A stretch of DNA of 64,000 nt from Prevotella lacticifex (lineage in GTDB: Bacteria; Bacteroidota; Bacteroidia; Bacteroidales; Bacteroidaceae). Under the pieces are notes generated by a model. The model ran no database searches, was not told the DNA's origin, and was given only the letters and a program-made list of their open reading frames with translations. Of this stretch, positions 1-64,000 are shown in pieces; position 1 is the stretch's first letter, and every line of letters starts with the position of its first letter. Location: positions 496,001-560,000 of the forward strand of contig NZ_BPTV01000001.1 of NCBI RefSeq assembly GCF_019973375.1, written 5' to 3'. The position numbers and the translations under genes are program-made.

Positions 1-120
1 CGGTACATACAGTATGCCACCGGCGGTCATGGCTTTGGAGCATCACAGACGAAAGGAACGGCTGAATGCCGCCAGTGGAAGGACGAATTCATCAGATGGT
101 TCCGCGAAATCAGCCGTTAG
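1..120 (+). CDS. alpha/beta hydrolase, C-terminal end (partial)
   Basis: The window opens inside an open frame that ends at TAG 118-120 and encodes about 39 residues. They contain G-G-H-G-F-G followed by a W-x-x-E-F-x-x-W-F ending, the usual C-terminus of acetyl-esterase and dienelactone-hydrolase-like alpha/beta hydrolases. The His of the G-H-G-F motif would be the catalytic histidine. The nucleophile and acid lie outside the window, so substrate and length are unknown. It reads in the same direction as the lipid-cluster genes that follow, with a 132-bp gap in which I see no clear promoter. Membership of that cluster cannot be decided here. Confidence 0.6.
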   Translation, partial: RYIQYATGGHGFGASQTKGTAECRQWKDEFIRWFREISR

Positions 121-252
121 GCTCTGACAGTCAGAGATATGCCGCCGGATGGTGGGGACATGACTCTACAGCGATACGGTTCCGGGGCTCCCGACGGTTG
201 GAATCAATCCCCAAGATACTGAAATAAAGTCGGTTAACGATATAAGAACGAA

Positions 253-3042
253 ATGAAACGACTCATACTCATACTTTATGACACATTCCATGCGCACCGC
301 GGACTGATGTTTACGGTCCTTGCCGTGGTGACGGTGGTGCTCGGTGTGCTCATCCACCGCATCAGCTATAAGGAGGATATCACCGATTTCCTTCCTCTCA
401 GCGGCAACGATCAGGAGGCCATGCGCATGTATCAGGGACTGTCGGGGGCTAACCGCATCATCGCCATCGTCGGTGCGAAAGGCGCGAAGAGTCCCGATGC
501 CGACCGCCTCTGCGATGCTGCCGATGCCTTCGTGACCTCCATCGACGGCGAGAAGCTCAAGGCCACCTACACCATCGACCTCGACAAGATGTCGGATGTT
601 GCCGCATTCGTCTACCGGAATATTCCTTATTTCCTCACCGATGCCGACTATCACCGCATGGACTCGCTCCTCCGGACTCACGATTATGTCGGCTCACAGC
701 TCAATAACGACATGGAGATGCTGATGTTTCCGTCGGGCAGTATGCTCTCCGACAACATCGGGCGCGACCCGCTGAACCTCTTCACACCCGTGGTGGAACG
801 TCTCAGCAATGGTGCACAGTCGTTGAACTACGAACTTTACAACGGGCATATCTTCACACCCGACATGAAGAATGCTGTCGTGATAATCGAATCGCCCTAC
901 GGTTCGAGCGAGACCGACAGGAACGGACAGCTCATCGAGCGGCTGACGGATTGCTCCGGCAAGGTGGAGAAGCAGTTCCCCGGTGTCAGTATCCGGTTTA
1001 CGGGTGGTCCGGTGATAGCCGTCGACAATGCCGGTCAGATAAAATCGGACACCATTCTCTCCGTTTCCATCGCCATCGTGCTCATCCTCGTCCTCCTCGC
1101 AGTGGCTTTCCGCAACGTCCGAAATATCGGACTCATCGCCGTAACAATCATCTGGGGGTGGGTCTTCGCCCTCGGCTGTCTGTCGATAGTCCACAGCACA
1201 ATATCGCTTATCGTCCTCGGTGTCTCGTCGATAATCATCGGTATAGCCGTCAACTATCCCCTGCATCTCGTCGCCCACCTCAATCACACCCCCGACATGC
1301 GGCAGGCACTGCGCGAGATTGTGGAACCCCTGCTCGTCGGAAACATCACCACCATCGGCGCCTTCCTGTGCCTTGTGCCGCTGAAGTCGGTCGCCCTGCG
1401 CGACCTCGGACTCTTCGCAGCTTTCCTGCTCATCGGTACCATACTCTTCGTCTTCGCCTTTCTGCCTCATTTCGTGAGGGTTAGCGCAGAGCCACGGACC
1501 GGGTGGCTGACGCGTCTCGGCAATGTGCAACTCGAGAATAAGCGCTGGATAGTTGTCGTGACGGCTGTTCTGACCCTCATTTTCGGCGTTCTGAGTCTTA
1601 ATACGAAGTTCGATTCCGACATCTCGCATATCAATTATCTCACGAAGGAGCAGAAATCTAACCTCAGTTATCTCTCCTCTCTGCTGCGCAGCAACCCCAA
1701 GGAGAAAACCGTATATGCTGTTGCTGACGGCCGTTCGGCCGATGAGGCCCTCGCAGCCAATGAGAAGATGCAGACGGCCTTAGCCGGAATCAGTCGCGAC
1801 AAGGCCGTCACCGGTGTCCACTCGCCGGCACAGTTTCTGCCCTCAAAGGCCGAACAGCACCGGCGTTTGGCCATGTGGAACAGCTTTGTGGACCGCTATG
1901 GCAAGACCATCCGCGATAATCTTGAATCCGCCGGGGCATCGTTAGGCTTCGGGTCCGGCTCGTTCAGCGATTTTTATGCAATCCTCTCGAAGAAATACAC
2001 CGTCGAGAATATCGCCCATTTCGCTCCGCTTACCGACGGTCCACTGCGCCAAAACTACTACTACGACAAGTCGTCCGGCACATATAATATTATCACTCCC
2101 GTCACGGTAAGGGCCGACAGAGCCGGTGACGTGGCCGCCCACCTCGACAAGTCGCTTCCCTGCGGCTACAGTTTCGAGATTGGAGCACTGAATAAAGGCA
2201 TTGCCAACAGCCTGTCCGACAACTTCAACTACATCGGTTGGGCATGCGGACTGATAGTCTTTTTCTTCCTTTGGCTGTCGTTCGGAAATATCGAGCTCGC
2301 GGCCCTCTCGTTCCTTCCGATGGCTGTCAGCTGGCTGTGGATTCTCGGACTGATGTCGTTGTTCGGCATACAATTCAACATCATAAACATCATTCTCGCC
2401 ACATTCATCTTCGGACAAGGCGACGACTACACCATCTTCATCACCGAAGGCTGTCAGTATGAGTACGCTTACGGCCGGAAGATGCTCGCTTCCTACAAAA
2501 ACAGCATTGTCATCTCGGCCATCATCATGTTCATTGGCATGGGCGTACTCGTCATCGCCCGCCATCCGGCACTGCGCTCCTTGGGCGAGGTGACCGTCGT
2601 CGGCATGTTCTCGGTAGTCCTCATGGCCTACCTGCTGCCGCCTTTCATCTTCAAGTGGATAACGCGGAAGAACGGGTCGCTGCGGCGTCGGCCGCTGACT
2701 GTCAGGTCGTTGCTTATGCCCCGCCGCTATCCCGACAGCTGTGAGGCGGGCCGGACGCACGACTACTATGCACGCTACGTGATGGATTGCTACTACTATT
2801 GTGGGGCCGACATCGTGAGGACGGTGAAGACAGCTCTGCGCAACCATACGGCCACCGCCGTACCGTCGCCTAATGGCACCATCACCGTCGACGGTGAATC
2901 GTATGGTGCCGTGGCCCTCGTCGAGGCCCTCATGCATCCTAAGGCTACCGTCATCGCCAGGACATTGGATGCCGACGATGCCGACGTGTGCCGCAATGTG
3001 GCTTGCAGGATAGCTGGAAATATCAGGATAGAAAGTAAATAA
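253..3042 (+). CDS. MMPL/RND-family exporter with a C-terminal methyltransferase-like remnant
   Basis: A 929-residue inner-membrane transporter of the MMPL (RND) superfamily. It has the duplicated layout: one N-terminal membrane segment (about 18-36), a periplasmic loop, a first helix bundle (about 270-455), a second loop and a second bundle (about 640-805). The second bundle carries G-Q-G-D-D-Y-T, the expected proton-relay region, near residues 719-725. After the last helix a soluble tail of about 110 residues remains. It resembles, from memory, the terminal part of the methyltransferase-like domain in Bacteroidota fusions of MMPL, lysophospholipid acyltransferase and methyltransferase; the acyltransferase part is absent. 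ACP and AMP-ligase genes follow, so export of an aryl-polyene-type or other acyl product is inferred. Confidence 0.85.
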   Translation: MKRLILILYDTFHAHRGLMFTVLAVVTVVLGVLIHRISYKEDITDFLPLSGNDQEAMRMYQGLSGANRIIAIVGAKGAKSPDADRLCDAADAFVTSIDGEKLKATYTIDLDKMSDVAAFVYRNIPYFLTDADYHRMDSLLRTHDYVGSQLNNDMEMLMFPSGSMLSDNIGRDPLNLFTPVVERLSNGAQSLNYELYNGHIFTPDMKNAVVIIESPYGSSETDRNGQLIERLTDCSGKVEKQFPGVSIRFTGGPVIAVDNAGQIKSDTILSVSIAIVLILVLLAVAFRNVRNIGLIAVTIIWGWVFALGCLSIVHSTISLIVLGVSSIIIGIAVNYPLHLVAHLNHTPDMRQALREIVEPLLVGNITTIGAFLCLVPLKSVALRDLGLFAAFLLIGTILFVFAFLPHFVRVSAEPRTGWLTRLGNVQLENKRWIVVVTAVLTLIFGVLSLNTKFDSDISHINYLTKEQKSNLSYLSSLLRSNPKEKTVYAVADGRSADEALAANEKMQTALAGISRDKAVTGVHSPAQFLPSKAEQHRRLAMWNSFVDRYGKTIRDNLESAGASLGFGSGSFSDFYAILSKKYTVENIAHFAPLTDGPLRQNYYYDKSSGTYNIITPVTVRADRAGDVAAHLDKSLPCGYSFEIGALNKGIANSLSDNFNYIGWACGLIVFFFLWLSFGNIELAALSFLPMAVSWLWILGLMSLFGIQFNIINIILATFIFGQGDDYTIFITEGCQYEYAYGRKMLASYKNSIVISAIIMFIGMGVLVIARHPALRSLGEVTVVGMFSVVLMAYLLPPFIFKWITRKNGSLRRRPLTVRSLLMPRRYPDSCEAGRTHDYYARYVMDCYYYCGADIVRTVKTALRNHTATAVPSPNGTITVDGESYGAVALVEALMHPKATVIARTLDADDADVCRNVACRIAGNIRIESK

Positions 3043-3075
3043 CGAAACATCATAATCATAAAAATAAACTATATT

Positions 3076-3327
3076 ATGGATGAAAATAAGATGAAGAACG
3101 ATATAAGGAAGATGCTCGAGGATATACTCCCGCTCGTCGACTTTGACTCCGATTTCCTCTTTGCCGAACTCGACTCCTTGGGCATTACGGCCATACTTAT
3201 GACTCTATCGAAGGCTTACGACATCGATTTGGAATCGCCCGACGTCACACCAAAGAACTTCAAGAACCTCGACAGTCTCGTACGGCTCGTCGAAACGAAG
3301 ATTGCTGAGAAGAATGATCGTCAATAA
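3076..3327 (+). CDS. acyl carrier protein
   Basis: An 83-residue acidic helical protein with the acyl-carrier signature E-L-D-S-L-G; Ser34 is the predicted 4'-phosphopantetheine attachment site. The length is normal for a stand-alone ACP. It sits 33 bp after the MMPL gene, and its stop codon (3325-3327) is one base before the ATG of the AMP-ligase gene, so translation of the two is probably coupled. Together they suggest loading of an aryl or fatty acid starter onto this ACP. This is not necessarily the housekeeping AcpP: sequence and context fit a dedicated carrier of a secondary lipid cluster. Confidence 0.88.
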   Translation: MDENKMKNDIRKMLEDILPLVDFDSDFLFAELDSLGITAILMTLSKAYDIDLESPDVTPKNFKNLDSLVRLVETKIAEKNDRQ

Positions 3328-3328
3328 A

Positions 3329-4690
3329 ATGACAACCATCGAGCAGCAGGTGGAGCGTCACGCCCTCTCGACACCCGACAAACCCGCCGTAGTCAGTTGC
3401 GGAACGACGACCACCTATGCCCAGCTATGGGCCGATGTCTGCCGCCGCACCGACGAACTGAGAGCTGCCGCCGCACCGGGACGCCTGAACATCTTCCGCG
3501 CCACGGCCGACAAGAAATTCATCGTCGAGTATCTCTCTACCCATCGTGCCGGAATGGTGGCTATGCCCCTGGAGAAGGATTTGCCTGAGGCGCGGCTCAC
3601 AGCTCTGCGAAACGAGTACGGCACGATGGTCCTGCCGCCGGCCGACGATGCCCTCGAGAGCATTGCCGACGTGCTCTTCACCACCGGCTCGACGGGGCGG
3701 CAGAAAGGGGTTATGGTGAGTTACCGCGCCATCATTGCCGATGCCGACAACCTCATCAGCTCGCAGGGGTTCACCACCGACACCACTTTTATAATATGCG
3801 GGCCGCTGAACCATATCGGCTCGCTGTCGAAAATATGGCCCGTGCTCGCCCTCGGCGGCACACTGGTGATAGTCGACGGCATGAAGGACATCAACTCGCT
3901 GCTCGGCCTCTTCGACCGTTCCGGTCAGCACCTTGCCACATTCATGGTGCCGGCGAGTCTGCGGATGATTCTACGTTTCGGCAGTAAGAGGATAAAGGAA
4001 GTGGCCAAAAACATCGATTTCATCGAGACTGGGGGCGCTGCTCTGTCACAGTCTGACATCGACGGACTCCGTCGTCTGCTGCCCGGAGTCCGACTCTACA
4101 ACACCTATGCCTCCACTGAGACAGGCATCGTGACCACCGCCGACTTCAGTCAGGGTGCGTCTCCTGCCGGATGCACCGGCCGGCCGATGCGCAACTCCGC
4201 CGTGACGATTACCGCCGACGGACGGATAACGTGCAGCGGGGCGACGGTCATGAGCGGCTATCTCGGCGATGAGACCCTCACACGAGCCGTTCTCCACGGT
4301 GGCACGGTGGTCACCAACGACCTCGGCGAGATTGACAGCGACGGCCGGCTGCACATCAAAGGGCGGCAGAACGACGTGATAAACATCGGCGGATATAAGG
4401 TGTCGCCACAGGAAATAGAGGATGCCGCGAGTGATATTGAGGCCGTTGCCGACAGTATCTGCATCCCGTTCCACTCCGGTATCTTTGGCGACACGATGAA
4501 ACTGATTTATGTCGTCAGTCCAGGCTGTATGCTTGGCAAGCGTGATGTGGCACGGGCCTTGGCCGCGAAGCTCGAAAGCTACAAGGTGCCGAGGGTCTTT
4601 GAGGAGGCCGGCAGCATCCGCCACACATTCAACGGCAAGCCCGACCGGCGGTTCTATCTTACTGGTGGCGACGAGAAGTCTGATGAATGA
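3329..4690 (+). CDS. AMP-dependent acyl/aryl-ACP (or CoA) ligase
   Basis: A 453-residue member of the ANL adenylating superfamily. The P-loop-like motif F-T-T-G-S-T-G-R-Q-K-G lies around residues 113-123. The aromatic motif N-T-Y-A-S-T-E-T-G follows, then the hinge region with I-K-G-R-Q-N-D-V-I-N-I-G-G-Y-K-V. The protein is short for the family because the N-terminal part is compact, as in ligases of aryl-polyene clusters. I chose ATG 3329, one base after the ACP stop, over the overlapping ATG 3302, because M-T-T-I-E-Q-Q-V begins the recognisable domain. Activation of a starter acid for the neighbouring ACP is inferred from the gene order; the substrate is unknown. Confidence 0.82.
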   Translation: MTTIEQQVERHALSTPDKPAVVSCGTTTTYAQLWADVCRRTDELRAAAAPGRLNIFRATADKKFIVEYLSTHRAGMVAMPLEKDLPEARLTALRNEYGTMVLPPADDALESIADVLFTTGSTGRQKGVMVSYRAIIADADNLISSQGFTTDTTFIICGPLNHIGSLSKIWPVLALGGTLVIVDGMKDINSLLGLFDRSGQHLATFMVPASLRMILRFGSKRIKEVAKNIDFIETGGAALSQSDIDGLRRLLPGVRLYNTYASTETGIVTTADFSQGASPAGCTGRPMRNSAVTITADGRITCSGATVMSGYLGDETLTRAVLHGGTVVTNDLGEIDSDGRLHIKGRQNDVINIGGYKVSPQEIEDAASDIEAVADSICIPFHSGIFGDTMKLIYVVSPGCMLGKRDVARALAAKLESYKVPRVFEEAGSIRHTFNGKPDRRFYLTGGDEKSDE

Positions 4691-4722
4691 CCGCTGGCGG
4701 CAGACATTTTTCCGTTCCGGAA

Positions 4723-4755
4723 TTTGGCAGTCTGCGACAAAATAACTACTTTTGC
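4723..4755 (+). promoter_or_regulatory. Bacteroides-type promoter of the metallophosphoesterase gene
   Basis: TTTG at 4723-4726, a 21-bp spacer, and TACTTTTG at 4748-4755 fit the TTTG/TAnnTTTG consensus of the Bacteroidota primary sigma factor. The box lies 36 bp before the ATG at 4792. It separates this gene from the lipid cluster upstream. Confidence 0.75.
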
Positions 4756-4791
4756 GTTTACAGTCAGTGTGTTACGTAAAACCTCGAAGAT

Positions 4792-5544
4792 ATGAGCATA
4801 CTAATTTTCCCCGACATCCATGGCCGCTCGTTCTGGCAGAAACCCCTTGACGATGTTATCCGTCACCGCCGCCATTTCGACTCGATAGTGTTCATGGGCG
4901 ACTATTTCGACCCCTACGACAGTGAGGGTATCGACGAGAGCGAGGCCATAGCCAACTGGCACCGGCTCTTCGCTACCGTCAGCGATGGTGTCCTCGGCTG
5001 TCAGCCAGTATTCCTCCTTGGCAATCACGATGCTCATTACGCCAACCCAGTATTCTCGGCTTTTGCCGGCGGCAGCCGACTGTCGCGTCGCTATTTCGAT
5101 GCTATCAAGGCCATCTTCGCTGGCAATGAGAGTCTGTTCCGGGTGGCTTACGATACGATGGTGGGGCCGAAACGGGTGCTCTTCACCCATGCAGGTGTCA
5201 ACCGCGAGTGGGTTGAGCGCCACGGCGAGTTGCTGAAACCGCTGAGTGCCGACAGCATCAACGCGCTGATGAACACCCAGGACGGGTGGTTCGCCCTCTC
5301 CGATGTGGGACGGATGCGCGGCGGTGAGCGTCCGACGGGAGGTCCGCTGTGGGCCGATGTAGCCGAACATTACGATGCCGACGGCCATCCGTACACCATC
5401 GACGGTTACGACTATGAGGTCTTTGCACACAGTCAGCGTAGGAACGACCCCATCATCAACAGCCATTTTGCCATGCTCGATGTCCGCCGTCCATTCGTTC
5501 TTGCCGACGACGGCACTGTCCACGAGTACGGCGACGATATGTAA
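4792..5544 (+). CDS. calcineurin-like metallophosphoesterase
   Basis: A 250-residue cytoplasmic phosphoesterase of the calcineurin-like superfamily. The metal-binding motifs appear in order: D8-x-H10 near the start, G36-D37, G77-N-H-D80, and later T-H-A-G-V-N and a final histidine in the A-H-S-Q region. It has no signal peptide or membrane segment. Family members hydrolyse phosphoprotein, bis-nucleoside tetraphosphate or cyclic nucleotide substrates, and the sequence does not tell which. It has its own promoter and no operon partner. The downstream region holds a palindrome array and an inverted repeat, and the next gene (dsbD) is convergent. Confidence 0.85.
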   Translation: MSILIFPDIHGRSFWQKPLDDVIRHRRHFDSIVFMGDYFDPYDSEGIDESEAIANWHRLFATVSDGVLGCQPVFLLGNHDAHYANPVFSAFAGGSRLSRRYFDAIKAIFAGNESLFRVAYDTMVGPKRVLFTHAGVNREWVERHGELLKPLSADSINALMNTQDGWFALSDVGRMRGGERPTGGPLWADVAEHYDADGHPYTIDGYDYEVFAHSQRRNDPIINSHFAMLDVRRPFVLADDGTVHEYGDDM

Positions 5545-5663
5545 TAGGTGATCATTCTGACCTGTCTCCTCCGTTTTAATCCCCGAATCAATAGTAAAAA
5601 TATTTCATATTTAAGGACTTCCTTATCTTTCTTCGTAACTATCTAATAATCAAATAGATGGAG

Positions 5664-5765
5664 ATAAGGCCCATTTTGCGTTCTGAAACGGCCCGTTTTA
5701 GACGCTGAAATGGCCCGAATTGGAACGCAAAACGGCCCGTTTCAGACGATGAAACGGCATATATG
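5664..5765. repeat. 22-bp-period palindrome array A (five units)
   Basis: Five 14-bp units start at 5664, 5686, 5708, 5730 and 5752, exactly 22 bp apart. The inner ones are near-palindromes such as AAACGGCCCGTTTT; 8-bp linkers of the AGACGCTG or GCGTTCTG kind separate them. The outer units are degenerate (last: AAACGGCATATATG). Arrays of the same design lie at 33479, 45309 and 58496. This one sits in the 618-bp gap between the convergent metallophosphoesterase and dsbD genes; the rest of the gap, apart from the inverted repeat at 5956-6120, shows no gene. Confidence 0.9.
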
Positions 5766-5955
5766 GCAAAGCTGTTAATATTTTTCGCTAATGTTGAATG
5801 GTTTGGAGTTTGAAATAACCATGAACATTAGACTCCGCTTTCTTGAATATTGAATTGTTGTGAGTGAATCGTGAATTAACCGAGAATAATGAATGTATGC
5901 GAAATGTGTGGTTAATTCGTGAAGATTGTTGTTTACATTAATTCCTGTAAACTTC

Positions 5956-6120
5956 CAATAAATTATTCCGGAACGGTAGGTGATACGTATTAGGGGCGGC
6001 ATCATCAAATCCTTTTCCGGCACTGTTAGCGTCGGCGCGATGTGTGAATCGTGTGCTGCTGTGTGGCGAAAAGGGATTTGGCGATGCCGCCCCTAACAAT
6101 AAATTATTGCCGGACGACGG
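5956..6120. repeat. inverted-repeat element flanked by direct repeats (MITE-like or structural)
   Basis: A perfect 14-bp inverted repeat (TTAGGGGCGGCATC at 5990-6003, complement at 6083-6096) extends imperfectly inward over about 30 bp per arm, with a loop of about 47 bp. A direct repeat CAATAAATTATT plus CCGG lies just outside each arm (5956-5972 and 6097-6113). The element lies 43 bp downstream of the dsbD stop. It may be a small non-autonomous transposable element or an RNA hairpin that ends or protects the dsbD transcript; no T-tract follows either arm. Confidence 0.6.
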
Positions 6121-6162
6121 CTGCTGCCTGTGGTTGATGCGCGAGACAGCGGGGGCGCCGGC

Positions 6163-8211
6163 TTAGCGTTTCTTGTATTCCTTCAGACCGTTGTCGAGGA
6201 ACTCGAGGAATCCCGGAATGTCCTCCTTGTAGACGAACGAGCCGCTGAGAGGCATGCCGTTGTTGTCGAGCGTGACGTAGTAAGGCTGGGCCAGATAACC
6301 GAACTTCGTCTGTTCGAGCCAGCTCCACTTGTCGCCTACGGTACGCAGTTTGCGGGTGTTGCCCTTCGAGTCCTTCACCTCGATAGGCTTAGCCAACGGA
6401 GTCTTGTCGTCGACATAGAGCGATATGAGTACGTAATCGTCGTTGAGACGCTTCTGTACCTCCGGGTCGGTCCAGACGGCAGCCTCCATCTTACGGCAGT
6501 TGACGCATCCGAAACCGGTGAAATCGAGCATTACGGGCTTGTGCTGAGCTTTGGCTGCGGCCATACCTTCCTCGTAAGAGGTGTACTTAGCCTTCACTTC
6601 CTCAGTCTTGTTGAGGTTGAAGTCCTGAGTGTACATGGGCGGAGCAAATGCCGAGACGGCCTTGCAGGGAGCGCCCCACAGTCCCGGAACCATGTAGACG
6701 GCGAAGGCCAGGGAGCACAGACCGAGCATGATGCAGGCCACGGGCTGCGCTTTCGGGTTGTCGCCGTCGGAACGGAAGTGCAGGATTCCGAGGAGATAGA
6801 GTCCCATGAGCGTGAAGATGGCTATCCACAGGGCGAGGAATGTCTCGCGGTCGAGGAGTCCCCATCCGTAGGCGAGGTCGGCAACGGAGAAGAATTTCAG
6901 AGAGAAGGCCAGTTCGACGAATCCGAGTACCACCTTCACCGTGTTCATCCACGAGCCCGACTTCGGGGCTTTCTTCATCCAGCTTGGGAACATCGCAAAG
7001 AGGGTGAAGGGCAGAGCCAACGCCAGGGCGAAGCCGAACATGCCGATGGCCGGTGCCACCCAGTTGTTGCTTGTGGCTGCCTGGACGAGAAGCAGACCGA
7101 CAACAGGCGCTGTGCAGGAGAAACTGACGAGCGAGAGGGTGAAGGCCATAAGGAAGATCGACAGCAGACCGGTCGTGGCCGAGGCCTTAGAGTCGACCTT
7201 GTTGCCCCACGACGATGGCAGGGCGAGCTCGAACATCCCGAAGAAACTCAGGGCGAAGACAACTAAAAGGAGGAAGAAGAAAATATTGAATGGTGCGTTT
7301 GTCGACATCTCGTTGAGCGTCTGTGGACCAAAGAGTGCCGTGATGACAAGCGCCAGGGTCATATATATAATAATGATGGATATTCCGTAGATGATGGCGT
7401 CGCGCACGCCCTTTCCTTTTTCGCCCGAACGGTGGAGAAAGAAGCTCACCGTCATCGGGATGATTGGCCAGACGCATGGTGTGAAGAGTGCGATGATACC
7501 ACCGAGGAGTCCCATGAGGAATATGTACCACAGCGATTTGCCCTCGGTGTCGGGCTGATAAGCTTTCATCTTGTCGATGACCGGAGTCCAGAGCTGGTCG
7601 CCGATGGAGGCCGTCGCCGTGTCGGCGGGCTGAGCCTGGGCCGCTGCGGCTACAGAGTCCTGGGCCTCACCGGCAGGCGTTGCGGCGGCACTGTCGGCAG
7701 GAGATGCATCGTCGGCAGTGGCGGCAGCAGTCTCGTCGGTGGCTGCGGGGGCATCCTTAGGACCGTTGCCCTTATAGTTGAAGTCGACCGACTGCGGCGG
7801 CATGCACATCTCGTCGTTGCAGGTGCCATACTCGAGATAGCCGTTGATGCTGTAGGTCTTGCCGGTAATCTTGAACCGCTGGACGAATTGCACGTGATGC
7901 TCGAAGTAGCGGACGCGCATGCCGAAGATTGGGTCGTCGATGTTTATCTCCTTTCCCGAGTGGCGCAGCGGACCTTCAGCCTTGGCTCCCACGGCTTTCT
8001 CTACATTTAATGATGCTGAGATGGGACCGCCATCGGGTAGGGCGGTGGAGTAGACATGCCATCCGTTGTTTATGGTGCCGGTGAAGACAACATCGACTTC
8101 GGACGGTGAAACTTGTTTCTGTGCAACAGTGAAATGCACAGGATTGCCTTGCCCCCAGCTTAGTGCGCTGATGAGTAAAAGGGCAAGTGACATGAATGCT
8201 TTTTTAAACAT
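6163..8211 (-). CDS. dsbD: DsbD-family thiol:disulfide interchange protein
   Basis: A 682-residue protein that carries reducing power from cytoplasmic thioredoxin to the periplasm. A signal peptide (1-20) precedes a periplasmic DsbD-N-like domain (about 25-140), an Ala/Thr/Asp-rich linker (about 145-205), about eight membrane helices (about 225-520) and a C-terminal thioredoxin domain (about 545-682). The membrane segment has both expected cysteines, in F-T-P-C-V-W-P and F-S-C-T-A-P-V-V-G. The thioredoxin domain carries C569-V-N-C572. The gene is divergent from the thioredoxin-fold lipoprotein gene at 8333 and shares a 121-bp promoter region with it; a minus-strand TAATTTTG -7 box is at 8261-8268. 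Confidence 0.92.
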   Translation of the reverse strand: MFKKAFMSLALLLISALSWGQGNPVHFTVAQKQVSPSEVDVVFTGTINNGWHVYSTALPDGGPISASLNVEKAVGAKAEGPLRHSGKEINIDDPIFGMRVRYFEHHVQFVQRFKITGKTYSINGYLEYGTCNDEMCMPPQSVDFNYKGNGPKDAPAATDETAAATADDASPADSAAATPAGEAQDSVAAAAQAQPADTATASIGDQLWTPVIDKMKAYQPDTEGKSLWYIFLMGLLGGIIALFTPCVWPIIPMTVSFFLHRSGEKGKGVRDAIIYGISIIIIYMTLALVITALFGPQTLNEMSTNAPFNIFFFLLLVVFALSFFGMFELALPSSWGNKVDSKASATTGLLSIFLMAFTLSLVSFSCTAPVVGLLLVQAATSNNWVAPAIGMFGFALALALPFTLFAMFPSWMKKAPKSGSWMNTVKVVLGFVELAFSLKFFSVADLAYGWGLLDRETFLALWIAIFTLMGLYLLGILHFRSDGDNPKAQPVACIMLGLCSLAFAVYMVPGLWGAPCKAVSAFAPPMYTQDFNLNKTEEVKAKYTSYEEGMAAAKAQHKPVMLDFTGFGCVNCRKMEAAVWTDPEVQKRLNDDYVLISLYVDDKTPLAKPIEVKDSKGNTRKLRTVGDKWSWLEQTKFGYLAQPYYVTLDNNGMPLSGSFVYKEDIPGFLEFLDNGLKEYKKR

Positions 8212-8278
8212 TTTACAGTAAACCTTTCTTGTTTATGTGCTGTTGATATAAAAGATTGTGCAAAATTAGGAAATTATT

Positions 8279-8310
8279 TTTGTTTATTCATATTAATTGA
8301 TGTAATTTTG
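8279..8310 (+). promoter_or_regulatory. Promoter of the thioredoxin-fold lipoprotein gene, overlapping the dsbD promoter region
   Basis: TTTG 8279-8282, a 20-bp spacer and TAATTTTG 8303-8310 give a near-perfect Bacteroidota promoter 22 bp before the ATG at 8333. The -7 box for the divergent dsbD gene (TAATTTTG read on the minus strand, 8261-8268) is back to back with it. Confidence 0.8.
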
Positions 8311-8332
8311 TGGCTAAAATAGAAAAAAAAAG

Positions 8333-9502
8333 ATGAAAAAAATTAGCAAACTGCTTTTCTGCGGTATTTTCGCAGTCGCTGCTCTTGCCCTTGCCTCCTG
8401 CGGTAAGGACTCCTTCCACGTCGAGGGAACGGTCACGGGCGCTAAGGACAGCATTCTCTACTTTGAGCACAACGGTCTCGATGGATTCGCCGTTCTCGAC
8501 TCAACGAAACTCGATGAAAACGGCAATTTTAGCTTTAGTGGCGACAAAGCCGACGCACCGGAGTTCTACCGTCTGCGCATCGACGGTCAGATTATCAACA
8601 TTGCCATTGACTCTACCGAGACTGTAAACGTCAAGGCTAAATATCCCGGCATGGCTACCGACTATGATGTCAAGGGGTCTTACGAGAATGAGAAGATTCG
8701 TGAGCTCGCTCTTATGCAGATAAATCTTCAGGCACAGTGCCAGGCTGCTTATGCCAATGGTGCTTCCGACTCTACCGTCAATGCCATGATAAGCCGTTAT
8801 AAGGAGAATGTTGAGCGCAACTACATCTTCAGAGAACCGATGAAAGCGTATGCTTATTTCGCCCTGTTCCAGTATATCGTCATCAATAATCAGCCGGTAA
8901 TGATATTTGATCCTGCCGGTAACGCGCAGGACAACAAGGTGTTCGGTGCCGTGGCAACGAGCTGGGATACTTTCTATCCCAACTCTGAGCGGGGCAAGAA
9001 TCTGCACAATATCACTATCCGCGGAATGAGAAACGCCCGCATCATTGAGAATAACGAACGCGAACAACAGCAGACAGCCGCTGAGGCTAAGAACATGAAG
9101 GTCAGCGAGACGGGCATCATCGACATGTCGCTCTATGACCGTAATGATGTGCTCCACAGACTCTCCGACCTCAAGGGACAGGTGGTGCTGCTCTACTTCA
9201 ATATGTTCTCGGCCGACGGCTCGCAGCAGGCTGTCATGCAACTCCGCGACTTGTACAATAAATATCATGCCCGTGGGTTTGAGATTTATATGGTTGGACT
9301 CGACGACAACAAGTCGTTCTGGATATCGCAGGTGAGCGCTCTGCCGTGGATTAACGTCTTCGACGACCACGGGGCCAGTCAGGCTTATCTCGCCGCCACA
9401 CCTGGTCTGCCCTATTATTTCATCATTGACCGTGGCAACAACATTGTAAAGAAGGCTGCCGACGTGAAGGACCTCGACAAGGAAATCCAGTCGCTGCTGT
9501 AA
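8333..9502 (+). CDS. DUF4369/TlpA-like lipoprotein lacking the CXXC active site
   Basis: A 389-residue predicted lipoprotein: the signal peptide ends in L-A-S-C with lipid-bearing Cys23. Residues about 25-130 look like the DUF4369 domain that precedes TlpA-type thioredoxins in Bacteroidota. A helical linker follows, then a thioredoxin-like domain from about residue 265. Where TlpA has W-x-x-x-C-x-x-C, this protein reads Y-F-N-M-F-S-A-D-G-S near residue 288, with no cysteine. The cis-Pro region (T-P-G-L-P-Y-Y-F-I-I-D) is intact. It can therefore not do thiol-disulfide exchange in the usual way and may be a binding or scaffold protein. It is divergent from dsbD and 14 bp from the glycosyltransferase gene that follows. 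Confidence 0.8.
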   Translation: MKKISKLLFCGIFAVAALALASCGKDSFHVEGTVTGAKDSILYFEHNGLDGFAVLDSTKLDENGNFSFSGDKADAPEFYRLRIDGQIINIAIDSTETVNVKAKYPGMATDYDVKGSYENEKIRELALMQINLQAQCQAAYANGASDSTVNAMISRYKENVERNYIFREPMKAYAYFALFQYIVINNQPVMIFDPAGNAQDNKVFGAVATSWDTFYPNSERGKNLHNITIRGMRNARIIENNEREQQQTAAEAKNMKVSETGIIDMSLYDRNDVLHRLSDLKGQVVLLYFNMFSADGSQQAVMQLRDLYNKYHARGFEIYMVGLDDNKSFWISQVSALPWINVFDDHGASQAYLAATPGLPYYFIIDRGNNIVKKAADVKDLDKEIQSLL

Positions 9503-9516
9503 AAGAAAAATCGTTT

Positions 9517-11085
9517 ATGAGAGAAAGTAGAGAACGTCATATACTTTACATCTGCCTGATTTTGGCACTCGTGCCGGTGCTCTTGTTCCGCGATTTCACG
9601 TCGTCGAACGAGTTGCGCTATCTGAGCATCGCCGATGAGGCACTGCGCAACCATGTGTTTTTTGCCTTTACGAACCATGGTGAGCCCTTCGTCGACAAAC
9701 CGCCACTTTACTTGTGGATCGTGATGCTCTGCCGATGGCTCACCGGCGGACACTATATGACGCTCTTGGGACTGTTCTCTCTCGTTCCGGCAATAATCAT
9801 CGCGAGGGTCATCGACCGCTGGACGGTCCACGATATGGACGGGGTCGGACGGTCGATGGCACGGCTGATGCTCATCACCAGCGGCATATTCTTCGTCTCG
9901 GCGGTAACGATACGGATGGATATGCTTATGAGTCTGTTCATCGTCCTGGCCCTCTACGAGTTCTGGATGATGCAGAGCGGAGAGCCGGGCACTGCCCGCT
10001 GCCGCTGGCGATTCCCAATCTACATCTTTTTGGCGATGTTCACGAAGGGTCCTCTCGGCCTTATCATCCCGTTGGCAGTAACTGCCGCATACCTCGCAGT
10101 GTCGGGACGCCTGAACCGGTTCTTCCGTTATTGGAGCTGGCGCACGTGGTCTGTGCTTATCGTCCTCGTGGCTGCATGGCTCACGGCTGTCTATGCCGAG
10201 GGTGGAGCAGGATTCCTGCGCGAGTTCGTTGAGAATCAGTTGGTTGACCGCACCTTCGATGCCACACGCCATGTGCAGCCGTTCTACTACTATCTGCTGA
10301 CCATCTGGTACATCCTTGCGCCGTGGTCGCTGCTTATCATCGGCATCAATCTCGCGTCGCTGAGGCACTCGGTGGTAAAGAGCGGCATCCAGACCTTCTT
10401 TCTGACAGCATCGTTTGCTATCTTCGTCGTGCTGTCGTGTGTAGGTTCAAAGATGCAGATCTACATGCTTCCGGCCGTTCCCTTCATGGTTTATTCGGCC
10501 GCAATGTTCACCCCTCGCTACCACGGCAGCAAGTGGATAAGGACATCCATCGCCATCCCCGCGCTGATGATTCTCCTCGCTTTGCCCGTGCTTATATGGG
10601 CGGCATCGCGGTTCCCGAGTATCGACTACCTCAACAACGGCCTCTTCTATGCCGCTGCCACGGTGCTGTCGCTGTCGGGAGGCAACGTCCTTTACCACCT
10701 TTATAATAAGGCTCAGCCCGAGAATCTCGCGCAGATTATACGTCGGATGGCCGGTGGAATAGGCCTTGCGGTGTTCGTGGCCGCCTGGGCTCTGCCGGCA
10801 GCAAGTTCCGACCTCGGTTATGGCAAGCTCTGCGAGGAAGCCATGAAGGTTTCCGATACCACACATATCGGGTCGGTACACGCGTGGCGCCTCGACCATG
10901 CCGCCAACATGGACGCATACCTCGGCAAGCAGATTACTGCCGAGGACGACCGTAGTGTGCCTCAATTGGCTGGCAAAGGGGCTCCCTTCATCCTCCTCAC
11001 GAGGAAGGAAGACGCTAAGAGTCTGAACGCTAAGGATGTGCATGTCGTAGGTGCTTTCGCTGTCGTCGTGTGCAATCAGAAGTAA
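9517..11085 (+). CDS. GT39-type (ArnT/PMT-like) membrane glycosyltransferase
   Basis: A 522-residue integral membrane glycosyltransferase of the GT-C fold. An acidic pair near the N-terminus (S-S-N-E-L-R-Y, in the first periplasmic loop where ArnT has its catalytic acid) is followed by K-P-P-L-Y-L-W and about ten further hydrophobic helices, then a short soluble end. Such enzymes move a sugar from a polyprenyl-phosphate donor to lipid A, protein or glycan on the outer face of the inner membrane; the acceptor is unknown here. It starts 14 bp after the lipoprotein gene and is probably co-transcribed with it. The 3' end is followed by a degenerate in-frame copy of its last codons (11086-11151). 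Confidence 0.82.
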   Translation: MRESRERHILYICLILALVPVLLFRDFTSSNELRYLSIADEALRNHVFFAFTNHGEPFVDKPPLYLWIVMLCRWLTGGHYMTLLGLFSLVPAIIIARVIDRWTVHDMDGVGRSMARLMLITSGIFFVSAVTIRMDMLMSLFIVLALYEFWMMQSGEPGTARCRWRFPIYIFLAMFTKGPLGLIIPLAVTAAYLAVSGRLNRFFRYWSWRTWSVLIVLVAAWLTAVYAEGGAGFLREFVENQLVDRTFDATRHVQPFYYYLLTIWYILAPWSLLIIGINLASLRHSVVKSGIQTFFLTASFAIFVVLSCVGSKMQIYMLPAVPFMVYSAAMFTPRYHGSKWIRTSIAIPALMILLALPVLIWAASRFPSIDYLNNGLFYAAATVLSLSGGNVLYHLYNKAQPENLAQIIRRMAGGIGLAVFVAAWALPAASSDLGYGKLCEEAMKVSDTTHIGSVHAWRLDHAANMDAYLGKQITAEDDRSVPQLAGKGAPFILLTRKEDAKSLNAKDVHVVGAFAVVVCNQK

Positions 11086-11151
11086 GCTTTGGAGGCTATC
11101 GTGGCGCATATTGCGTGCGCCTCCATTGTCGTAGAGTGCAATCAGAAGTGA
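11086..11151 (+). pseudogene. in-frame remnant of a second copy of the glycosyltransferase 3' end
   Basis: The gene ends A-V-V-V-C-N-Q-K-stop. The next 66 bases stay in frame and end S-I-V-V-E-C-N-Q-K-stop at TGA 11149-11151. The last 15 coding bases (TGCAATCAGAAG and neighbours) are almost identical, and the bases before them have diverged. It reads as the leftover end of a tandem paralogue. Confidence 0.55.
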
Positions 11152-11236
11152 CTTCGTGGCGACTCACCCGACGAAAAAAATCGCAGCGGAAACGAAAATA
11201 AATAGCAAAACATTCGTTTATCTCGCTGAAACTCAT

Positions 11237-11244
11237 TAAATTTG
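11237..11244 (+). promoter_or_regulatory. pnp: -7 box of the pnp promoter
   Basis: TAAATTTG fits TAnnTTTG and lies 97 bp before the pnp ATG. No TTTG stands at the proper distance upstream (the nearest is TTTA with a 16-bp spacer), so the promoter is only half supported. The leader of about 90 nt would leave room for the autoregulation known for pnp in other bacteria. Confidence 0.45.
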
Positions 11245-11341
11245 CACGATTTTAATTATGCGGAAGGGGAAAAACGCCATTGGCACATGTCTCTTCCAAA
11301 GATGATTTTGGTCAAAACAATAAGTATTTTTTATTTTTTCG

Positions 11342-13594
11342 ATGAACGTAATTACGAAAACAGTTCAATTGCCAGATGGCAGGACCATCTCAATTGAGAC
11401 CGGAAAGGTTGCGAAACAAGCCGACGGAGCCGCTGTCTTGCGGATGAACAACACCGTCCTTCTTGCTACCGTTTGCGCAGCCAAAGAGGCAGTTCCGGGC
11501 ACAGACTTCATGCCTTTGCAAGTTGATTATCGCGAGCAGTACTCTGCCGCAGGCCGTTTCCCAGGTGGATTCACCAAGCGCGAAGGCAAAGCCAACGACG
11601 ATGAGATTCTTACATCACGCCTTGTTGACCGCGTACTGCGGCCTTTATTCCCCTCCGACTACCACTGCGAGGTTTACGTGCAGGTGATGCTCCTGTCAGC
11701 TGACGGAGTAGACCAGCCCGACGCTCTCGCCGGATTTGCAGCTTCGGCAGCAATGGCTTGCTCCGACATTCCAATCGAGTGCCCCATCAGTGAGGTGCGT
11801 GTAGCACGCATCAACGGTGAGTATGTCGTTGACCCGACATTCGAGCAGATGAAGAATGCCGACATGGACATCATGGTTGGAGCCACAAAGGACAACATCA
11901 TGATGGTCGAGGGCGAGATGGATGAGGTCTCAGAGCAGGACCTTATCGGTGCTCTGAAGGCAGCACACGAGGCCATTAAGCCAATGTGCGTGCTCCAGGA
12001 GGAGCTCTCTAAGGAGCTCGGCACCGATGTTAAACGCGAGTACGACGACGAGACTAACGACGAGGAGCTGCGCCAGCAGGTCCGCGAACAGACATACGAC
12101 AAGTGCTATGCAGAGGCTCAGTCGGGTGATGCCGATAAGAAGCACCGCGAGGAAACCTACGACAACATTAAGCAGGAGTTCGTCGATGCCTACGATGCTC
12201 AGCACACAGACCTCAGCGAGGAGGACCTCGAGGAGAAGCATGCTGAAATCGACCGCTACTTCGCTGACGTTCAGCGCGATTCGATGCGCCGCAGCGTCCT
12301 CGATACAGGAAAGCGTATGGACGGCCGTGCTTGCAACGAGATTCGTCCTATCTGGTGCGAGGTGAGCCCACTGCCAATGCCTCACGGAAGCGCTATCTTC
12401 CAGCGCGGTGAGACAATGTCGCTCTCGACCTGTACCCTCGGCACCAAGCTCGACGAGAAGATGGTCGACGATGTGCTCAACAAGAGCTATCAGCGCTTCC
12501 TCCTCCACTATAACTTCCCACCGTTCTGCACCGGCGAGGCAAAGGCTCAGCGCGGCGTAGGCCGTCGTGAGATTGGTCACGGCCATCTGGCTTGGAGAGC
12601 CCTGAAGGGTCAGATTCCTGAGGACTTCCCTTATACCGTCCGTCTGGTGTCGCAGATTCTCGAGTCGAACGGCTCGTCGTCGATGGCTACAGTGTGCGCA
12701 GGTACACTCGCACTCATGGACGCCGGCGTTCCAATGAAGAAGCCTGTCAGTGGTATCGCTATGGGTCTTATCAAGAACCCGGGTGAGGACAAGTATGCTA
12801 TCCTCTCCGATATCCTTGGCGACGAGGACCATCTCGGCGACATGGACTTCAAGACCACCGGTACAAAGGATGGTCTGACAGCTACTCAGATGGATATCAA
12901 GTGCGACGGACTGTCGTTCGAGATCCTCGAGAAAGCCCTCATGCAGGCTAAGGAAGGCCGCGAGTATATCCTCGGCAAGCTCACCGACACCATCGCTGAG
13001 CCACGCAAGGAACTCAAGCCTCAGGTTCCCCGTATCGAGGCCTTCGACATTCCTAAGGAGTTCATCGGTGCCGTCATCGGCCCGGGTGGAAAGATTATCC
13101 AGCAGATGCAGGAGGATACCGGTGCTACAATCACCATCGACGAGACCGACGGTGTGGGCAAGGTGCAGGTCAGCGCTCCTAACAAGGAGAGCATCGACGC
13201 AGCCATGGCCAAGATTCGCGCTATCGTCGCTGTCCCTGAGGTTGGTGAGACCTACGATGGTATCGTGAAGAGCATCATGCCTTACGGATGCTTCGTTGAG
13301 ATTCTTCCGGGTAAGGAAGGACTCCTCCACATCTCCGAGATCGCATGGAAGCGCCTTGAGACCGTCGAGGAGGCTGGCATCAAGGAGGGTGACCACATTC
13401 AGGTTAAGCTCCTCGAGATTGATCCTAAGACAGGAAAGTACAAGCTCTCTCACCGTGTGCTTGAGGACAAGCCGGAAGGTTATGTAGAGCGTCCGCGCCG
13501 TCCTCGTGGCGAGCGTGGTGAGCGTGGTGACCGCCGTCCACGTGGCGACCGCCGTCCGCGCCGTGAGAACAACGAGCATAACGACAACGATTAA
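11342..13594 (+). CDS. pnp: polyribonucleotide nucleotidyltransferase (PNPase)
   Basis: A 750-residue 3'-5' exoribonuclease that degrades RNA with phosphate and can add tails; it acts in the cytoplasm as a trimer. Order: first RNase PH domain (about 10-140), helical linker with an unusually acidic insertion (about 225-310), second RNase PH domain (about 315-545), KH domain with I-G-P-G-G-K (about 560-625) and S1 domain (about 635-705). The C-terminus is a basic Arg/Gly repeat tail (R-G-E-R-G and R-P-R-G-D-R repeats) ending in N-E-H-N-D-N-D, probably an extra RNA-binding arm. It stands alone, with its own terminator. Confidence 0.97.
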
Positions 13595-13622
13595 AATTCC
13601 TCGAACCCGGAATTTATCACAG

Positions 13623-13660
13623 AGTCCCGCAGACCACACGTTGGTTTGTGGGACTTTTCT
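13623..13660 (+). terminator. Rho-independent terminator of pnp
   Basis: AGTCCCGCAGACC pairs with GGTTTGTGGGACT across a 7-base loop (13623-13655), followed by TTTTCTTTTCC. It starts 28 bp after the pnp stop. Confidence 0.85.
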
Positions 13661-14186
13661 TTTCCTATCGGGTATCTTCTGCGGATTGGTGTTAATTGCG
13701 CTCCGGGCTTATCGGATGTTATTCGGTATCCTTGTTTGCCGATAAAGATGCACAGGCCTCCGCATTCAAGCCCTACAATGGATGTTGTTTGACATCCTTT
13801 TCTACCGAAATGGAATATGTATGTTGACGACCGGAATGACTGAAAAGAACGATTATTAGGGTTCAGTAATAATCATGTCGGGTTAGGTTGATTGTCATTT
13901 CGCTGCAAGGTTATAAAACTTTTTTCTCGATTCCAAATTTTCGGGGTATAGAAAGGAGGGTAGTTCGTAGGGTAGGAGTTGTGTCGGACCCAGCTCCTAT
14001 ATAATAATGTGTGTTCAAAATGCGGACCGTGATGCCACATTTTCATTGTCCTTGGGGAATGAAATTTGATCAACTGAAAATATCCGGTGCGCTCTTCTTT
14101 CAATCATTATTTTCTGCGGCCGTACTACGACCAAATTATCGCCCCCACACAACAAAAGCCGATGTTAAGCGTTTTCTTTTTAGGAA
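13661..14186. other. intergenic region without recognisable gene
   Basis: About 525 bp lie between the pnp terminator and the DUF5686 gene. Short open frames on both strands have no domain, no consistent start signal and no resemblance to known families. I see no repeat, RNA gene or clear TTTG/TAnnTTTG pair here. Confidence 0.5.
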
Positions 14187-16232
14187 ATGATAAAACGTGG
14201 AATCATATTATTGGCTGCTGCGTTCATGCTCGCCGGTATCCAGTGCAGTGCCCAGAGCCACGCCGAAGTGCTGAAGCGCATGCTCCACTACGGCGAAACC
14301 CACGTTGTGCCTGCCGGCGACACCCTCACGACGAATGTCTACAGCAAATACACGATAAATATCGGGCGCCGCAACGTCCTTCTCAGTGTCGTTCCGACGA
14401 TGTTCTACCTCCTCCGCGACGGCCAGCGCAACCATCTCTCGGAGAGCTACAGCCGCGTTGTCACTAACGGTAAGGATATTGACACTCACCGCTATCTGCA
14501 TCTAAGCACCATCTATCACCGCCACAACACCCTGCCGCCGATGGAGAAATACGTCACTCCGCGCCTCTATGAGGAGAAACTCTTTGCCGATGCCATACTC
14601 TCGCCAGCCAACTACCACAACCGGAAGTACTACCGCTACCGTATGCGCGACAACGGCGACGGCACGTCATACGTCAGCATAAGTTCCCGCCACCGCAACA
14701 CCCAGCTCATCCGCCGTGGTTATGCCATCGTCGACAATGCCACAGGCCGCATCTCGGAGTTTTCTTTCGAAGGCGAATACGACATGATACGGTCGGTGCT
14801 CCATTGCACGATGCGCGACGACAGTATCTCCGTGATGCCACTGAACTGCGACGTTCAGGCAAAGTTCTCGTTCATGGGCAACAAAATTAAGGTCCATCTC
14901 ATCACGATGTACGGCCAAAAGGTCGAAATGCCCGATTCCATCGAGGATAGCGACGACAGCACTCTCATGAGCCGGGTGCGCCCCATACCGCTTACCGATG
15001 AGGAGGAACGGATAAAGGAGGACTACTACAAGCGGCACGCGAAGGCCCGCTCCGACACTGCGACTACATCCGACGGACACAAGAAACGCAACTGGGCCAA
15101 GCACATAATGTGGGACATCGTCGGCGACAATATCCTGAACAAGATTAAGACCAATATCGGTGGCGAGGAGAAAGGACAGATACGCATTGGCCCTATCTTC
15201 AATCCGCTCTACTTCGGCTATACCGCCCACAAGGGAGTCATATACCGTTTCGACATCAAATCGTTCTATAATTTCACACCGAACAGCGACATTACGGCAC
15301 GGCTGAAACTCGGCTATTCCTTCAAGCAGAAGCAGCTGTTCTACAAAATCCCCGTTCAATGGAACTTCGACAAGTGCCATAACGGATACATTCTTGTCGA
15401 ATTCGGTAACGGAAACAGAATTTCCAATTCCCGCGTCCTCGACAATATCAAGACAATCCATCATGCCGATTCCATCGACTGGAACGCCATGCACCTCGAT
15501 TACTTCCGCGACACCCGGTTCCATTTGGGATTCAATATCGACGTAATCAAGAATACGTTGGGCATCGAGACCGGTTTCACCAAGCACCGCCGTTCGGCAG
15601 TCGACCGTAAAGGCTTCGAGGCTGCCGGTCGCCCCGCCGTCTACAAGACTTTTGCCCCGTTCCTTCAGCTCCAGTACCGGCCGCTGACCGACCGTGTGCC
15701 GTTGGTGATTACGACGCAGTGGGAACACGGAATCAAGCACTTCGGCGGACAGATAGCCTACGACCGCTTCGAGTTCGACGGACAGTACGTCCTCGACATG
15801 CCGCGGATGCGCAGCTGGCAGCTGCGGTCGGGATTCGGGTTCTACACTCATAAAGGCCACGATGACTACTTCCTCGACTACCACAACTTCCACGAGGACT
15901 ATATTTCTTTAGGGTGGGAAGACCGCTGGTCGGGCGAGTTCGAGATGCTCAACGCCAACTGGTACAACGCCTCCGACTACTACTTCCGTGCCAACGCCAC
16001 CTACGAGTCGCCGTTGCTTTTCCTGTCGTTCTGTCCCATCGTAGGCCAAATCGTCGAAAAAGAGCGCATCTACCTCAGTGCCCTCGCCGTCCGCGGCCTC
16101 CTGCCCTACGTTGAGGCCGGCTACGGATTCACCAACAGGGCGTTCTCCATGGGCATCTTCACCGGCTGGAGCAAATATGGATTTGAGGGTGTCGGCATGA
16201 AATTCGGCTTCGAACTGTTCAACAACTATTAG
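14187..16232 (+). CDS. DUF5686-like outer-membrane beta-barrel protein
   Basis: A 681-residue exported protein. The signal peptide (1-22, ending C-S-A-Q) is followed by a domain of about 270 residues, a Lys-rich segment (about 285-310) and a C-terminal half with amphipathic beta strands ending in N-N-Y. The strand pattern and motifs such as I-G-P-I-F-N-P-L-Y-F-G and L-R-S-G-F-G-F fit DUF5686, a family of outer-membrane barrels related to surface-antigen proteins. Most family members begin with a carboxypeptidase-regulatory-like domain, which I do not see here, so the N-terminus may be a shortened variant. The function is unknown. It stands alone between long intergenic regions. Confidence 0.65.
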   Translation: MIKRGIILLAAAFMLAGIQCSAQSHAEVLKRMLHYGETHVVPAGDTLTTNVYSKYTINIGRRNVLLSVVPTMFYLLRDGQRNHLSESYSRVVTNGKDIDTHRYLHLSTIYHRHNTLPPMEKYVTPRLYEEKLFADAILSPANYHNRKYYRYRMRDNGDGTSYVSISSRHRNTQLIRRGYAIVDNATGRISEFSFEGEYDMIRSVLHCTMRDDSISVMPLNCDVQAKFSFMGNKIKVHLITMYGQKVEMPDSIEDSDDSTLMSRVRPIPLTDEEERIKEDYYKRHAKARSDTATTSDGHKKRNWAKHIMWDIVGDNILNKIKTNIGGEEKGQIRIGPIFNPLYFGYTAHKGVIYRFDIKSFYNFTPNSDITARLKLGYSFKQKQLFYKIPVQWNFDKCHNGYILVEFGNGNRISNSRVLDNIKTIHHADSIDWNAMHLDYFRDTRFHLGFNIDVIKNTLGIETGFTKHRRSAVDRKGFEAAGRPAVYKTFAPFLQLQYRPLTDRVPLVITTQWEHGIKHFGGQIAYDRFEFDGQYVLDMPRMRSWQLRSGFGFYTHKGHDDYFLDYHNFHEDYISLGWEDRWSGEFEMLNANWYNASDYYFRANATYESPLLFLSFCPIVGQIVEKERIYLSALAVRGLLPYVEAGYGFTNRAFSMGIFTGWSKYGFEGVGMKFGFELFNNY

Positions 16233-16395
16233 GTCTGCAGCCACGCCCGATTACTTTTGCCGCAGCGCCCGAAAGTTATGAACTCGACGACTGACGCACT
16301 GAAAGCCCGGCGGAAAGTCCCGGCTGCCGTCCCTCGGCCTCCCCTCGCCACAGTCACTGCCGCCTCGGCACCCTTCCAGCCGGCATCAGCTATGG

Positions 16396-16746
16396 CTACG
16401 GCCGCACCACATCGTCGAAGTGCTTCTTAGCCCATCCAATGAGTTGTTCGATGACCGGAATGAGCGATTTGCCGACATCGGTGAGGCGATACTCCACACG
16501 TGGCGGTACCTCGGGGTAGACCGTACGGTCGACGAGGTGGCTCTCCCTCAGCTCCTTGAGCGTCTTCGACAGCATCTTCTGCGAGCAGTCGACCATGTGG
16601 GCGTGCAGTTCGTTGAAGCGCATCACCCCCGTTGCGCTCGCGTCCAACGAGTATATCACGAGCATTGACCACTTGTCGCCAAACCGACTTATCACCTGGC
16701 GGATGGGGCAGGTGAGATATTCCGGGTTGATTTCTTTCTTCGTCAT
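16396..16746 (-). CDS. HxlR-family winged-helix transcriptional regulator
   Basis: A 116-residue DNA-binding protein of the HxlR (MarR-like) family. C-P-I-R-Q-V-I near the N-terminus supplies the conserved cysteine region. Then come G-D-K-W-S-M-L-V-I, R-F-N-E-L and the Q-K-M-L-S-K-T-L-K-E-L recognition helix, and the wing with P-R-V-E-Y-R-L-T-D-V-G-K-S-L. I chose ATG 16746 over an upstream start at 16785, because the -7 box at 16773-16780 would place the transcript start after 16785. It may respond to redox or electrophile stress, as several relatives do. The EamA exporter gene at 17197 (same strand, upstream) is a possible target. Confidence 0.88.
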   Translation of the reverse strand: MTKKEINPEYLTCPIRQVISRFGDKWSMLVIYSLDASATGVMRFNELHAHMVDCSQKMLSKTLKELRESHLVDRTVYPEVPPRVEYRLTDVGKSLIPVIEQLIGWAKKHFDDVVRP

Positions 16747-16772
16747 AATCGCTTGTATCTTCCTATTTGACG

Positions 16773-16803
16773 CAAAAGTAACCAAAAGTTACCAAACGGC
16801 AAA
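16773..16803 (-). promoter_or_regulatory. Promoter of the HxlR regulator gene
   Basis: On the minus strand TTTG (16803-16800), a 19-bp spacer and TACTTTTG (16780-16773) fit the consensus exactly. The predicted transcript starts about 20 bp before ATG 16746, which decides the start codon. Confidence 0.8.
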
Positions 16804-16887
16804 AGACTGAAGGGTTAAAGCAAGTTAACTGTAGCCCCGTTTCCTCCCCTTTGCATCCGTTTCCTACTAAAAAAAGTGAGTAAGCCA
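16796..16887. repeat. upstream region of HxlR gene, repeated at 31202-31291
   Basis: These 92 bp are about 80% identical to 31202-31291; shared stretches include TTAAAGCAAGTTAAC and TTTCCTCCCCTTT. The copy contains the -33 part of the HxlR promoter but not the gene. The rest of the gap up to 17196 shows a GC-rich imperfect hairpin near 17005-17050 and no gene I can support. Confidence 0.75.
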
Positions 16888-17196
16888 CATCGGGTTCTCA
16901 TTTTTAGGACACCCAAATTCGTTTAATTTCTGTGTCTATGGATGCTCACTCAATATTAAAACAAACGATATATTCAGACCAGAAACCAATAACGCACTTC
17001 CTGTCAGCGCCGAGGACTCGGGCCTTTGCCGCCTTCGTCGGCTCTTGGCGCTCTCGTGTGTCATGAAGGACAACAGCCCTACAGTATCAAACAGGGCGAT
17101 GAACGTCATCGCCGCGATATTCTTTGTTTTGTCGCATGGTTCTTTACTGCTGACCGATTACCGGCTCGCGATTATTAATTGTCAACTTCCCGACCC

Positions 17197-18120
17197 TTAT
17201 CTCTTGGCCCTTAACTCCTCGTCTCTTTTCGACTTCGACTTAATGACGAGCCACACACCGGTAAAGACCAGTACAACGGCCACGCCCTGAGGCAGGGTGA
17301 ATACGCTCATGCCCACGGCCACACTGACAACAACAGAAACAATGGGCTGTACATAATTGTAGACGCTCACCACCGTAGGCCGGAGTACGCTCTGGGCCAC
17401 CACACTAAGCAGATAGCTCACAAAGGTGCCCAAAACAACCATATAGACGACTTCCAGCCATGTGGCGGCGGTAAACGAGGCCCAGGACAACTGGCTGACA
17501 TGCACCGTGGTGAACGGCAATACGAACAACGAGGCCCACGTGAACATCCACTTGTTGACCGTAAAAACATTGTATTTGCGGATGAGTGGATTGAAGAGTG
17601 CCAGGTAGAGTGCAAAGGAAAACTGCGCACCAAGGCACATCAGGTCACCACGTATGTCGCCTACCTTGGCATTGCCCGCACTGGCACTGCTGAAAATGAG
17701 GATGAGCGCGCCGCAACAACCAATGGCCACACCCAACGCCTTCTTCCACGTTATGGGTTCCTTCAGGATGAAAAAGGAGAGCACCATGGCAAAAATGGGC
17801 ATCGAAGTAGTTACGATGCTGGCATTGACAGGCGAGGTGATGCTCAGTCCGATGTTGAACAAGCACTGGTTGAACACTATACCAAGCACGGCAGCCCCTG
17901 CTAACTTCACAATATCGCGCCCGGGAATATGCTCACGCGGACCGATGAACGAGGCCAGCCAAAAGAGCAGAGCTGCACCAGCCACACGAAACGACACCAC
18001 TGAAATACCGTCAAAGCCACTGTTCATCGCTGCCTTGCCGATAGGGGCCATAAAACCCCAGATGGCTTCGGCGATGAACATGCTAAGATGCGCCCGCAAG
18101 GGGGCATTGCTATCCTTCAT
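17197..18120 (-). CDS. EamA/DMT-family transporter
   Basis: A 307-residue inner-membrane protein with ten predicted helices made of two EamA repeats (about 12-145 and 160-298). The first repeat has A-E-A-I-W-G-F-M-A-P-I-G-K and L-K-E-P-I-T-W-K-K, typical for the family. Members export amino acids, nucleosides or other metabolites; the substrate cannot be told. The C-terminus is Lys/Arg-rich. A -7 box (TAACTTTG on the minus strand, 18155-18148) lies upstream, inside a 207-bp segment duplicated at 30993-31199. The HxlR gene lies downstream on the same strand. Confidence 0.88.
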   Translation of the reverse strand: MKDSNAPLRAHLSMFIAEAIWGFMAPIGKAAMNSGFDGISVVSFRVAGAALLFWLASFIGPREHIPGRDIVKLAGAAVLGIVFNQCLFNIGLSITSPVNASIVTTSMPIFAMVLSFFILKEPITWKKALGVAIGCCGALILIFSSASAGNAKVGDIRGDLMCLGAQFSFALYLALFNPLIRKYNVFTVNKWMFTWASLFVLPFTTVHVSQLSWASFTAATWLEVVYMVVLGTFVSYLLSVVAQSVLRPTVVSVYNYVQPIVSVVVSVAVGMSVFTLPQGVAVVLVFTGVWLVIKSKSKRDEELRAKR

Positions 18121-18125
18121 ACTTT

Positions 18126-18332
18126 ATTACTGTTATAAAATCATGCGCAAAGTTACGAATAAATACCATCGGATGATACGAATTGCCGGTTTTTTCCTTA
18201 TATTTGCCATAAGAAAATGTGTTTGATTCGCTTGAAACACCCAATTTCGCGTATTTTCAAAGGTCCAAAGGCTGATTTCCAGGCAATTAGCTTTGTCACT
18301 TCAAAAAGGCGACGAAAGCGGGAAAAGTTGTC
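18126..18332. repeat. 207-bp direct repeat, copy 1 (EamA upstream region)
   Basis: This segment matches 30993-31199 in the same orientation with about three differences in 207 bp. It begins 5 bp upstream of the EamA start codon and ends just before the small ORF at 18333. It carries the EamA -7 box on the minus strand and a TAGCTTTG box on the plus strand (18288-18295). The recent age implied by the high identity suggests duplication or IS-mediated exchange. Confidence 0.93.
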
Positions 18333-18692
18333 GTGCCAGATGGATTCCGTGACCCTATATGCAAAAGAGCTGATAAGGAAGATGTTAGGGCTTACCGTGC
18401 AGACGAGATTTCCAAAGAAGAAATTGTTGCCAAATACTTCTCAGCAGAGATAGACGTGGCTCTTGCAAAGCGACTAAGACAACTTAGCGGAGTAAAGCTG
18501 TCTGCCGAAGTGAAGAAGATAGAGAACACCATGTTCTTCCGCTTGTCGTCTATACTCAATTTATCTAGTTCATTGAACATCGGCGCCGGCTCACGAGCTG
18601 TTGAAAATCCTAATGTCCGCCACAAGAGCCGTGAGGAAATCCTCCGTGAACTTGTTGACCAAGGTTACAACGTCAATCGCTATAGCCTATAA
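18333..18692 (+). CDS. small unidentified protein, 119 aa
   Basis: An open frame with GTG at 18333 encodes a charged, mostly helical 119-residue protein without signal peptide or membrane segment. It has an L-A-K-R-L-R-Q-L stretch and ends in R-E-E-I-L-R-E-L-V-D-Q-G-Y. I do not recognise a family. The frame is open upstream to a stop at 18288-18290 without any ATG, so the start is uncertain, and it could be the rest of a longer gene. A TAGCTTTG -7-like box at 18288-18295 would allow a transcript from about 18303. The 207-bp repeat ends exactly at its start; the second copy of that repeat is not followed by this ORF. Confidence 0.4.
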   Translation: MPDGFRDPICKRADKEDVRAYRADEISKEEIVAKYFSAEIDVALAKRLRQLSGVKLSAEVKKIENTMFFRLSSILNLSSSLNIGAGSRAVENPNVRHKSREEILRELVDQGYNVNRYSL

Positions 18693-18822
18693 TTTATGAA
18701 ATTAAAATAATAAATTGAAAGTAAGCGTGGTAAAAAGCCACATCGACTCAATACACGTTTCATTCCATCCCGGCTTGATGATGGGAAAACTCTTGTAGAA
18801 GCACTTACGCGTAACATAGAAT

Positions 18823-21399
18823 TCAAAATCTAAACCGACATTCAACAACGAATCTGCGTGGACATAAAGGGATAGAGTAATACTGATAATTTGCTCCAGA
18901 AAATACAGTCTCTTCATAAAGTCTTCTATTGAAGATATTCCGGGCGATTACTGACAATGAAAATCTCTTGGTAATGTTCCATTCACATCCGACATTTGAG
19001 AAGCAATTAGATGAATAGTTTCCATGTGAAATCTCAAAACTCTCAATTGAGCAGTCGGCATATAAGCGTAGTTGAGGAAATGGGAACACGTCAGCATGCA
19101 TTGTGGAATAGAAATTATGCAGTGCGTTATTCGACTGTGAAAACGCATCCTTGCCCTTCCAACTGATATTGCCCGCCGATGACAACTTATAGTGCAGCCA
19201 GCTTAGTTTGTCCCAATAGACAGACAATGACATGTTGAGGACATTTGAATGTACATAATCCTCAATCCCATTTTGCGAAAGAAGGAATTTGTTGTAGGCA
19301 TAGCACATGCTGTGGCTTATGGTCAAATGCGTACTGCGAAAGTTCTTCTTTATGCTATAGGCAAGGCTCCAATTATACTGCTTGTTCTGTTTCCATACCG
19401 CCATTGAATATGTCAGTTCGGGCATGTAAAGATAAGCACGGCAATAGTCCGACTTCGTTTTAGTCCATACAGCATAAACATCCCATGACCAGAGATGTAT
19501 TGTGCTCAGATAAGAAAGGCGTCCCGAAACCATGTCTGTCTTGTTAATGTTGAGGCTGTCGATGCCGTCGGTGAATGTGCGGTAGTTGTTTGTTATTGCA
19601 TTGCGGACGGGCACATCAATGGTGTTTGCATCCTGATTAATACTGGCGTTGGCTGATAATGAAAAGACTGGGTTTAGCTTCTTGTCAAATTTTACCGACG
19701 GAGAGAACATCCATCGCGAGTCGGAATTGTTTTTCCAAGCGTTTCTGTAATGAATCCACTCGACTGGCAGACGGAACTCCATTGATCCGCCACGGAAATT
19801 CCATTCATATACCGGTTCCAAAGTGTGCAGCCAGTACCTGCTGATAGATTTGCCTTCGCCATATTGTGCGTCGTCATAATTTGATTGCTTAACATCGTTG
19901 TGCTTGTATTCTATTATATACCCAATAAGCAGCGGATTGCCAAAGACATTGAACGACGTGCCAATGCGGTTGCGCATGAAAAACTGTTTGAGCCGAGTGC
20001 TGTCGTCAATGGTATCGGGCAAAGCATAAAGCTCCTCCTTAGCATGGAAATAGCGAAAAATAGAAGACAGTTGGACAAGCCTTGCTCCAGTGTTTATATT
20101 CATGTTGAATATGTTCTGCAATGTGAGCGGCCGCCGTCGCATTCTTTCGTCCACATGACCTTGCTGACTGTTTATACTTTCATCAGTATGCCAGGCATTA
20201 AGTTTTCCACTCACTTCGTCCTGCAAGTAAATCTTTTCAGAATTCAGTTCGTATTGCATCTGCCCCTTAATGACATTTGTCTGCCTGTGGCTTGCCGAAG
20301 CCTCGAAAATTGTTGTTGTATCGTTGGCTATATATCTGTCGTAAGTACTGTCGTTAAGGTTGGTTGCGTCATGAAACCACAATCCATTTATTCTTAGTGT
20401 AGAGTATTTTGACAGTGCATGGAGATAATGCATTGACGCATAATACGACTCATTTCGAAGATAATATTCTGGTGAGAGCGGGGGCTTGTGGTTGTTGGCA
20501 TTCTGAAGGAAAAGGTTGGGCAATGGTTCATTGGTGTAAAGACTGTTTACTGTTGACACTCCGTTGACAACCTGAGCATAGTTATTGCCCTGGTTGTTAA
20601 TGCCTGCCGACAACAGAAACTGATTCTTTTTTCCTGCCTCTATCGCAGTGATGTGGTCGTCGTAAGTGCCCGATGTCCCGTATCCTCCTATGATCTCTCC
20701 GAAAGGCCGCAAGCGATAATCCCTCTTCAACTTGAGATTCAGCGTGGCGCGGTTCGTGTTTACCTTCCCTGCAAGCGAGCGGATGGGCTGGTCGTTCTGC
20801 ATAACCTGCACCTGAGATACTGCCTCTGCCGGCATGTTTTGTGTTGCGAGGTTATATTGATCACCCATCAGGTTCTGCCCTTCTATATTTACCTGATTTA
20901 TAGCTACGCCCTGATAGGTGATGCCACCGTTTGCGTCAATTTCTATTCCGGGCATCCTCTTCAGTACATCCTCAATATACAAGTCTCCCTTCTGTTGGAA
21001 GCTTGCTACGTTATACAATAAAGTGTCGTTGCGTTGCGTAATCGGTGGAGCGGTAACTATTACTTCTTTTAGGGAAATCTCACCTCTCTCAAGTTTTACG
21101 TTGTAAGTCGTTTGTTTGTCGATTACTGCTAAACGCATTGAAGTATATCCGACTTTTGAAAAAATTATATAGCTTCCGCTTTCAATGTTCCTAAGAATAT
21201 ATGCTCCTTTTTTGTTTGTAAAAGCATACGAAATTAGGGAATCTGACGCTGAGAACAACCGGCAAGTGACACGATTGACAGCTACGCCTTTATTGTCAAT
21301 TACTATGCCACTGAACTCTGTCTGTGCGTAACTGCATATTGTTGTAATTACGAACAGAAAGACTGCGAGTATTCTTTTTGTGATTTTTATTGAACTCAA
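18823..21399 (-). CDS. TonB-type outer-membrane receptor with regulatory-like N-domain
   Basis: An 858-residue outer-membrane protein. A signal peptide (1-25, ending S-Y-A-Q) is followed by a carboxypeptidase-regulatory-like domain (about 28-105), a plug-like domain (about 110-235, with L-K-R-M-P-G-I-E-I and the Q-V-N-I-E-G-Q region) and a long beta barrel ending in C-R-F-R-F, a typical terminal-Phe barrel signal. It is of the OMP_b-brl_3 kind often encoded next to GLPGLI proteins. It is the last gene of an operon: the GLPGLI stop is 12 bp upstream and the 74-aa peptide is first. Transport or secretion of a peptide, or sensing, is inferred from context only. Confidence 0.82.
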   Translation of the reverse strand: MSSIKITKRILAVFLFVITTICSYAQTEFSGIVIDNKGVAVNRVTCRLFSASDSLISYAFTNKKGAYILRNIESGSYIIFSKVGYTSMRLAVIDKQTTYNVKLERGEISLKEVIVTAPPITQRNDTLLYNVASFQQKGDLYIEDVLKRMPGIEIDANGGITYQGVAINQVNIEGQNLMGDQYNLATQNMPAEAVSQVQVMQNDQPIRSLAGKVNTNRATLNLKLKRDYRLRPFGEIIGGYGTSGTYDDHITAIEAGKKNQFLLSAGINNQGNNYAQVVNGVSTVNSLYTNEPLPNLFLQNANNHKPPLSPEYYLRNESYYASMHYLHALSKYSTLRINGLWFHDATNLNDSTYDRYIANDTTTIFEASASHRQTNVIKGQMQYELNSEKIYLQDEVSGKLNAWHTDESINSQQGHVDERMRRRPLTLQNIFNMNINTGARLVQLSSIFRYFHAKEELYALPDTIDDSTRLKQFFMRNRIGTSFNVFGNPLLIGYIIEYKHNDVKQSNYDDAQYGEGKSISRYWLHTLEPVYEWNFRGGSMEFRLPVEWIHYRNAWKNNSDSRWMFSPSVKFDKKLNPVFSLSANASINQDANTIDVPVRNAITNNYRTFTDGIDSLNINKTDMVSGRLSYLSTIHLWSWDVYAVWTKTKSDYCRAYLYMPELTYSMAVWKQNKQYNWSLAYSIKKNFRSTHLTISHSMCYAYNKFLLSQNGIEDYVHSNVLNMSLSVYWDKLSWLHYKLSSAGNISWKGKDAFSQSNNALHNFYSTMHADVFPFPQLRLYADCSIESFEISHGNYSSNCFSNVGCEWNITKRFSLSVIARNIFNRRLYEETVFSGANYQYYSIPLCPRRFVVECRFRF

Positions 21400-21411
21400 C
21401 TTTTGTGCTTA

Positions 21412-22290
21412 TTATTTCAGTTCAAGCATATTGCTTGGTTTTCTCGGATAATTAGTGTCGGGCTTGATTTCCTTGCCATTTTTTATGACACGGAGCCCGA
21501 TAATGTCGACGGCGAGATTATTCCAGTCCTCAATTTCGTTCTTGTAAGCAGAAAGAGCCTTTTCCCTGTCAGTCTTTATTATATCCTTGTCGCTGTAAAG
21601 GTACATATCGCGGTTGCTTCTTGCCACCTCAATACCGCTATTCGTAAATATCCAGTTGTTGCTTTTGTCGCAAAGACACATTATCAGTCCAGGCAGACCG
21701 CCGAAAAGATAAGGACCATAAGGCAAATTGATTGATGGCGCAAACCATGCTATATAGCTTCTGCCAGCATATCTGCAAACAGCTCGCTTGCAGGCAAGTC
21801 CGTTGATGATGGAATCGCCTTCAGTAATTTGCCAGTCGAATTTCGGCAAAGGAACTGTGTATTGATATTTCCTTAAAGCCTGCAGTTGAACCGTTGCTGT
21901 CTCGTTGTCCAAGTCTACTAATGAAGTAATGTTGAAGCCATAACACACCTTACTACTTGTCTGATTAAAATCGTTAGCAGCTTTCTTCGCGTTCTTTTTG
22001 TTTATAGCGCAGAAATCATTGATAGAATCAAGCTGAATGCGGTATAAGTCGCCGAAGCGGAGATAATGGTCGGAGACTTGCAACACCATCAGCCCCTTAG
22101 TATAGTTGTCTGTTTTAGAAGAATCTGCAAGAAAATACAGCGTATAATACACGTTAATTTTCGCCGTGTCATAAACCGTCCTTTCTGTTTTCTCGTAGTG
22201 GTCCATGCCGCCATCAGGGCTGAACATCGTCTGAGCTTGTAAAGCTATAAAGTAAAATGAAACAATAAGAACAAAAAGAATTTTTTTCAT
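21412..22290 (-). CDS. GLPGLI family exported protein
   Basis: A 292-residue exported protein with a signal peptide (ending A-L-Q-A-Q) and the diagnostic motif F-G-G-L-P-G-L-I in its C-terminal half, after P-Y-G-P-Y-L. I chose ATG 22290, because M-K-K-I-L-F-V-L begins a normal signal peptide; the frame stays open to an unlikely start at 22332. The family is confined to Bacteroidota and its function is unknown. It sits between the secreted-peptide gene (80 bp upstream) and the receptor gene (12 bp downstream), all on the minus strand, which points to a shared task with that peptide. Confidence 0.88.
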   Translation of the reverse strand: MKKILFVLIVSFYFIALQAQTMFSPDGGMDHYEKTERTVYDTAKINVYYTLYFLADSSKTDNYTKGLMVLQVSDHYLRFGDLYRIQLDSINDFCAINKKNAKKAANDFNQTSSKVCYGFNITSLVDLDNETATVQLQALRKYQYTVPLPKFDWQITEGDSIINGLACKRAVCRYAGRSYIAWFAPSINLPYGPYLFGGLPGLIMCLCDKSNNWIFTNSGIEVARSNRDMYLYSDKDIIKTDREKALSAYKNEIEDWNNLAVDIIGLRVIKNGKEIKPDTNYPRKPSNMLELK

Positions 22291-22370
22291 ATACCTCATT
22301 AACAGAAAGAATGTCCATGCCCCCTCTACCAAGTTGCTCGTGGTAAAAAGGACATGAATATTCTATAATT

Positions 22371-22595
22371 TTACAGTTGATCCAGATAGCCTCCTTCAGG
22401 ACGAGAAGTAAGAACTCCTTGAGTAAAATTAGCTCTGAATATACTTATTGCTTGGAATTTACTGCTAGCATGAAACATTACCTGAGTTCCATTGGGTAGA
22501 GTCACATAATACTTATATGCCGAAGCAGTGGTCGGCATAAGCATGCCGAGCATCAGTGCCCCAGAAAAAGCAAAAATCCTTATTTTCTTTTTCAT
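22371..22595 (-). CDS. small secreted peptide, 74 aa, first gene of the GLPGLI-receptor operon
   Basis: A 74-residue protein whose first 26 residues are a signal peptide (M-K-K-K-I-R-I ... T-T-A-S-A). The mature part of about 48 residues starts Y-K-Y-Y-V-T-L-P-N-G-T-Q and ends E-G-G-Y-L-D-Q-L; it has no cysteine. I recognise no family. Position and promoter support a real gene: it follows a -7 box (22748-22755) with the operator-like repeat at 22788-22803, and it leads the operon with the GLPGLI and receptor genes. It could be a peptide signal, a ligand or substrate of the receptor, or a small periplasmic subunit. Confidence 0.72.
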   Translation of the reverse strand: MKKKIRIFAFSGALMLGMLMPTTASAYKYYVTLPNGTQVMFHASSKFQAISIFRANFTQGVLTSRPEGGYLDQL

Positions 22596-22747
22596 TTTTG
22601 TAAGTTATTATTGCCGTCTAAAAGCTTTCAGCTTTGCTCCTTTTGTCAGTTCGGTCTGGACATGATGATTCGTCAATCATCTTATGTCAAATCAATTTAG
22701 ACGCGCAACTACCGGTCTGTCGCATCATCTTCAGTTGAAATACAATG

Positions 22748-22803
22748 CAAAATTAAGAAGCAATATTGATAAAAACGATTTATTTGAGTACACTTAATAC
22801 ACT
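22748..22803 (-). promoter_or_regulatory. Regulated promoter of the peptide operon (operator plus -7 box)
   Basis: On the minus strand a tandem half-site repeat (complement of GTACACTTAATACACT, 22788-22803) is followed by 32 bp and the -7 box TAATTTTG (22755-22748). No TTTG stands 19-21 bp before the -7 box. The same motif at the same 32-bp distance precedes the DUF3244 gene (25124-25179). This fits an activator that replaces the -33 contact. Confidence 0.75.
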
Positions 22804-22880
22804 ATTGTAAAGCAATAATTGGTTAATGCTATAATTTGCAGATGGTTAAGGGCTATAGTACATCTTGTTCTCTACTATCT

Positions 22881-24605
22881 TTAAACTCGATAGATGTTAG
22901 CAGTAAAAGTTTTAGAACCTTCTTGATTGAAAATCTTTTTGTTAAGAGAACGTCTGAGATTTGATATGCGTTGTTTCGTAAGATTGAGTAATGTCGCAAT
23001 TTCTGTCGGGATAAAATGCAATCTGGTTAACACACAAATGACTTTCTCCTGAAGAGTTAAGGAAAGGTCTACCCGACTGATAAAATTATAGAAATCGGGT
23101 AGAATTTTTTCAATTAAGCCTATTAAATCATTCCATTCATTGATCGGGAGCATGGCTCCTTGTGCTGCATGCTTGTGGATTCTACGAACAATTTCATGAT
23201 CCATTAAACTCTGCTCAGCATCCCAACTGTCTTTATTTGAATAATCCGAAAATGCTGACAGCAAAGTCTTCAGTTCCGATATTTCTTCATCTTTGTCTGC
23301 TTTGACTTTTTTTAGTCCTAATTCGAGACTTTCTCTTTCTTTTAAGGCCCTGTAATATCGTATTAGAGCGTCAGAATATTTAGTATTAATCTCACGTAGT
23401 TCTTTATCTCTTTTGTTTCTTTGACTCCTTGTGTAAATATAGATTAGAAGTAGAACTATAAAAATAATAAATGTTAGAGATATAACTGTTAGCCGTAGTT
23501 TATCTGCTTCTTTAGCCTTTTCCCTGGCAATTTTCTGGCTTTCGCTGTAATCGTATAGGGCCTCTGTACGATTAATTTCGTCGGCTGAATGCTTAATATT
23601 TGCCGAATCATTTGTTTCAGCAAATAAGCTTGCATATTTCAAAACGGAATCTGTGTTGTGAAGCAGTGAAGAAACCCTTAATAGGCCATGATACCCACTT
23701 TCAAGACTACTTATATCAGAAGCTGACGAAATTAGTTTTCGATAATAATAGTCAGCAGAGTCCAGTTGATGTTTCTTTTCGTAATATTTACCAAGTATAG
23801 AATAAAATATCTCATGACCCGGCGCTATTCCTGTTCGTGGATTATATAATCCCGATGAAGTAATATATTCATCAATCCCTTTTTTGGCCTCATCAAGGTT
23901 GCCAATCTCTATATTATGTGCTATTATTGTTCCTAACGACGAAGCCGCATATCTGGTTTCACCTATTCGTCTATACTCAGAATAGACTCTTTCTGCTATA
24001 GATAATGCAGAGTCTTTCTGATTCATTATGGAATAGGCAAAGCTAGTATATTCCAACGCTTGTATTGCCGACAATGTATCTCTACAGAGTAATGAATAAT
24101 GCATACATTTTTTCCATGCACCTATTTCTCTTTGAGGAATCCTTTGCTGATGATAAAGCAAACCTATTTGACCATAAACCCTTGATGCTAATTCATCATT
24201 GTGCCTATTATACGAAGAGTCATTTATACTTACTGCATCAAGAAAAAATTTTAAAGCTAAAGGGCTATTGCCTTTATCACGGTAAACGCAGCCCATTAGA
24301 TAATTGGCTTTTATTAAATCGGTAACGTTACCATGTCCCTTGTAATAATCTAAGACATCGCCCATAAACTTTATGGTGTCCATTGGAGTGAAAGACTTAT
24401 TCATGGCTTCTGCTTTAAGAAGTAAAAAAGCCATTCTATCTTTTTTGCTATAATGATTAATGTCCTTTTCTTTGCTGTTTAAAATAGATAGTGCAGAATC
24501 TGGTAAACTGTCAATAAGTTGCTCTGCTTCTTTTAGTGCCATACGGCCTGACGATACAGAGCATGATGCTAAGCACAAGAGAAAAAAATATAGTATTTTC
24601 CGCAT
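22881..24605 (-). CDS. membrane-spanning TPR-HTH transcriptional regulator (locus I)
   Basis: A 574-residue predicted one-component regulator. The N-terminus is a lipoprotein signal (L-A-S-C, then S-V-S-S), followed by tetratricopeptide-like helical repeats (about 20-330) that would lie in the periplasm. One membrane segment (about 370-392) follows, then a cytoplasmic coiled coil (about 395-455) and a C-terminal HTH (about 514-559, with P-T-E-I-A-T-L-L-N-L-T-K-Q-R-I-S-N). Bacteroidota have many such TPR proteins with LuxR-like ends. I chose ATG 24605, not 24626, because the -7 box of its own promoter covers 24624-24631. It lies between two transcription units that share an operator motif and is their likely activator. 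Confidence 0.8.
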   Translation of the reverse strand: MRKILYFFLLCLASCSVSSGRMALKEAEQLIDSLPDSALSILNSKEKDINHYSKKDRMAFLLLKAEAMNKSFTPMDTIKFMGDVLDYYKGHGNVTDLIKANYLMGCVYRDKGNSPLALKFFLDAVSINDSSYNRHNDELASRVYGQIGLLYHQQRIPQREIGAWKKCMHYSLLCRDTLSAIQALEYTSFAYSIMNQKDSALSIAERVYSEYRRIGETRYAASSLGTIIAHNIEIGNLDEAKKGIDEYITSSGLYNPRTGIAPGHEIFYSILGKYYEKKHQLDSADYYYRKLISSASDISSLESGYHGLLRVSSLLHNTDSVLKYASLFAETNDSANIKHSADEINRTEALYDYSESQKIAREKAKEADKLRLTVISLTFIIFIVLLLIYIYTRSQRNKRDKELREINTKYSDALIRYYRALKERESLELGLKKVKADKDEEISELKTLLSAFSDYSNKDSWDAEQSLMDHEIVRRIHKHAAQGAMLPINEWNDLIGLIEKILPDFYNFISRVDLSLTLQEKVICVLTRLHFIPTEIATLLNLTKQRISNLRRSLNKKIFNQEGSKTFTANIYRV

Positions 24606-24623
24606 ATTATAGCAAATTTCTGA

Positions 24624-24655
24624 CAAAGATAATCATTTGCTTTCAAATAGCCAAA
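24624..24655 (-). promoter_or_regulatory. Promoter of the locus I regulator gene
   Basis: On the minus strand TTTG (24655-24652), a 20-bp spacer and TATCTTTG (24631-24624) fit the consensus exactly. The transcript would start near 24616, giving a very short leader. Unlike its two neighbours, this promoter has a TTTG box and no operator motif, as expected for constitutive expression of a sensor. Confidence 0.8.
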
Positions 24656-24709
24656 CTATATGAGGTATATAATTTTAAGATAATTAGTCACGAAGTTTTT
24701 GTCAATTCC

Positions 24710-25096
24710 CTATAAATTGAAATAACCCCAATAAAAAGAACTCTGAGTTTCGAATAGTATATAATATTTACCAGAACCTACTTGCGGTAATGCTATACTC
24801 GATACGCCATCTTCTATTATTTCCGTATATATAATTTCTCCCTTCTCGTTCTTTATTGTAAGAATACTTGGAGAAAGGCTTTCATCGAAGTAGATGATTC
24901 CATTAGCTATTGTTATTAGTTGCTCTTTATTATAAGGAGGGAGACGACGTACAGGCTGAGTTGACCCCGAATAGTCAGGCAAATCCTTTGCCTGCATTTG
25001 TAGTTGAATAATAATATGATCTTGAAACAGTGGCTGAGCATTCGTATTAACAACTATACCACAAAGCATTAAAACTAAGATAAACAAATTTTTCAT
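24710..25096 (-). CDS. DUF3244-like small exported protein
   Basis: A 128-residue exported protein with a signal peptide (1-20, ending T-N-A-Q). The mature part is a small beta domain with S-P-S-I-L-T-I-K-N-E-K-G-E-I-I-Y and ends G-K-Y-Y-I-L-F, then Y-W-G-Y-F-N-L. This matches the pattern of DUF3244, small secreted Bacteroidota proteins of unknown function that resemble the core of sorting-type Ig domains. It lies upstream of the regulator gene, on the same strand, and has its own operator and -7 box identical in layout to those of the peptide operon. It is therefore probably switched on together with the peptide, GLPGLI protein and receptor. Confidence 0.72.
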   Translation of the reverse strand: MKNLFILVLMLCGIVVNTNAQPLFQDHIIIQLQMQAKDLPDYSGSTQPVRRLPPYNKEQLITIANGIIYFDESLSPSILTIKNEKGEIIYTEIIEDGVSSIALPQVGSGKYYILFETQSSFYWGYFNL

Positions 25097-25123
25097 ACTT
25101 TTACTCTTTAAATCTTTTGATTA

Positions 25124-25179
25124 TAAAATTACAATAAAAACCTAAAATGAAGGAAAATCGTATGTACACTTAGTACACT
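25124..25179 (-). promoter_or_regulatory. Regulated promoter of the DUF3244 gene (operator plus -7 box)
   Basis: The complement of GTACACTTAGTACACT (25164-25179) is followed, on the minus strand, by 32 bp and TAATTTTA (25131-25124). The motif differs by one base from that of the peptide operon, and the spacing is identical. No TTTG is present at the -33 position. Confidence 0.75.
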
Positions 25180-25264
25180 TCTCGAATATCGTTACAATAT
25201 AACATTCTTATACTTAGGCGCTTAGATGAAAAGGTACATTTTGTAAACCTTGAACATTAAATGA

Positions 25265-25314
25265 GACTCACACAATAACATTCTCTATTATGTGAAAATG
25301 TCATTGTGTGAGTC
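25265..25314 (-). terminator. strong hairpin downstream of the GH51 gene
   Basis: An 18-bp stem with one mismatch (GACTCACACAATAACATT at 25265-25282, pairing with 25297-25314) and a 14-base loop stands 55 bp after the GH51 stop. On the minus strand it is followed by CTCATTTAATG, a weak T-run. It probably ends the GH51 transcript and isolates it from the DUF3244 promoter. Confidence 0.6.
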
Positions 25315-25328
25315 GTATCACTTGTTGT

Positions 25329-25357
25329 GGCACTGCGGTCACAGAATAAGATACAGG
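25329..25357 (-). pseudogene. degenerate second copy of the GH51 3' end
   Basis: Bases 25329-25357 match 25395-25424, the codons for the last residues of the GH51 enzyme, at about three quarters of positions, with one gap. The intact gene encodes P-P-Y-S-V-V-I-V-P; the copy encodes V-S-Y-S-V-T-A-V-P, just after the stop. It looks like the leftover end of a lost tandem paralogue. Confidence 0.45.
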
Positions 25358-25369
25358 TTAAGGCCTGAT

Positions 25370-27985
25370 TTACTTGCTGTTATATCCATTCAGCGGCACT
25401 ATGACTACAGAATAAGGGGGCAGGGAGAGGGCAGACCCCTTGATGGAGGAGCGATAAGGCTCGACTTGTGAGTCGTTGGGAGCACCGGTGAATCCGTAAC
25501 ACTCGGTTCCGTTAGGTATAGCCAGTCCGTTTACCGCAATCTCAAGATGATAGGGTAGGGCGTTGACAAGTTTCAGCCATAGCTGGCCCACCGGCTGCTT
25601 GGCGGCCTCGTTACCTGGTGTTATTCCGGCAGATTCGTCATCCGCCGACAGCTTGCCGACGATGCTTGCAGCCACCCTATAGCGCAGCGAGTCAGCTATT
25701 TGCAGACGGGAGTAGATGTATTCGTTGCCAGCAGTGGTGCCCCACAACTTCTGCGTATAGTAACTTGGGGTGAGCCGCGTTATCGAATCGTTGTTGAAGT
25801 ATATGAGGTCGGGATTCCAGTTGCTGTGACCCTCCTTGCAGAAGAGCGGGGCGTAGCTGGCCATATCCACGATGTCGCCGTTCCGTTCCAGATTGCAGAG
25901 ATGAATAGCTTCTACGAGTGCGTTCTCCACTCTGCTGCCTCTCGATGCCCATTCGCCCAAATACACCTTCGGCCCTCTGCGGTCATAGCCGTCGTAGTAG
26001 TCCTGATGATGCAGGAACCATCCCGGCGACTCATAGTAATGCTCGTCCACCATGTCGATGATGTCTTTGTGGGCATTGGCAAACTTCCATCCCTCGATAT
26101 AGTCGGACGACGGGTTGTGGAACGGACCGACGGTGCCGCAGACCGTAATCTCCGGAAATTTGTCTTTTACTGCCTTACATATCATCCCGTAGCGCTCCTC
26201 AAACGCCGTCGATATGAGGTCCTCGTTGCCAATGCCTATATATTTGAGGTTGAACGGCTTGGGATGTCCGGCGCGTGCTCTCATGCGGGCCCATTCCGAC
26301 GTTGCGGTGTCGCCGTTGGCCCATTCTATGAGATGTAATATTTCCTGACAATATGCCGGCATGTCCTTCATGTCTATTCCTCCCTGCTGTCCGGCATATC
26401 CATCGCTGTCGGCAGCCGAGTTCTGGCATGGCACACCGGCCGCAAGTACCGGCAGGGGCTCTGCGCCTATGTCCTCGCAGAACTGGAAGAACTCATAGAA
26501 TCCGAGTCCGCGCGTCTGATGATACGACCAGATGTTCTTTGCCGGTTTCCTGTCCTGCCATGGTCCTATGCTCTCTTGCCAGTGATAAATGTTTCCGATA
26601 CCCTGTCCGTGACTCATGCATCCACCTGGGAAACGCACGAATTTCGGGTGCAAATCTGCCACGGCCTGAGCCAGATCCTTGCGCAGTCCGTGACCTTTGA
26701 ACGTGTCGTTGGGGAAGAGGCTGACCATATCGACGTCAATGCAGCCATCCTTGAGCGTTGTCAGAGCCAGACGGACGTTCTGCCTCGTGGCCTTGCTGTC
26801 CACGGCGAGTGGCAGCGAATACCGTTGCCAGACGTGCCCCTTGAGTTTTATTCTTCCCTTTGCCGTCACCGTTCCGTCATCGCCAATCAGGGCCACCTGC
26901 AGCACGTTGTTGCCGCCTTCCGCGTTTCTTGCGAATACCGAGAAGTCATATTTCTGCATCGGAGCGGCGCTAATTCCGCCCCATCCCACATTATATAATG
27001 TGTCACGTCGTGCTATGACGGCATAGTGGGGGGTGTTCTTGCTTATGGGATTGCAGCTGTCGATAACGACAGGCTTGTTGCTCGTCCACGCTGTCGTGGC
27101 CGTCCACCCCCTGTGGTCCTCCTTCGAATATTCGAAATCGCGGTTCTGCACGAGCTCGGCGTATAATCCTCCGTCGGCCGCATAGCTGATGTCCTCGAAG
27201 AACACACCCATCATGTGGTCGCTGATTTTCTTCCTCTTCTGCATGTCGACGTCGAGCACCGCCTTTACCGTTGCCGTCGTATGGCCGAAGCGCCGCTTGT
27301 CGTCGCGCAGGCTTTCGCTGTTCTCCTTAGCCTCGTTCGCCGTATTTATGAAATGATTGGCGAGTCGGTCGTACTGCTTCTTCGACACATTGAAGGCATT
27401 GCCCGGGTACCTCCGTCCGTCTATGGTGGCCGAGTCGCGCAGCCAGCCGACAGTGCCGGCCGTCGTCCCCGACTCGCTGAAATGCCGGAAGTCGTTGGAG
27501 GCCAGCACATAATGTGTCGACCCGTCATTTGTCTTGAAGTAGATGCCGATATTCTCCGCATCCTTCTGGGTAGCTAGTGGTGACAGTACCCCACGCTCCT
27601 TCATCCTCGGGAAGTCCTGCGGCCGCCATGTCACCAAGTCGTCGCTGTAGGCTGCCCCGAAACAAGGTGCGTAGCTGTTGACTGCGAACAGCAGTCGCCA
27701 CGTGCCGTCCTGGGCATGGAGGACGTAAGGGTCGTACATCTTCTTCTCCTTTCCCCATGGTCCGTAGTCCGATGCGCATAGCTGTCCCATGTCCTGCCAG
27801 GTGCCCTTGCCGGTGAGGTAAGCGGCGTGAACCCCTTTGGTAGGCTCCGGCGAGTAGAGGAATATCCGGCATGTGGTGTCGCGCCCTGCAATTTCATAAT
27901 GTGGAGTCGGCTGCTGCGCCCCAGCCTTTGGTGTGGTGGCGGCAATCATCAGCGCTGTTAATAGCAATAATTTGCGGTAGATCAT
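25370..27985 (-). CDS. alpha-L-arabinofuranosidase GH51 with GH43-like N-terminal segment
   Basis: An 871-residue secreted glycosidase with a signal peptide (1-23, ending G-A-Q). Residues about 60-185 look like part of a GH43-type propeller (K-K-M-Y-D-P-Y-V, W-R-L-L-F-A-V-N, S-D-D-L-V-T-W), too short to be a whole domain. A carbohydrate-binding-like region follows (about 270-430), then the GH51 catalytic barrel with acid/base Glu588 (I-G-N-E-D-L) and nucleophile Glu678 (L-G-E-W-A-S), and a C-terminal beta domain. It should release arabinose from arabinan, arabinoxylan or arabinogalactan. It stands alone; a TATTTTTG-type -7 box is at 28010-28017 on the minus strand. The GH53 galactanase at 54.9 kb may share the substrate. 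Confidence 0.9.
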   Translation of the reverse strand: MIYRKLLLLTALMIAATTPKAGAQQPTPHYEIAGRDTTCRIFLYSPEPTKGVHAAYLTGKGTWQDMGQLCASDYGPWGKEKKMYDPYVLHAQDGTWRLLFAVNSYAPCFGAAYSDDLVTWRPQDFPRMKERGVLSPLATQKDAENIGIYFKTNDGSTHYVLASNDFRHFSESGTTAGTVGWLRDSATIDGRRYPGNAFNVSKKQYDRLANHFINTANEAKENSESLRDDKRRFGHTTATVKAVLDVDMQKRKKISDHMMGVFFEDISYAADGGLYAELVQNRDFEYSKEDHRGWTATTAWTSNKPVVIDSCNPISKNTPHYAVIARRDTLYNVGWGGISAAPMQKYDFSVFARNAEGGNNVLQVALIGDDGTVTAKGRIKLKGHVWQRYSLPLAVDSKATRQNVRLALTTLKDGCIDVDMVSLFPNDTFKGHGLRKDLAQAVADLHPKFVRFPGGCMSHGQGIGNIYHWQESIGPWQDRKPAKNIWSYHQTRGLGFYEFFQFCEDIGAEPLPVLAAGVPCQNSAADSDGYAGQQGGIDMKDMPAYCQEILHLIEWANGDTATSEWARMRARAGHPKPFNLKYIGIGNEDLISTAFEERYGMICKAVKDKFPEITVCGTVGPFHNPSSDYIEGWKFANAHKDIIDMVDEHYYESPGWFLHHQDYYDGYDRRGPKVYLGEWASRGSRVENALVEAIHLCNLERNGDIVDMASYAPLFCKEGHSNWNPDLIYFNNDSITRLTPSYYTQKLWGTTAGNEYIYSRLQIADSLRYRVAASIVGKLSADDESAGITPGNEAAKQPVGQLWLKLVNALPYHLEIAVNGLAIPNGTECYGFTGAPNDSQVEPYRSSIKGSALSLPPYSVVIVPLNGYNSK

Positions 27986-28167
27986 AATCTTGTTAGTTTG
28001 TTTTCAATGCAAAAATACGAAGAATCTTCCACATTAAGAAATCTTCCCCGCTATTGTTTGCAATGGTTCGGTAAGAAAACCGCCTCCATCAAAGTTTATT
28101 TAACGTGTTGATTATTAGATACTTGCAAATAATAAAGTTTAACATTATGATAAGATTAATTATGACA

Positions 28168-28260
28168 TAAAATAGTGGCTATATCGTTGATTTTCAGTAA
28201 CTTTATGGTTGAATAAATAATGAAGTTATATGACAAATCAAGAAGATATAAGCCACTATA
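28168..28260. repeat. inverted repeat around the start of the first transposase gene
   Basis: ATAGTGGCTATAT (28172-28184) and ATATAAGCCACTAT (28246-28259) are inverted copies with one extra base in the second. They flank the transposase start codon at 28230. The hairpin could hide the start codon in read-through transcripts, a known way to limit transposition, or mark the left end of the element. Confidence 0.55.
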
Positions 28261-29429
28261 TGGGACTTGCAAAGGATACTCTCCTCGCAACTTGTGCAAA
28301 GGTACGAAAAAATCTTCAGGATCTTTTCCCTGAGATCGTGATTCTTTTGCTGGTCCTGAGAAAAAAGAATTTTACGCAGATGGCAAAGTACGGTAAACAC
28401 AACGAGCACACATACAGAAGTGCCTTCAGGAAAGGCATCGACTGGTGTGTCTATAATACAAAGCTCATCAGGGAACTTTTTGACACAGAGAATGACCTGC
28501 TTGCTGTGGCAATAGACCAGAGCTATATCCGTAAGGCCGGGAAAAAGACTTATGGCATCGGCAATTACTGGTCCGGATGTGCACAGGCCGTCAAGCACGG
28601 CTGTGAGATTACCCTGCTGGCCATCGTCAATGCGACACAGAAAGACGCGATGGCCTTCCGGGCAATACAGACGCCTGGTAAAGCTGACGGACGCAAGATG
28701 TCGCTTACAGACTTCTACATCAAACAAGTCAAGAAGTACTCCAAGAGAATGCAGAGGATTACCCATAACATGGTAGGTGATGCGGCGTTCTCTACTAAGC
28801 ACTTCACCGACAGCATGGTAGAGTTAGGTTTCACATTCGTCAGCCGTCTGAGAAAGGACACAGCGGTCAGATATCTGTACGCAGGTAAGAAGACGGGGAA
28901 GAGAGGCCGGCCGAAGACATTTGACGGATACATTGACTTTGAGAGTCCGGATTTGGACAGAATGCAGAAGATCGACAGTCTGAGTGGTGATGATGGTGAG
29001 TACTATACAATAGTTGCAAATGTGAAATGCCTCAAGCGGAATGTCAGACTGGTGGTATGGTATCCTGAGGGTCTCGACCGGGTTAAGAGCGGCGGTTTCC
29101 GTCTATATTACTCAACTGACAAGGACATGAGCGGAGAGGATACCATGGCCATTTATCATGCCAGGTTCCAAGAGGAATATCTTTTCCGCGACGGCAAACA
29201 GTTTACCGGCCTGCAGGACTGTCAGGCCAGAAGCAAAAAGAAACTACACTTTGCTTACAATGCCGCGTTCGCCGCAATCAATACTGCAAAGGTGGCAATG
29301 GCACGTGATGACAAATACAAGGGTATGTCTTTAGCGTCATATAGTATGCTGATGCACAACATGTTCATATATCGAAGAATTATCGAAGTGTCAGGTATCA
29401 AACTTGACAAGAAGAAAAATAATCCTTAA
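28230..29429 (+). CDS. DDE transposase of an IS4-superfamily-like element (IS-a)
   Basis: A 399-residue transposase with an RNase H-like core. The first acidic residue lies in V-A-I-D-Q-S-Y near residue 92, the second in V-G-D-A-A-F near residue 185, and the catalytic Glu in the Y-H-A-R-F-Q-E-E-Y-L-F-R-D-G-K-Q block near residues 310-325. The last block is the typical Y-(2)-R-F-x-x-E-x-x-F-R-D-x-K-Q motif of IS4/IS701-type elements. The gene looks intact. I could not define the terminal repeats of the element, but its right end includes the stem-loop at 29424-29470, which recurs alone at 31385-31430. Confidence 0.85.
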   Translation: MTNQEDISHYMGLAKDTLLATCAKVRKNLQDLFPEIVILLLVLRKKNFTQMAKYGKHNEHTYRSAFRKGIDWCVYNTKLIRELFDTENDLLAVAIDQSYIRKAGKKTYGIGNYWSGCAQAVKHGCEITLLAIVNATQKDAMAFRAIQTPGKADGRKMSLTDFYIKQVKKYSKRMQRITHNMVGDAAFSTKHFTDSMVELGFTFVSRLRKDTAVRYLYAGKKTGKRGRPKTFDGYIDFESPDLDRMQKIDSLSGDDGEYYTIVANVKCLKRNVRLVVWYPEGLDRVKSGGFRLYYSTDKDMSGEDTMAIYHARFQEEYLFRDGKQFTGLQDCQARSKKKLHFAYNAAFAAINTAKVAMARDDKYKGMSLASYSMLMHNMFIYRRIIEVSGIKLDKKKNNP

Positions 29430-29470
29430 TTCCGCAACTAATTGCGCAATTCTTTATTAATATTTTTTAT
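29424..29470. repeat. 3' end stem-loop of IS-a, also found at 31385-31430
   Basis: The block begins with the last transposase codon and stop (CCTTAATTCCGC), contains the CGCAA-CTAA-TTGCG stem-loop, and continues with TTTATTAATATTTTTTAT. It works as a likely terminator. Element IS-b begins directly after it. Confidence 0.75.
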
Positions 29471-29472
29471 TA

Positions 29473-30990
29473 TTGTTGTCCGGTAAACGAAAAATTCAAA
29501 AGCTGAAAAAAGGGGAATAAATCCCGCTGGATTCTTCCCCAAAGTTACTATCTTTGTGTTGCTAAACAAAAACGATGGTAACCATGAGCAAAGATATTAA
29601 TTCTTCCGGACATCCAGTACTAAGTCAGATAATAAAGTTGATAAACCGAGATAAAGTGAACGAGTTAGCCACAACTACAAAAGTCAACAGATACGTGAAG
29701 AGCTTCGATGCCTTTACGCATCTTGTAGTGATGATATATGCGGCATTGAGCGGTGCCAAGTCTATCAGGCAAGTTGTAGAGGGTTTTGAGGCCAACGTAA
29801 CCCGCCTGAATCACTTAGGCATCGCCTATTTGGTGAGACGCAGCACTCTGTCTGACGCAAACAAGAAGCGGACAAGCCAGTTTTTTGGTGATGTTTACAA
29901 GGCCCTGTACGAGCGATATTCGTCCTTTTTATCGGACAGCAAGTCCTCCAAGGCTCTTCAGAAGGGGTTATACATCCTTGACTCGACCACGATAAGCCTT
30001 TTCTCTCAGATACTTAAGGGTGTTGGACGGACTCCTAAAAATAGCGAGAAAAAGGGCGGTATAAAGGCTCATACGCTGTTAGAGGCCTCATGTGTGCTTC
30101 CGTCTTTTGTAGATTACTCCGCCGCTGCCATACACGACCACAGTAGAATGAGCAGTATCTTGTCGCTCCCATCTGGATCATTCGCTGCGTTTGACATGGG
30201 TTATGTAGATTACTGGATGTGGAAGCAATTCACAGACCATGATATCTTCTTTGTCACCAGACAAAAGGACAAAATGAGCTTTACTGTGATAGAGAATATA
30301 ACATGTAGTAGCGATGATGACATTGTATCTGACCAGAAGATATCGGTCGTCTATCGTCATACTACGGAAAGAGAGCTGACCGAGGAGGAAATGAAACACA
30401 GACGAGGCAGGAAGCCAAAGAAGCGTCCTACAGTTAAACAAACTGAGACGGGAACGTTAGTTCTCAGACGCGTCGTAAAGAAAACCGATGATAAGAAAGG
30501 GACTATTGCGTTCATTACCAATAATTTCAGTTTGTCAGCAAGTGAAATCTGTGAAATATATAGACGGCGTTGGGGGATAGAATGTTTGTTTAAACGTCTT
30601 AAGCAGAACTTTCCCTTGAAGTATTTCCTGGGAGACAGCGTTAATGCCATAGAAATACAGATCTGGTCGGTTATGATAGCCTATCTCTTGACAAGTGTTA
30701 TCTCCAGAGAGGCAAAAGATAAGATGTCGTTTTCCAATCTCGTATGCGCTATCCGGCTTACAATGTTCTCCTATATTGATATTGTAGCCATGGTCGTAGA
30801 CCCCTTACGTGCTTGGCGTGATCTCAAGGAGGCCCAGCGAAAGCAGGCTTTGGCTTACAATCCGAAATATATACAATTAAGCCTCTTTGATGACCTATAG
30901 GGGTTACTTTTCAGAAATAAGAATCATGTCCCGTATTTACTGGGGTTCCGAGAGCTAAAATCACGGAATCCGGGTTTTACCGGACAGCAA
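29473..30990 (+). mobile_element. IS4-family insertion sequence (IS-b), about 1.5 kb
   Basis: Inverted ends TTGTTGTCCGGTAAA (29473-29487) and the complement of TTGCTGTCCGGTAAA (30976-30990) enclose one transposase gene. The match extends outward by ATTA on both sides. I found no clean target-site duplication: the left flank is the end of IS-a and the right flank is the 207-bp repeat, so the element probably took part in a rearrangement after insertion. A TATCTTTG promoter box is at 29549-29556. Confidence 0.8.
29575..30900 (+). CDS. IS4-family transposase with DUF4372-type N-terminus
   Basis: A 441-residue transposase. The N-terminal part (V-L-S-Q-I-I-K-L-I-N-R and Y-V-K-S-F-D-A-F-T-H-L) matches DUF4372 plus the IS4 core. 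The catalytic acids are in I-L-D-S-T-T near residue 140, F-D-M-G-Y near residue 206 and the block Y-R-R-R-W-G-I-E-C-L-F-K-R-L-K near residues 325-340, with Glu in the Y-x-x-R-W-x-I-E motif. It appears complete and possibly active. M-S-K-D at 29584 is an equally good start, nine bases downstream. Confidence 0.92.
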   Translation: MVTMSKDINSSGHPVLSQIIKLINRDKVNELATTTKVNRYVKSFDAFTHLVVMIYAALSGAKSIRQVVEGFEANVTRLNHLGIAYLVRRSTLSDANKKRTSQFFGDVYKALYERYSSFLSDSKSSKALQKGLYILDSTTISLFSQILKGVGRTPKNSEKKGGIKAHTLLEASCVLPSFVDYSAAAIHDHSRMSSILSLPSGSFAAFDMGYVDYWMWKQFTDHDIFFVTRQKDKMSFTVIENITCSSDDDIVSDQKISVVYRHTTERELTEEEMKHRRGRKPKKRPTVKQTETGTLVLRRVVKKTDDKKGTIAFITNNFSLSASEICEIYRRRWGIECLFKRLKQNFPLKYFLGDSVNAIEIQIWSVMIAYLLTSVISREAKDKMSFSNLVCAIRLTMFSYIDIVAMVVDPLRAWRDLKEAQRKQALAYNPKYIQLSLFDDL

Positions 30991-30992
30991 TA

Positions 30993-31199
30993 ATTACTGT
31001 TATAAAATCATGCGCAAAGTTACGAATAAATACCATCGGATGATACGAATTGCCGGTTTTTTCCTTATATTTGCCATAAGAAAATGTATTTGATTCGCTT
31101 GAAACACCCATTTTCGCGTATTTTCAAAGGTCCAAAGGCTGATTTCCGGGCAATTAGCTTTGTCACTTCAAAAAGGCGACGAAAGCGGGAAAAGTTGTC
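30993..31199. repeat. 207-bp direct repeat, copy 2
   Basis: This is nearly identical to 18126-18332. It starts directly at the outer edge of IS-b and ends at GTTGTC, where copy 1 enters the small ORF. The genes that flank copy 1 are missing on both sides, so two promoters here point at nothing. Confidence 0.93.
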
Positions 31200-31201
31200 C
31201 G

Positions 31202-31291
31202 ACGGCAAAAGACTGCTTAGTTAAAGCAAGTTAACGGCAATCCCATTTCCTCCCCTTTACATCCATTTCCTACCAAAAAGTAAGTAAGCCA
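31202..31291. repeat. copy of the HxlR upstream region
   Basis: About 80% identical to 16796-16887 in the same orientation and joined directly to the 207-bp repeat, so sequences that are 1.3 kb apart at 16.8-18.3 kb are adjacent here, and in the opposite order. A TAACTTTG box (31330-31337) and an AGAAAGGAAA stretch follow, then the solo IS-a end, with no gene between them. Confidence 0.75.
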
Positions 31292-31384
31292 TCTTCATGT
31301 GCCCTCTTGCTGCATCAGAGATTATTCCTTAACTTTGCCGTCGGAAAACTGAATATTCATCAATAAGTAAGAAGAAAGGAAACG

Positions 31385-31430
31385 CCTTAATTCCGCAACT
31401 AATTGCGTATTTTTTATTAATATTTTTTAT
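31385..31430. repeat. solo copy of the IS-a 3' end
   Basis: This matches 29424-29470: CCTTAATTCCGC, the CGCAA-CTAA-TTGCG stem-loop, and TTTTTATTAATATTTTTTAT. It is a remnant of a related element whose transposase gene was lost. Confidence 0.75.
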
Positions 31431-31535
31431 AAGTCCCTGAGGAACAATAACTAACTGAAGAACCTAAAAAAAGTTAATTTGCTTGCGAATTACAGATAAT
31501 TTCGTAAATTTGTCAATGATAAAAACAACCGAAAT

Positions 31536-32054
31536 ATGGACAAGAACGAAGAAACCATTAGCTTAACGAAGTGCGACAACTCTATTCTGGCCGATGAAAT
31601 CGTTTCTAAGCTGGCCAACGCTGGTATAGCTTCATCGCTCCACGACGAGCTCAACGACCCCGCTTATGGCGCTTACGGACCTAATCCCGGGATTGAGGTG
31701 AGGGTGTTCAAGAAGGACTTGGAGCGAGCCCAGAGCATATTGCATGAGATAACCGAAAAGCGAGAGAAGCAACTGCCATGGTGCCCCAATTGCGGCAGTC
31801 AGAATGTCGTAGCGTTAGGCAAGGTAAGGCCCAAGCTGTCGAAGTGGGCGGTCATCATCGGCGTTCTCTTAGTTGTCATCGGAATCGTCTGCATTATCCT
31901 ACCATTCTGTGTGAAGTCTATAGAGTCAGCTACGGTTAGCTTTCTTATTATATCACTAATCTCATTGGCGGTTGGCGTTGTCCTTGTCATACCCCAGCGA
32001 GAGCGCAAAAACTACAAATGCAACGAATGCGGGACTGAATTCTATAAGGAATAA
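31536..32054 (+). CDS. DUF2007-type protein with two membrane helices and a split zinc ribbon
   Basis: A 172-residue protein. Residues about 8-70 look like DUF2007, a ferredoxin-like fold proposed for signal transduction (A-D-E-I-V-S-K-L-A-N-A-G-I-A-S-S, then P-G-I-E-V-R-V). C-P-N-C-G-S near residue 82 and C-N-E-C-G-T-E-F near the C-terminus form the halves of a zinc ribbon. Two membrane helices lie between them (about 105-127 and 132-153), so both halves face the same side. The function is unknown. A TAAATTTG -7 box is at 31505-31512, with a CTTG at 31482-31485 as a weak -33 box. It is the only intact cargo gene in the mosaic region. Confidence 0.75.
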   Translation: MDKNEETISLTKCDNSILADEIVSKLANAGIASSLHDELNDPAYGAYGPNPGIEVRVFKKDLERAQSILHEITEKREKQLPWCPNCGSQNVVALGKVRPKLSKWAVIIGVLLVVIGIVCIILPFCVKSIESATVSFLIISLISLAVGVVLVIPQRERKNYKCNECGTEFYKE

Positions 32055-32326
32055 TTTTGTTCTTTATAATTTATATAAAAATCATTTGTAGACGTACAAC
32101 TTGTTTGACAAAATGAAAATTCTATAATTAAAAGAAATAGCATATAGAAAAAGATATTTCTATCTAAATAATTTATCGAAATTCTTTCCATAATTTATTA
32201 ATTTGGTCAATTTTCCATTTGCCCACTAAAATTGCCTAATTTTGCATTCATAACAGTTCCTCTTTAATTTATTGATAATCATTGTATTTGGATACTACAA
32301 AGTTACCAATAATTATTGAGAAACTG

Positions 32327-33241
32327 TTATTTTAAGTCTACTTTTTGAGGGTGGGAAACTTTAGTTAACAACAAATCTCCATTGTTTGTTGCAGTTATAG
32401 TGCCGGTGACGTATCCTTTTGCACAAGTCGGATTTGATGTATTGGTTGCTTTCTTCAAGGCCTTGTCATTCTTGAACAAGGGAAGATTTAAGAAACTGTA
32501 ATCGTCATAATAGTTGACCACCTCAAGCTTTGGGTTGCCCAAGTTGAGATTATGATCAAAGGTATAGCCCGTGTTCAGAAATCCGGCATTCGAGGCATTG
32601 AATTTCGTGTGCGTTACTGAGCCACCTCGGTTGCACGACGAGCATGTGCCCTCGACGACAATCCTTGAAAGATTGTCGTAAAGGTAGAAGCGGTATAGTC
32701 CTTTAGTCCTCATGCGTCCGTCCTGCATATAGATTAGTCTGTCGGTTGTGTCGTACCAATATTGTATGTACTCACACTGGGGAAGAATCTTCTTCACTAC
32801 GTTTCCCCTGTTATCATAACGGTATTCGTAGGCAAATATTGCCTTATGTCGGTCATTTTGGTACTCTGGCGACAAAACAAAGCGAAGCTGTCCGAGATCA
32901 TTGTATACGAAGTACGTGTCGTTGTTGCCCTCGTCGCTTGCCCTTCGCTCAAGGACTTTCCTGCCGAGTTTATCGGTGAATATGGTCAGCGTATGCCCGT
33001 CCTCGTCGGTCGTCTTTTCGCCGGACAGTGTACATTTGGCATAATATCCCGATTTGACGAGATGGTTTTCCCCATCCATCGGAGCGGTGTAAAGTTTTAC
33101 GTCACTCGCGCCGTTGGTTATGTGTTCTTTTGTCACGCTCTTGCCTGCCGAGTGCCATGCATCGCCTGGTGTGGTTGTTCTTGTTATGCGATCAAGCGCA
33201 TCGTATGTATTGTCGCTATAAGCATGGTTGTCGTGCTCCAT
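32327..33241 (-). pseudogene. RHS/YD-repeat protein fragment (DUF6443-type)
   Basis: An open frame of about 300 residues encodes the inner part of a large RHS-type surface protein: Y-D-A-L-D-R-I-T, F-T-D-K-L-G-R-K-V-L-E-R-R, Y-F-V-Y-N-D-L-G-Q-L-R-F-V-L-S-P-E-Y, Y-R-Y-D-N-R-G-N-V-V and G-T-C-S-S-C-N. Intact relatives are over 1000 residues long with a signal peptide and a variable, often toxic, C-terminal domain; both ends are missing here. The 5' side joins a transposase fragment directly, so this is the residue of a deletion. A stop follows D-L-K at 32327. Confidence 0.75.
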
Positions 33242-33242
33242 T

Positions 33243-33468
33243 TCCCACCATCTTTGGTCCTCACCTTCTTGTATTTTGAGAGGTATCGGAATATAGCTTT
33301 GTAAGAATATTTCTTGTTTAGTTCCAACTTGACAAACTCATTCTTAACCCTTGTCGTTATGACAACGGAGAGAAAATTAATCAGTTCGGTGGCATATACG
33401 CTGTAGTCTGAATGCACGTTTACCCTGTCACTGTCGATGATATTCTTGTAGAGCCAGAACAGATTATG
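33243..33468 (-). pseudogene. C-terminal fragment of an IS transposase
   Basis: The frame reads N-L-F-W-L-Y-K-N-I-I-D-S-D-R, then S-V-Y-A-T-E-L-I-N-F-L-S, K-K-Y-S-Y-K-A-I-F-R-Y-L and K-K-V-R-T-K-D-G-G-K-W. This is the pattern of the end of IS4/IS1634-type transposases: the E-x-x-F-x-x-Y-K-N block, the F-I-N-F-L helix, the K-Y-S x-x-x-I-L-x-Y-L region and the final K-V-R ... W. No start, and the acidic residue before Y-K-N is changed. Array B follows at its 5' side. Confidence 0.6.
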
Positions 33469-33478
33469 TAAAGCTTTA

Positions 33479-33536
33479 CATTATCTGTTTTCGTCGTCTA
33501 AAACAGGCCGTTTTAGAACGCCAAATGGCATGTTTT
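33479..33536. repeat. 22-bp-period palindrome array B (short, three units)
   Basis: Units AAACAGGCCGTTTT (33501-33514) and AAATGGCATGTTTT (33523-33536), plus a degenerate first unit at 33479-33492, keep the 22-bp period, with linkers such as AGAACGCC. This is the short form of the 102-bp arrays at 5664, 45309 and 58496. Confidence 0.75.
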
Positions 33537-33680
33537 GCTAAGCGGGTGTGTATCAGTGAATTGCAGAGATGGTACAAACGGAATCAAAATGTGAATTATT
33601 TTGACATTATAAACGGGGATAATATCGTGATTATTGGATGTTAGTAGGCTCCTGACGGCCATAAGTAACGCCATCGTATT

Positions 33681-33788
33681 AATCCTCTGCAACAATGAAA
33701 CGCATGTCGGCCGATGGCTGATGCCGTGTTTTGATGTTACAATAATGGGGAAGAATGACCCTTGCGGCCAAGTGGCTGCGATGGATTC
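33681..33788. repeat. 107-bp conserved block, copy 1
   Basis: About 82% identical to 45511-45617 in the same orientation, with shared runs such as ACAATGAAACGCATGTC and GTGGCTGCGATGGATTC. In both places it follows a palindrome array by 90-145 bp. It has no convincing coding sequence. The remaining bases between 33537 and 33944, apart from the terminator, hold nothing I recognise. Confidence 0.85.
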
Positions 33789-33881
33789 AGACGGTAGTGC
33801 GCTGAAAGTGGTTCTTTCGATTTTTTGATGCGTAGTCTTTTGACAATAAAGCATCCGTTTTTATGCAATGGATCACAGAAA

Positions 33882-33913
33882 AGGCTGCCAGCTGATATGC
33901 CAGCTGACAGCCT
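33882..33913 (-). terminator. terminator of the 1564-aa adhesin gene
   Basis: AGGCTGCCAGCTG pairs with CAGCTGACAGCCT (13 bp, one mismatch, 6-base loop); on the minus strand TTTTC follows. It lies 32 bp after the stop at 33945. Confidence 0.85.
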
Positions 33914-33944
33914 AATGGTAAAAGTGTTAACTATATCGAGAAAA

Positions 33945-36900
33945 CTACTTTCTCACTTTCTTTGTAGTGCGTGTGCCTTGCTTTACGATGTAAACACCGC
34001 CACGAGCCTGGCTCCCGCTAAGCTTCTGACCGTTGAGATTATAGTACTCAGCGGGCTCTGTGGAATCAGTCGATAGGCTCTGTATGCCGTCGGTAGCACT
34101 CACCGTGAAGTCTATTGTGCTCATTTCGCTGAAGCCGGAAGTATAAGCTGACCTTACGCCGGCGGTGTGCGTGCCGGCCGAAAGATTGGTAAACTCATAC
34201 TCAGTCTCGTCCTGCTGTGCCACCTTATTGCCGTCAAGGTATATCTCGTAAGCTCCGTCGAGAGCCGGCATGCGGCTTGTCGAGACATGACTTGCAGGCA
34301 TATAACCAGGTGTTGCAGGCAGTGCATCGGCATAACCGAAGGCTACGTCGTCAATAAGTAAACATCTGCTCTTGCCAGCCTTGGTCACTGCGCGCAGCGC
34401 AACGTACTTGGCGTTGGCCGGAATGTCGTACTCCTTGTATACCCAACTATAGTATGACGATACCGAAACGCTGTCTATGCGTGTGAAAGCTGACGGGTCT
34501 ACCGTAGTGGTAGAGTAGAGAACCTCCACCTGCTCTGGATAACCGTAACCATCGTACGAGCGAGCATAGAAACGATATTTGAAGTTGCGGGTGAAGTGAA
34601 GCTTTGGAGTGATGAGCCAGTCGTCCTGGTCGGCGTCAGTAGTACCGAAGTCGGCAAGTGCCTTCTCGCCCGAGTGCGGGCGCATGGTGCTGAAGTAGTC
34701 GGCCAGCGTACTGCCATCGCTCTCCTTTACCTGATAAGGATTGAACACGATGAAGGCCATGGGCTGGAAGGCATTAGGCCAAGACGTGTCGTCGCCTGTG
34801 TTGAAAGCACCCGTCGAGGCACCGTCACCGTCGATGTATTGCCAGCCGAGTTTACCCGGCGAATTGATGGTGAAGTCGGTGTGTCCTTCGAAGTCGTCGG
34901 CGTAATAGTCGGCATAGTTCCAGATAAAGGTGCGTGCGTTGTCGGCACTTCCGCTATCTATCATCAGGTTGTATGGTTTTACGATGTTCTCGGTCAGTCC
35001 CAACGTGAAGTCGTAAGTGTCTTTGTCGGCCAGATTCACCACAGAGTCTATCGCGTTGAAGCCGTCGAGTGTTATGTGCATCTCGTAATTGGCTTTCCAC
35101 ACATTGCTGATGGTGGCTTCGCCGTTTTCATTGAGCGTTGTCTCGTAATAGTGCCTTCCGCCACCGTTTATCAGCACCACCTTGGCTCCATAAGCCTCGT
35201 TGTCGGGTGTGTTGGTAACGGCATGAATCTTCACTGTAGTGTTCATCTTGTTGCCGATAGAATCAGATACGACCGGTGTAGAGAGTGTGTCACCGGTGTA
35301 GACGGCGGTCACGGCATAAGCGTAGACACCTTTCTCCAGGCCGCCCCACTGGGTGTCGGCATACGAGTGGGCTGCCTGTTTCTCCGAGAGAAGGGTCCAT
35401 GCGTCCTGATTAGCCTCGTCTGTTGTCTTCATGCGGTACACGTTGTAGCGCACGCGCTGCTGGATAACTTTCTGAGCAATAGGCTCCGGATCAGCAATTT
35501 GCTTATTCGAGGCTGCAAGGCTGGTCAGTTCGGCATTGTCAGCTGATGGACGTGAAGCTGAGAATATGAACCTTGGAGCGTTCGCTGCTAAGCTGTCGTC
35601 GGCCACAGTATAGGGGGCTGCTATTGTGCGCAGGAGGAAGTTATGGTGAAGACTCTCGCTCGACTGATTGTCCAAATAGCCAAACTGACCTGTGGTATAG
35701 TCGGAAGCAAAGCAGTTAGTGTACTGTCTGAACGGATATTTCTGGCTGTCGCCAGCGCCGTCGATGCCTATTCCGAGGAATCCGTAGGATGCTATCGTTG
35801 CAAAATAACCACGTGGCGCGTCTACCGATGCAGGCAGCATGAAGGTGTTCCACTGGTCATCCGTACATGGCACATAGGTATTCTCGTAGAGCAAATTGGA
35901 CGTGGGATTACCGTCATCGTCAAGGTCGAAGATGCGCACAGCTACGCTATAATGCGTCTTTGTGGCTGTTGAGCCTATATAATATTGTATGCCAGAGACG
36001 AGCGACGGTGTGCGGTTGATGACTCCGAATACACTATTATTAGTGCCACTCTGCAGTCCGACTGTCGTTGTCAGGGTGCCGTCATCTATACGGTTCACCA
36101 CTGCATCGTTGGCAGGAGCGTTCCAGTTTACGTTCACCGTGCCGGCATTGGCTGTGTCAACAGCTGCTGTCAGATGCGTGGCCGGACGTATGTCGTCGCG
36201 CAGTAAGATGCTGAACGACTGGTCTTTGTCGGCTTTGAAGTTGGTGTTGTAGCTCTTCAGCTTGTTTTTAGTGACGTTTATAGCGTAATAATCGTTCTTG
36301 AATACACCTCCGATACTGAATTTTCCTTCTGCATCGGTGACTGCCGAGTAGCTGTTATAGCCGCTAATTTCAACGTCAGCACCGCTCACTGCATCGCCGG
36401 CGATATCCTTCACCTCACCTGAAATAGTGTAGGTGGGCAGGGCGGTAAGGGCAATATCCACAATGGTAGTATCATATTGGGCCACAGTGGCCTGTGCCTC
36501 GGTATCCTCATAACCTAAAGCCTTGACGCTTACTGCGTGGGTACCTTCTGGCAGATAAGAGAGTGTGTATTCGCCGTTTTCATCGGTTGTGGCCTTGAAT
36601 TCGCCACCGTTAACCGTTACAGTAGCACCGGCAATGGCCTTGCCAGCAGCGGTCACCGTTCCTTTTATATAGCCTTCGTGGTCCTCAGCGATGACTACGT
36701 TCTTGAGGGAGAGACCAAAGTTGGCGTAGAGCGTGCGCTGGAGGAAACTGAAGTAGTAGTAACCGTCTTCGCCAACGATCGGCAAGTTGGAGCGCAGCGT
36801 ATGGGCATAGCTGCCACTAATGTTGAAGTTGTTGATGCTGTCCTGCTGAGCTATATCCTGACCTTTGCCGAATCCAATAGACAACTGCTCGGTTATCTTC

Positions 36901-38639
36901 TTGTTGGAGGGATAAGCCTCAAAGGTAATCTTATAATGCTTGTCCTTCAGCAGGTGTATATAAGGTGATATAAGCCAGTTGGCCGGAGCATAATCAGTGT
37001 AGTTGTATCCTGAATATGCACCTCCGAACGACCATGGCGATGGATTATTCCATGACCAACAAGCATAGTCGCCGTCGGCATCCACAGTCTTCCATAAGTT
37101 GAAGTTTTCCTCTGTTGCCAGCAATGTGTCGGGCACTTCGATGGCCGGACCGAGGATAGCTGTTTCCGAGACGGTGGCATCGCTGCTGTAGCCGCTGGCC
37201 TTTGCCACTACCTGATACTGGTATTTGGCCAGTTTGGGAATCGTATTGTCAGTGTAGGAAGTCGTTTTTATGTCGCTCGCCACCTTCACGGAGTCAGGCA
37301 GACGCGTGATGTCGTAGGTCAGGGCTGTGGTGTCTATGTATGCATCCAACTTACCTTTGGTGGGTGCAGTCCATGTTACAACAGCGTTAGGCACGGCGTT
37401 TTCAACATGCAGATCGGTAACGCTCTGAGGGTCACCGGTGCCGATGTAGGTCCCAACAGCCACTCTGTCGCCGTGTCCCATGTCGTTCACGCCTACCAAT
37501 CTGTAGTTGTAGAAACCGCGTGATGGCACGTTGTCAGTGTAAGTTTCGTGGCCGCCAATAGTCGGGTTGGCTATTCTGTGAATCTCAACACCGTTACGAT
37601 AGATGATAATAGAATCGAGATCTTCAAGCGTTCCACCTCTTCCGTAAGTCTTTGAAGGGTTATCCCATTCCAGTGTAGCGGTGAGGGCGCCTCTTTCTCC
37701 GGCTGTTACCGTGAAGTTCTGTGGCTTTTGCGGTGCGCTGGCCTCAGCCACCGTGAAGGTCACAGTGTTGCCATGAAGCAGGTCTTTTATGCTTGGCAGC
37801 AGTTCAACGGGCGTTACGTGAGCCGTTGCAGGGTCAATGCTGACCAGCTCGGCACCGCTTCCGTGACCGCCAAGCGACGGATGCTGATATAAATAAAGGT
37901 ATAGCTTGTCGGTGTTATTGTCGAAGAACAAGTCGGCTGCATCAGCGTATTGCAGGGCACCGCCGGGAAGATAGTCGAGAGCACCTACCAAAGTGCAGGC
38001 AGCAGTCTGCTTATTCACCTTATAAAGTCCGCCCCAATAGCTAACGCCATACATGCCGCCGTCGTAGTTCATGGCCAGGGCCACAAGGTAATCGGGGAAA
38101 TCAGGATACTGCTGAGCCTTTTCTGTGTAACGGTCCAGGGTGAAGTTGCCTACCGCAGTTGTGTTTCCCGTGGAAGGATCCAGTATTTGTAATGTGCTGC
38201 CGGCACTACTGAAAGAGTTGCCGCAGTACATCGTTCCGGTCTGGTAGTCGTACTCTTCCTCACCAAAGATAGGCCCCTGAGCAACCGAACCGAGGTCTTT
38301 TATCTGCTTGGTTGTCTTGGAATCGAAGTCGTACACCCAGAAACCATCCGCCTCATAGCCCGACATGGTCTGCGTGTAGCGTACATAATAGTACTTGCCA
38401 TTGACATAGATGCCACCAGCTAACGACTCATACCGTCGCGAAGCGTCGTCTCCGGTAAGCTCAATCGGCTGTACTAATTGCTTGTTAGTCACTCCAGTGT
38501 CGCACAACTCATAGGAGTAGATGCCGGGAGAACCGTCTCTTTGAGAGCTTAGACCGTAGACTGTTTGCGCTGACGCATACGTTCCGCTACCCACAGATAG
38601 CAGCAACGCGGCCAGAAATTGAAGTGTCTTGTGTCTCAT
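33945..38639 (-). CDS. large secreted multidomain adhesin-like protein with C-terminal sorting tail
   Basis: A 1564-residue exported protein; the signal peptide ends T-Y-A-S-A-Q. Order: beta-propeller-like part (about 30-290), two fibronectin III-like domains (about 305-490), a choice-of-anchor-J/cleaved-adhesin domain (about 500-655, W-S-F-G-G-A-Y-S-G), two carboxypeptidase-regulatory-like domains (about 660-820), further fibronectin III-like parts, a second anchor-J domain (about 1285-1460, W-L-I-T-P-K-L) and the tail Y-Y-N-L-N-G-Q-K-L ... G-G-V-Y-I. Anchor-J domains occur in gingipain-type adhesins. The tail suggests type IX secretion or a related route. Its promoter shares the locus II operator with the Omp28-like gene. 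Confidence 0.82.
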   Translation of the reverse strand: MRHKTLQFLAALLLSVGSGTYASAQTVYGLSSQRDGSPGIYSYELCDTGVTNKQLVQPIELTGDDASRRYESLAGGIYVNGKYYYVRYTQTMSGYEADGFWVYDFDSKTTKQIKDLGSVAQGPIFGEEEYDYQTGTMYCGNSFSSAGSTLQILDPSTGNTTAVGNFTLDRYTEKAQQYPDFPDYLVALAMNYDGGMYGVSYWGGLYKVNKQTAACTLVGALDYLPGGALQYADAADLFFDNNTDKLYLYLYQHPSLGGHGSGAELVSIDPATAHVTPVELLPSIKDLLHGNTVTFTVAEASAPQKPQNFTVTAGERGALTATLEWDNPSKTYGRGGTLEDLDSIIIYRNGVEIHRIANPTIGGHETYTDNVPSRGFYNYRLVGVNDMGHGDRVAVGTYIGTGDPQSVTDLHVENAVPNAVVTWTAPTKGKLDAYIDTTALTYDITRLPDSVKVASDIKTTSYTDNTIPKLAKYQYQVVAKASGYSSDATVSETAILGPAIEVPDTLLATEENFNLWKTVDADGDYACWSWNNPSPWSFGGAYSGYNYTDYAPANWLISPYIHLLKDKHYKITFEAYPSNKKITEQLSIGFGKGQDIAQQDSINNFNISGSYAHTLRSNLPIVGEDGYYYFSFLQRTLYANFGLSLKNVVIAEDHEGYIKGTVTAAGKAIAGATVTVNGGEFKATTDENGEYTLSYLPEGTHAVSVKALGYEDTEAQATVAQYDTTIVDIALTALPTYTISGEVKDIAGDAVSGADVEISGYNSYSAVTDAEGKFSIGGVFKNDYYAINVTKNKLKSYNTNFKADKDQSFSILLRDDIRPATHLTAAVDTANAGTVNVNWNAPANDAVVNRIDDGTLTTTVGLQSGTNNSVFGVINRTPSLVSGIQYYIGSTATKTHYSVAVRIFDLDDDGNPTSNLLYENTYVPCTDDQWNTFMLPASVDAPRGYFATIASYGFLGIGIDGAGDSQKYPFRQYTNCFASDYTTGQFGYLDNQSSESLHHNFLLRTIAAPYTVADDSLAANAPRFIFSASRPSADNAELTSLAASNKQIADPEPIAQKVIQQRVRYNVYRMKTTDEANQDAWTLLSEKQAAHSYADTQWGGLEKGVYAYAVTAVYTGDTLSTPVVSDSIGNKMNTTVKIHAVTNTPDNEAYGAKVVLINGGGRHYYETTLNENGEATISNVWKANYEMHITLDGFNAIDSVVNLADKDTYDFTLGLTENIVKPYNLMIDSGSADNARTFIWNYADYYADDFEGHTDFTINSPGKLGWQYIDGDGASTGAFNTGDDTSWPNAFQPMAFIVFNPYQVKESDGSTLADYFSTMRPHSGEKALADFGTTDADQDDWLITPKLHFTRNFKYRFYARSYDGYGYPEQVEVLYSTTTVDPSAFTRIDSVSVSSYYSWVYKEYDIPANAKYVALRAVTKAGKSRCLLIDDVAFGYADALPATPGYMPASHVSTSRMPALDGAYEIYLDGNKVAQQDETEYEFTNLSAGTHTAGVRSAYTSGFSEMSTIDFTVSATDGIQSLSTDSTEPAEYYNLNGQKLSGSQARGGVYIVKQGTRTTKKVRK

Positions 38640-38693
38640 AAACTAATAATTATAATATCAAGTAAATATGTTTTTGTATTTCAAAGAACGTTG

Positions 38694-38766
38694 CAAATTT
38701 ATAAAAAAAATAGGTGCAAATGTTAGCAAAAGCCTTAAAAAACGGTCCTGTCAGTTTTTATCTATA
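38694..38766 (-). promoter_or_regulatory. Regulated promoter of the adhesin gene (operator II plus -7 box)
   Basis: CTGTCAGTTTTTATCTATA (plus-strand reading, 38748-38766) lies exactly 46 bp from the minus-strand -7 box TAAATTTG (38701-38694). The 19-bp motif recurs once, with one difference and the same 46-bp distance, before the Omp28-like gene. The region is divergent; the plus-strand protease gene has its own TAATTTTG box at 38820-38827 and could use the same site. Confidence 0.72.
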
Positions 38767-38860
38767 TAGAATTTAAAGCTATAACAGTCATTTTCATAAC
38801 ATTTTGAAATAAAAATGTGTAATTTTGCAACCGCAACTCAATTATATATCTTAACAGTTT

Positions 38861-41302
38861 ATGAAACACTTACATCTCATTATGACTGCTTTTATGGCTT
38901 GTTCAACATTGGCCATGACGGCAATGCCTGCCTATCGGGGGAAGATAAAGCGCATACAACCCGACGGAACAGCAATAACCACATTGCTGATGGGCGACGA
39001 ACACCACAGCTGCATAAGCACAACAGACGGCTATGCCATACAGATGGCTGACGACGGCTATTATCATTACCTCACCAGACGAGCCGACCAAAGGCTCACA
39101 ACTGAGGGGATGCCTATAGTAAGAGGTGAGTCTGGACGCTCAGCTGCGGACAAACTGCTTTTGGAGAAAGCTGTCAAGACCTCGGAAGTGATGGCCTTTC
39201 CTGCTGCGACACCGCAGACGAAGCATGCTTCAGCAACCCAGACGACGACCGAATTCAGCAAGATGCGCATGCATAATTTCCCTGTTAAGGGCGACTTCAA
39301 GGGCATCGTCATCCTCGCACAATTTCAAGATGCCAAGTTCACTTACCCCCAAGCGTACTTCGATCGGATGCTCAACGAGGAGGGATTCAGTGACAATGGG
39401 GCCATTGGAAGTGCCCATGACTACTATTATTCGCAGAGTATGGGACAGTTCAATGCCCACTTCGACGTTGTCGGTCCAGTCACCTTATCACACAACTACG
39501 CCTATTATGGAGCCGACAAGAAAGATGCTTTCGGCAACAATACAGGTGACGCCGACGGTGCAAAGGCCATTGCCGAGGCCGTGCAGTTGGCTGACAGCCT
39601 CGTTGACTACAGCAAATATGACGCCGACGGCGATGGAAAAGTTGACATGGTTTACGTGATTTACGCCGGATACGGCGAGAACTTCGGAGCCGATCCTAAT
39701 ACCATTTGGCCCCATCAGTATGAGCTTTCGGAAGCAGGATACACCATCAAGCAAGACGGAAAGACACTCGACACCTACGCATGTTCGGCGGAACTGTATG
39801 GCACAGAGGGAACTACGCCATGCGGAATAGGTCCGCTCTGTCATGAATTTGGCCATGTGTTGGGACTGGCTGACCATTACAACACCACGTCGTCGTACGA
39901 TTACGAACTTGGAAGCTACGACATCATGGACTATGGCCCTTATAACGACGCAACCAATGTGCCGCCCTCGTATAACGCTTTTGAGCGTTTGTCGCTTGGA
40001 TGGATGACTCCCCGCATTCTGAAGGACCCCGCCGACGGACTTACACTGAACAATATAGCTACAAGCAACGAGGCTTATGTCATCCCGACAAACGCTCCCA
40101 ACCAGTATTATCTGCTGGAGAACAGACAGCAAACGGGTTGGGACAAAGCCATCAAAGGCAGCGGAATGATGATTACCCACCTCGATTTTGACAAGAGCAA
40201 CTGGACGGGCAACACCGTAAACGCTACGTCAAACCATCGCCGTTTTTATCTTGTTTGTGCCGACAACGAGGCTGCTTATGATGCTGTAGCGAAGAAGGAA
40301 ACGGAGAAAAACGACCTTTATCCATATCTTTCCGACAACATTCTGATTAACGATTCGTTCACCGATGAGAGCAGTCCGGCCTCCGAAACTTTCGGATATG
40401 GTGCTCTGGACCGTTGGATAACGGGCATCAGAAACTCTGACGGCGTAGTTTCGTTCGACTATATGAGTAACCATTACAAGACTCCGACCAACCTTCATGC
40501 TTCTGAAATCAATGATAACGGGGCCACAATACAATGGGATGACATGGCAAAAAATGCCGGTTATAACGTCCGTTATCACAAAATGGTGTACGAATCGACG
40601 ATTCCGGTAGCCTATACTGACGGTCAGCACACCCTTGACGCATCTTCGCTAACGCTTCCGACGCTTAATCTGAGCGCCGAAAACGGGCAGTTTGCGGTTA
40701 TCGTCAAGGCATACAGTCAGGCCGGCAGTACCCCTGTTTTCACCGTAAGTGCCAACGGCAAGAAAGGCAGGACGAGACTTTCGGCTACCCGCCGGAATTA
40801 TATCTTCCGCTTTGACAATGGTCTTACGCAGACCGATATTACCTTGGACGTGGCTAAAAGCAGCGCTTTCATCGACAGTATCGTCGTTGTCAGGGGTGAC
40901 GGCTCGGCTTTCTCGGGCGACACCTACAATGTTCCGGTTACTGGAACTGCCGCTTCGACGACAAACGCAGAGGTCAGCGACTCGCTGATAGCAGTCGACA
41001 CTACCTTGGTGGAAGGCATTCCTGTCAACAGCTATGTGCTTAACGGATTGGAAAAGGATACTTATTATACTGTTGAAGTGCAGACTCGGGGTTCCGAAAG
41101 CGCAAAAGAAAGTCCTTGGTCAGACAGTTTAGTGTTTTTCACGGATTTCGCCACGGGCATAAAAACGCCGCGGACAACCGACAGCGACAAGATTCCCGCC
41201 GAATATTTCACGATTGATGGCAAAAAGTTAAGCCACGCTCCCCAACGTGGTTTGTACATTGAGAGGCGTGGCAAAACACTGTTTAAGGCCGTAGCCCACT
41301 GA
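38861..41302 (+). CDS. M6-type secreted metalloprotease with fibronectin-like region and sorting tail
   Basis: An 813-residue exported protease. After a signal peptide (about 1-24) and a propeptide-like part, the zinc site is H328-E329-F-G-H332-V-L-G-L-A-D338, the H-E-x-x-H-x-x-G-x-x-D form of immune-inhibitor-A-like M6 peptidases. It is followed by the D-I-M-D-Y-G turn (Met-turn region). Residues about 560-720 hold fibronectin III-like and carbohydrate-binding-like segments, and the end reads Y-F-T-I-D-G-K-K-L ... R-G-L-Y-I, the shared tail. It should cut host or dietary proteins outside the cell. It is divergent from the adhesin gene and ends 3 bp from the convergent Omp28-like gene. Confidence 0.88.
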   Translation: MKHLHLIMTAFMACSTLAMTAMPAYRGKIKRIQPDGTAITTLLMGDEHHSCISTTDGYAIQMADDGYYHYLTRRADQRLTTEGMPIVRGESGRSAADKLLLEKAVKTSEVMAFPAATPQTKHASATQTTTEFSKMRMHNFPVKGDFKGIVILAQFQDAKFTYPQAYFDRMLNEEGFSDNGAIGSAHDYYYSQSMGQFNAHFDVVGPVTLSHNYAYYGADKKDAFGNNTGDADGAKAIAEAVQLADSLVDYSKYDADGDGKVDMVYVIYAGYGENFGADPNTIWPHQYELSEAGYTIKQDGKTLDTYACSAELYGTEGTTPCGIGPLCHEFGHVLGLADHYNTTSSYDYELGSYDIMDYGPYNDATNVPPSYNAFERLSLGWMTPRILKDPADGLTLNNIATSNEAYVIPTNAPNQYYLLENRQQTGWDKAIKGSGMMITHLDFDKSNWTGNTVNATSNHRRFYLVCADNEAAYDAVAKKETEKNDLYPYLSDNILINDSFTDESSPASETFGYGALDRWITGIRNSDGVVSFDYMSNHYKTPTNLHASEINDNGATIQWDDMAKNAGYNVRYHKMVYESTIPVAYTDGQHTLDASSLTLPTLNLSAENGQFAVIVKAYSQAGSTPVFTVSANGKKGRTRLSATRRNYIFRFDNGLTQTDITLDVAKSSAFIDSIVVVRGDGSAFSGDTYNVPVTGTAASTTNAEVSDSLIAVDTTLVEGIPVNSYVLNGLEKDTYYTVEVQTRGSESAKESPWSDSLVFFTDFATGIKTPRTTDSDKIPAEYFTIDGKKLSHAPQRGLYIERRGKTLFKAVAH

Positions 41303-41305
41303 TTA

Positions 41306-43120
41306 TTACAGTATCACTTTTCTGCCATTGCAGATGTAGATGCCCTTTGTGGGATGTTCAGTGCGGACTCCCTGCAAGTTATAGAAGATGTTGGCGTTGA
41401 CCGGCATCTTCTTTTTATTTACCTCGTTGATACCAGTCGTATTACCAGTTCCCTCTATATCAACGCAGTCGGCATTGGCTATCTGATTGTAGGAGTTTAT
41501 GAGCAGTGCCACAATCTGCGTGTTTTCTTTCTTCAAGACCGTCGTTGGCATATCCAGCGTGTAGGTATTTGTAAAGTGGTCGCCCTCTTTCACGGTGCTC
41601 GTACCCAAGACATTGGCTATTCCTGAATACGAAGGAGCAATCACCCTTGCCACATCCTGATACCAGATACTGTCGGCATTAATGACCGACGGCTTGTTCT
41701 CGAACCCATACATCGCTCCATTGGCTCCTCCGGCATAAGCGTTAATCTGGTCGTAACCGCAATAACCGTTGATTACTCCCGTTTCGGCATGAGTTCTATG
41801 CACGTTGTTCTCTATCACCACATAAGCCAGTTTATAGTCGGCTTTATCCACATCCTCACTGAAATATATATCCGTCGTGGCTGTAATCTTCTTAGTTGTG
41901 GCATCATAAACGCCTTTGGTCGAAATGCCGACATTGTTGGTCTGTGAGTTCTTTATGTAGTTATAGGTTTCGGGAATATCAGCAGGATCGCCGTAGAACT
42001 CAGCATTCCGGTTCACGCTTGCGTGCGGATAACCGGCATTTCCCATGTCGTTATGGATGGCATCAATGTATTCTGAGTAGTCCATAGAGTCGGGCACGTT
42101 AGGGTTCCCGTTATAATGAACGGCTATTCCGATGAATCCTTCAGGATGATTAGCCTTCATCCAGGCCATGGCCCCGATACCCCTGACACACCACTTGCAC
42201 CATGTGCCGGTCGTTTCTTCGGCCACCACGCGCCAGGGGAACGCGTATGTCTTTCCCGTCAGCGATGTTTCATCGCCCTCGCTGCTCACCTTTGCAGTCC
42301 AGCCTACATGCTCGTTACGCGGAATATTGACTGTGCAGAGGCTGTCGAGCGTTATCGTGTCGCCCGAGGCGATAGTGCTTTGCGCAGCCGTAAACGTCTT
42401 GCTGAACGGCGTCGTGCCATTGTCGGGTGTGAAAGTGAGTGTAAATCCCTTTACTGCCTCATTGTGGGCACTGACCTTGAAGCTCACCGGCACATCGCCA
42501 CAACCGTCATACGTGCGCCCGAGGCTCACCTGCAATCCTACGTGGGAGGGCACTCCCACAAACACGTCGTCGACGTACAGGGCAGCCTTGTCCTTGCTGT
42601 CGTTGACAAAGGCTATGTAGACAGTCTTGCCGGCATAGTCGGACAGGCTCACGGTATGCTGCGTCCATGATGCCTGTTCCTTGCTGACCGTCAGCACGGG
42701 TGCACTTTTGAAGCTGTCGGGCACGCAGCCTTTATCGCTTACGTAAATCTTAAATCCGTCGCTGTAGTCCTTGTCACGCGCCATCGACCGGAACGTAAGA
42801 ACAGCCTTATTGCTTCCTACGGTCACGGCGGGGAGCACCATCCAGTCGTTGGCTGCACCTGCATTCTTATACCACGAAGTGGAAATGGCCACCTCGTTGA
42901 GCGAGTCCTTTGGGTCAACGCCATCGGCTACAATCCAGCCCTTGCCCACCTCAAAGCCCAACTTCTGCATGTCGATAGACGGTGTGCGACCGTCTAAGTC
43001 GTAGGTAGTTACTCCGTCGGGCATTCCATTGTCGAATCCTGTCTCGAAATAAGCGGTTTGCGCTTTGCCCACGATGCTTGTGAGCAAAGCGATCAAAATG
43101 AGAGAAAACTTCTTTTTCAT
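41306..43120 (-). CDS. Omp28-like secreted protein with anchor-J domain, CXXC motif and sorting tail
   Basis: A 604-residue exported protein; ATG 43120 starts a normal signal peptide (M-K-K-K-F-S-L ... G-K-A-Q), so the longer frame from 43156 is not used. Residues about 22-190 form a choice-of-anchor-J domain. Residues about 295-470 resemble Omp28-related proteins, with a thioredoxin-like C308-K-W-C311 in E-E-T-T-G-T-W-C. The end reads F-Y-N-L-Q-G-V-R-T ... K-G-I-Y-I-C-N-G-R-K. The CXXC points to a redox role or a structural disulfide. Its promoter carries operator II. The TPR regulator gene lies just upstream on the same strand. Confidence 0.82.
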   Translation of the reverse strand: MKKKFSLILIALLTSIVGKAQTAYFETGFDNGMPDGVTTYDLDGRTPSIDMQKLGFEVGKGWIVADGVDPKDSLNEVAISTSWYKNAGAANDWMVLPAVTVGSNKAVLTFRSMARDKDYSDGFKIYVSDKGCVPDSFKSAPVLTVSKEQASWTQHTVSLSDYAGKTVYIAFVNDSKDKAALYVDDVFVGVPSHVGLQVSLGRTYDGCGDVPVSFKVSAHNEAVKGFTLTFTPDNGTTPFSKTFTAAQSTIASGDTITLDSLCTVNIPRNEHVGWTAKVSSEGDETSLTGKTYAFPWRVVAEETTGTWCKWCVRGIGAMAWMKANHPEGFIGIAVHYNGNPNVPDSMDYSEYIDAIHNDMGNAGYPHASVNRNAEFYGDPADIPETYNYIKNSQTNNVGISTKGVYDATTKKITATTDIYFSEDVDKADYKLAYVVIENNVHRTHAETGVINGYCGYDQINAYAGGANGAMYGFENKPSVINADSIWYQDVARVIAPSYSGIANVLGTSTVKEGDHFTNTYTLDMPTTVLKKENTQIVALLINSYNQIANADCVDIEGTGNTTGINEVNKKKMPVNANIFYNLQGVRTEHPTKGIYICNGRKVIL

Positions 43121-43153
43121 AAGATATATGAGATAGATATTATTAAACTGATG

Positions 43154-43226
43154 CAAATGTAATCAATATACTGATAAACGGCAAGCTCAAAGCCGGCTTT
43201 TCATTTGCTGTCAGTTTCTATCTATA
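43154..43226 (-). promoter_or_regulatory. Regulated promoter of the Omp28-like gene (operator II plus -7 box)
   Basis: CTGTCAGTTTCTATCTATA (plus-strand reading, 43208-43226) lies 46 bp from the minus-strand -7 box TACATTTG (43161-43154). Only a CTTG stands at the -33 position. The motif begins 7 bp after the regulator stop codon. Confidence 0.72.
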
Positions 43227-43232
43227 CTTAAT

Positions 43233-44969
43233 CTATCCCAATCGCCTGATGAAGTCGTCAAGAGAGTCGTTGCGATTGAGCCCAAACTTCTTACGCAGTC
43301 TATAGCGGTTGCTGTTCACGCTGTCGGGGGTCACACTGAGCATCTCGGCTATCTGCTTAGGCCTCACCCCGATACATATATAGGCACAAAGACGAAGGTC
43401 ATTCTCCGTCAGCTCGGGGCATGTCTCCTTCAGCTTGAGGAAGAAATTGGGATGGACGGCGTTGAAATGTGTCTTGAACCGTTGCCATTCGTCGTCGTTC
43501 CTCAGACTCTGTCCAATCACATGGTTCACCTGCTGTACATAAGAGCGTGGTATTAGTCCGTCGTTGGAGAATTGCTGGGTGATGCTGCTAATCTGCTTGA
43601 GCACCTCATTTTTGTTGGCCAGGAGGAGCGTATTAGAGCTTATCTCGCTCTCTTTCTGCCTGATATCGTCCTCAAAGTTCTTTCTGTTTACGGCATATAT
43701 AAGAGCTTCCTGCTTCAAATTCTCGCGCAGTTGCTCATTTTCTATCTTCCTGATCTTGAACCTCTGCCGGTAGTAGATGGTCAAAGCCAGTCCTATGATG
43801 AGCACTAAAGCAATGGCAAGGAGTGCAAGATAAAGGTAGTTCGTCTTTATTTGGGCATCCTTTTCCACTAATTTCAGCTTGTCGTTCTGCCGCATTATCT
43901 CTTCTCGGGCCTGAGTCTTGGGAATGTCATGTGCCTTTGCGATGGCCGTATTGCGCTCATATTGTTGCTGATATTGCTTAAGGGCCAAATACGCCTGTGG
44001 CTGTTTGCCCAACTTGTCATAGCATTTCCACATCAGATAGTAGGCATCCAACATGAAGGTCTCGCCGTCCAACATCTTTGCATACGGTTTCAGACTGTCT
44101 ATTGTGCTTATGGTCCTGATGTAATCGCCTTGCGCATAGGAGACCTTAGCGCGGGCTATATAGAGCAGAGTAGTGAAGTACACATTGTCTTGAAGATGTT
44201 TGCTAATAAGCTCAGCGCCTGCGTCGCATGCCCGCATGGCACCTTTCACATCGCCGGTCTTCACAAGCAGCTCGCTAAGATTGGTATAGTCCTGAAGAGT
44301 CAGGGCCCAGTCGTTGCCGCCGTATAGTATGCTCTTCTTTATCCAAGCTGTCTTCTGGTGCAAGTCATCAGTCAGTAATGCACGGAAGAAGTATATACGG
44401 TTGAGCGAGAAATGTGCTTTCCGATAATGCTGTTCGGCCAGACCCAACTGGTCGCGTGCCTGAACAATGTCGTCTATGTCATAGAACAGCTGCACTAAAA
44501 GCAAGTAGGTGTTGCCCAAGAAGAAGTTGTCGTCATAGCGTTTCAGCACATTCAGGGCCTTGTTGCAATAGTTATAGCAAAGCAGATATTGTCCTAACCG
44601 CTCATAATTGCCTGCCAACTGATAGTAGATAACGGCTAAATCATAGTCATATTCAGGGCGGCAAAGCTTTTCGGCCCGTAGCAATTGCTTGATGCACTCG
44701 GCCGGCGAACGGTCTAACTGACTCATTCGAACATCCCAAAACAGGGCACGGGCCTGCAGTTGGGTATTGTTGCCGGCAAGCTTCTTCAGTTGACTTAAAT
44801 CCTTGACTTGAGCTTCCGAACGGCGATTCTCACGGTCGAGGGTGTTCAGTCGTTCTGCAATATTGTCGAAAGGTTTGCTCAGTGGCGAAAAGTAGTAGTT
44901 GCCTGCGCGCGACAATGTCACGACAAACAGCATCACGATTGCTAACAGTAAACCTTTAATTTCGTGCAT
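43233..44969 (-). CDS. membrane-spanning TPR-HTH transcriptional regulator (locus II)
   Basis: A 578-residue protein with the same design as the regulator at 22881. A signal peptide (1-22) leads to a periplasmic helical TPR-like region (about 35-345). One membrane segment follows (about 377-399), then a coiled coil (about 400-465) and a C-terminal LuxR-like HTH (about 520-565, L-T-E-N-D-L-R-L-C-A-Y-I, K-Q-I-A-E-M-L-S-V-T-P-D-S-V-N-S-N-R-Y-R-L). The last part is the classical recognition-helix pattern of GerE-type domains. It probably senses a periplasmic state or ligand and activates the adhesin and Omp28-like genes, which share an operator. Its own promoter is a consensus one. Confidence 0.82.
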   Translation of the reverse strand: MHEIKGLLLAIVMLFVVTLSRAGNYYFSPLSKPFDNIAERLNTLDRENRRSEAQVKDLSQLKKLAGNNTQLQARALFWDVRMSQLDRSPAECIKQLLRAEKLCRPEYDYDLAVIYYQLAGNYERLGQYLLCYNYCNKALNVLKRYDDNFFLGNTYLLLVQLFYDIDDIVQARDQLGLAEQHYRKAHFSLNRIYFFRALLTDDLHQKTAWIKKSILYGGNDWALTLQDYTNLSELLVKTGDVKGAMRACDAGAELISKHLQDNVYFTTLLYIARAKVSYAQGDYIRTISTIDSLKPYAKMLDGETFMLDAYYLMWKCYDKLGKQPQAYLALKQYQQQYERNTAIAKAHDIPKTQAREEIMRQNDKLKLVEKDAQIKTNYLYLALLAIALVLIIGLALTIYYRQRFKIRKIENEQLRENLKQEALIYAVNRKNFEDDIRQKESEISSNTLLLANKNEVLKQISSITQQFSNDGLIPRSYVQQVNHVIGQSLRNDDEWQRFKTHFNAVHPNFFLKLKETCPELTENDLRLCAYICIGVRPKQIAEMLSVTPDSVNSNRYRLRKKFGLNRNDSLDDFIRRLG

Positions 44970-44986
44970 ATTTCTTTATTTTTGTG

Positions 44987-45018
44987 CAAAGTTACAACAG
45001 AAAATCGACATTTCCAAA
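44987..45018 (-). promoter_or_regulatory. Promoter of the locus II regulator gene
   Basis: On the minus strand TTTG (45018-45015), a 20-bp spacer and TAACTTTG (44994-44987) fit the consensus exactly; the ATG is 18 bp downstream. As in locus I, the regulator has a standard promoter while its presumed targets do not. Confidence 0.8.
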
Positions 45019-45308
45019 CATCATAATATAAACTATGACAACAACGAAGGACCTTCTTCCGTATTATGCCTTGTTTGCTTCGCCCTACAAGATTTAGGAT
45101 AGCGTATGACCGCATTTGCAATATGGATGCGGGAGACTGTCAAAACTGCGGTACGTGAATCGACAAATGACGTGCCTCAAGCGTCGTAAGATGCACAAAA
45201 ATCAGGCTGTCAGCATCCGTAATAAAACAAATAATAATGTAAATATAATTCAAACGACATGACAATTTCTGCCGTTTCTGTTATCGTCTGATTGCCAATG
45301 ACTTACAA

Positions 45309-45410
45309 ATACATGCCATTTGGCGTTGCGAAATGGTCCATTTCAGGATGCAAAACGGGCCGTTTTAGGACGCGAAACGGGCCGTTTTAGAAGCCCAAAT
45401 GGACCATATT
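45309..45410. repeat. 22-bp-period palindrome array C (five units)
   Basis: Units start at 45309, 45331, 45353, 45375 and 45397. The inner ones are AAATGGTCCATTTC, AAACGGGCCGTTTT and AAACGGGCCGTTTT. The first (ATACATGCCATTTG) is the reverse complement of the last unit of array D. It lies in the 791-bp gap between the regulator and the M23 peptidase gene; between 45019 and 45308 I see nothing else. Confidence 0.9.
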
Positions 45411-45510
45411 GGAATGCTGTAAAGATATTTCCCAATGATTGTGTAGCAAAAATGGTGTTGGTGAAACAATGAGGAGCGGAACGTGGAGCGTTCTGACACT
45501 GTGAATGAAT

Positions 45511-45617
45511 AATCCTGTGCCACAATGAAACGCATGTCTGCCGATGGGTGATGCCGTGTTGTGATGTGACAATAGGGGGAAGGATGGCAATTGTGGCTGC
45601 GTGGCTGCGATGGATTC
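45511..45617. repeat. 107-bp conserved block, copy 2
   Basis: Matches 33681-33788 at about 82% in the same orientation and follows array C by 100 bp. On the minus strand both copies could encode similar short peptides (V-T-S-x-H-G-I-x-H-R), but neither has a start or a stable frame, so a DNA or RNA element is more likely. Confidence 0.85.
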
Positions 45618-45635
45618 GAGCTATATGCAACGAAA

Positions 45636-45667
45636 AAGTCCGCCTACAATCACTTGCAGACGGACCT
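45636..45667 (-). terminator. terminator of the M23 peptidase gene
   Basis: On the minus strand GTCCGTCTGCA pairs with TGTAGGCGGAC (with two G-T pairs) and is followed by TTTTTCG. It lies about 95 bp after the stop at 45761. Confidence 0.75.
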
Positions 45668-45760
45668 TCTTACGATCTTTTTTACTGGTTGTTAGAGTTT
45701 ACGCTTATGTTATAATTGAAGAGAAAAATATTTGAGAATACTTCTTCTTGATCGTTTTCT

Positions 45761-46759
45761 TTATGAATAGCGCACCAACTGCCCCTTCCTTACGACAGTG
45801 AACCGTCCGAAGTGGTTGAGGTTGCAGAGCTTTTCGACTGAGACACCGCACTTCTCGGCGACGTTCTCCAATGTCTCGCCGGCCTCTACGCGGTAGTAGC
45901 GCATCTGCGCACCGCTGTTGGCCTGCTCGTTCTCGGTGCGGCGGGGCTGGGCCTGGCGGCGCACTGCGTTATGGTTGATGTTGCCATGACTAATCTGTCC
46001 GTTGCCCTGGATGTTCTCGCGCGAGTAGCCGCGGCTCGATGCCTTGCCGCGTGCAGCGGTGGCCTGTGCTGACTCGTCGTCGATAGTTGAGCTGCGATAG
46101 GTGTAGAAGTCGCCCGTGACATCCTGATTTGGGAAGTCGAACATCAGTGCCGGGTTCAGTGCTACGCCGCAAAGGCGGGTCTCGAAGTGCAGGTGTGAAC
46201 CCGTCGACCGTCCCGTGTTGCCACCGAGTCCGATGGGTTGTCCGGCACGGACGTACTGGTTCTCGGTTACTATCTGTTTCGACAGATGGCCGTAGATGGT
46301 CTCAAGACCGTTGTTATGACGAATGACGATGTACTTGCCATAGCCGCTGGCCTCGTAGTCGACGATGCGAACCTTGCCTGAGAAAGCCGCGCGGATGGTG
46401 TCGCCGATGTACACCTTAATGTCCAATCCCTTGTGCCAGCGGCCCCAGCGGCGTCCGAAGTTGCTCGTGATGACGCGGCTCGGGGTGGGCATGCAGAAAC
46501 CTCTGAGGTCGATGCGGTAAACGTCGGGCATCGGTGTTGCCTTGTGGGCGTAGCGGTTCTCCCATGTGGGGTAGAGGTCGGAAGACGGATTCTCCATCTC
46601 CTCACGATGGCGAAGCGATTGAAGAACGATGGTGTCGGCGGCAGCGCTGCGGCGGTCGACCGGTGCCTGGCGGGCCAAGAGGTCCTGAGCGGAACCGGTA
46701 GCGGCTGAGAAAGCCAGTATAGATGCTATTGCAAATGTTCGTATTCTGTTTATAATCAT
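45761..46759 (-). CDS. M23 metallopeptidase with C-terminal LysM domain
   Basis: A 332-residue exported murein endopeptidase or divisome-activator-like protein. The signal peptide ends T-G-S-A-Q. The LytM domain (about 90-205) has all zinc ligands: H109-K-G-L-D113 and H189-L-H191-F-E. A disordered Arg/Gln/Asn-rich linker (about 220-280) leads to a LysM domain (about 286-332, Y-R-V-E-A-G-E-T-L) that binds peptidoglycan. With the full catalytic set it is probably a real peptidase that cuts peptide cross-links during growth or division. It is monocistronic; minus-strand TAnnTTTG-like boxes lie at 46863-46870 and 46885-46892. Confidence 0.9.
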   Translation of the reverse strand: MIINRIRTFAIASILAFSAATGSAQDLLARQAPVDRRSAAADTIVLQSLRHREEMENPSSDLYPTWENRYAHKATPMPDVYRIDLRGFCMPTPSRVITSNFGRRWGRWHKGLDIKVYIGDTIRAAFSGKVRIVDYEASGYGKYIVIRHNNGLETIYGHLSKQIVTENQYVRAGQPIGLGGNTGRSTGSHLHFETRLCGVALNPALMFDFPNQDVTGDFYTYRSSTIDDESAQATAARGKASSRGYSRENIQGNGQISHGNINHNAVRRQAQPRRTENEQANSGAQMRYYRVEAGETLENVAEKCGVSVEKLCNLNHFGRFTVVRKGQLVRYS

Positions 46760-47042
46760 ATCTGTCTTTTAGAGCGGTTGTCAGATTGGTATTATGGGAA
46801 ATACTTGATAGTGGTTGTCCCCATAGAACGTCAAATATTGTAATTTGGGCAAAACAAAAGTCCAAAATTAAAATTTGAACATTGCAAAGTTAGCAAAAAT
46901 ATTACGAAAATGTTTCACCCTTAACGTATTTTATTTCGTTTTTAACACAAAATGTGTGCGTTAACATTACTGCTTTATTCTTTCTGAAACGTTCCTATGC
47001 TCTTGTTTATCGATGTTTCACGCGTTTCATGCTTGCTCTATG

Positions 47043-49142
47043 TCAAGAAATTGCGGCCCAATTGATATTAGTATTTCTTAACACTTTAAGTCTGTCCCAC
47101 AGTATTTGGTATTCGGGTGACGAGCAGGTGGGGTCGGTGTCGACAATTTTCTGTGCTTCGTCGCGAGCCATCTGCACTATTTGTCCGTCTTTTGCGATGT
47201 TTGCTATCTTCAGGTCGAAGGCTATTCCGCTCTGCTGAGTGCCCTCGAGGTCGCCGGGACCGCGGAGCTTGAGGTCGGCTTCGGCAATCTGGAATCCGTC
47301 GTTGGTATCGCACATGATGTCTATCCGGCGGCGGGTCTCCTTCGTCAGCTGCCGTTTCGTGACGAGGATGCAGAAACTCTGGTCGGCGCCGCGCCCCACA
47401 CGGCCTCGCAACTGGTGCAGCTGGCTGAGGCCGAAGCGCTGGGCATCGAGGATGACCATGACGGAGGCGTTGGGCACGTTGACGCCCACCTCGATGACGG
47501 TCGTGGCAACGAGAATCTGCGTTTCGCCGCTGACGAACTTCTCCATCTCCGCTTCTTTCTCCTTGTCCTTCATCTTTCCGTGCACCTTACTGAGCCGGAA
47601 TTGGGGGAAAACGTCGAGAAGGCCCTCATATCCCTGCTCGAGGTTCTTCAGATCGCTCTTCTCGCTCTCCTTGATGACGGGGTAGACGATGTACACCTGT
47701 CGCCCTTTGAGAATCTGGTTTCGTATGCCGGAGTAGAGACTTGTCATCTGATCGTCGTATTTATGGATGGTGACGACGGGCTTGCGGCCCGGTGGCAGCT
47801 CGTCGATGACGCTCACGTCGAGGTCGCCGTAGATGGTCATGGCCAGGGTGCGGGGGATGGGTGTGGCCGTCATGACGAGGATGTGGGGTGGATTCTCGCT
47901 CTTCGTCCACAGCCGTGCACGCTGAGCCACGCCGAACCGGTGCTGCTCGTCGATGACGGCAAGGCCGAGGCGGTTGAACTGGACGTTGTCCTCGATGATG
48001 GCATGGGTGCCCACAAGGATGCTGACGCGGCCGCTGATGAGGCCGTCGAGCACTTCCTGCCGCCGTTTGCCCTTGACGATTCCGGTGAGCAGTTCGACGC
48101 TGATGTCCATGCCCCTGAGGAACGTCCGTATCGTCTGCAGGTGCTGCTCGGCGAGAATTTCCGTCGGCGCCATGATGCAGGCCTGGTAGCCGTTGTCGAT
48201 GGCTATGAGCATCGACATCAGTGCTACGAGGGTTTTGCCGGATCCAACATCGCCCTGCAGCAGGCGGTTCATCTGTCGTCCGGATCGCATGTCGGCGCGA
48301 ATCTCGTGCATGACGCGCTTTTGTGCTCCGGTGAGCTCGAAGTGGAGGTTGTGGGAGTAGAACCAGTTGAATTGCTGTCCGACGTGCTGGAAGATATAAC
48401 CGCGGTATTTGCGCCTGTGGTCGCTGGCGTAGCGGAGGATGTTGAGCTGGACATAGAAGAGCTCCTCAAACTTCAGACGCATCTCGGCACGGCGCACGTC
48501 GTCGGTGGTCTTGGGGTAGTGGATGAGGCGGACGGCGTCGTCGCGGCTGATGAGGTGCAGGCGCTCGGTGATGAAGGGTGGCAGGGTCTCGCTCAGAGGG
48601 GTGCTCATCTTGGCTAAGAGGGTCTTCGTCAGGCGCTCGATGCTGCGCGAGGTGAGTCCCGCTTTCTTCATTTTCTCCGTCGTCGTGTAGTAGGGCTGCA
48701 TGCCCATGTCGTTGAGCTGTATCTTGTCGGCGTCGTCAATGTCGGGGTGACTGAACTGTATGCGGCCGTTGAAGACCCCGGGTTTGCCGAAGACGACGTA
48801 TTTCTTGCGGGGGTGGAGGTTCTCGCGGACGTAGTTGACGCTGTTGAACCATACGAGGTCGCAGACCCCGGTGCCGTCGGTGAAGTGGGCTACGAGACGC
48901 TTCTTCCGCGGACTTATCGTTGTCATCTCGAAGCTCAGAATCTCGCCGATGACCTGTACGAAGGCCATGTCGGGGCTCACCGTGTCGATGGTGTAGACCT
49001 TTGTGCGGTCCACATATTTATATGGGTAGCGCTCCAACAGGTCGCCGAAGGTGTTGATACCGAGCTCCTTGCTCAGTATCTCCTTCCGCCTCGGACCTAC
49101 GCCGGGCAGATACATGATGTCCTGTTGGAGAAAATCGGCCAT
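47043..49142 (-). CDS. recG: ATP-dependent DNA helicase RecG
   Basis: A 699-residue superfamily 2 helicase that remodels stalled replication forks and Holliday junctions. The N-terminal wedge with OB fold (about 60-165) is followed by helicase motifs: Q-G-D-V-G-S-G-K-T (I), D-E-Q-H-R-F-G-V (II), T-A-T-P-I-P-R-T-L (III), and Q-L-R-G-R-V-G-R-G (VI), then the C-terminal wedge-contact part. Length is normal. The stop of ispD is 3 bp before this start, so the two genes form an operon (ispD first). Only a short, featureless gap of about 280 bp separates it from the M23 gene. Confidence 0.97.
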   Translation of the reverse strand: MADFLQQDIMYLPGVGPRRKEILSKELGINTFGDLLERYPYKYVDRTKVYTIDTVSPDMAFVQVIGEILSFEMTTISPRKKRLVAHFTDGTGVCDLVWFNSVNYVRENLHPRKKYVVFGKPGVFNGRIQFSHPDIDDADKIQLNDMGMQPYYTTTEKMKKAGLTSRSIERLTKTLLAKMSTPLSETLPPFITERLHLISRDDAVRLIHYPKTTDDVRRAEMRLKFEELFYVQLNILRYASDHRRKYRGYIFQHVGQQFNWFYSHNLHFELTGAQKRVMHEIRADMRSGRQMNRLLQGDVGSGKTLVALMSMLIAIDNGYQACIMAPTEILAEQHLQTIRTFLRGMDISVELLTGIVKGKRRQEVLDGLISGRVSILVGTHAIIEDNVQFNRLGLAVIDEQHRFGVAQRARLWTKSENPPHILVMTATPIPRTLAMTIYGDLDVSVIDELPPGRKPVVTIHKYDDQMTSLYSGIRNQILKGRQVYIVYPVIKESEKSDLKNLEQGYEGLLDVFPQFRLSKVHGKMKDKEKEAEMEKFVSGETQILVATTVIEVGVNVPNASVMVILDAQRFGLSQLHQLRGRVGRGADQSFCILVTKRQLTKETRRRIDIMCDTNDGFQIAEADLKLRGPGDLEGTQQSGIAFDLKIANIAKDGQIVQMARDEAQKIVDTDPTCSSPEYQILWDRLKVLRNTNINWAAIS

Positions 49143-49145
49143 GGA

Positions 49146-49841
49146 TTAGTTCTCGCCTCCTTCCTTGAAATCTTCGCCTGCGAGCACCTCGGCAACCTTC
49201 AGGTCGAAGGGTGTAGTGAGTTTGATGTTCTCCTTGTTGCCCTCGACGGTGGTGACGCGGCAGCCGAGACTCTCGACAACGCTGGCATCGTCGGTGAACT
49301 GTGGGCGGTAGGGCTGGCTGAAAGCCTGACGGGCGAGCTTGATGTCGAACACCTGGGGGGTCTGAACCTCACGGTAGCGCGATCTGTCGACGGTGAATCC
49401 GCCGCCACGGGGGTCGACGACGCGGAGCGTACTCGTCACCGGCATGACGGGAATGGCGGTATATTCCTCCTCGGCGGTCTCGAAACAGCGGCGGATGGTG
49501 GCATCGGAGACAAACGGACGCACCCCGTCGTGGAATCCCACAAGACCGTCGGCATCGTCGGGAATGAGGGCAAGACCGTTCTTCGACGACTCAAAACGGG
49601 TGGCGCCACCGTCGGCAATGCGGTGGGCAATGGTGAAGGCGTAGCGCTCGCAGAGACTGCGCCAGTAGTCGTGCTGGTCCTTGGGAAGGACGACGATAAG
49701 CTCCATCGACGGGTCGTAAGCGTGGAAACGCTCTAAGGTGAGCATCAGCACGGGCTTGCCTCCGACACACAGGAACTGCTTGGGAATATCACTCCCCATG
49801 CGCGTTCCGCGGCCTCCGGCAACGATAATCATATAGTTCAT
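49146..49841 (-). CDS. ispD: 2-C-methyl-D-erythritol 4-phosphate cytidylyltransferase
   Basis: A 231-residue nucleotidyltransferase that joins CTP and 2-C-methyl-D-erythritol 4-phosphate in the non-mevalonate isoprenoid pathway. The N-terminal CTP-binding motif is G-G-R-G-T-R-M-G, with the catalytic Lys in I-P-K-Q-F-L. H-D-G-V-R-P-F and the R-x-x-Q-T-P-Q-V-F motif (Y-R-E-V-Q-T-P-Q-V-F) follow in the normal order. It is translated just ahead of recG. The DXS-like gene at 58.9 kb is a second gene possibly linked to this pathway in the window. Confidence 0.93.
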   Translation of the reverse strand: MNYMIIVAGGRGTRMGSDIPKQFLCVGGKPVLMLTLERFHAYDPSMELIVVLPKDQHDYWRSLCERYAFTIAHRIADGGATRFESSKNGLALIPDDADGLVGFHDGVRPFVSDATIRRCFETAEEEYTAIPVMPVTSTLRVVDPRGGGFTVDRSRYREVQTPQVFDIKLARQAFSQPYRPQFTDDASVVESLGCRVTTVEGNKENIKLTTPFDLKVAEVLAGEDFKEGGEN

Positions 49842-49982
49842 TGTCAGTAGAATATTAATTGTTTGTCAGCTCCCGGCCGAATGATGGCAACATCCTTATT
49901 ATATGGTAGTTACATCTCGGCCGAACGGTGGCTGTCTATCGGTTGGATGGAATTCTTGTCTCTGTCAGATAATGGTGAATTC

Positions 49983-50081
49983 TCCATTAAATGTGAGTCC
50001 CGTCTCATTTCGAGTACGGTTCTTTTTCCATCAAATGTGAGTTTCGTCTCTTTCGAAAAGCAGTTATTTTTCCATCAAATG
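49983..50081. repeat. 44-bp tandem repeat across the 3' end of the DJ-1 gene
   Basis: TCCATTAAATG (49983) and TCCATCAAATG (50027 and 50071) are 44 bp apart, and the bases between them (GTGAGT, CGTCTC, TTTCGA) are also shared. The third, partial copy lies within the last codons of the DJ-1 family gene, so the repeats are degenerate copies of its 3' end. Confidence 0.75.
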
Positions 50082-50630
50082 GGTGTATTGCATCTTCGTT
50101 TCCAGTGCCCGCGTTTTCTCTTCGCCAATGAAAAGCGACAGAATCTTATAGGCGTAAGGCAGTGTTGCGCATGGTCCTTCGCCGGTGATGACATTGCCGT
50201 CGACGGTAAACAGCTCGCCCGTATACTCGGCACCGGTAAGATATTTCTGGAATCCCGGTGAGCAGGTAGCGCGCTTTCCTTGCAGTATTCCGGCTGTTCC
50301 GAGAACCATCGGTGCCGCGCAGATGGCCGCAACGAGCTTTCCACTGTCGAACTGACGGCGCATAGCGCTCAGCACTCCCGCATGGGCGTTGAGATTGGTA
50401 GAGCCGGGCATGCCGCCGGGAAGCATCAGAAGATCGGCGTCAGTCATCTCTCCGGCATCCTCAAAAGTGGTGTCGGCGAGGATTGTAACACCGTGAGAGG
50501 TAGTCACTTCGCGGCTTCCGGTGATGCTGACGGTAGTAACGTCAATACCGCCGCGACGGAGAATATCTACTGGTGCCAATCCTTCAATTTCCTCAAAGCC
50601 GTTGGCGAGAAACTCATAAACTTTTGCCAT
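50064..50630 (-). CDS. DJ-1/PfpI family protein
   Basis: A 188-residue cytoplasmic protein of the DJ-1/ThiJ/PfpI superfamily. G-F-E-E-I-E near residue 12 gives the conserved glutamate, and Cys104 in A-A-I-C-A-A-P is the nucleophilic-elbow cysteine; L-P-G-G near residue 71 is also typical. Family members act as glyoxalases, deglycases (disputed) or redox sensors. Closest in pattern are the DJ-1 proteins of about 180-190 residues. It is divergent from nadK. A TATCTTTG -7 box on the minus strand is at 50734-50727, without a clear -33 partner. Confidence 0.88.
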   Translation of the reverse strand: MAKVYEFLANGFEEIEGLAPVDILRRGGIDVTTVSITGSREVTTSHGVTILADTTFEDAGEMTDADLLMLPGGMPGSTNLNAHAGVLSAMRRQFDSGKLVAAICAAPMVLGTAGILQGKRATCSPGFQKYLTGAEYTGELFTVDGNVITGEGPCATLPYAYKILSLFIGEEKTRALETKMQYTHLMEK

Positions 50631-50679
50631 AGTACTGAATTTTTATGCTTTATATCATATAAATTAAATGACAAATCAT

Positions 50680-50710
50680 TTTGAATTGTCTTCAATTTGT
50701 TCTATCTTTG
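50680..50710 (+). promoter_or_regulatory. Promoter of nadK
   Basis: TTTG (50680-50683), a 19-bp spacer and TATCTTTG (50703-50710) fit the consensus. The transcript would have a leader of about 75 nt up to ATG 50794. Confidence 0.78.
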
Positions 50711-50793
50711 CAGATATTAGCATTCGCAAAGATACAAATAATTGTTGACTTGCGGTGTGCTTTGCGTCAAAAAGATTAAAAAAGAGAGAATTT

Positions 50794-51696
50794 ATGGCTT
50801 CAAACCCAATACGTTTTGCCATTTTCGGCAATGAATACTCGCCGTTGCGTGCCGGAACGGTGACCGATATTCTGCGTGCCATCGGTGACAACGGAGCCGA
50901 ATACTTCATCGACCGACCCTACTACGAGTACCTTACGACGACGCTGCATCTCGACATCCAGCCCGCCGGAGTGTTCTCGGGGACTGATGTAGAGGCCGAT
51001 TTTGCGGTGTCGCTTGGCGGTGACGGTACTTTCCTCAGGGCCGCCAGCAGGGTAGGGAGGAAGAATATTCCAATCCTCGGAGTCAATATGGGGCACCTCG
51101 GATTCCTTGCCGACGTGGCCCCCGAGGAGGCTTCGGCAGCCATCGCCGACATAATGATGAAAAAGTACCGTTTCGTTGAGCGCTCGGTCATAGAGGCATC
51201 GGTGGATGACGGGCATCTCGCCGTTAACCCGTTCGCTCTCAACGAGGTAGCGGTGTTGAAGCGCGACAATGCCTCAATGATTTCGATTAGGACGACAATC
51301 AATGGCGAATACCTCACGACATATAAGGCCGACGGTCTCATTGTCTCCACTCCGACGGGCAGCACGGCCTACTCGCTGTCGAACGGCGGACCAATCATCG
51401 TTCCGTCGACGGACGTTCTGTGCCTCACCCCCGTGGCCCCGCACTCGCTGAACATCCGTCCGATAGTCGTCAACGACAGCGTAACGGTGGAGATGAGCGT
51501 CGAAAGCCGGTCGCACAACTTCCTCATCGCCGTCGACGGACGGTCGGAGAAGCTCCGCGAGGGTACCACGGTGACAATCCGCCGGGCCCCGTTCAACATT
51601 CACATCGTGAAGCGGTTGAGCAAGCAATACTACAAGAATCTACGCGAAAAGATGATGTGGGGCAAGGCACCGCAGAGCCTCTCGTCCGACAAATAG
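50794..51696 (+). CDS. nadK: NAD kinase
   Basis: A 300-residue cytoplasmic enzyme that phosphorylates NAD to NADP. L-G-G-D-G-T-F-L-R-A-A (about residue 70) is the G-G-D-G motif with the catalytic Asp, followed by G-V-N-M-G-H-L-G-F-L, N-E-V-A-V-L and T-P-T-G-S-T-A-Y-S-L. Length and order are normal. I chose ATG 50794 (with AAAGAGAG upstream) over GTG 50755, because M-A-S-N-P-I-R-F-A begins the domain. It is divergent from the DJ-1 gene; four 44-bp tandem repeats lie downstream. Confidence 0.95.
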   Translation: MASNPIRFAIFGNEYSPLRAGTVTDILRAIGDNGAEYFIDRPYYEYLTTTLHLDIQPAGVFSGTDVEADFAVSLGGDGTFLRAASRVGRKNIPILGVNMGHLGFLADVAPEEASAAIADIMMKKYRFVERSVIEASVDDGHLAVNPFALNEVAVLKRDNASMISIRTTINGEYLTTYKADGLIVSTPTGSTAYSLSNGGPIIVPSTDVLCLTPVAPHSLNIRPIVVNDSVTVEMSVESRSHNFLIAVDGRSEKLREGTTVTIRRAPFNIHIVKRLSKQYYKNLREKMMWGKAPQSLSSDK

Positions 51697-51758
51697 GCTG
51701 ACGACGGGTGACCGACAGGCTTCTGTGAGGTCCCGGTCACTGCCAGATGAATAGTTTA

Positions 51759-51934
51759 AATGATAGTTTTGAATAGCTTATCAATATCCTTTGACGATTG
51801 AAAATGATAGTTTTGGATGGCTTATCAATATCCTTTGACGATTGAGAATGATAGCTTTGGATGGCTTGACAATATCGTCTGACGATTGAAAATGATGTTT
51901 TTGAATGGCTTAACAATATCGTTTGAAAATTAAA
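51759..51934. repeat. four tandem 44-bp repeats
   Basis: AATGATAG begins at 51759, 51803 and 51847 and a variant AATGATGT at 51891, an exact 44-bp period. Each unit goes on with TTTGGATGGCTTATCAATAT and TTTGACGATTGA; the fourth is the most degenerate. The array starts 62 bp after the nadK stop and ends 70 bp before the ABC exporter gene. It occupies most of this 307-bp gap. Confidence 0.92.
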
Positions 51935-52003
51935 AAAGAACGGAGATGGACGGTCTGGTGATAGCGACGGTCCGTCCGTTTGCGAACAAATAGAGAGTAG
52001 CTT

Positions 52004-53752
52004 ATGTTTAAAGACTTGTTTAAAGTACCGAAGACCCATTACACTTCCGGAGAAATTTTCCGGTGGTTGTGGCATGCCTGGAGCGGCAACCGGCTTCAGG
52101 CTGTGCTCAATGCGGTCATCGGACTGCTGTCGGTGGGCGTCTCGCTGGCATCGGTGTGGGCCGTCCAGAATGCCATCGACGTAGCTTCGCATGCCGTCGA
52201 GGGCAACCTTTATTGGGCCGTAGGCATCATGGGAGTGCTTATCCTTTGTGATTTTGCGTTGAATATTTCCAGCATTTGGGTACAGAATATCCTTGGTATC
52301 AAGGCTCAGAACCGTATGCAGCAGGAGTTGCTCGACCGCCTTCTGCACTCCGAATGGCACGGAAAGGAGTCGCGACATTCGGGCGATGTGCTCAACCGTT
52401 TGGAGGTTGACGTGAGTAATGTGGTCGTTTTTCTCACCCAGACCATCCCCGGAGCGCTGTCGACCTTGGCGATGTTTCTTGGCGCTTTCGTCTATCTTTG
52501 CGCCCTCGACTGGCGCCTCGCCCTTGTCATCACGTTCATGATACCGGTCTTTGTGCTCGTTAGTAAGGTGTATGTCAGACAGATGCGCAGTCTGACGCGT
52601 GACGTCAGAGACCAGGATTCGAAGGTCCAGAGCGTCCTTCAGGAAACGGTTCAGAACCGCATGCTCATCAAAACGTTGGAGAGCGACGACGCCGCCGTGG
52701 AGAAACTTGAGGGCACTCAGAGCATCCTCCGCCACAAAGTGGTGAAGCGGACGGTGTTTTCCGTCTTCAGCAATTTAGCCATGAACTTCGGCTTTGCACT
52801 CGGTTATCTCATCGCTTTCCTCTGGGCTGCGGTACGGATGGCAGCCGGTGCCCTCACCTTCGGACAGATGACAGCCTACTTGCAGCTCGTAAACAGAATC
52901 CAGAATCCGGCCCGTCAGCTCACGAAACTTGTCCCGGCGTTCGTCAGCGTATTCACTGCTGCTGAGCGACTTATGGAACTCGAGGAGGACCCGTTGGAGG
53001 AACAGGGCGATCCCATCATCGTCGACGCACCCTGCGGAGTACGCTTCGAGAATGTCAGCTACGCCTACGACGACGGCAAGGGGAATATTATCGACAATCT
53101 AAGCTTCGATTTCCGACCCGGATCGTGTACCGCCGTGCTCGGTGAGACTGGTGCCGGAAAGACCACCCTCGTGCGTCTTATCCTCTCGTTGCTGCGTCCG
53201 AAGAAGGGCAGGGTGGTGCTCTACAACAGCCGTGAGACCCGTGAGATGTCGCCGCGGATGCGTGCCAACCTCGTCTACGTGCCTCAGGGCAATACCCTTC
53301 TTAGCGGAACGATTCGCGAGAATCTCCGTTTGGGACGCCTCGATGCCACCGACGAAGAGATGAAAGAGGCTCTCCACCGGGCTTGTGCCGACTTCGTCAT
53401 GGAGCTCCCCGATGGCCTTGACACTCAGTGCGCTGAGCAAGGAGGCGGTCTCTCGGAGGGTCAGGCCCAGCGAATCAGCATCGCCAGAGCCCTTCTCCGC
53501 GACCGTGCCGTCATGCTTTTCGACGAAGCGACATCGGCTCTCGACCCCGAGACGGAGCGGAACCTGCTGAAGAATATCCTCGGACGGCACGACAAGACCA
53601 TCATCTTCATCACCCACCGCCCTGCTGTCGTCGACTATTGCGACCAGACACTGCATGTCGTCAGGACCATAGAGCACAGTCATAAGCCCAAGGCCGACGG
53701 CGGCGAAAAGCCCGCGGAACCGTCTCCCGCTGCTGGTAAGAGCCCACAGTAA
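52004..53752 (+). CDS. ABC exporter, fused permease and ATPase
   Basis: A 582-residue half-transporter of the ABCB/MsbA type. Six membrane helices (about 20-310) are followed by the nucleotide-binding domain (about 345-560): Walker A G-E-T-G-A-G-K-T-T, Q-loop in V-P-Q-G-N-T-L-L-S-G, signature L-S-E-G-Q-A-Q-R-I-S, Walker B V-M-L-F-D-E-A-T-S-A-L-D and the H-loop in F-I-T-H-R. The signature begins L-S-E-G-Q instead of L-S-G-G-Q, a common variant. It probably acts as a homodimer to export lipid, peptide or drug. The tail (about 565-582) is Pro/Lys-rich. It stands alone. Confidence 0.93.
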   Translation: MFKDLFKVPKTHYTSGEIFRWLWHAWSGNRLQAVLNAVIGLLSVGVSLASVWAVQNAIDVASHAVEGNLYWAVGIMGVLILCDFALNISSIWVQNILGIKAQNRMQQELLDRLLHSEWHGKESRHSGDVLNRLEVDVSNVVVFLTQTIPGALSTLAMFLGAFVYLCALDWRLALVITFMIPVFVLVSKVYVRQMRSLTRDVRDQDSKVQSVLQETVQNRMLIKTLESDDAAVEKLEGTQSILRHKVVKRTVFSVFSNLAMNFGFALGYLIAFLWAAVRMAAGALTFGQMTAYLQLVNRIQNPARQLTKLVPAFVSVFTAAERLMELEEDPLEEQGDPIIVDAPCGVRFENVSYAYDDGKGNIIDNLSFDFRPGSCTAVLGETGAGKTTLVRLILSLLRPKKGRVVLYNSRETREMSPRMRANLVYVPQGNTLLSGTIRENLRLGRLDATDEEMKEALHRACADFVMELPDGLDTQCAEQGGGLSEGQAQRISIARALLRDRAVMLFDEATSALDPETERNLLKNILGRHDKTIIFITHRPAVVDYCDQTLHVVRTIEHSHKPKADGGEKPAEPSPAAGKSPQ

Positions 53753-53783
53753 TGTGGCGGGGAAATTATTAATTCGCGAAAAA

Positions 53784-53815
53784 CTTGCAATTGTGAATAA
53801 AATACCCTAATTTTG
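53784..53815 (+). promoter_or_regulatory. Promoter of the thioredoxin/TonB-C gene
   Basis: CTTG (53784-53787, one mismatch to TTTG), a 20-bp spacer and TAATTTTG (53808-53815) lie 45 bp before the ATG. Confidence 0.65.
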
Positions 53816-53859
53816 CAATCCAACTGGACTATAATCGAAACAATAGAAGAATAAGATAC

Positions 53860-54759
53860 ATGAAGAAAGTATTGCTTTTAGCGCTGATGCTCCTATCGCT
53901 GACGGTCAGCGCCCAGACTGATTCGTTAGATGAGAAATACGGCCGCGACCTGCTGCGCCAGGGCACTAAGGCTCCCGACTTCACCCTGAAGACGGCCGAC
54001 GGCAAGGATATCACGCTGTCGGACTACCGCGGCTCTTATGTCGTTTTGGACTTTTGGGCTTCGTGGTGCCCCGACTGCCGGAAGGATATCCCCCAGATGA
54101 AGGAGCTCTTCAACCAGTTTAAGGACCTCAACGTCAACTTCGTAGGTGTCTCATTCGATACCGACCGCGCGGCATGGATAAATTGTTACTGGGACACATA
54201 TAAGATGTACTGGACTCAGGTGAGCGAGTTGAAGAAGTGGAAACATGGAACCACTACCGACCGCCTGTATCATGTGAACTGGATTCCGACGATGTATCTC
54301 ATCGATCCCGACGGCCGCGTGGTCGTAGGAACGGTCGACATCAACCGCCTTCGCAGCTACCTGCAGAAGATTCCGGTGCCAATGCTGAGCACCGACGAGC
54401 TCGTCAACCTCTTCCCCGGCGGCAAGGAGGGATTCGGAAAGTACATCAACGACAACAGCTTCTATCCTCCTCTGTCGAGAAGATATAAGGCTACGGGCCG
54501 TTTCATCTGCCGTTTCCAGGTGGCCTACGACGGAAAAGTCAGTGGCGCATCGGTCATCCGCGTTGAGGATTTCAAGATTGGCAACACGAAGAAGTTTAAT
54601 AAGCTGACCAAGGAACGCCAGCAATCGGTTACCGACAGATGCATGACGGAACTGCAGAACGAGGCTATCCGCGAAATCAACAGCATGCCAAACTGGAAGC
54701 CGGCAACCGAGAACGGACGTCCGGTGCAGGCTCAGTACTTCATGCCGATAGAGTTTTAA
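53860..54759 (+). CDS. TlpA-like thioredoxin fused to a TonB-C-like domain
   Basis: A 299-residue exported protein. The signal peptide ends T-V-S-A-Q (1-19). A TlpA/AhpC-type thioredoxin domain (about 28-180) has the active site W-A-S-W-C70-P-D-C73 and the cis-Pro in W-I-P-T-M-Y. The C-terminal part (about 205-299) reads F-I-C-R-F-Q-V-A-Y-D-G-K-V, then E-A-I-R-E-I-N-S-M-P-N-W-K-P-A and G-R-P-V-Q-A-Q-Y-F-M-P-I-E-F. This is the strand order of TonB C-terminal domains. The fusion is unusual: an oxidoreductase carrying a module that normally contacts outer-membrane receptors. Without an N-terminal membrane anchor it cannot work as normal TonB, so the domain may be for binding only. Confidence 0.82.
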   Translation: MKKVLLLALMLLSLTVSAQTDSLDEKYGRDLLRQGTKAPDFTLKTADGKDITLSDYRGSYVVLDFWASWCPDCRKDIPQMKELFNQFKDLNVNFVGVSFDTDRAAWINCYWDTYKMYWTQVSELKKWKHGTTTDRLYHVNWIPTMYLIDPDGRVVVGTVDINRLRSYLQKIPVPMLSTDELVNLFPGGKEGFGKYINDNSFYPPLSRRYKATGRFICRFQVAYDGKVSGASVIRVEDFKIGNTKKFNKLTKERQQSVTDRCMTELQNEAIREINSMPNWKPATENGRPVQAQYFMPIEF

Positions 54760-54801
54760 CGCTGCGGAAAATATAATTCTACATAATAAAATGAACCAAA
54801 A

Positions 54802-54840
54802 AACGTGGACCGGAGAATCTCCAGCCCACGTTTTTTTTGT
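54802..54840 (+). terminator. terminator of the thioredoxin/TonB-C gene
   Basis: AACGTGG pairs with CCACGTT and, inside it, GGAGA with TCTCC; the hairpin (54802-54832) runs into eight Ts. Stop codon to hairpin is about 40 bp. Confidence 0.88.
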
Positions 54841-54917
54841 TCTGTTGGGGGCTTAAAAATACCCCATTATTTTTTCACTTAGATTCTCCAGCCCATTTTT
54901 TTTGTTCTGTTGGGGGC
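54818..54917. repeat. duplicated terminator tail between two convergent genes
   Basis: TCTCCAGCCCA, a T-run and GTTCTGTTGGGGGC occur at 54818-54852 and again at 54885-54917. Only the first copy has the left hairpin arm. The second copy may serve the opposite direction, with GGGGGC pairing with GCCCCC at 54926-54931. Confidence 0.8.
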
Positions 54918-54948
54918 ATCACGTAGCCCCCGTATAGTTTCGTTTTCG

Positions 54949-56214
54949 TTATTTCACTACAATCTTCCGGCCGCCGTTGATGTATACTCCTTTGGCTTTC
55001 GGACTGCTAACGCGCTGACCCTGAAGATTATACCAAATGTTGGAAGTTTGGCTCTTGGCCCCCTCTGTCGTGACCTTCTCTACTGCTGACGGCGTGCTGT
55101 TGAGGAAACGCTGCATCTCGAACATCGCCGCGAGCGGCTTTCCCGTATTCTGCGTGTAGAGCGATGCGTTCCACCACGCCTTCAACGCCGGGTCCTTGTC
55201 GGCCCAAAACTCGTTATCTTCGGGCATCCACCAGAAGAGTCCGGTCACCTTCGGGTGCTTGTTGAGCTCGTCGACGAGGTCGGCGGCAAACTGCCTCTGT
55301 CCTTCCTCCGACAGCTCCCAGCCAAGTTGCGAGGGACTGTAGGTGTTTCCTATCTGCCATTGTGCCTCATATCCCGTCTCCACAACCATTATATCCTTGT
55401 CGGCATGCTGCGTCTCGAGCTTGTTGAGCACACTGCGTAAGTTCTTCAGCGGACCGTGCCAGTCGGGGTAGTAGCTGAAACCGATGATGTCGTAGTCGAC
55501 CTGCGAGCCGATGGTATTATAGAATGTAGGCACATTATTTGCCCTGCTCATCTCCGTCTGAAGCACGATTTTAGCGTCCGGACACACCTCGCGGCATGCT
55601 TTTACGCCGGCTTTGAGATACTTAATGAAGTTGGCCCATGTGCCGCCGCCGTATCCGGCTCCCGATGGATAGCAGTGTCCTGTAGGCCAGAGCATTCCGT
55701 ACGTGATCTCGTTGCCGGGCTGGATGAAGTCGGGCTTTGCCCCGTTGGCGATGAGATGGTTGAGCACCCGCCGCGTGTAGTTGTACACGCTGTCGGCGAG
55801 GACCGTCGGGTTGTCAGAGTTCCACGATGCCGGTGTGGAGTGTTTTCCCGGGTCCGTCCATGTGTCGCTATAGTGGAAGTCGAGCATGAAGGCATATCCC
55901 GCGTCCTTGATGCGCTTGCCGAGTTTCGTTACGTAGTCGAGGTCCTGGAGTACCCCCTCGCCTTTGTCACTCTCGCTGGCCTTCGACGGGTCGACGAAGA
56001 TGCGCACCCTGAGCGCGTTCCACTTTGCGCTGTCGGCCCAGTACTGTAGCGGCTGCACCTGATTATTGTTGCCCTGCCGGCCGAGATAGCGCACACCGTG
56101 CTCCTCGTAGGTGGGGAGGAGGGAGATGTCGCCGCCGACATATTTTTGCGCTTTTGCACTGATGCATAGTGCAAAGAGTGCAAGGATGAGTGTTTTTGCC
56201 TTGATTCCTCTCAT
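54949..56214 (-). CDS. endo-beta-1,4-galactanase GH53 with sorting tail
   Basis: A 421-residue secreted glycosidase of family GH53, cutting beta-1,4-galactan side chains of pectin (arabinogalactan I). The signal peptide ends S-A-K-A-Q. The barrel has G-G-D-I-S near residue 28, F-H-Y-S-D-T-W, acid/base Glu169 in P-G-N-E-I and nucleophile Glu279 in V-V-E-T-G-Y. The tail I-W-Y-N-L-Q-G-Q-R-V ... K-G-V-Y-I-N-G-G-R-K is the sorting-like end shared with four other proteins in the window. It has its own promoter (56292-56323). The amylase gene upstream on the same strand has a different substrate. Confidence 0.93.
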   Translation of the reverse strand: MRGIKAKTLILALFALCISAKAQKYVGGDISLLPTYEEHGVRYLGRQGNNNQVQPLQYWADSAKWNALRVRIFVDPSKASESDKGEGVLQDLDYVTKLGKRIKDAGYAFMLDFHYSDTWTDPGKHSTPASWNSDNPTVLADSVYNYTRRVLNHLIANGAKPDFIQPGNEITYGMLWPTGHCYPSGAGYGGGTWANFIKYLKAGVKACREVCPDAKIVLQTEMSRANNVPTFYNTIGSQVDYDIIGFSYYPDWHGPLKNLRSVLNKLETQHADKDIMVVETGYEAQWQIGNTYSPSQLGWELSEEGQRQFAADLVDELNKHPKVTGLFWWMPEDNEFWADKDPALKAWWNASLYTQNTGKPLAAMFEMQRFLNSTPSAVEKVTTEGAKSQTSNIWYNLQGQRVSSPKAKGVYINGGRKIVVK

Positions 56215-56291
56215 GATTTCAGTTGAATGGTAAAAGTCGATGTATTTGTTATTGGATATTTCTGTTTTAGTATTGTGATGTAATTGTGCCG

Positions 56292-56323
56292 CAAAATTAC
56301 ATCATTTCGTTCGCACAGACAAA
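56292..56323 (-). promoter_or_regulatory. Promoter of the GH53 gene
   Basis: On the minus strand TTTG (56323-56320), a 20-bp spacer and TAATTTTG (56299-56292) fit the consensus. The predicted leader is about 70 nt. Confidence 0.8.
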
Positions 56324-56416
56324 AATAATCGGTAAAAAAACAAAAAAGGGGGCAATCACTTGTCCCCTTTTCCCCAAACTTACTAAAACCTAATAACAAT
56401 CTTGTGTCTGAATAAC

Positions 56417-58225
56417 CTATCTAATAACTATCTTTTTCCCGTTATGTATGTAGAGCCCTTTCTGCGTGGGCTTATTGCTGAATCGTGTTCCTGAGATTGA
56501 GTACCAAGCTTCCGACGTGCCGTCGGGTGTCCGTGTGACGGTGCTGATGCCATTGGTGTTTTCGATTACGTTGCCGTAGACCTCTGACAGTCCGTAGTAG
56601 TTGCCGTTCTTGAAAGTCATGTCGTCCTGTTGCGGCGAGCCGCTGTTGGCCGAGAAGATGATGTATGTCGGAACGGAGGCTGTAGCTCCTGATGCCGAGA
56701 CGTAGCTGCGGTCCCATGTCCACTTGTACACCTTGTTGCCCTTCGTTGTCGTGCCGAGATAGGTGCAGGTCTTGCCCGGCCATTTATTACCGGTGTAGTT
56801 GCCCTTGCTGTCCCATGCCCAGCAGTTTATCTTCGATACGTTGCCCCATGTCGAGGGAACCTCGAAGAAGGCGCATACCTCGCCGTCGGCAACGGTGCAG
56901 AAGCTCGGAATCTCGTGAGTCTCAGCCGGTTCGTCAGTGATGCTGTTGATACCGGAGATGTCGAGGCCGTCGGAAACATAGTATTTGAAGTTGTCGCCCT
57001 CGCAAGCCAATTGATATCCCGTTGTGGGAGCTGTCGAACCGCCGAGGAGGAGCTTCACGTTGCCGTTCTTGCCCTTTACCGTCAGCGTGAATCCACCGTA
57101 GGTTGTGCCCGTCTCTGAGGCGTCAATCTCACTGGTGTTCGTCACTCCTGCCAACTTGCGGGCGAGGATACACTTCTTTATAATGGTCTTATACTTCTTC
57201 CAGTGCGATATCCACACGCATGGTGTGCCCGGCATGGCGAGGATGAAAGCGTTGGCTGCCGCTACGTTGGCGCGCTGCGGGTCGGCGTTGGATGCCGGTT
57301 CGCCAGTGTCGTGGTTGTCGATGAAGGTCACCGCATACTGTGCCCAACTGCTGTTGCCGGCCACTGACGACGAGGCGTAGTTGCTGAGTTTGCTCCAGTC
57401 GCCACCGAAAGCACTCTTGATGAGGTACTTCATCGGGAAGTCGAAAGCCGCGCTTGTCTTGCCGGTATTGTATATCCAGCTTTCCACCTTCGATGCCGAG
57501 CCGTCCCAGTACTCGCCGACGGAGAATGCCGGCTGGGCGTCCTCGTTGTACAGCTTGGTGTATTTCGGAGCGTAACCCTTCACCATGTCGTAGCGGAAAC
57601 CCGTGTATCCCATCTCCTCGAGGAGGAAGTGGAGGTACAGTTTGATGTTTTTCTGTACGTTGGCACTCGTGTGGTCGAGGTCGCGGCATCCGTCGAAGTC
57701 GTCGCCGGTGTCGGCAGCACCCGTGACATTGTATCCGGCTGCTTTCGTCTTTCCGCCATCATCGTTGCTGCAGATGTCGGCCAACGACCATGTCATCGTG
57801 CCGTGGCCCGGCCATGTCTCGGTGGGGAAGTCGCACCAGTTGGTATTTCCGTTCTTGTGGTTGATGACAACGTCGGCGATGGTGCCCAATCCCTTGCTCT
57901 TGAAGGTGCTGATCATCGTTTTCAACTGGTCGGCGGTGCCGAAAGCACTCTTCTGGTCGAACCACCAGATGTCGGCATATCCCATCTGATTCGTGAGGCT
58001 GTTGCAGTATCCGCTCTGCGGAACCCATACGAGGTCGAAGTACTTTGCCAGCGTGTCGGCCTGCGATGTGAGGTTTGTCCACTGCGTGTCCTGATAGCTG
58101 TCCCAGTAGAACGACTGGAACATCACGCCGCCATAGTTGGCTGGCCAACCCGAAAATGATGATGATTGTGCAACAGAGCTGATTGCTATGCAAACGCTTG
58201 CGATGAGTGTGAGTATCTTTTTCAT
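56417..58225 (-). CDS. secreted alpha-amylase GH13 with starch-binding region and sorting tail
   Basis: A 602-residue exported amylase. The signal peptide ends S-S-V-A-Q. GH13 motifs are all present: D-V-V-I-N-H (region I), G-F-R-Y-D213 (nucleophile, II), G-E238-Y-W-D (acid/base, III) and I-D-N-H-D306 (IV). The barrel is followed by a beta domain (about 370-400) and a starch-binding region (about 460-560, V-C-A-F-F-E-V-P and I-N-C-W-A-W-D). The tail reads A-W-Y-S-I-S-G-T-R-F ... K-G-L-Y-I-H-N-G-K-K. It should degrade starch outside the cell or at its surface. A TAACTTTG -7 box on the minus strand is at 58262-58255. Confidence 0.95.
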   Translation of the reverse strand: MKKILTLIASVCIAISSVAQSSSFSGWPANYGGVMFQSFYWDSYQDTQWTNLTSQADTLAKYFDLVWVPQSGYCNSLTNQMGYADIWWFDQKSAFGTADQLKTMISTFKSKGLGTIADVVINHKNGNTNWCDFPTETWPGHGTMTWSLADICSNDDGGKTKAAGYNVTGAADTGDDFDGCRDLDHTSANVQKNIKLYLHFLLEEMGYTGFRYDMVKGYAPKYTKLYNEDAQPAFSVGEYWDGSASKVESWIYNTGKTSAAFDFPMKYLIKSAFGGDWSKLSNYASSSVAGNSSWAQYAVTFIDNHDTGEPASNADPQRANVAAANAFILAMPGTPCVWISHWKKYKTIIKKCILARKLAGVTNTSEIDASETGTTYGGFTLTVKGKNGNVKLLLGGSTAPTTGYQLACEGDNFKYYVSDGLDISGINSITDEPAETHEIPSFCTVADGEVCAFFEVPSTWGNVSKINCWAWDSKGNYTGNKWPGKTCTYLGTTTKGNKVYKWTWDRSYVSASGATASVPTYIIFSANSGSPQQDDMTFKNGNYYGLSEVYGNVIENTNGISTVTRTPDGTSEAWYSISGTRFSNKPTQKGLYIHNGKKIVIR

Positions 58226-58495
58226 AAATAGTTATTTTTCTTAGGTTTACGCTGCAAAGTTAGGAATATCTTTCATCGGTTGTACTCTGGCGATATGAAT
58301 ATTTTGCGATAAGGTGATGCAATCGTTTGCATCGAACTGTTCCGTGGATTTTTTGGCTTCGTTATGATGGCGTTCTTCGTGTGGCTATAAACTGGTTTGA
58401 GAATGCACCATTGGCCGTTTCTAAATGTTGCTTGTGCCATATTAGCTTGCAAACTGAAACTCCTCGGAAATGCGAATTATCTTTACACCGTTTCA

Positions 58496-58597
58496 ATACC
58501 TACCGTTTGGGCTTCTAAAACGGGCCGTTTCGCATTCTAAAACGGTCCGTTTTGCAAGCTGAAACGGGCCGTTTTGCAATGCAAAATGGCATGTATT
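58496..58597. repeat. 22-bp-period palindrome array D (five units)
   Basis: Units start at 58496, 58518, 58540, 58562 and 58584: ATACCTACCGTTTG, AAACGGGCCGTTTC, AAACGGTCCGTTTT, AAACGGGCCGTTTT, AAATGGCATGTATT. The last is the mirror of the first unit of array C. It lies in the 658-bp gap between the divergent amylase and DXS-like genes. Apart from a TACCTTTG -7 box at 58821-58828 for the latter, I see nothing else in that gap. Confidence 0.92.
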
Positions 58598-58883
58598 GTC
58601 AAGCGATTGATTACCAAATACTTACGAAGATGGTTAGAAAGAGAAATCTGTTTGAAATATATTTACATCCCGTTCCGTTGTCCTGCGACCGTCATTTGTC
58701 GTTTTTGCCCTTTCGTTTGGCCGTTACAATATGAAAGTACGGTCTTTGACTAAAATCATCAAATTAGGGTTATAACGAAAAAACTGTCCCCCGGTTAGTC
58801 CTTTTCACATATTTAATATATACCTTTGCCGCCGAAAATAGAATCAGATTATATTTGGATAACAATTTATTTCAGCAGAAATC

Positions 58884-60653
58884 ATGTTTATAGAGAATAT
58901 CAATTCACCAGCCGACCTCAAGGGTCTTGGCATCGACGAGCTGAAGACTCTCGCCGAGGAGGTACGCGCCGGCGTCCTCAACCGCGTCAGCACTCATGGT
59001 GGCCATGTGGGTCCGAACCTCGGATTCGTTGAGGCTACCGTAGCCCTCCACTATGTTTTCGACAGTCCGAAGGATAAGTTCATCTTTGATGTCAGCCACC
59101 AGAGCTATCCCCACAAGATGCTCACTGGCCGCAAGGAGGGATTCCTCGACGCCTCGCTGATGGACCGCATATCGGGCTACAGCTCGCCGTTAGAGTCGCC
59201 GGAGTACGATAACTTCGAGGTGGGACACACATCAACGTCGATAGCTCTGGCCAGCGGACTGATGAAAGCACGCGACATTAGCAAGCAGAAGTATAATATC
59301 GTGGCTGTCATCGGCGACGGATCGCTCTCTGGCGGTGAGGCCTTCGAGGGCCTGGACACCGTGGCCGAGATTGGCACCGGCATCGTTATCGTCGTCAACG
59401 ACAACGAAATGTCGATAGCCGAGAACCATGGCGGCATCTACCGCAACCTCAAACTCCTCCGTGAGACGGGTGGAAAGGCAGAGCTGAACTTCTTCAAGGC
59501 TCTCGGATTTGAGTACCAGTACCTCGAGGACGGCAACGACGTCGCCAAGCTCATCGAGGTCTTCAAGGGCGTGAAGAATACGAAGGTGCCTGTCGTTGTG
59601 CACATCCACACCGAGAAAGGCCATGGCTACAAGCCTGCTACCGAGGATAAGGAGGCATGGCACTGGAACTTCCCGTTCGACGTAAAGACCGGAAACATCA
59701 AGAACCCGGAGAAGTTTGAGGGCGAGAACTACAACGAGCTGCTCGGTCAGTACCTCAGCAAGAAAGTCAAGGAGGACCCGAAACTCGTCGTCGTGGCAGC
59801 TGCAGTGCCGGCAAGCTTCGGCTTCGACAAGAAGCGCCGTCGTGCCGCTGGAAAGCAATATATAGATGTCGGCATAGCCGAGGAGGAGGCTGTGGCCCTC
59901 GCGTCGGGCATGGCCAAGGGTGGTGCCCACCCCGTATTCTCCACCTATGCCACATTCCTGCAGCGCACCTACGACCAGCTGGCTCAGGACCTTGCCGTCA
60001 ACGGCAATCCGGCAGTAATCAATGTTATGGGTGCAAGTATCTACGGCATGAACGACTTCACGCACATCTGCTTCTTCGATATACCGATGCTGGCGCACAT
60101 CCCGAACCTCGTCTACCTCGCACCGACAACGTGGGAGGAGTTCGAAGCTATGGAAAACTGGGCCATCGCGCAGGAGAAGTACTCCGTGGCTATCCGGGTG
60201 CCGGCAGGAAAGGTGCAGCACGACACCACAACAGAGTATGATACCGACTACAGCGACATCAATAAGTATAAGATGGTAAAGAAGGGAATGAAGATTGCTG
60301 TCATCGCTGCCGGCAACTTCTATCAGAAAGGCCGCAACCTCGTCGACGCCCTCGATGCCAAGGAGAATATCCAGGCAACGCTTATCAACCCGCGCTATCT
60401 CTCGGGAATCGACGAGCAGATGCTTCACGACCTGCAGTTCTCGCATCAGGTGGTGGTCACTCTCGAGGACGGATGTCTTGACGGTGGATTCGGCGAGCGC
60501 ATCGCACGCTACTATGGTCCTACGCAGGTGAAGGTGCTGAACTTCGGTATCAGCAAGCAACTCTACGACCGTTACGACGTCAACAAGCTCATCGAGGACA
60601 ATAATCTCACTGATGATCAGATATTTACCGAGGTTATGCGTAATCTCGTATAA
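58884..60653 (+). CDS. DXS-like thiamine-diphosphate enzyme (1-deoxyxylulose-5-phosphate synthase paralogue)
   Basis: A 589-residue transketolase-fold enzyme. N-terminal thiamine-diphosphate domain: G-G-H-V-G-P-N-L-G, D-V-S-H-Q-S-Y-P-H-K-M-L-T-G-R, G-H-T-S-T-S-I and the metal-binding G-D-G-S-L-S-G-G-E with V-N-D-N-E-M-S-I. The central domain has G-I-A-E-E-E-A-V, with the catalytic Glu kept but Gln-His of typical DXS changed to Glu-Glu, and F-L-Q-R-T-Y-D-Q. It is 30-50 residues shorter than housekeeping DXS, with S-H-Q in place of the usual G-H-Q. It may be a DXS variant or a related enzyme with another acceptor. It stands alone and ends at a bidirectional terminator. Confidence 0.8.
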   Translation: MFIENINSPADLKGLGIDELKTLAEEVRAGVLNRVSTHGGHVGPNLGFVEATVALHYVFDSPKDKFIFDVSHQSYPHKMLTGRKEGFLDASLMDRISGYSSPLESPEYDNFEVGHTSTSIALASGLMKARDISKQKYNIVAVIGDGSLSGGEAFEGLDTVAEIGTGIVIVVNDNEMSIAENHGGIYRNLKLLRETGGKAELNFFKALGFEYQYLEDGNDVAKLIEVFKGVKNTKVPVVVHIHTEKGHGYKPATEDKEAWHWNFPFDVKTGNIKNPEKFEGENYNELLGQYLSKKVKEDPKLVVVAAAVPASFGFDKKRRRAAGKQYIDVGIAEEEAVALASGMAKGGAHPVFSTYATFLQRTYDQLAQDLAVNGNPAVINVMGASIYGMNDFTHICFFDIPMLAHIPNLVYLAPTTWEEFEAMENWAIAQEKYSVAIRVPAGKVQHDTTTEYDTDYSDINKYKMVKKGMKIAVIAAGNFYQKGRNLVDALDAKENIQATLINPRYLSGIDEQMLHDLQFSHQVVVTLEDGCLDGGFGERIARYYGPTQVKVLNFGISKQLYDRYDVNKLIEDNNLTDDQIFTEVMRNLV

Positions 60654-60700
60654 TACGTTTCTTGTCGCCGGAGGTGACGACAAAGAAGTGTAAAACGAAA

Positions 60701-60736
60701 GCAGGGCTGGATTCCACAGTGGAAATCCAGCCCTGT
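60701..60736. terminator. bidirectional terminator between the DXS-like and chromate transporter genes
   Basis: GCAGGGCTGGATTCCA pairs with TGGAAATCCAGCCCTG around a CAG loop. Plus-strand TTTCCGTTTT and, on the other side, TTTCGTTTTA follow, so it can serve both convergent genes. A smaller hairpin (TTGTCG ... CGACAA, 60662-60683) precedes it. Confidence 0.88.
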
Positions 60737-60758
60737 TTCCGTTTTCTGCCGGTGGTGG

Positions 60759-61334
60759 TCAGTATAGGAGGACGAGTCCGGCGACGGCGGCATAGAGAAT
60801 CATGCGGATGGGATTGACTTTTATCCACATCGTGCCGACGAAAGTGGCGGCAAAGAGGAAGATGCTGATGATGAACTGCCACATATTTATATTAGGTGTG
60901 GAGAAGTTCTCGCCGTTGCACAGCAGCAGTGTGGCAGCACCCAAGAGGCCGACGACGGCGGGGCGTAGACCGGAGAATACCGACTGTACAATCTTCGTGT
61001 TCATATACTTCATGAACATCTTACTGATGAGAATCATGAGGATAAGGGACGGCAGGACGAGGGCAAAGGTCGAGACGGCACTGCCGAGAACCGACATCCA
61101 CATGCTGAAACCGTCGTTGCGGGCGGCCACGTAGCCGCAGTAGGTGGCGGTGTTGATGCCCACCGGACCCGGCGTCATCTGGCTGATAGCCACGATATTG
61201 GTGAATTCGGCGGTCGTGAGCCAGTGGTGATGGAATACGGTCTCGGTCTGGATGAGCGACAGCATGCCGTATCCGCCACCGAATCCGAAGAGTCCGATGA
61301 TGAAAAAGGTGTAGAAAAGACTTACGAAGATCAT
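60759..61334 (-). CDS. chromate transporter, second half-size subunit
   Basis: A 191-residue inner-membrane protein of the short-chain CHR (ChrA) family: G-L-F-G-F-G-G-G-Y-G-M-L near the N-terminus and Q-M-T-P-G-P-V-G-I-N-T-A-T-Y in the middle are the two family motifs. About six helices. ATG 61334-61332 overlaps the TGA of the first subunit gene (61333-61331), an A-T-G-A overlap that couples translation. Short CHR proteins work in pairs with opposite orientation. The long open frame upstream of this start is the first subunit read out of frame. The substrate may be chromate or another oxyanion. Confidence 0.92.
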   Translation of the reverse strand: MIFVSLFYTFFIIGLFGFGGGYGMLSLIQTETVFHHHWLTTAEFTNIVAISQMTPGPVGINTATYCGYVAARNDGFSMWMSVLGSAVSTFALVLPSLILMILISKMFMKYMNTKIVQSVFSGLRPAVVGLLGAATLLLCNGENFSTPNINMWQFIISIFLFAATFVGTMWIKVNPIRMILYAAVAGLVLLY

Positions 61335-61864
61335 TTTGCCATCCTCCCATACAGCCAGCCACCGATGCCGGCGGCAATGATTATCCATATCGGGTTGACC
61401 CCGCAGAGCCATATCAGGAGCGCCGAAACGATGGGAATCCAAGCGTTCCGCCAGTTGATACCCGTGCGGCGCGCGAGGTTGAAGGTAGGAACGGCGATGA
61501 GAGCCACCACTGCCGGCCGGATGCCGCGGAACATGGCGGCTATCCATGGAATGTCCATGAACTGGTGGAAGAACATCGCGATGAGCAGAATGATGAGAAA
61601 CGACGGCAGACAGGCTCCAAGGCACGTGACGATGGCTCCCCGCGTCTTGCGCAGCTTGTAGCCTATGAAGATGCTGATGTTGGCCGCGAACACACCGGGA
61701 CAGGTCTGGGCAACGGCTATGAGGTCGGTGAATAGCTTCTCGTCTATCCACTTCCGTTTTTCAACCACCTCATTCTCGATGATCGGTATCATAGCGTAGC
61801 CACCGCCAAGGGTGAACGCTCCAATCTTGAAAAATGTGGTAAAAGCCTGCCAATAGAAACTCAT
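61331..61864 (-). CDS. chromate transporter, first half-size subunit
   Basis: A 177-residue inner-membrane CHR-family protein: F-F-K-I-G-A-F-T-L-G-G-G-Y-A-M-I-P at the N-terminus and Q-T-C-P-G-V-F-A-A-N-I-S-I-F-I-G in the middle. The family's P-G-P is P-G-V here, a difference from its partner. I chose ATG 61864 (M-S-F-Y-W-Q-A-F), because the in-frame GTG at 61891 falls inside the hairpin. Its 3' end overlaps the second subunit by four bases. It lies downstream of purL behind a strong hairpin. Confidence 0.9.
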   Translation of the reverse strand: MSFYWQAFTTFFKIGAFTLGGGYAMIPIIENEVVEKRKWIDEKLFTDLIAVAQTCPGVFAANISIFIGYKLRKTRGAIVTCLGACLPSFLIILLIAMFFHQFMDIPWIAAMFRGIRPAVVALIAVPTFNLARRTGINWRNAWIPIVSALLIWLCGVNPIWIIIAAGIGGWLYGRMAK

Positions 61865-61878
61865 AATTGTCTGAAAGA

Positions 61879-61913
61879 AATCTCCTTCCACAACTGACTT
61901 GTGGAAGGAGATT
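61879..61913 (-). terminator. hairpin between purL and the chromate transporter genes
   Basis: A perfect 15-bp stem (AATCTCCTTCCACAA, loop CTGAC, TTGTGGAAGGAGATT). On the minus strand TCTTTC follows, so it ends or attenuates purL transcription. It is only 14 bp from the chrA start codon and contains an AGGAG sequence that would be hidden in the stem, so it could also limit read-through translation of the transporter. Confidence 0.7.
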
Positions 61914-61921
61914 GGTTATTG

Positions 61922-64000
61922 TTACTTCATTGTTTTTTCAATCCATTTGCGCGCATTGACGAAAGCCTCAATCCAAGGAGTGACATCGTCATCAATGTGG
62001 TCGTGAGGATACCATGCCTGCTGCCATGGGAAGATGGCGCGCTCGAGGTGAGGCATCATCGCTAAGTGGCGGCCGTCGGCAGAGCAGATGCCGGCAACGT
62101 TGTAGTCGGAGCCGTTAGGATTGCCCGGATACTCGGCATAGTTGTACTTCGCGATGACATTGTAGTGGTCCTCGGGCTCCGGCAGGTAGAAACGGCCTTC
62201 GCCGTGAGCCACCCACAGACCGAGCTTGTCGCCGCTCAGCGAGCCGAACATCACGCTGTTGTTCTGAGGAATGGTTACGCCGAGGAAGCTGGACTCAAAC
62301 TTCCGGCTGACATTGTGGGTCAGATGAGCGCGGTGAGTGTGGTCGGGATTGATGAGGTTGAGCTCAATCATCAGCTGACAACCGTTGCAGATACCGAGGC
62401 TGAGGGTATCCTCGCGGCTGTAGAACTTGTCGAGGGCCTCCTTGGCCTTGGGGTTGTAGAGGAACGCTCCTGCCCATCCCTTGGCCGAGCCGAGAACGTC
62501 GGAGTTGGAGAATCCACCGCAGAAGACAATCATATTGATGTCCTCAAGGGTCTCACGGCCGCTGATGAGGTCGGTCATCATAACGTCCTTAACGTCGAAT
62601 CCGGCCAGATAGAGGCTGTAAGCCATCTCGCGCTCACCGTTCGTTCCCTTCTCGCGGATGATGGCGGCCTTAACTCCTGACGGCTTGCGGCGGTCGGGAC
62701 TGATGCCGTAACTCTTGAAACTGCCCTTGAACGAAGGATGGAACTTCATCTCGATAGGCTGCTTCTTGTAGTTCAGGAAACGCTTGCGGGCCATGCCGTT
62801 GAAGCTCTGCTTCTCGTCGAGGAGGTAGGACGTCTTATACCATACGTCGCGAAGAGCGTCGATGTCGAAACTGTGCTCGTAGCCGTAGTTGACGACCGTT
62901 ATCTCGCGACTCGACGGTACGGGGTAGCCAATCTTGGCAAATCCCACTCCAGCCTCGTCGAGGAACTTCTTCAACTCGTCCTTATGCTTGTCGCTAACCT
63001 GGATAACGACACCCGGATTCTCCGCAAACAGGGTCTTGATTATATCCGTTGAGTCGAGATCGTGGAGGTTTACGTTGATGCCGCCGTCCGTATTGGCGAA
63101 GCACATCTCCAATAATGTGGTGATGAGACCACCTGCCGAGATATCGTGACCGGCCATAATCCATCCACGGTTGACGAGTTCCTGGATGGCATTGAAGCAG
63201 TCGACGAAGTAATCGGGGTTCTTCACCGTCGGAACATCGTCGCCAACCTTACCCAGACTCTGCGCAAAGGCCGAGCCGCCGAGGCGCTGGCTGTCGAAGC
63301 TGAAGTCGATATGGTAGAGCGAGGAGTTCTTGTCGTTGACGAGGACGGGCGAAACGACCTTGCGGATGTCGCTGACCTCACCACCCGAAGTGACGATAAC
63401 GGTTCCCGGAGAGATAATCTTCTCACCGTTAGGATACTGCTGGCTCAGCGACAGCGAGTCCTTTCCGGTCGGCACGTTCACGCCGATGGCGATGCAGAAG
63501 TCCGAAAGGGCCTTTACGGCAGTATAGAGTCGTGCATCCTCACCTTTCTGGCTGCGGCACGGCCACATCCAGTTTGCCGACAGCGAGAGGCTCTTCATGC
63601 CGTCGGCGAGCGGTGCCCAGACGATGTTTGTAAGCGATTCGGCCACCGACATCACCGAGCCCGCAGCCGGATTGGCCAGTCCCACTTGCGGTGCATGGCC
63701 TAAGGCGGTGGCGATACCGGCCTTGCCGCGGTAGTCGAGGGCCACAACGCCGCAGTCGCTCAGCGGCAGCTGAATCTGACCCTGACACTGCTGGCGTGCC
63801 ACCTTACCCGTAACGGAGCGGTCAACCTTATTCGTCAGCCAGTCCTTGCAGGCTACTGCCTCGAGCTGAAGGACGTTGTTGAGATATTCATCGATATTTG
63901 CGGGGTCGTATTCCACATTGGCGTAGTGGCGCTCAACGGTCTCGTCCTTCATCACAGTCTTAGGAGTGTGGCCGAACATCTGCGCTACGTCGAGGTCGAA
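61922..64000 (-). CDS. purL: phosphoribosylformylglycinamidine synthase, C-terminal part (cut by window end)
   Basis: About 692 residues of the large FGAM synthase, which makes FGAM from FGAR, glutamine and ATP in purine synthesis. The frame stays open to the window edge (F-D-L-D-V-A-Q before M 63979), so the N-terminus is missing; full proteins have about 1230-1300 residues. Visible parts: the second AIRS-type ATP domain with G-V-N-V-P-T-G-K-D-S-L-S and G-H-D-I-S-A-G-G, then the glutaminase domain with F-C-G-G-F-S-N-S-D, nucleophile in L-G-I-C-N-G-C-Q-L and the His/Glu pair in the P-H-L-E-R region. This is the single-chain form with fused glutaminase. Confidence 0.96.
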   Translation of the reverse strand, partial: FDLDVAQMFGHTPKTVMKDETVERHYANVEYDPANIDEYLNNVLQLEAVACKDWLTNKVDRSVTGKVARQQCQGQIQLPLSDCGVVALDYRGKAGIATALGHAPQVGLANPAAGSVMSVAESLTNIVWAPLADGMKSLSLSANWMWPCRSQKGEDARLYTAVKALSDFCIAIGVNVPTGKDSLSLSQQYPNGEKIISPGTVIVTSGGEVSDIRKVVSPVLVNDKNSSLYHIDFSFDSQRLGGSAFAQSLGKVGDDVPTVKNPDYFVDCFNAIQELVNRGWIMAGHDISAGGLITTLLEMCFANTDGGINVNLHDLDSTDIIKTLFAENPGVVIQVSDKHKDELKKFLDEAGVGFAKIGYPVPSSREITVVNYGYEHSFDIDALRDVWYKTSYLLDEKQSFNGMARKRFLNYKKQPIEMKFHPSFKGSFKSYGISPDRRKPSGVKAAIIREKGTNGEREMAYSLYLAGFDVKDVMMTDLISGRETLEDINMIVFCGGFSNSDVLGSAKGWAGAFLYNPKAKEALDKFYSREDTLSLGICNGCQLMIELNLINPDHTHRAHLTHNVSRKFESSFLGVTIPQNNSVMFGSLSGDKLGLWVAHGEGRFYLPEPEDHYNVIAKYNYAEYPGNPNGSDYNVAGICSADGRHLAMMPHLERAIFPWQQAWYPHDHIDDDVTPWIEAFVNARKWIEKTMK

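Follow-up and report, generated by a model that had tools for sequence, protein, structure and literature searches.

Our analysis of a 64,000-nucleotide stretch of the Prevotella lacticifex genome (hereafter the window) points, with a probability of roughly three in four, to a one-component, membrane-embedded activator of two neighbouring units, one encoding a DUF3244-like secreted protein and the other a small secreted peptide, a GLPGLI family protein and a probable outer-membrane receptor. This was the original prediction, and the recurrence of its operator motif beside homologous regulators supports it. The case is built on the conservation and geometry of the sites, the association of genes, the predicted topology of the regulator and the co-variation of site and HTH, with direct binding, activation and a periplasmic signal as the steps that we infer.

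The regulator and its candidate target promoters in the window

Both candidate operators consist of TGTA repeated with a 9-bp period on the minus strand (Table 1). As had been proposed, each lies exactly 32 bp from its -7 box, a distance of 46 bp when counted from TGTA. The housekeeping promoter consensus of Bacteroidetes combines TTTG at -33 with TAnnTTTG at -7. Both target promoters have the -7 element, with one of the two boxes ending in A, and lack the -33 element: no TTTG was found 20-29 bp upstream of either box, again as predicted. The regulator's own promoter, read by eye, agrees with the consensus throughout, as had also been claimed, and no operator was seen there by eye.

Table 1 Features of the locus in the window
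Feature	Position	Strand	Basis or remark
Probable TonB-type outer-membrane receptor, 858 aa	18823..21399	-	Sub-threshold domain matches; TTG start as listed
GLPGLI family protein, 292 aa	21412..22290	-	TIGR01200
74-aa peptide, about 48 aa mature	22371..22595	-	Sec-type signal by eye
-7 box TAATTTTG of 74-aa/GLPGLI/receptor unit	22748..22755	-	
Operator 1 (candidate)	22788..22803	-	Minus strand reads AGTGTATTAAGTGTAC; TGTA 46 bp from -7 box
Regulator, 574 aa	22881..24605	-	Predicted lipoprotein-type signal, periplasmic TPR solenoid, one membrane helix, C-terminal HTH
Regulator HTH, residues 518-559 (predicted)	22929..23054	-	Structure models
Regulator membrane helix, residues 372-390 (predicted)	23436..23492	-	Hydropathy scan; within single long model helix 341-426
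Regulator promoter TTTG-N20-TATCTTTG	24624..24655	-	By eye; TTTG 24652-24655, box 24624-24631
DUF3244-like secreted protein, 128 aa	24710..25096	-	Pfam 21.8 bits; profile of relatives
-7 box TAATTTTA of DUF3244 unit	25124..25131	-	
Operator 2 (candidate)	25164..25179	-	Minus strand reads AGTGTACTAAGTGTAC; TGTA 46 bp from -7 box

The degenerate pattern GTACACTTARTACACT matches both operators with 0 mismatches and, at up to 3 mismatches, has no third match in the whole window. The same loose search (≤3 mismatches) gave at least two matches in 18 of 100 shuffles, and four other 16-mer pairs in the window, at the same offset from such boxes, agree at 14 or more of 16 positions; the window alone is therefore not decisive, and the coincidence within it could be luck. 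Across the 4.19-Mb genome, the exact 14-bp core TACACTTARTACAC occurs at the two window sites only, whilst at up to 2 mismatches it yields 10 matches as compared to 51 for the reversed control pattern, so that these loose matches are meaningless. It is comparative data, rather than the window alone, that settle the reality of the sites.

Of the target genes that had been named, GLPGLI is well supported (TIGR01200, 145.6 bits against a cut-off of 50), whereas the DUF3244 protein falls below the Pfam gathering cut-off (PF11589, 21.8 bits against 25) and the domains of the receptor are sub-threshold (Plug, 14.3 against 23.9; CarbopepD_reg_2, 25.8 against 32.2). A profile of 28 DUF3244-like relatives matches PDB entries 4g5a (6e-6) and 3sd2, named DUF3244 (5e-4). 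The 74-aa peptide does carry a Sec-type signal by eye, in keeping with the secretion proposed for it, and a broken relative, 60% identical, precedes a GLPGLI gene in one other genome (G137). Neither a radical-SAM (SPASM) maturase nor a GG-leader precursor was found among the five scanned proteins or, by eye, among the ORFs listed between 18823 and 25096.

The architecture suggested for the regulator, with a lipoprotein signal, a periplasmic TPR region, one membrane helix and a C-terminal HTH, agrees with the predictions from lipobox, hydropathy and structure models. The lipobox (LASC) ends at residue 15, and the model (mean pLDDT 85.5) consists of a TPR solenoid (residues 20-338), one 86-residue helix that runs through the membrane segment, and a C-terminal helical domain (pLDDT 89.7). 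A strong membrane segment is present in each of the 55 full-length homologues, 38 of which have a lipobox-like motif; lysine and arginine are more numerous in the 15 residues after this segment than in the 15 before it in 45 of the 55, so a cytoplasmic C-terminus is expected. Foldseek searches with the solenoid model returned LGN as best match, with Rap from rank 21 and NprR at rank 40, all three being peptide binders. For the C-terminal domain RcsB, LiaR, GerE and NarL came out on top with weak scores (E 0.8-4), which make a LuxR/GerE-like class of HTH a tentative assignment. Pfam gave no HTH for the regulator at E≤1, and a match of the HTH profile to PDB sequences was discarded as unconvincing (best E 0.021).

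Recurrence of the candidate operator beside homologous regulators

The regulator was found at E≤1e-60 in 46 of 200 same-genus genomes, its own included. A single-protein search of the contig collection returned no relative; an alignment query did retrieve relatives. Our locus set held 58 of the 59 other listed regulator places with their flanks. Of 57 regions of 400 nt downstream of the regulator, the window's among them, 18 contained TGTA-N5-TGTA, with 27 matches in all where about 0.3 were expected from the remainder of the same loci. The other strand gave 1 match and other spacings gave 0-8; spacing and strand of the repeat matter.

Adding 64 loci from named genomes, chiefly those of Prevotella and its relatives, and removing near-duplicates gave a set of 104 loci, 93 of them with at least 200 nt downstream. 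The tandem repeat lies within 400 nt downstream of the regulator in 32 of these 93 informative, non-redundant loci; the TGTA form is missing in the other 61, which rules out one motif common to all homologues. The 25 distances from site to TAnnTTTG were 46 bp (14 cases), 47 bp (8 cases), 58, 59 and 68 bp, and a distance of 46-47 bp was seen in 22 of the 32 regions, against at most 4 of 32 by random placement (2000 trials). An exact TAnnTTTG box at 45-47 bp is missing in 10 of the 32 site-bearing loci. Two sites are present in 18 loci, 66-75 bp apart in 15 of these. The motif had been expected to recur at 32 bp from the -7 box near orthologous regulators, before GLPGLI or DUF3244 genes, and so it does: in many loci it sits between the regulator and a DUF3244-like gene, and it also precedes two peptide-GLPGLI runs, near-identical copies, in genome G075. 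The contrary outcome, a motif unconserved near orthologues, did not occur.

For a box-aligned comparison, a usable box was available in 49 of 59 loci, and two near-duplicates were removed, leaving 47 promoters. TTTG is present at -24/-25 from the box in 21 of the 47, so that its absence from the window promoters is not a general feature. In the 29 that have no TGTA-type site, direct repeats with a period of 10-11 start 52-64 bp before the box, and when 215 control promoters from these loci were sampled 2000 times, no sample reached the repeat score, either for the 47 or for the 29. Across 46 regulators, site distance correlated with HTH distance (Mantel r 0.305, p 0.001), and the value was 0.241 when corrected for the N-terminus and 0.072 for a control window farther upstream. 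Ancestry contributes to this correlation, since the N-terminal domain alone gives r 0.279 with site distance; as judged from these comparisons, the sequence of the site appears to track the adjacent HTH beyond overall kinship.

A scan of the 200 genomes with GTGTACTAAGTGTACTC, allowing one mismatch, revealed 12 sites in 7 genomes, as compared to 4 for the reversed control. Nine of the 12, the window's included, lie 45-47 bp from TAnnTTTG and three lie elsewhere; the regulator loci had already supplied four of the nine. Five sites belong to G075, all at 45-46 bp. One of them stands between a regulator and a DUF3244 gene plus a peptide/radical-SAM set, and two, on different contigs (C3 and C1), precede a 52-53-aa ORF, a GLPGLI gene (TIGR01200, 188.5 and 150.6 bits) and then a large receptor-like protein with CarbopepD_reg_2 above cut-off and Plug sub-threshold. 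Another precedes a 33-aa ORF followed by a 930-aa outer-membrane barrel protein, and one is near a contig end, where no gene set was seen. The stretches at C1:16753, C3:325423 and C2:486 are 99-100% identical copies, and three of the five sites are therefore not independent. The order operator, small peptide, GLPGLI, receptor in G075 is also that of the window. The small ORFs before GLPGLI in G075 matched no NCBIfam family at E≤0.1, so their GG-type leader is assigned by eye only; unlike them, the window peptide has a Sec-type signal (by eye) and not a GG-type leader. In genome G178 the site stands ahead of a gene whose 606-aa product has weak TPR matches; next come a DUF3244-like gene (17.8 bits) and one for an RHS-repeat protein. 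The position of the site ahead of the weak-TPR gene itself suggests that this regulator-like gene is autoregulated.

Gene company, relatives and paralogues

In 34 of 59 loci (four of the 59 with less than 200 nt downstream), a DUF3244-like ORF starts no more than 600 nt past the regulator. Five further DUF3244-like matches were found among 1466 ORFs: one at 767 nt (L098), the window's own and three elsewhere. Pfam alone finds DUF3244 at E≤0.01 in 15 of 49 proteins (48 first-downstream proteins and the window's), and most of the assignments consequently rest on the iterated profile. DUF3244 is probably not always the partner of a regulator: in a 40-genome sample, 10 of 17 matches outside the window's own genome lie in frames of 571-1335 aa, which are large proteins.

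Among the closest relatives (45-48% identity), L115, L121 and L122 keep the window's order, in which DUF3244 precedes the regulator. In L115 and L121 one site precedes DUF3244 and another follows the regulator; the former lies 117-118 bp away from the nearest good box, as a distal copy would, and no clear repeat is seen at the place 46 bp from the box before DUF3244. L122 has no site before DUF3244, and L116 none anywhere on its short contig. In L121 and L122 the reading frame of the regulator is broken.

Cargo was sampled as 89 following ORFs, no more than four per locus and cut at 330 residues; they came from 28 of the 34 loci, the other six yielding none. Among the 25 commonest families were up to 7 radical-SAM maturases, 4 C39 peptidases, 5 CarboxypepD_reg, 3 SpvB and 3 DUF6443. 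Order-wide, the family model NF053779 was matched at E≤1e-12 in 75 of 149 genomes, many of them distantly; by eye, the next gene is DUF3244-like in 3 of 16 inspected loci, of which L179 was confirmed above the Pfam cut-off. MACPF cargo was considered for L179 and rejected, the second downstream ORF having no Pfam match at E≤0.05.

In the window genome itself DUF3244 is matched six times at E≤0.01; the weakest of these matches is that of the window, and the other five score 24.9 to 38.2 bits. Immediately upstream of each of those five genes is a regulator-like ORF of 542-620 aa or a fragment of 307 aa; sequence matches to the window regulator cover only some of these ORFs, the rest being judged by eye. 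The paralogous locus C1:2511962-2518054 repeats the gene set of the window, with a regulator-like ORF, DUF3244, a secreted peptide of 72 aa, an incomplete GLPGLI frame (127 bits) and a receptor-like protein whose CarboxypepD_reg and Plug matches are sub-threshold; homology of the 72-aa and 74-aa peptides was undetectable (BLAST E 4). Another paralogous locus of this genome encodes a TIGR04149 precursor, a TIGR04148 maturase and GLPGLI, and a radical-SAM peptide set (GG-leader precursor and SPASM maturase) is present in the paralogous locus at C1:1002124-1007617. Tight repeats of period 8-12 were not found before DUF3244 in the five same-genome paralogues; by eye, each shows what look like two copies of another element, about 75-90 bp apart. 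In related bacteria the regulator/DUF3244 pair is probably a cassette that stands ahead of differing cargo, be it peptide, exporter or RHS genes.

Proposed mode of control and relation to known systems

In the activator reading, the lipobox and TPR solenoid would lie in the periplasm, one helix would cross the inner membrane and the HTH would be cytoplasmic. The TPR region would sense a signal, possibly the DUF3244 partner or an exported peptide, and the LuxR/GerE-like HTH would bind the tandem TGTAC-type site just upstream of -33, whose 9-bp repeat corresponds to about one helical turn. Once bound, the regulator would recruit RNA polymerase to -7 boxes that lack TTTG and are presumably weak when unaided, thereby coordinating the secreted DUF3244 protein with the unit of secreted 74-aa peptide, GLPGLI and receptor, whilst the regulator itself would be expressed from a complete promoter of its own.

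The position of a site alone does not give the sign of control, and those related promoters that do carry TTTG could fire unaided, as would suit a regulator that binds the same sites but represses, with the periplasmic signal releasing both units. We consider this unlikely, as the sites lie upstream of -33, where activators usually bind, and both window promoters are without TTTG. Binding of the sites by the regulator being a step that we infer, they might instead be the targets of a different DNA-binding protein, with the TPR protein next to them confined to sensing and signalling; this is improbable given that site sequence appears to follow the neighbouring HTH more closely than overall kinship would explain, and that the exact sites of the window genome are found only beside this regulator. 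An RNA or other cis element in place of a protein site could draw on the leader RNA of the 74-aa peptide, which folds somewhat better than shuffles (z -2.18). The conserved repeats, however, lie upstream of the -7 box at a fixed distance and hence outside the transcript of that promoter, and an Rfam search of the window gave no match, so that we regard this explanation as barely credible.

Two classes of sensor are comparable. ToxR/CadC regulators have an N-terminal cytoplasmic winged HTH, a single membrane helix and a C-terminal periplasmic sensor. The window protein would share with them the periplasmic sensor, single membrane helix and cytoplasmic DNA-binding domain, but its domain order is reversed and its HTH seems to resemble LuxR/GerE rather than the OmpR type. 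TPR peptide sensors of the RRNPP/Rap group are cytoplasmic, with an N-terminal HTH or none; Rap and NprR are among the Foldseek matches of the regulator model, after LGN, whereas the window TPR region is predicted to be periplasmic and the HTH to be C-terminal, across the membrane.

Our literature search, with most subscription papers and all bioRxiv preprints outside its scope, returned no description of this regulator-operator system, whose novelty is thus provisional. The accessible text of a 2010 paper draws the homologous Bacteroides thetaiotaomicron cluster BT_3442-BT_3433 as a putative operon and names no regulator or operator (PMC2954219). There, too, a TPR protein (BT_3442) comes first, followed by BT_3441 with an Ig-like fold and then by cargo, which differs in including MACPF and other lipoproteins (PMC2954219). 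The window regulator matches NF053779, by name built on BT3442, at 60.5 bits (E 1.2e-16), far below the curated cut-off of 940 bits; it is homologous to the BT3442 family and no equivalog. Bacteroidales RiPP clusters BGC2 and BGC9 likewise contain TPR genes in peptide clusters, for which regulation after pheromone binding has been suggested as possible, although the accessible text describes no operator, TPR-membrane-HTH fusion or DUF3244 partner (PMC10352776). The window further differs from them in its peptide with a Sec-type signal and no adjoining radical-SAM gene. In the parts available of one other paper, DUF3244 genes appear in iron-response tables only.

A broader and frankly tentative possibility is that Bacteroidales carry a plug-in control cassette, in which a periplasmic TPR receptor would read its DUF3244 partner or an exported peptide across the membrane, and HTHs co-evolving with private tandem operators would switch on secreted antagonism loci. 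The loci in question would encode small peptides accompanied by GLPGLI and a receptor, radical-SAM peptides, or RHS or MACPF proteins. The activator reading itself gives a large class of unnamed TPR-membrane-HTH proteins from gut and rumen bacteria a possible function and an operator that can be tested, and would place the unexplained DUF3244 and GLPGLI families in one regulatory circuit. It also yields a sequence rule for locating small peptide loci and enquiring into their triggers, namely an operator placed 46-47 bp from the -7 box; the regulator looks like a dedicated on-switch for loci of small secreted proteins and peptides.

Small peptide frames and the DUF3244-like profile

In G137, a same-genus genome, a stop-containing relative of the window's 74-aa peptide (60% identical) was observed immediately 5' of a GLPGLI gene (locus L210; 134.7 bits for GLPGLI), and the regulator was not found within the stretch read at this locus. 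Two small ORFs of G075, of the same genus set, precede GLPGLI genes (table) and returned no NCBIfam matches. The leader of the 74-aa gene, of approximately 150 nt, folds somewhat better than its shuffled versions (z = -2.18), with 5 of 200 shuffles equally good. When the alignment of 28 DUF3244-like proteins (A6) was used as a profile against PDB chains, the protease inhibitor Potempin A of Tannerella matched it weakly (8b2m; E = 0.077).

Further copies and other genes in the window's genome

The gene set of the window occurs a second time in its own genome (L110), where inspection by eye revealed a different element, in two copies, in the promoter region. At another locus (L109), a transposase-like ORF lies, by eye, between two parts of an apparently split regulator copy. 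Within the window, the ORF with a sub-threshold DUF6443 match appears partial.

Features of the window and of related loci
Feature	Position	Remarks
Leader of 74-aa gene	window 22593-22742
Transposase genes (two) and ORF with sub-threshold DUF6443 match	window 28230-30900 and 32327-33241
Further TPR protein, 578 aa	window 43233-44969	adjoins Omp28-like protein
Second gene set (L110)	G000:C1:2511962-2518054	regulator-like ORF, DUF3244, secreted peptide of 72 aa, incomplete GLPGLI frame, receptor-like protein
Apparently split regulator copy (L109)	G000:C1:1030243-1033497
Small ORF (G075)	L227:10302-10463	between operator and GLPGLI; GG-type leader by eye
Small ORF (G075)	L226:12974-13132	between operator and GLPGLI; GG-type leader by eye

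Paired putative operators

Two putative operators were present at 18 loci, including L044, L047, L050, L051, L053, L115 and L129, and were spaced 66-75 bp apart in 15 of them. At L047 (G125:C11), both are retained beside a second regulator copy carrying an internal stop. Such pairs could possibly serve co-operative binding.
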